Assembly: GCA_001805655.1 (NCBI GenBank)
Contig: MHGR01000082.1
Coordinates: 11,815 to 17,056 of the forward strand
From: Omnitrophica WOR_2 bacterium RIFCSPHIGHO2_02_FULL_52_10
Lineage (GTDB): Bacteria > Omnitrophota > Gorgyraeia > Zapsychrales > Zapsychraceae
Direction: 5' to 3'
Length of the DNA stretch: 5,242 nucleotides
This document shows, piece by piece, positions 1-5,242 of the stretch. How positions within the stretch are numbered: the stretch's first letter is position 1; each line of letters opens with the position of its first letter. A program made the position numbers and the translations under genes. The notes beneath the pieces were generated by a model. That model was not told where the DNA came from and ran no database searches. It was given only the letters and a program-made list of their open reading frames with translations.

Positions 1-1
1 A

Positions 2-898
2 CAGCATAAGTTCGGCGTGCGCCAGCGGGCGATGTTGTCGGAAAAGGGCAACAATCCGGATATCCTGATTATGACGGCGACACCGATTCCCCGGACTTTG
101 TGCATCACGCTGTACGGCGATTTGGACGTCTCCATCATTGATGAGATGCCCCCCGGGCGCGGCAAAGTCGATACCCTGCTGTACACGCAAGAGCAGGCCG
201 GGGAGGCGTATGCGCTGATCCGCACAAGCGCGTCCGAAGGGCGGCAGGTCTACGTGGTCTATCCGATCATCGAAGAATCGGCGAAAACGGACCTCAAAGC
301 CGCGAAGGCGATGTACAAGCATTTCGCTGCGGAGGAATTCAAGGACTTGCGCATCGGGCTGGTGCACGGTCAGATGAAACCGAAAGAAAGCCAAGCGGTC
401 ATGCGGGCTTTTGTGAATAAGGAGATTGATATTTTGGTGGCCACGACGGTGATTGAGGTCGGGGTCGACGTGCCCAACGCCAGCGTCATGGTCATTGAGC
501 ACGCCGAGCGGTTCGGCCTGGCCCAGTTGCATCAGTTGCGCGGGCGCATAGGCCGCGGGGAAACGGACGGATTATGCGTCCTCATTGCCGACCCGCAGAC
601 CAGCGAATCGGACGAGCGGCTGAAGGCGATTTGCTCGACGGACAACGGTTTTGAAATCGCCCAGCGTGATCTGGAGATCCGGGGGCCCGGGCGGTTTTTC
701 GGCCGCCATCAGCACGGCCTGAACGAATTGAAGGTGGCCAACCCGCTCACTCAGCTGGACCTCCTGGAGCTGGCCCGGAAGGAGGCCCTGGCTTTAGTGG
801 AGGTGGATCCCAAGCTGGCGCAAAATGCCAACAAGCGGATTAAAGAGATCATCCAAAAGAGGTATCCCACGTACTTGAGGGATGTGAAGGCCGGTTGA
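2..898 (+). CDS. recG: ATP-dependent DNA helicase RecG, 3' part (5' end outside window)
   Basis: RecG is a superfamily 2 helicase that remodels stalled replication forks and Holliday junctions in the cytoplasm. The 298 residues present are the C-terminal part; the reading frame is open to the window edge, so the N-terminal wedge domain and Walker A motif lie outside. The fragment opens with QHKFGVRQR, the second half of the DEQH-type motif II. Visible motifs, in fragment numbering, are TATPIPRTL (25-33, motif III), VHGQM (121-125), ATTVIEVGVDVPNA (147-160, motif V), QLHQLRGRIGRG (175-186, motif VI with arginine finger region) and the C-terminal RGPGRFFGRHQHGL (227-240). This last motif normally reads close to GPGE(F/L)xGTxQxG, so two positions carry arginine here. 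An internal GTG at 17 is not a real start because homology continues upstream. TGA at 896-898 is followed within five bases by a heptamer repeat. Identity is secure. Confidence 0.96.
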   Translation, partial: QHKFGVRQRAMLSEKGNNPDILIMTATPIPRTLCITLYGDLDVSIIDEMPPGRGKVDTLLYTQEQAGEAYALIRTSASEGRQVYVVYPIIEESAKTDLKAAKAMYKHFAAEEFKDLRIGLVHGQMKPKESQAVMRAFVNKEIDILVATTVIEVGVDVPNASVMVIEHAERFGLAQLHQLRGRIGRGETDGLCVLIADPQTSESDERLKAICSTDNGFEIAQRDLEIRGPGRFFGRHQHGLNELKVANPLTQLDLLELARKEALALVEVDPKLAQNANKRIKEIIQKRYPTYLRDVKAG

Positions 899-902
899 TG
901 TT

Positions 903-956
903 CGTGAAGCGTTAAGCGTGAAGTGTATCTCGTACGCTTCACGTTTCACGCTTCAC
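903..956. repeat. Heptamer inverted repeat, family A (GTGAAGC/GCTTCAC), recG-rsmD gap
   Basis: Three tandem heptamers (CGTGAAG, CGTTAAG, CGTGAAG at 903-923) face three complementary ones (ACGCTTC, ACGTTTC, ACGCTTC at 934-954). Arms 904-925 and 935-956 pair over 22 positions, with 19 Watson-Crick pairs, two G-U pairs and one mismatch, around a 9-base loop. A smaller palindrome, AATTTC-AC-GAAATT (957-970), abuts it just before the rsmD start. There is no U-run after the stem, so this does not look like an intrinsic terminator. The function is not known to me; a role as an mRNA processing or stability element, or as a passive repeat, is inference. Confidence 0.9.
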
Positions 957-971
957 AATTTCACGAAATTT

Positions 972-1538
972 ATGAAAATTATCGGCGGAAAATTCAAGGG
1001 CCGCAACTTTTACATGCCCGCGGGAATGCGTCCGACCCGGAACATTGTGCGCGAGGCGGTGTTTGATATCTTGGGCCGGGACCTGTCCGGACTGGCTGTT
1101 TTGGACCTTTTTGCCGGCAGCGGTGCGGTGGGTCTTGAGGCGGTTTCGCATGGCGCGCAAAAGGTCGTTTTGGTCGAAAAAGACCCCAAATACGCGGAGG
1201 TGATTGAGGAAAATTTCAGGCTCTTGCCGCTCGAAAGGGACGCGCAGGGCGGCCTGCCCTATGAAATCATGCAGACGGATGTCTTTGCGGCCGTGAAGTT
1301 TTTGGCCGGACGGGGCAAAAAGTTTGACACGATCTTCATTGACCCTCCGTATAGTCGGGGGTTGGCAAAAAAAGCCTTGAAAACTCTGGGGGCCTATGAT
1401 ATATTACAGCCCAATTGCGTGGTTTTTATTCAGCACGACACAAGGGAAATTCTACCGGAACAGGAAGGTAGAATTGTTCTTTTTAGGCAGCGGAAATACG
1501 GCAATACATATTTATCGATGTATAAGGTTAGTGTTTAG
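972..1538 (+). CDS. rsmD: 16S rRNA (guanine(966)-N(2))-methyltransferase RsmD
   Basis: RsmD uses S-adenosylmethionine to methylate G966 (E. coli numbering) of 16S rRNA during assembly of the small subunit. The 188-residue protein has the usual family length. It begins MKIIGGKFKGR, a typical RsmD N-terminus. It then shows RPTR (20-23), the SAM-binding loop DLFAGSGAVGLEA (45-57), the acidic VEKD (68-71), the catalytic IDPPY (123-127, family form (D/N)PPY) and the C-terminal RKYGNTYLS (174-182). The frame is open further upstream to a GTG at 918, but that stretch encodes the heptamer repeat, so ATG 972 is preferred. No clear Shine-Dalgarno precedes it. It lies 73 bases after recG and 96 before coaD, the latter being its frequent partner in bacteria. 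A promoter-like sequence and a terminator-like hairpin lie inside its 3' third. Confidence 0.95.
   Translation: MKIIGGKFKGRNFYMPAGMRPTRNIVREAVFDILGRDLSGLAVLDLFAGSGAVGLEAVSHGAQKVVLVEKDPKYAEVIEENFRLLPLERDAQGGLPYEIMQTDVFAAVKFLAGRGKKFDTIFIDPPYSRGLAKKALKTLGAYDILQPNCVVFIQHDTREILPEQEGRIVLFRQRKYGNTYLSMYKVSV
1377..1405 (+). promoter_or_regulatory. Candidate sigma-70-type promoter inside rsmD, upstream of coaD
   Basis: TTGAAA (1377-1382) and TATATT (1400-1405) are separated by exactly 17 bases, each one base off the consensus. A TGA precedes the -10 box, giving the extended -10 form TGnTAtatT. Transcription would start near 1411-1413, giving a leader of about 220 bases for coaD. The match lies in protein-coding sequence (rsmD residues about 136-145) and could be chance. 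The housekeeping sigma preference of this organism is assumed. Confidence 0.35.
1448..1484 (+). terminator. Terminator-like hairpin inside rsmD
   Basis: AATTCTACC (1448-1456) and GGTAGAATT (1467-1475) are perfect 9-base complementary arms around a 10-base loop. They are followed after one base by TTCTTTTT (1477-1484). The geometry resembles an intrinsic terminator, but the stem is AT-rich (four GC pairs) and lies within the rsmD coding sequence, which must be read through to make the protein. Weak terminator, attenuator or chance are all possible. Confidence 0.3.
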
Positions 1539-1602
1539 GCAGCAGGCCATGGATACGAGGGAGTAACGGGGATTCGGCTGATGAGCGGTTATTGCCTAAC
1601 AC
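1531..1602. repeat. Imperfect inverted repeat spanning the rsmD stop and rsmD-coaD gap
   Basis: GTGTTTAGGCA (1531-1541, containing the rsmD TAG stop) is complementary to TGCCTAACAC (1593-1602) apart from one extra T, leaving a loop of about 51 bases. A short GTTAT (1589-1593) / ATAAC (1611-1615) pair is a competing fold. This gap (1539-1634) is the only one in the window without heptamer repeats. Nothing else was recognised in it. The arms are short, so chance cannot be excluded. Confidence 0.35.
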
Positions 1603-1634
1603 TTGCGACCATAACGGTTTAAAACGGAAAAACC

Positions 1635-2129
1635 ATGAGCCGATCTGCGATCTATCCGGGGAGTTTTGATCCCGTGACCCGCGGGCATATTGATCTTATC
1701 CAGAGGGCTTCCCACATCTTTGATCAGATCATTGTCGCGGTCGCGGAAAGCACGCAGAAAAACACGCTCTTCAGCACAAAGGAGCGCGTGGCCCTGGTCG
1801 AAAAGGCCGCGGCTGGCATCAAGAATGTCCGCGTGGAGAGCTTCAAGGGCCTGGTCATCGATTACGCGCGCCGCAAGAAAATCAACGTCCTGATCCGCGG
1901 CGTGCGCATGGTTTCGGATTTTGAGTATGAGCTGCAAATGGCGCTGACCAACCGCCGTCTCGCCGCGGATATCGAAACGGTCTTTCTTATGCCTTCCGAG
2001 GGGAATTCATTTCTTTCTTCGACCTTGATCAAGGAGGCCGCTTCGCTGGGGGCGGACGTGACCTCATTCGTGCCGGATTTTGTCGCGCAGCAGTTGAACA
2101 AGAAATTAAGGATAAAACGTGAAGCGTGA
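1635..2129 (+). CDS. coaD: Pantetheine-phosphate adenylyltransferase CoaD (PPAT)
   Basis: CoaD transfers AMP from ATP to 4'-phosphopantetheine, giving dephospho-CoA and pyrophosphate, the penultimate step of coenzyme A synthesis in the cytoplasm. The 164 residues match the usual length of about 160. Seen are AIYPGSFDPVTRGHIDLI (5-22), with the nucleotidyltransferase (T/H)xGH motif as TRGH (15-18), RGVR (89-92 region), the conserved SDFEYELQMALTNR (94-107), and the C-terminal FLSSTLIKEAASLGADVTSFVP (126-147), matching the SSSLVKE signature. ATG 1635 is supported by family alignment at the N-terminus. The ribosome-binding site is weak (CGGAA near 1625-1629). The last three residues (R-E-A) and the TGA are written by the first heptamers of the downstream repeat. 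CoaD supplies the CoA used by the fab genes further down, although this placement next to rsmD is common in any case. Confidence 0.97.
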   Translation: MSRSAIYPGSFDPVTRGHIDLIQRASHIFDQIIVAVAESTQKNTLFSTKERVALVEKAAAGIKNVRVESFKGLVIDYARRKKINVLIRGVRMVSDFEYELQMALTNRRLAADIETVFLMPSEGNSFLSSTLIKEAASLGADVTSFVPDFVAQQLNKKLRIKREA

Positions 2130-2184
2130 AGCGGGGGACGATGGACGCTTCACGAGATGCCTGCCTGCCGGCAGGCGCTTCACG
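2118..2184. repeat. Heptamer inverted repeat, family A, coaD-DUF177 junction
   Basis: Two tandem CGTGAAG heptamers (2118-2124, 2125-2131) are followed by two separate complementary copies CGCTTCACG (2146-2154 and 2176-2184). CGTGAAGCG (2125-2133) pairs perfectly over 9 bases with 2146-2154 around a 12-base loop, or alternatively with the distal copy 2176-2184. The words are the same as in the recG-rsmD gap. The left end overlaps the coaD coding end. Between the two right-hand copies lies a separate GC-rich palindrome. Confidence 0.88.
2163..2176. repeat. Perfect 14-bp GC-rich palindrome nested in the heptamer repeat
   Basis: GCCTGCCGGCAGGC (2163-2176) is its own reverse complement, preceded by a further GCCT (2159-2162). 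The word differs completely from the surrounding CGTGAAG repeat and separates two CGCTTCACG copies, as if one repeat unit had been inserted into or next to another. Similar CCTGCCGGCAGG words recur in my memory of uncultured bacterial genomes, but I cannot verify this here. Confidence 0.8.
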
Positions 2185-2190
2185 ATTTGC

Positions 2191-2194
2191 GGAG
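2191..2194 (+). promoter_or_regulatory. Ribosome binding site deciding the DUF177 start
   Basis: GGAG lies 7 bases before ATG 2202. It supports that start over the in-frame ATG at 2157, which falls inside the repeat. Confidence 0.7.
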
Positions 2195-2201
2195 TGACAT
2201 C

Positions 2202-2645
2202 ATGAAAGTGTTTGTCCATAAAATCGGGCTGGAAGGCATGAAGCTGGAGCAAACGTTGCCTGCCGACGCAATCGGTTTGTCGGGGGCGGATGACGTCCGG
2301 CTCATCGCGCCGATTGACATAAAGACCGAGGTGTTCAAAGGCGAAGACGAGATGATCGCGAAGGTGGCCGCGGTCAGCCGGTATGAATCATTTTGCGGGC
2401 GGTGCCTGGAGACGGTCAAGCGGGACTGGAGCACCGCGTTCACGCTGGCCTTTGATATTGACGGCACGACGGACTTTATCGAGATAGACGAGGACATCCG
2501 CCAGGAGCTTATTCTCAACCTTCCGTTTCGTATCCTCTGCCGGGAGGATTGCAGGGGATTATGCGTCGAATGCGGCGCGAATCTGAATGATGAACGGTGC
2601 GCTTGCGCGGTGAGGGCAGCCAAGCCAGAGAAGGCAAAAATATAA
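2202..2645 (+). CDS. yceD: DUF177 / YceD family protein (ribosome or 23S rRNA accumulation factor)
   Basis: The 147-residue protein belongs to the DUF177/YceD family, genetically linked in bacteria and plastids to 23S rRNA accumulation; its biochemical activity is not settled. The start at 2202 follows a good GGAG and removes 15 residues that would be translated repeat. Visible features are a mixed N-terminal half, a central FCGRC pair (C65, C68), the acidic stretch DFIEIDEDIRQELILNLPFRILC (91-113), which matches the family's conserved (D)E.IRE.ilL.lP core, and the C-terminal cysteine-rich signature CREDCRGLCVECGANLN (113-129) followed by CAC (133-135). The eight cysteines suggest metal binding. 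It sits directly before rpmF, the standard neighbour of this family, which strengthens the call. The stop overlaps a TATAAT sequence. Confidence 0.9.
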   Translation: MKVFVHKIGLEGMKLEQTLPADAIGLSGADDVRLIAPIDIKTEVFKGEDEMIAKVAAVSRYESFCGRCLETVKRDWSTAFTLAFDIDGTTDFIEIDEDIRQELILNLPFRILCREDCRGLCVECGANLNDERCACAVRAAKPEKAKI

Positions 2646-2646
2646 T
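2641..2646 (+). promoter_or_regulatory. Possible -10 box (TATAAT) at the end of DUF177
   Basis: A perfect TATAAT (2641-2646) overlaps the DUF177 stop, upstream of rpmF. No recognisable -35 box lies 16-18 bases upstream and there is no extended -10 TG, so this is weak. If used, transcripts would begin near 2653 and carry the family B hairpin in the rpmF leader. Confidence 0.2.
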
Positions 2647-2657
2647 AGACATGATGA

Positions 2658-2725
2658 CGCCGGATTCCAGATGCCGGATCCCAGGTGGTGAATCCAGCAT
2701 CTGGCATCAAGCATCCAGCATCTCA
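2658..2725. repeat. Heptamer inverted repeat, family B (CATCCAG-type), DUF177-rpmF gap
   Basis: The right side is a clean run of heptamers AATCCAG, CATCTGG, CATCAAG, CATCCAG, CATCTCA (2691-2725). The left side carries diverged complements (CGCCGGA, TTCCAGA, TGCCGGA at 2658-2678). Arms 2659-2679 and 2692-2712 pair at 17 of 21 positions around a 12-base loop (2680-2691). A TTTT at 2727-2730 follows the repeat at a distance. The consensus CATCNRG is shared with the plsX-fabH gap. Confidence 0.88.
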
Positions 2726-2737
2726 ATTTTACACGAC

Positions 2738-2743
2738 AAGGAG
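2738..2743 (+). promoter_or_regulatory. Ribosome binding site of rpmF
   Basis: AAGGAG lies 7 bases before ATG 2751, the strongest Shine-Dalgarno in the window. It selects 2751 over the out-of-frame ATG at 2747, which meets TGA almost at once. Confidence 0.85.
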
Positions 2744-2750
2744 CGCATGA

Positions 2751-2951
2751 ATGCCTAACCCAAAACGCCAACATTCCCGTCAGCGGCAGCGCAAACGAAG
2801 GACGCATTATAAAACAGCCGTCCCCAATTTCGCGTCTTGCCCGCATTGCCATAAACCGATCCTTTCTCACCGGGTATGCCCGTTTTGCGGGTATTACAAG
2901 GGAAAACCGGTTGTCGAGATTGAAGCACAAGAACCGTCAGAAACAGCATAA
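2751..2951 (+). CDS. rpmF: 50S ribosomal protein L32 (bL32), zinc-ribbon form
   Basis: bL32 is a small structural protein of the large ribosomal subunit. The 66 residues begin MPNPKRQHSRQRQRKRRTHYK, the conserved basic N-terminal tail (family pattern MAVPKrK.S..rr..RR.h). A four-cysteine zinc ribbon follows, CPHC (30-33) and CPFC (43-46), then GYYKGKPVV (47-55), the usual end of the domain. A short acidic tail (EIEAQEPSETA) follows. All four zinc ligands are present, so this is the zinc-dependent (C+) form and not the cysteine-free paralogue. Its position between DUF177 and plsX is the classic arrangement. Confidence 0.97.
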   Translation: MPNPKRQHSRQRQRKRRTHYKTAVPNFASCPHCHKPILSHRVCPFCGYYKGKPVVEIEAQEPSETA

Positions 2952-2971
2952 GTTTTAGATAAGCAAGCCTG

Positions 2972-3024
2972 CAGTTGTCAGTCTTCAGTCATCAGCTGAT
3001 GACTGAAAGCTGATGGCTGAAAGC
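2972..3024. repeat. Heptamer inverted repeat, family C (TCAGTC-type) with perfect 24-bp palindrome, rpmF-plsX gap
   Basis: Seven consecutive heptamers can be read: TGTCAGT, CTTCAGT, CATCAGC, TGATGAC, TGAAAGC, TGATGGC, TGAAAGC (2976-3024). The two halves 2972-2995 and 2996-3019 are complementary with 19 Watson-Crick pairs, four G-U pairs and one mismatch of 24. The centre 2984-3007 is a perfect 24-bp palindrome. The heptamer register then runs directly into the G tract before plsX. Confidence 0.92.
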
Positions 3025-3025
3025 T

Positions 3026-3035
3026 GGGGGGGGGG
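3026..3035 (+). promoter_or_regulatory. G10 homopolymer in the plsX ribosome-binding position
   Basis: Ten consecutive G residues end 8 bases before the TTG start of plsX, where a Shine-Dalgarno would normally lie; no AGGAGG-like alternative is present. The tract may serve as a poor G-rich ribosome binding site. Its length could vary by slippage, or the run could be miscounted in assembly. Confidence 0.55.
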
Positions 3036-3043
3036 TACTCAAC

Positions 3044-4030
3044 TTGAAAATTGCCGTCGATGCCATGGGAGGTGATTACGCGCCGCAATCGATCGTTGCC
3101 GGCGCGGTGGACGCCGTTAAGGAGTTCAGCGTTCCCCTCACTTTAGTCGGCATCGAGAGCGAAGTCCAGGCCGAATTAAAGAAGTTCGATTATCCGCAGC
3201 GCCTCATCGAAATCGTTCACGCGCCCACGGTCGTGGAGATGGACGAGCCCGCCACCGCCAGCATCCGCAGGAAGAAAGACTCTTCGATTTCCGTCGGCGT
3301 CAGCCTGCTGAAAGAGCAAAAATGCGACGCCTTCGTCAGCGCCGGCAATACCGGCGCCGTCGTGGCCGCCTCGTCCTTCGTTTTGGGCATGCTCGAGGGG
3401 GTGGAGCGGCCGGCCATCGGCCTGGTGATTCCGACCCTCAAGGATTTTGCCTTTTTGATCGACGTCGGCGCGAACACCGAGCCGAAACCGGAGCATCTCT
3501 TCCAGTCGGCGCTCATGGCGCGCGTCTATGTCAAAGATGTGCTCGATGTGAACAATCCCACGGTCGGGCTGTTGAACATCGGCGCGGAGGCCGGCAAAGG
3601 CAGCGTGTTCATCAAGGAAGTGTACAAGATGATCGAGGGCCGCGTTGAAAACTTCATCGGGAACGTGGAGGCCAGTGATATTTTCAAGGGGAAGCATGAC
3701 TGCATTATCTGTGACGGCGTGATGGGGAACATCGTGATTAAGATTTCCCAGGGATTGATGGAGTCGGCCTCGGCGCTGATGCGCCGGGAAGTCAGTAAAA
3801 GCCCCGTTGCCATGTTCGGGGCGGCGATCATGCGGTCCCGGCTGAATCATATTAAAAAACTGGCGGATTATTCCGAATACGGAGGGGCGCCGCTTTTAGG
3901 CGTTAACGGTTTGGTCATGATCAGCCACGGGCGGTCGAGCCCGAAAGCCATTAAGAACGCCATTAAGGCCGCGATCCGTGAAATCGAGCACAATATCCTC
4001 GCTGTGATGAAAGAAGAGATTTCTAGATAG
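3044..4030 (+). CDS. plsX: Phosphate acyltransferase PlsX
   Basis: PlsX converts acyl-ACP and phosphate to acyl-phosphate, the donor used by PlsY to acylate glycerol-3-phosphate; it acts peripherally at the inner membrane. The 328 residues match the usual 320-350. The start is TTG: the encoded MKIAVDAMGGDYAP is the canonical N-terminus, and the next Met (residue 8) lies inside the conserved AMGGD. Further signatures are SAGNTGA (99-105), DVGANTEPKPEHL (140-152), VGLLNIGAEAGKG (174-186), GNVEASDIF (206-214), CDGVMGNIVIK (223-233), GGAPLLGVNGL (280-290) and HGRSSPKAI (295-303). ANTE replaces the more common ANVD. It lies 92 bases after rpmF and 102 before fabH, the conserved order; a rare start plus a G-tract instead of a clear ribosome binding site suggests modest translation. 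Confidence 0.97.
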   Translation: MKIAVDAMGGDYAPQSIVAGAVDAVKEFSVPLTLVGIESEVQAELKKFDYPQRLIEIVHAPTVVEMDEPATASIRRKKDSSISVGVSLLKEQKCDAFVSAGNTGAVVAASSFVLGMLEGVERPAIGLVIPTLKDFAFLIDVGANTEPKPEHLFQSALMARVYVKDVLDVNNPTVGLLNIGAEAGKGSVFIKEVYKMIEGRVENFIGNVEASDIFKGKHDCIICDGVMGNIVIKISQGLMESASALMRREVSKSPVAMFGAAIMRSRLNHIKKLADYSEYGGAPLLGVNGLVMISHGRSSPKAIKNAIKAAIREIEHNILAVMKEEISR

Positions 4031-4051
4031 GCGTTCCCTAACCTGAAATAA

Positions 4052-4113
4052 TGCTTGATGCTGGATGCCTGATTGAACCATCTAGCATCCGGCATCTGGT
4101 ATCCAGCATCAAA
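4052..4113. repeat. Heptamer inverted repeat, family B, plsX-fabH gap
   Basis: Left heptamers TGCTTGA, TGCTGGA, TGCCTGA (4052-4072) face CATCTAG, CATCCGG, CATCTGG, TATCCAG, CATCAAA (4079-4113). TTGATGCTGGAT (4055-4066) and ATCCAGCATCAA (4101-4112) pair perfectly over 12 bases. The stem extends to 4073/4094 with one G-U and one mismatch, around a 20-base loop. The words are those of the DUF177-rpmF gap, about 1.4 kb upstream. Confidence 0.92.
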
Positions 4114-4121
4114 ATTATATC

Positions 4122-4126
4122 AAGGA
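4122..4126 (+). promoter_or_regulatory. Ribosome binding site deciding the fabH start
   Basis: AAGGA lies 6 bases before ATG 4133. It rules out the in-frame TTG at 4073, which would translate the repeat. Confidence 0.75.
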
Positions 4127-4132
4127 CATTCC

Positions 4133-5110
4133 ATGAGCAACGTGGGCATCATCGGCCTCGGCCATTATCTTCCGAAGAAAAAACTCACCAACGCCGATCT
4201 TGAAAAACTCGTCGACACAAGCGACGAATGGATCATCACGCGCACCGGCATCCGGGAGAGGCGCGTGGCCGGGCGAAAAGAGCGCACCAGCGACCTCGCC
4301 GTCCGGTCCGCCCGCCAGGCCCTCAGCGATGCTAAGCTTGATCCCGCCGGCCTGGATTTGATTATCGTCGCGACCATTTCCCCCGACAGCAATTTCCCAT
4401 CGGTCGCCTGCCTGGTGCAAAAAGCGTTGCGCGCGGACAACGCCGCCGCGTTCGACATCAGCGCGGCCTGTTCGGGCTTTCTTTACGCCCTGACGACGGC
4501 GAAGCAATTCATCCTCAGCGGCTTGTACCGCAACGCCCTGGTCATCGCCGCGGAGAAAATCACCAATTTTATCGACTGGAACGACCGCAGCACCTGCATC
4601 CTTTTCGGTGACGGGGCCGGGGCGTGTGTCCTGTCCAAGGTCAAGGGGCCGCGGGGAATTATTTCCGATTACATGCATGCCCAGGGACGTTTCGGGGATT
4701 TGATGATGGTAAAATCGGCGGACCGCGAACCCCTCGATCAGAAGACGAAAACCATGCAGGCGCCCCGCATCGCGATGCAGGGCAAGGAGCTGTTCAAGGT
4801 GGCGGTTAACTCAATGGCCGACGCGGCGACCGTCGCCGTCCAAAAAGCCGGGATGAAGCTGGACGACATCGATTGCGTCGTGCCCCATCAGGCGAACGAC
4901 CGCATCATCGCCGCGGTGGCGAAAAAACTGGGTCTGCCCAAGAGTAAGATTTTTGTCAATATTGACAAGTACGGAAATATGTCGGCGGCGTCCATCGCGG
5001 TCGCCCTTTATGAAGCCGTGAAACAAAAGAAGATCAAGCGCGGCAGCAATGTCGTCTTGGTCACCTTCGGCGCGGGGCTGGTCTCGGCGGCGAATGTGGT
5101 GAAGTGGTAG
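4133..5110 (+). CDS. fabH: Beta-ketoacyl-ACP synthase III (FabH)
   Basis: FabH condenses a short acyl-CoA, usually acetyl-CoA, with malonyl-ACP to start type II fatty acid synthesis in the cytosol. The 325-residue thiolase-fold protein has the family's usual length. The catalytic triad is complete: C113 in DISAACSGF (108-116), H252 in PHQAN (251-255) and N282 in YGNMSAAS (280-287). Other signatures are the N-terminal GLGHYLPKKKLTN (8-20), the substrate-pocket region DTSDEWIITRTGIRERR (28-44) and LFGDGAGACVL (157-167). The C-terminal loop FGAGLVSAA (312-320) differs from the usual FG(A/G)GxTWGA, and GNM replaces the common GNT. The start is set by AAGGA and the standard N-terminus. Upstream plsX and the likely downstream fabD complete the conserved cluster. 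Acyl-CoA preference cannot be read from the sequence. Confidence 0.97.
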   Translation: MSNVGIIGLGHYLPKKKLTNADLEKLVDTSDEWIITRTGIRERRVAGRKERTSDLAVRSARQALSDAKLDPAGLDLIIVATISPDSNFPSVACLVQKALRADNAAAFDISAACSGFLYALTTAKQFILSGLYRNALVIAAEKITNFIDWNDRSTCILFGDGAGACVLSKVKGPRGIISDYMHAQGRFGDLMMVKSADREPLDQKTKTMQAPRIAMQGKELFKVAVNSMADAATVAVQKAGMKLDDIDCVVPHQANDRIIAAVAKKLGLPKSKIFVNIDKYGNMSAASIAVALYEAVKQKKIKRGSNVVLVTFGAGLVSAANVVKW

Positions 5111-5112
5111 AA

Positions 5113-5203
5113 ATCAGTGGTCAGCTGTCAGTGTTCAGCGGTCAGTCGTTGGTTTCAGATGATAGAGAGCTGTAAAAAATCCCCCTGGTTGACCACTGAT
5201 CAC
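5113..5203. repeat. Heptamer inverted repeat, family C, fabH-fabD gap
   Basis: Five heptamers of the form NTCAGNN (ATCAGTG, GTCAGCT, GTCAGTG, TTCAGCG, GTCAGTC; 5113-5147) are answered by TGACCAC, TGATCAC (5190-5203). ATCAGTGGTCA (5113-5123) and TGACCACTGAT (5190-5200) are perfect 11-base complements. The intervening 66 bases include the left heptamers, an A6 run (5174-5179) and a C5 run (5181-5185). The loop is much longer than in the other gaps. No promoter or terminator was recognised. Confidence 0.85.
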
Positions 5204-5211
5204 TGCTTCCC

Positions 5212-5215
5212 GGAG
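5212..5215 (+). promoter_or_regulatory. Ribosome binding site of the partial 3' gene
   Basis: GGAG lies 8 bases before ATG 5224, marking that ATG as a start. Confidence 0.6.
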
Positions 5216-5223
5216 ATTTATTG

Positions 5224-5242
5224 ATGTTAAACGTTGCTTTAA
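5224..5242 (+). CDS. fabD: Start of probable malonyl-CoA:ACP transacylase FabD (cut by window end)
   Basis: Only MLNVAL can be read before the window ends. This is compatible with the N-terminal strand of FabD (typically a short hydrophobic strand leading to FPGQGSQ), but six residues prove nothing alone. The call rests on a good GGAG site, the open frame, and the conserved plsX-fabH-fabD order. FabD would transfer malonyl from CoA to ACP, making the FabH substrate. Other fab genes (fabG, acpP, fabF) are possible alternatives. Confidence 0.5.

Follow-up and report, generated by a model that had tools for sequence, protein, structure and literature searches.

The question raised by this locus is what the tandem seven-base words lying in the gaps between its genes are, and how they came to be there. 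The window, meaning the whole analysed stretch of 5,242 nucleotides, is an operon running from recG to fabH in an Omnitrophota MAG. Its genes and six hairpin elements are listed in Table 1; the first gene, taken as mfd in an earlier reading made from the letters alone (the sequence-only reading), is identified as recG instead. An Rfam search of the window returned no match at gathering score.

Table 1. Genes and hairpin elements of the window, in window coordinates; z compares RNA folding of the gap with shuffles.
Feature	Positions	Strand	Word or basis	Arms	Folding z
recG, 3' part (RecG_dom3_C)	2..898	+	domain match		
Hairpin element 1, recG-rsmD gap	903..961		GTGAAGC	904-927 and 933-956	-8.8
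rsmD (Cons_hypoth95)	972..1538	+	domain match		
coaD (cytidylyltransferase-like)	1635..2129	+	domain match		
Hairpin element 2, coaD-yceD gap	2115..2190		GTGAAGC		-4.4
yceD	2202..2645	+			
Hairpin element 3, yceD-rpmF gap	2655..2724		ATCCAGC/GATGCYG		-1.2 (weak)
rpmF (ribosomal protein L32)	2751..2951	+			
Hairpin element 4, rpmF-plsX gap	2966..3026		AGTYNTC		-4.0
plsX (FA_synthesis)	3044..4030	+	domain match		
Hairpin element 5, plsX-fabH gap	4051..4112		GATGCTG		-4.6
fabH	4133..5110	+			
Hairpin element 6, fabH-fabD gap	5111..5206		AGTGGTC		-1.8 (weak)

Period-7 arrays had been proposed for every gap except rsmD-coaD. Lag-7 self-match in the seven gaps, in order, is 0.49, 0.31 (rsmD-coaD), 0.47, 0.44, 0.46, 0.43, and 0.39, values equalled by 0, 106 (rsmD-coaD), 0, 0, 0, 0, and 2 per 1000 dinucleotide shuffles, indicating that the arrays are present in six of the seven gaps and that shuffled intergenic sequence does not reproduce them. 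With all gaps summed, self-match is 0.42 at lag 7 and 0.41 at lag 14, and 0.19 to 0.32 at the remaining lags from 2 to 21, of which lag 21 is highest. The further proposal that all six gaps hold hairpins stands for the periodic arrays, which occur in all six, but a clear folding advantage over shuffles is found for only four; the yceD-rpmF and fabH-fabD hairpins are equalled by 24 and 8 of 200 shuffles, respectively, and neither folds clearly better, while z in the rsmD-coaD gap is +0.6.

The elements share an anatomy of short word arrays facing each other. Complementarity of the facing arms extends over 24 nt at 88% in the recG-rsmD gap, 30 nt at 77% in rpmF-plsX, and 19 nt at 89% in plsX-fabH. 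Element 5 consists of a 5' arm of three words plus GAT and a 3' arm of four words plus ATC. By counts read from the sequence, the 3' arm of element 3 holds four words plus ATC, element 4 has three words plus AG facing CT plus four words with no loop, and element 6 has four words plus AG in its 5' arm and two words in its 3' arm. Element 2 includes the coaD stop codon (2127-2129) in its 5' arm and a second, GC-rich palindrome nested at 2159-2176, the core of which occurs once in a 40-stretch sample. The automatic element caller finds five of the six window hairpins, missing the one in coaD-yceD.

The arrays are not confined to the window locus. In sampled genome stretches, which were partly selected for hits, there are 34 lag-7 elements in 552 kb of genome G000, 62 in 318 kb of G007, and 70 in 507 kb of G031, compared with 2-16, 5-16, and 8-27 elements, respectively, at control lags 5, 6, and 8-11 (runs of N masked in repeat counts). 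Elements are thus spread over the window's own genome and its relatives, and tandem seven-base units are over-represented in intergenic sequence. Relatives G007, G023, G028, G014, and G012 are rich in elements, and G029, G006, and G005 are poor in them. As expected from the sequence-only reading, they lie between co-oriented genes: 133 of 139 placed intergenic elements do so, five are in convergent gaps, and one is in a divergent gap, where approximately 16.7 would be expected from gap length. The distance from the upstream stop to the element start is at most 10 nt in 76 of the 133 co-oriented cases, and many elements span from the stop codon to just short of the next start. This placement may reflect survival rather than targeting. 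Phage structural-gene operons also carry many elements (L260, L269, L261, and L276); a BLAST search with element 6, with the low-complexity filter on, gave no match to a plasmid carrier.

Word order and spelling follow rules that recur between genomes. An initial array-length histogram with a detection floor of about four units was set aside, and the counts given here rest on later core-run and unit-length analyses. Array length peaks at approximately 4.5 units (28 of 67 arrays in G007, 34 of 85 in G031, 12 of 29 in G000, and 73 of 179 in viral contigs), arrays of 4.0 and 5.0 units being rarer. Runs of three, four, and five AG...TC cores number 8, 17, and 2 in G007 and 35, 52, and 10 in viral contigs; strict TCGTATC core runs show no peak at four, with 2, 1, and 2 in G007 and 7, 4, and 2 in G031. 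Word positions are either fixed or hypervariable: among AGTGGTC copies, variation affects position 5 in 41-54% and positions 2 and 7 in 0-6%, alike in G000, G007, and viral contigs. The claim that spacing is kept while words change is borne out. The 7-base period is strict for the window arrays but not for the wider class, as octamer arrays with the core GTCAC and three free bases are present in relatives. The two arrays of an element lie on opposite strands at variable distance, and in the three main families the word comes first and its reverse complement second in 57 of 58 pairs. The same polarity holds for the TCAG family in IMG/VR (24 stretches versus 2, or 23 matches versus 0 when periodic arms are required); it fails for the TAAG family (51 versus 52 stretches, or 12 versus 6 when periodic). 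Copies share their word order to a slight extent (0.76 versus 0.74 in shuffled order, and 0.83 versus 0.79), and for this reason no clear parent-daughter copies were seen in that comparison.

Comparison of the same gap in sister species indicates how these sequences change. Between G007 and G031, whose identity at 4-fold sites is 0.79, 64 co-oriented orthologous gaps were compared, of which five hold different families, two the same family, two an element in G031 only, and 55 none. Orthologous gaps of G023 and G028 yield seven and seven cases of different families and none of the same, and the plsX-fabH gap orthologous to that of element 5 holds different words or no element in relatives. Absence from related strains without trace had been named as evidence against the arrays, and here the outcome is mixed, since relatives often lack the element or carry other words in the gap; we read this as probable turnover, and fast turnover is the best reading of the hairpins as a whole. 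One shared element is conserved at 90 of 93 positions, compared with 0.60 and 0.75 at flanking synonymous sites, which hints at function. The near-identical plsX-fabH element of G031 (L239) was excluded from the conserved cases, since the end of plsX beside it is identical as well and its scaffold passes into N.

The explanation that we favor, with a little less than even confidence, is that the gap sequences form a discrete class of DNA hairpins, each arm consisting of roughly four seven-base words and a few additional bases, and that they are probably small non-autonomous mobile elements that settle in co-oriented gaps. New elements would arrive as complete hairpins copied from other members of their family, which would preserve the word-first polarity. 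The fixed word positions may be those recognized by the copying machinery or by a protein it uses, the others being free; gaps from a stop codon to the next ribosome-binding site would be places where insertions are survived; phages may carry families between hosts; and the hairpin would be expected to be transcribed and to remain largely passive within mRNA. A broader version, that hairpins defined by this grammar (short cores separated by free spacers, arms of about four words, and the word preceding its reverse complement) move among operon gaps of many phyla and phages by means of an enzyme that reads the cores and supplies fresh spacers to each copy, is conceivable but doubtful. It is distinctly unlikely that nothing moves and that polymerase slippage and template switching build arrays and inverted copies in place at tolerant sites. 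In most surveyed genomes, heptamers are reported to outnumber other long simple repeats, for which slippage has been proposed (older survey, as cited in PMC4679880 and PMC4692102), and one orthologous pair, L175/L400, has changed length in place with its outer edge kept. Slippage would nevertheless have to account for the length peak near 4.5 words in place of a decaying series (strict TCGTATC runs excepted), a fixed polarity, arms that are not copies of one another, a variable position of AGTGGTC shared by two genera and viral contigs, and elements of 79-135 bp where the sister gap is -1 to 3 bp. Following the proposal made for the Geobacter metallireducens repeats, each arm might instead comprise some five short cores (TCAG, for example) in a row, separated by three free bases, with facing rows binding an oligomeric protein and selection maintaining cores and polarity. 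The fixed cores and hypervariable spacers, array lengths of n units plus approximately half a unit (core-spacer-core), the GTCAC octamers, the one element conserved above its flanks, and the interpretation given by the Geobacter authors in the account of PMC2700814 are consistent with such sites. We consider them unlikely, however, as the roughly ten word families counted by eye in one genome would require many proteins, sister species carry different families at a given gap, and elements also occur in phage structural operons.

Roles of the transcribed hairpins in mRNA stability, processing, or translation uncoupling of neighboring genes, suggested in part by the sequence-only reading, would fit the near-exclusive placement in co-oriented gaps, the extension of many elements from a stop codon to near the next start, the scarcity in divergent gaps, and the four well-folding window hairpins. 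RNA pairing does not look selected, however, because stem mismatches on the transcribed strand of 101 hairpins are not biased toward G.U (112, compared with 124 A.C; 95% interval of the G.U share, 0.41-0.54). Matching at variable positions in three bacteria is 0.565 within elements and 0.620 after a register-matched arm swap, a swapped value that may be slightly inflated if the swap chooses among more registers; in viral contigs, which represent mixed genomes, it is 0.618 within and 0.533 swapped. This swap removed, for the three bacteria, an excess of variable-position pairing in an earlier test (0.59 versus 0.47). An earlier comparison found arms of the same element 0.84-0.89 alike and arms of different elements 0.71-0.80 alike, with families lumped and arms chosen as best hairpins. 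RNA stem selection was rejected on the G.U and swapped-arm tests. The T-run of an intrinsic terminator (TTTT within 10 nt after the hairpin) is found in just 4 of 101 cases, and the element-poor sister G029 holds no element in nine compared gaps, five of which are occupied in G007. A function as RNA is thus improbable. Identity with REP elements proper, moved by Y1-family RAYT transposases, was already disfavored and is highly improbable. The elements are palindromic, extragenic, and multi-copy; Y1_Tnp matches occur in 43 of 55 genomes, one of the two Y1 genes of the window's own genome (C53) has elements on one side, and GT(A/G)G is somewhat commoner at element feet in G007 than at random places (13% versus 6%). 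Against this, three element-holding genomes (G014, G015, and G028; MAGs 83-92% complete) have no Y1_Tnp match, the other own Y1 gene (C115) lies on a 5.7-kb contig devoid of elements, the GT(A/G)G head is found at only 4 of 68, 16 of 124, and 12 of 140 feet (6-13%, versus 4-6% of random places), and element density tends downward as Y1 number rises but tracks neither Y1_Tnp nor RVT_1 number (Spearman -0.36, p 0.09, and -0.07, respectively; n 23). Of the earlier suggestion that a transposase spreads a REP-like element, likely mobility is therefore retained but REP/RAYT identity is not. RAYT and reverse transcriptase were rejected as mobilizers for lack of association with elements, and no mobilizer, target duplication, or excision was found. 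SbcD falls below the cut-off in all 55 genomes, with nine weak matches (best in G002 at 6e-18) and none in G029; loss of SbcCD was rejected as the cause of the elements, as the seeming absence of a typical SbcD from this order may permit DNA palindromes to persist but cannot explain differences between relatives.

Previous reports of heptamer repeats concern individual species and offer no mechanism. The regularities described here are the number of units, the fixed or free state of each position, the polarity, the preference for certain gaps, the different words at orthologous gaps of sister species, and the occurrence in phage operons. All of them can be measured in any genome, and they discriminate among slippage, a function in RNA, protein sites, and mobility. 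An enzyme that copied the hairpins with variable spacers would represent a novel type of DNA-writing activity; if the hairpins are instead sites for proteins, they would form a large regulatory layer that has gone unread.

Among known systems, small dispersed repeats of cyanobacteria are found within tandem heptamers, and the tandem heptanucleotides of Calothrix are presumably those named STRR. Heptameric simple sequence repeats, as described in the cited accounts, include GGGAATC in Xanthomonas and GGGGA(T/C)T in Nostoc (PMC4692102, which also cites Calothrix) and TAACTGA in Beggiatoaceae (PMC4679880). Like the present elements they are largely intergenic, and in Xanthomonas the units are heterogeneous, some positions being fixed and others free, and most arrays have four units; they differ in being mostly direct arrays, with inverted pairs given as examples, in having a single word family each, and in being interpreted as G-quadruplex or translation elements. 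REP/RAYT systems, as presented in PMC2817692, are likewise short extragenic palindromes of many copies that are likely mobile, whereas here the GT(A/G)G head is rare, there is no fixed sequence, and no RAYT gene flanked by two inverted copies was seen in the window's own genome. The closest precedent is the paired tandem repeats of Geobacter metallireducens, of which classes 1 and 3 are described as "predicted global regulator binding sites" (PMC2700814), regulator binding being a prediction for 24 and 8 pairs in one species. According to that description the sites contain four tandem octamers or five heptamers of consensus MTYCTGA and are mostly paired and dispersed, members of class 1 pairs lie on opposite strands, and the interval between proB and proA contains one class 3 pair, its counterpart in G. 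sulfurreducens being occupied by another multicopy sequence. Common to both systems are four or five tandem units of seven or eight bases and two opposite-strand sites at variable distance; compared with the published Geobacter description, the elements reported here add many word families per genome under a shared grammar, a polarity, turnover between sister species, and occurrence in phage operons.

The hairpins between genes, with arms of degenerate seven-base words facing their own reverse complements, are real, genome-wide, rule-bound and fast-changing elements. The sequence-only reading had placed seven-base arrays in six gaps of the window, the rsmD-coaD gap excepted, and this was upheld by lag-7 self-match against dinucleotide shuffles: the values of the six gaps are equalled in 0–2 of 1000 shuffles, and that of the rsmD-coaD gap, no better than chance, in 106 of 1000. 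The predicted stems stood in part, with four of the six periodic gaps folding strongly relative to shuffles (z of -4.0 to -8.8) and two weakly (-1.2 and -1.8). The Pfam matches of the window are recG (3' part), rsmD, coaD, yceD, rpmF, plsX and fabH, all on the + strand. The source genome is a 1.56 Mb MAG of 137 contigs, 76% complete, and the nearest named relatives of its plsX by identity are Candidatus Zapsychrus exili (73%) and next WOR_2 and other Omnitrophota bacteria. Within the 3' part of the coaD-yceD hairpin lies a GC-rich palindrome, GCCTGCCTGCCGGCAGGC, which looks like a nested insertion; 552 kb of the genome contain its core a single time. A run of ten G immediately 3' of the rpmF-plsX hairpin and 5' of plsX is possibly a slippage tract or an assembly error.

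Features of the window and of the phage-protein contigs carrying TCAG hairpins
Feature	Position (window)	Proteins	Remark
Palindrome GCCTGCCTGCCGGCAGGC	2159-2176		
Ten-G run	3026-3035		
fabD	start 5224		putative start; name from gene order
L260		tape measure, tail terminator	12 elements in 9.9 kb
L269		tape measure, tail, tail assembly	11 elements in 12.9 kb
L261		portal, terminase	11 elements in 14.2 kb
L276		portal, terminase	4 elements in 10.7 kb

A caller for lag-7 or lag-14 arrays and hairpins with periodic arms, run on 552 kb of the source genome (G000) in 40 stretches, returned 34 elements, above the 2, 16, 9, 16, 4 and 9 obtained in the same sequence at control lags 5, 6, 8, 9, 10 and 11. 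G007, of the same family, has 62 elements in 20 stretches (318 kb; 5–16 at other lags), and G031, of the same genus as G007, has 70 in 55 stretches (507 kb; 8–27 at other lags). These densities are upper estimates because some stretches were picked for pattern, family or BLAST matches (5 of 40, 11 of 20 and 15 of 55, respectively); in G031 the first 15 stretches hold 40 elements in 159 kb and the remaining 40 hold 30 in 348 kb. The window is a hot spot, since the average density of G000 predicts 0.3 elements for it. About ten word families were counted by eye in G000. Relatives differ in density: the 20 kb covered in each of G001, G005 and G006 contain no element, and 13 kb of G014 contain nine.

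Of 145 genomes of the phylum, 5 contain the exact pattern TCAGTGNTCAGTGNTCAG and 12 its reversal, intended as a control, which reaches 41 places in one genome. The word thus has no special standing in this phylum, and its reversal is a heptamer array in its own right, seemingly in use by other lineages. In G071 and G100 this control word, GACTNGT, stands in tandem in 41 and 33 places as a word family of its own. Like arrays occur in named loci of Nitrospirae, Nitrospinota, Deltaproteobacteria and Natroniella; one deltaproteobacterial groundwater contig (L126) abounds in almost perfect heptamer arrays built from many words, mostly of four or five units by eye. Phage proteins are encoded by four of five inspected IMG/VR contigs with TCAG hairpins, and the one protein searched from the fifth (L275) has no PHROG match. 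Elements of the four lie mostly between the phage genes; as these contigs, phage or prophage, were found via the hairpin pattern, their element density does not represent phages in general. Many gaps in the structural operons of L260, L261 and L269 hold a heptamer hairpin.

The order of the arms is strongly polar in several families. Word-first pairs outnumber reversed ones 57 to 1 across three families and five genomes, some AGTCGTA elements being entered under TCGTATC too. In IMG/VR, 24 stretches have the TCAG hairpin in word-first order and 2 in the reverse order, or 23 matches versus 0 where periodic arms are required (including at least four pairs of rows with identical letters), and the TGAA hairpin is word-first in 2 and reversed in 0. 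The TAAG hairpin, with 51 versus 52 IMG/VR stretches (12 versus 6 with periodic arms), does not support a general polarity rule.

Array length, taken irrespective of word family, peaks at 4.5 units in G000 (12 of 29), G007 (28 of 67), G031 (34 of 85), named loci (18 of 68) and viral contigs (73 of 179), compared in the same order with 3, 7, 9, 9 and 13 arrays of 4.0 units and 1, 4, 5, 3 and 9 of 5.0 units. A second peak at 3.5 units stands out in G000, G007 and viral contigs; in G031 and named loci it is slight. Exact AG...TC core runs of 3/4/5 units number 8/17/2 in G007, 0/10/2 in G031, 7/8/1 in G000 and 35/52/10 in viral contigs, and four-unit runs of the reversed core number 2, 3, 0 and 1. 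Four is likewise the commonest number of units in AGT..TA runs (3/5/0 in G007, 2/9/2 in G031); strict TCGT... runs show no such peak (2/1/2 and 7/4/2). Mismatch along AGTGGTC arms of G007 is 0.03, 0.00, 0.17, 0.08, 0.47, 0.12 and 0.00 by position, with a similar shape in G000 and viral contigs. Because mismatch is non-uniform in each of the ten family-by-set tables that contain 8 or more arms (p from 5e-6 to 1.5e-57, overstated since bases are assumed independent), the degeneracy of the words is not random decay. Octamer arrays with a GTCAC core and three free bases form hairpins of the same kind at three loci of G028 and G007 (L234, L163, L176), so that period 8 exists beside period 7. Words like TTGAGTTTA, at a period of about 9 and with inverted copies opposite, lie between co-oriented genes at L040 (rpmF-plsX gap) and L183.

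Genes called by codon usage in G000, G007 and G031 place 133 of 166 elements in co-oriented gaps, which make up most gap length there anyway, 5 in convergent and 1 in divergent gaps (about 16.7 expected by gap length with elements removed), 5 at contig edges and another 22 within called genes, of which some are probably false calls. In 76 of the 133 co-oriented gaps the element starts within 10 nt of the upstream stop codon.

Gap contents turn over between related species. The plsX-fabH gap holds GATGCTG in G000, AGTCGTA in G007, TCGTATC in G028 and AGTCGTC/AGACTTC in G023, and is merely 3 to 9 bases long in G011, G013 and G024. Between G007 and G031 (108 orthologues, median protein identity 92%, 4-fold-site identity 0.79), 64 co-oriented gaps were compared, five further being left out for length or N: 55 are empty in both, 2 hold the same family, 2 are filled in G031 only and 5 hold different families (best 21 nt less than 80% identical), one of these pairs maybe having related AGAC- words and one a weak G007 array. 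Among gaps of other orientation 2 of 5 are filled in G031 only, two further being left out. Comparisons of G007 with four other relatives used picked element-rich stretches, with gaps longer than 300 bp or containing N dropped uncounted: G023 (19 gaps) gave 7 different, two of them borderline at 0.76, 0 same, 3 + 4 one-sided and 5 empty; G028 (16 gaps) 7 different, 0 same, 2 + 2 one-sided and 5 empty; G029 (9 gaps) 5 filled in G007 only and 4 empty; and G030 (3 gaps) 1 same and 2 empty. Where G007 has -1 to 3 bp between two genes, G031 or G023 has an element and 79–135 bp. Two cases speak against pure turnover: a shared element with differences at 3 of 93 sites, next to genes whose 4-fold identity is 0.60 and 0.75, and an orthologous pair that shows an in-place length change with its edge kept. 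The end of contig C6 of G031 (L239) carries the plsX end and an element identical to G007, followed by N, possibly a binning artefact or recent transfer.

We tentatively read the elements as mobile hairpins. The leading rival to mobility is that they are protein sites, the role assigned to comparable paired repeats in Geobacter, followed by slippage. An RNA function ranks lower: selection for RNA pairing should favor G.U, and stem pairs on the transcribed strand in 101 hairpins between co-oriented genes comprise 112 G.U and 124 A.C (G.U share 95% interval 0.41–0.54). At variable positions the arms of one element match at 0.565 (244 of 432), compared with 0.620 at best register for arms swapped within family and genome, and in G000, G007 and G031 the two arms look as if drawn independently from the words of the family. 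TTTT follows within 10 nt of only 4 of 101 hairpins, so the elements do not look like intrinsic terminators. Least favored is REP/RAYT, related to a possible role named in the sequence-only reading, a REP-like element spread by a transposase; the search for its transposase did not bear this out: Y1_Tnp is found in 43 of 55 genomes and has no match in element-bearing G014, G015 and G028. RVT_1 is found in 13 of 55 and in none of G007, G011, G012, G014, G015, G028, G031 and G038; element density tracks neither domain in 23 genomes. SbcD exceeds the curated cut-off in 0 of 55 genomes (weak matches in 9; control genomes 8 of 14 and 13 of 14), a shortage that is at most a permissive background.

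None of the open-access papers brought up by the literature searches describes, in its title or the start of its abstract, hairpins of this kind from Omnitrophota or phages, or the rules on polarity and array length. As far as the excerpted sources extend, the nearest precedent is the paired tandem octamers and heptamers of Geobacter metallireducens, read as global-regulator sites, one pair of which lies in the proB-proA gap, a place taken by a different multicopy sequence in G. sulfurreducens (PMC2700814). Further relatives in kind, again from excerpts, are the GGGANTN heptamers of Xanthomonas, the majority with four units and with free positions (PMC4692102), and the TAACTGA repeats of Beggiatoaceae (PMC4679880).
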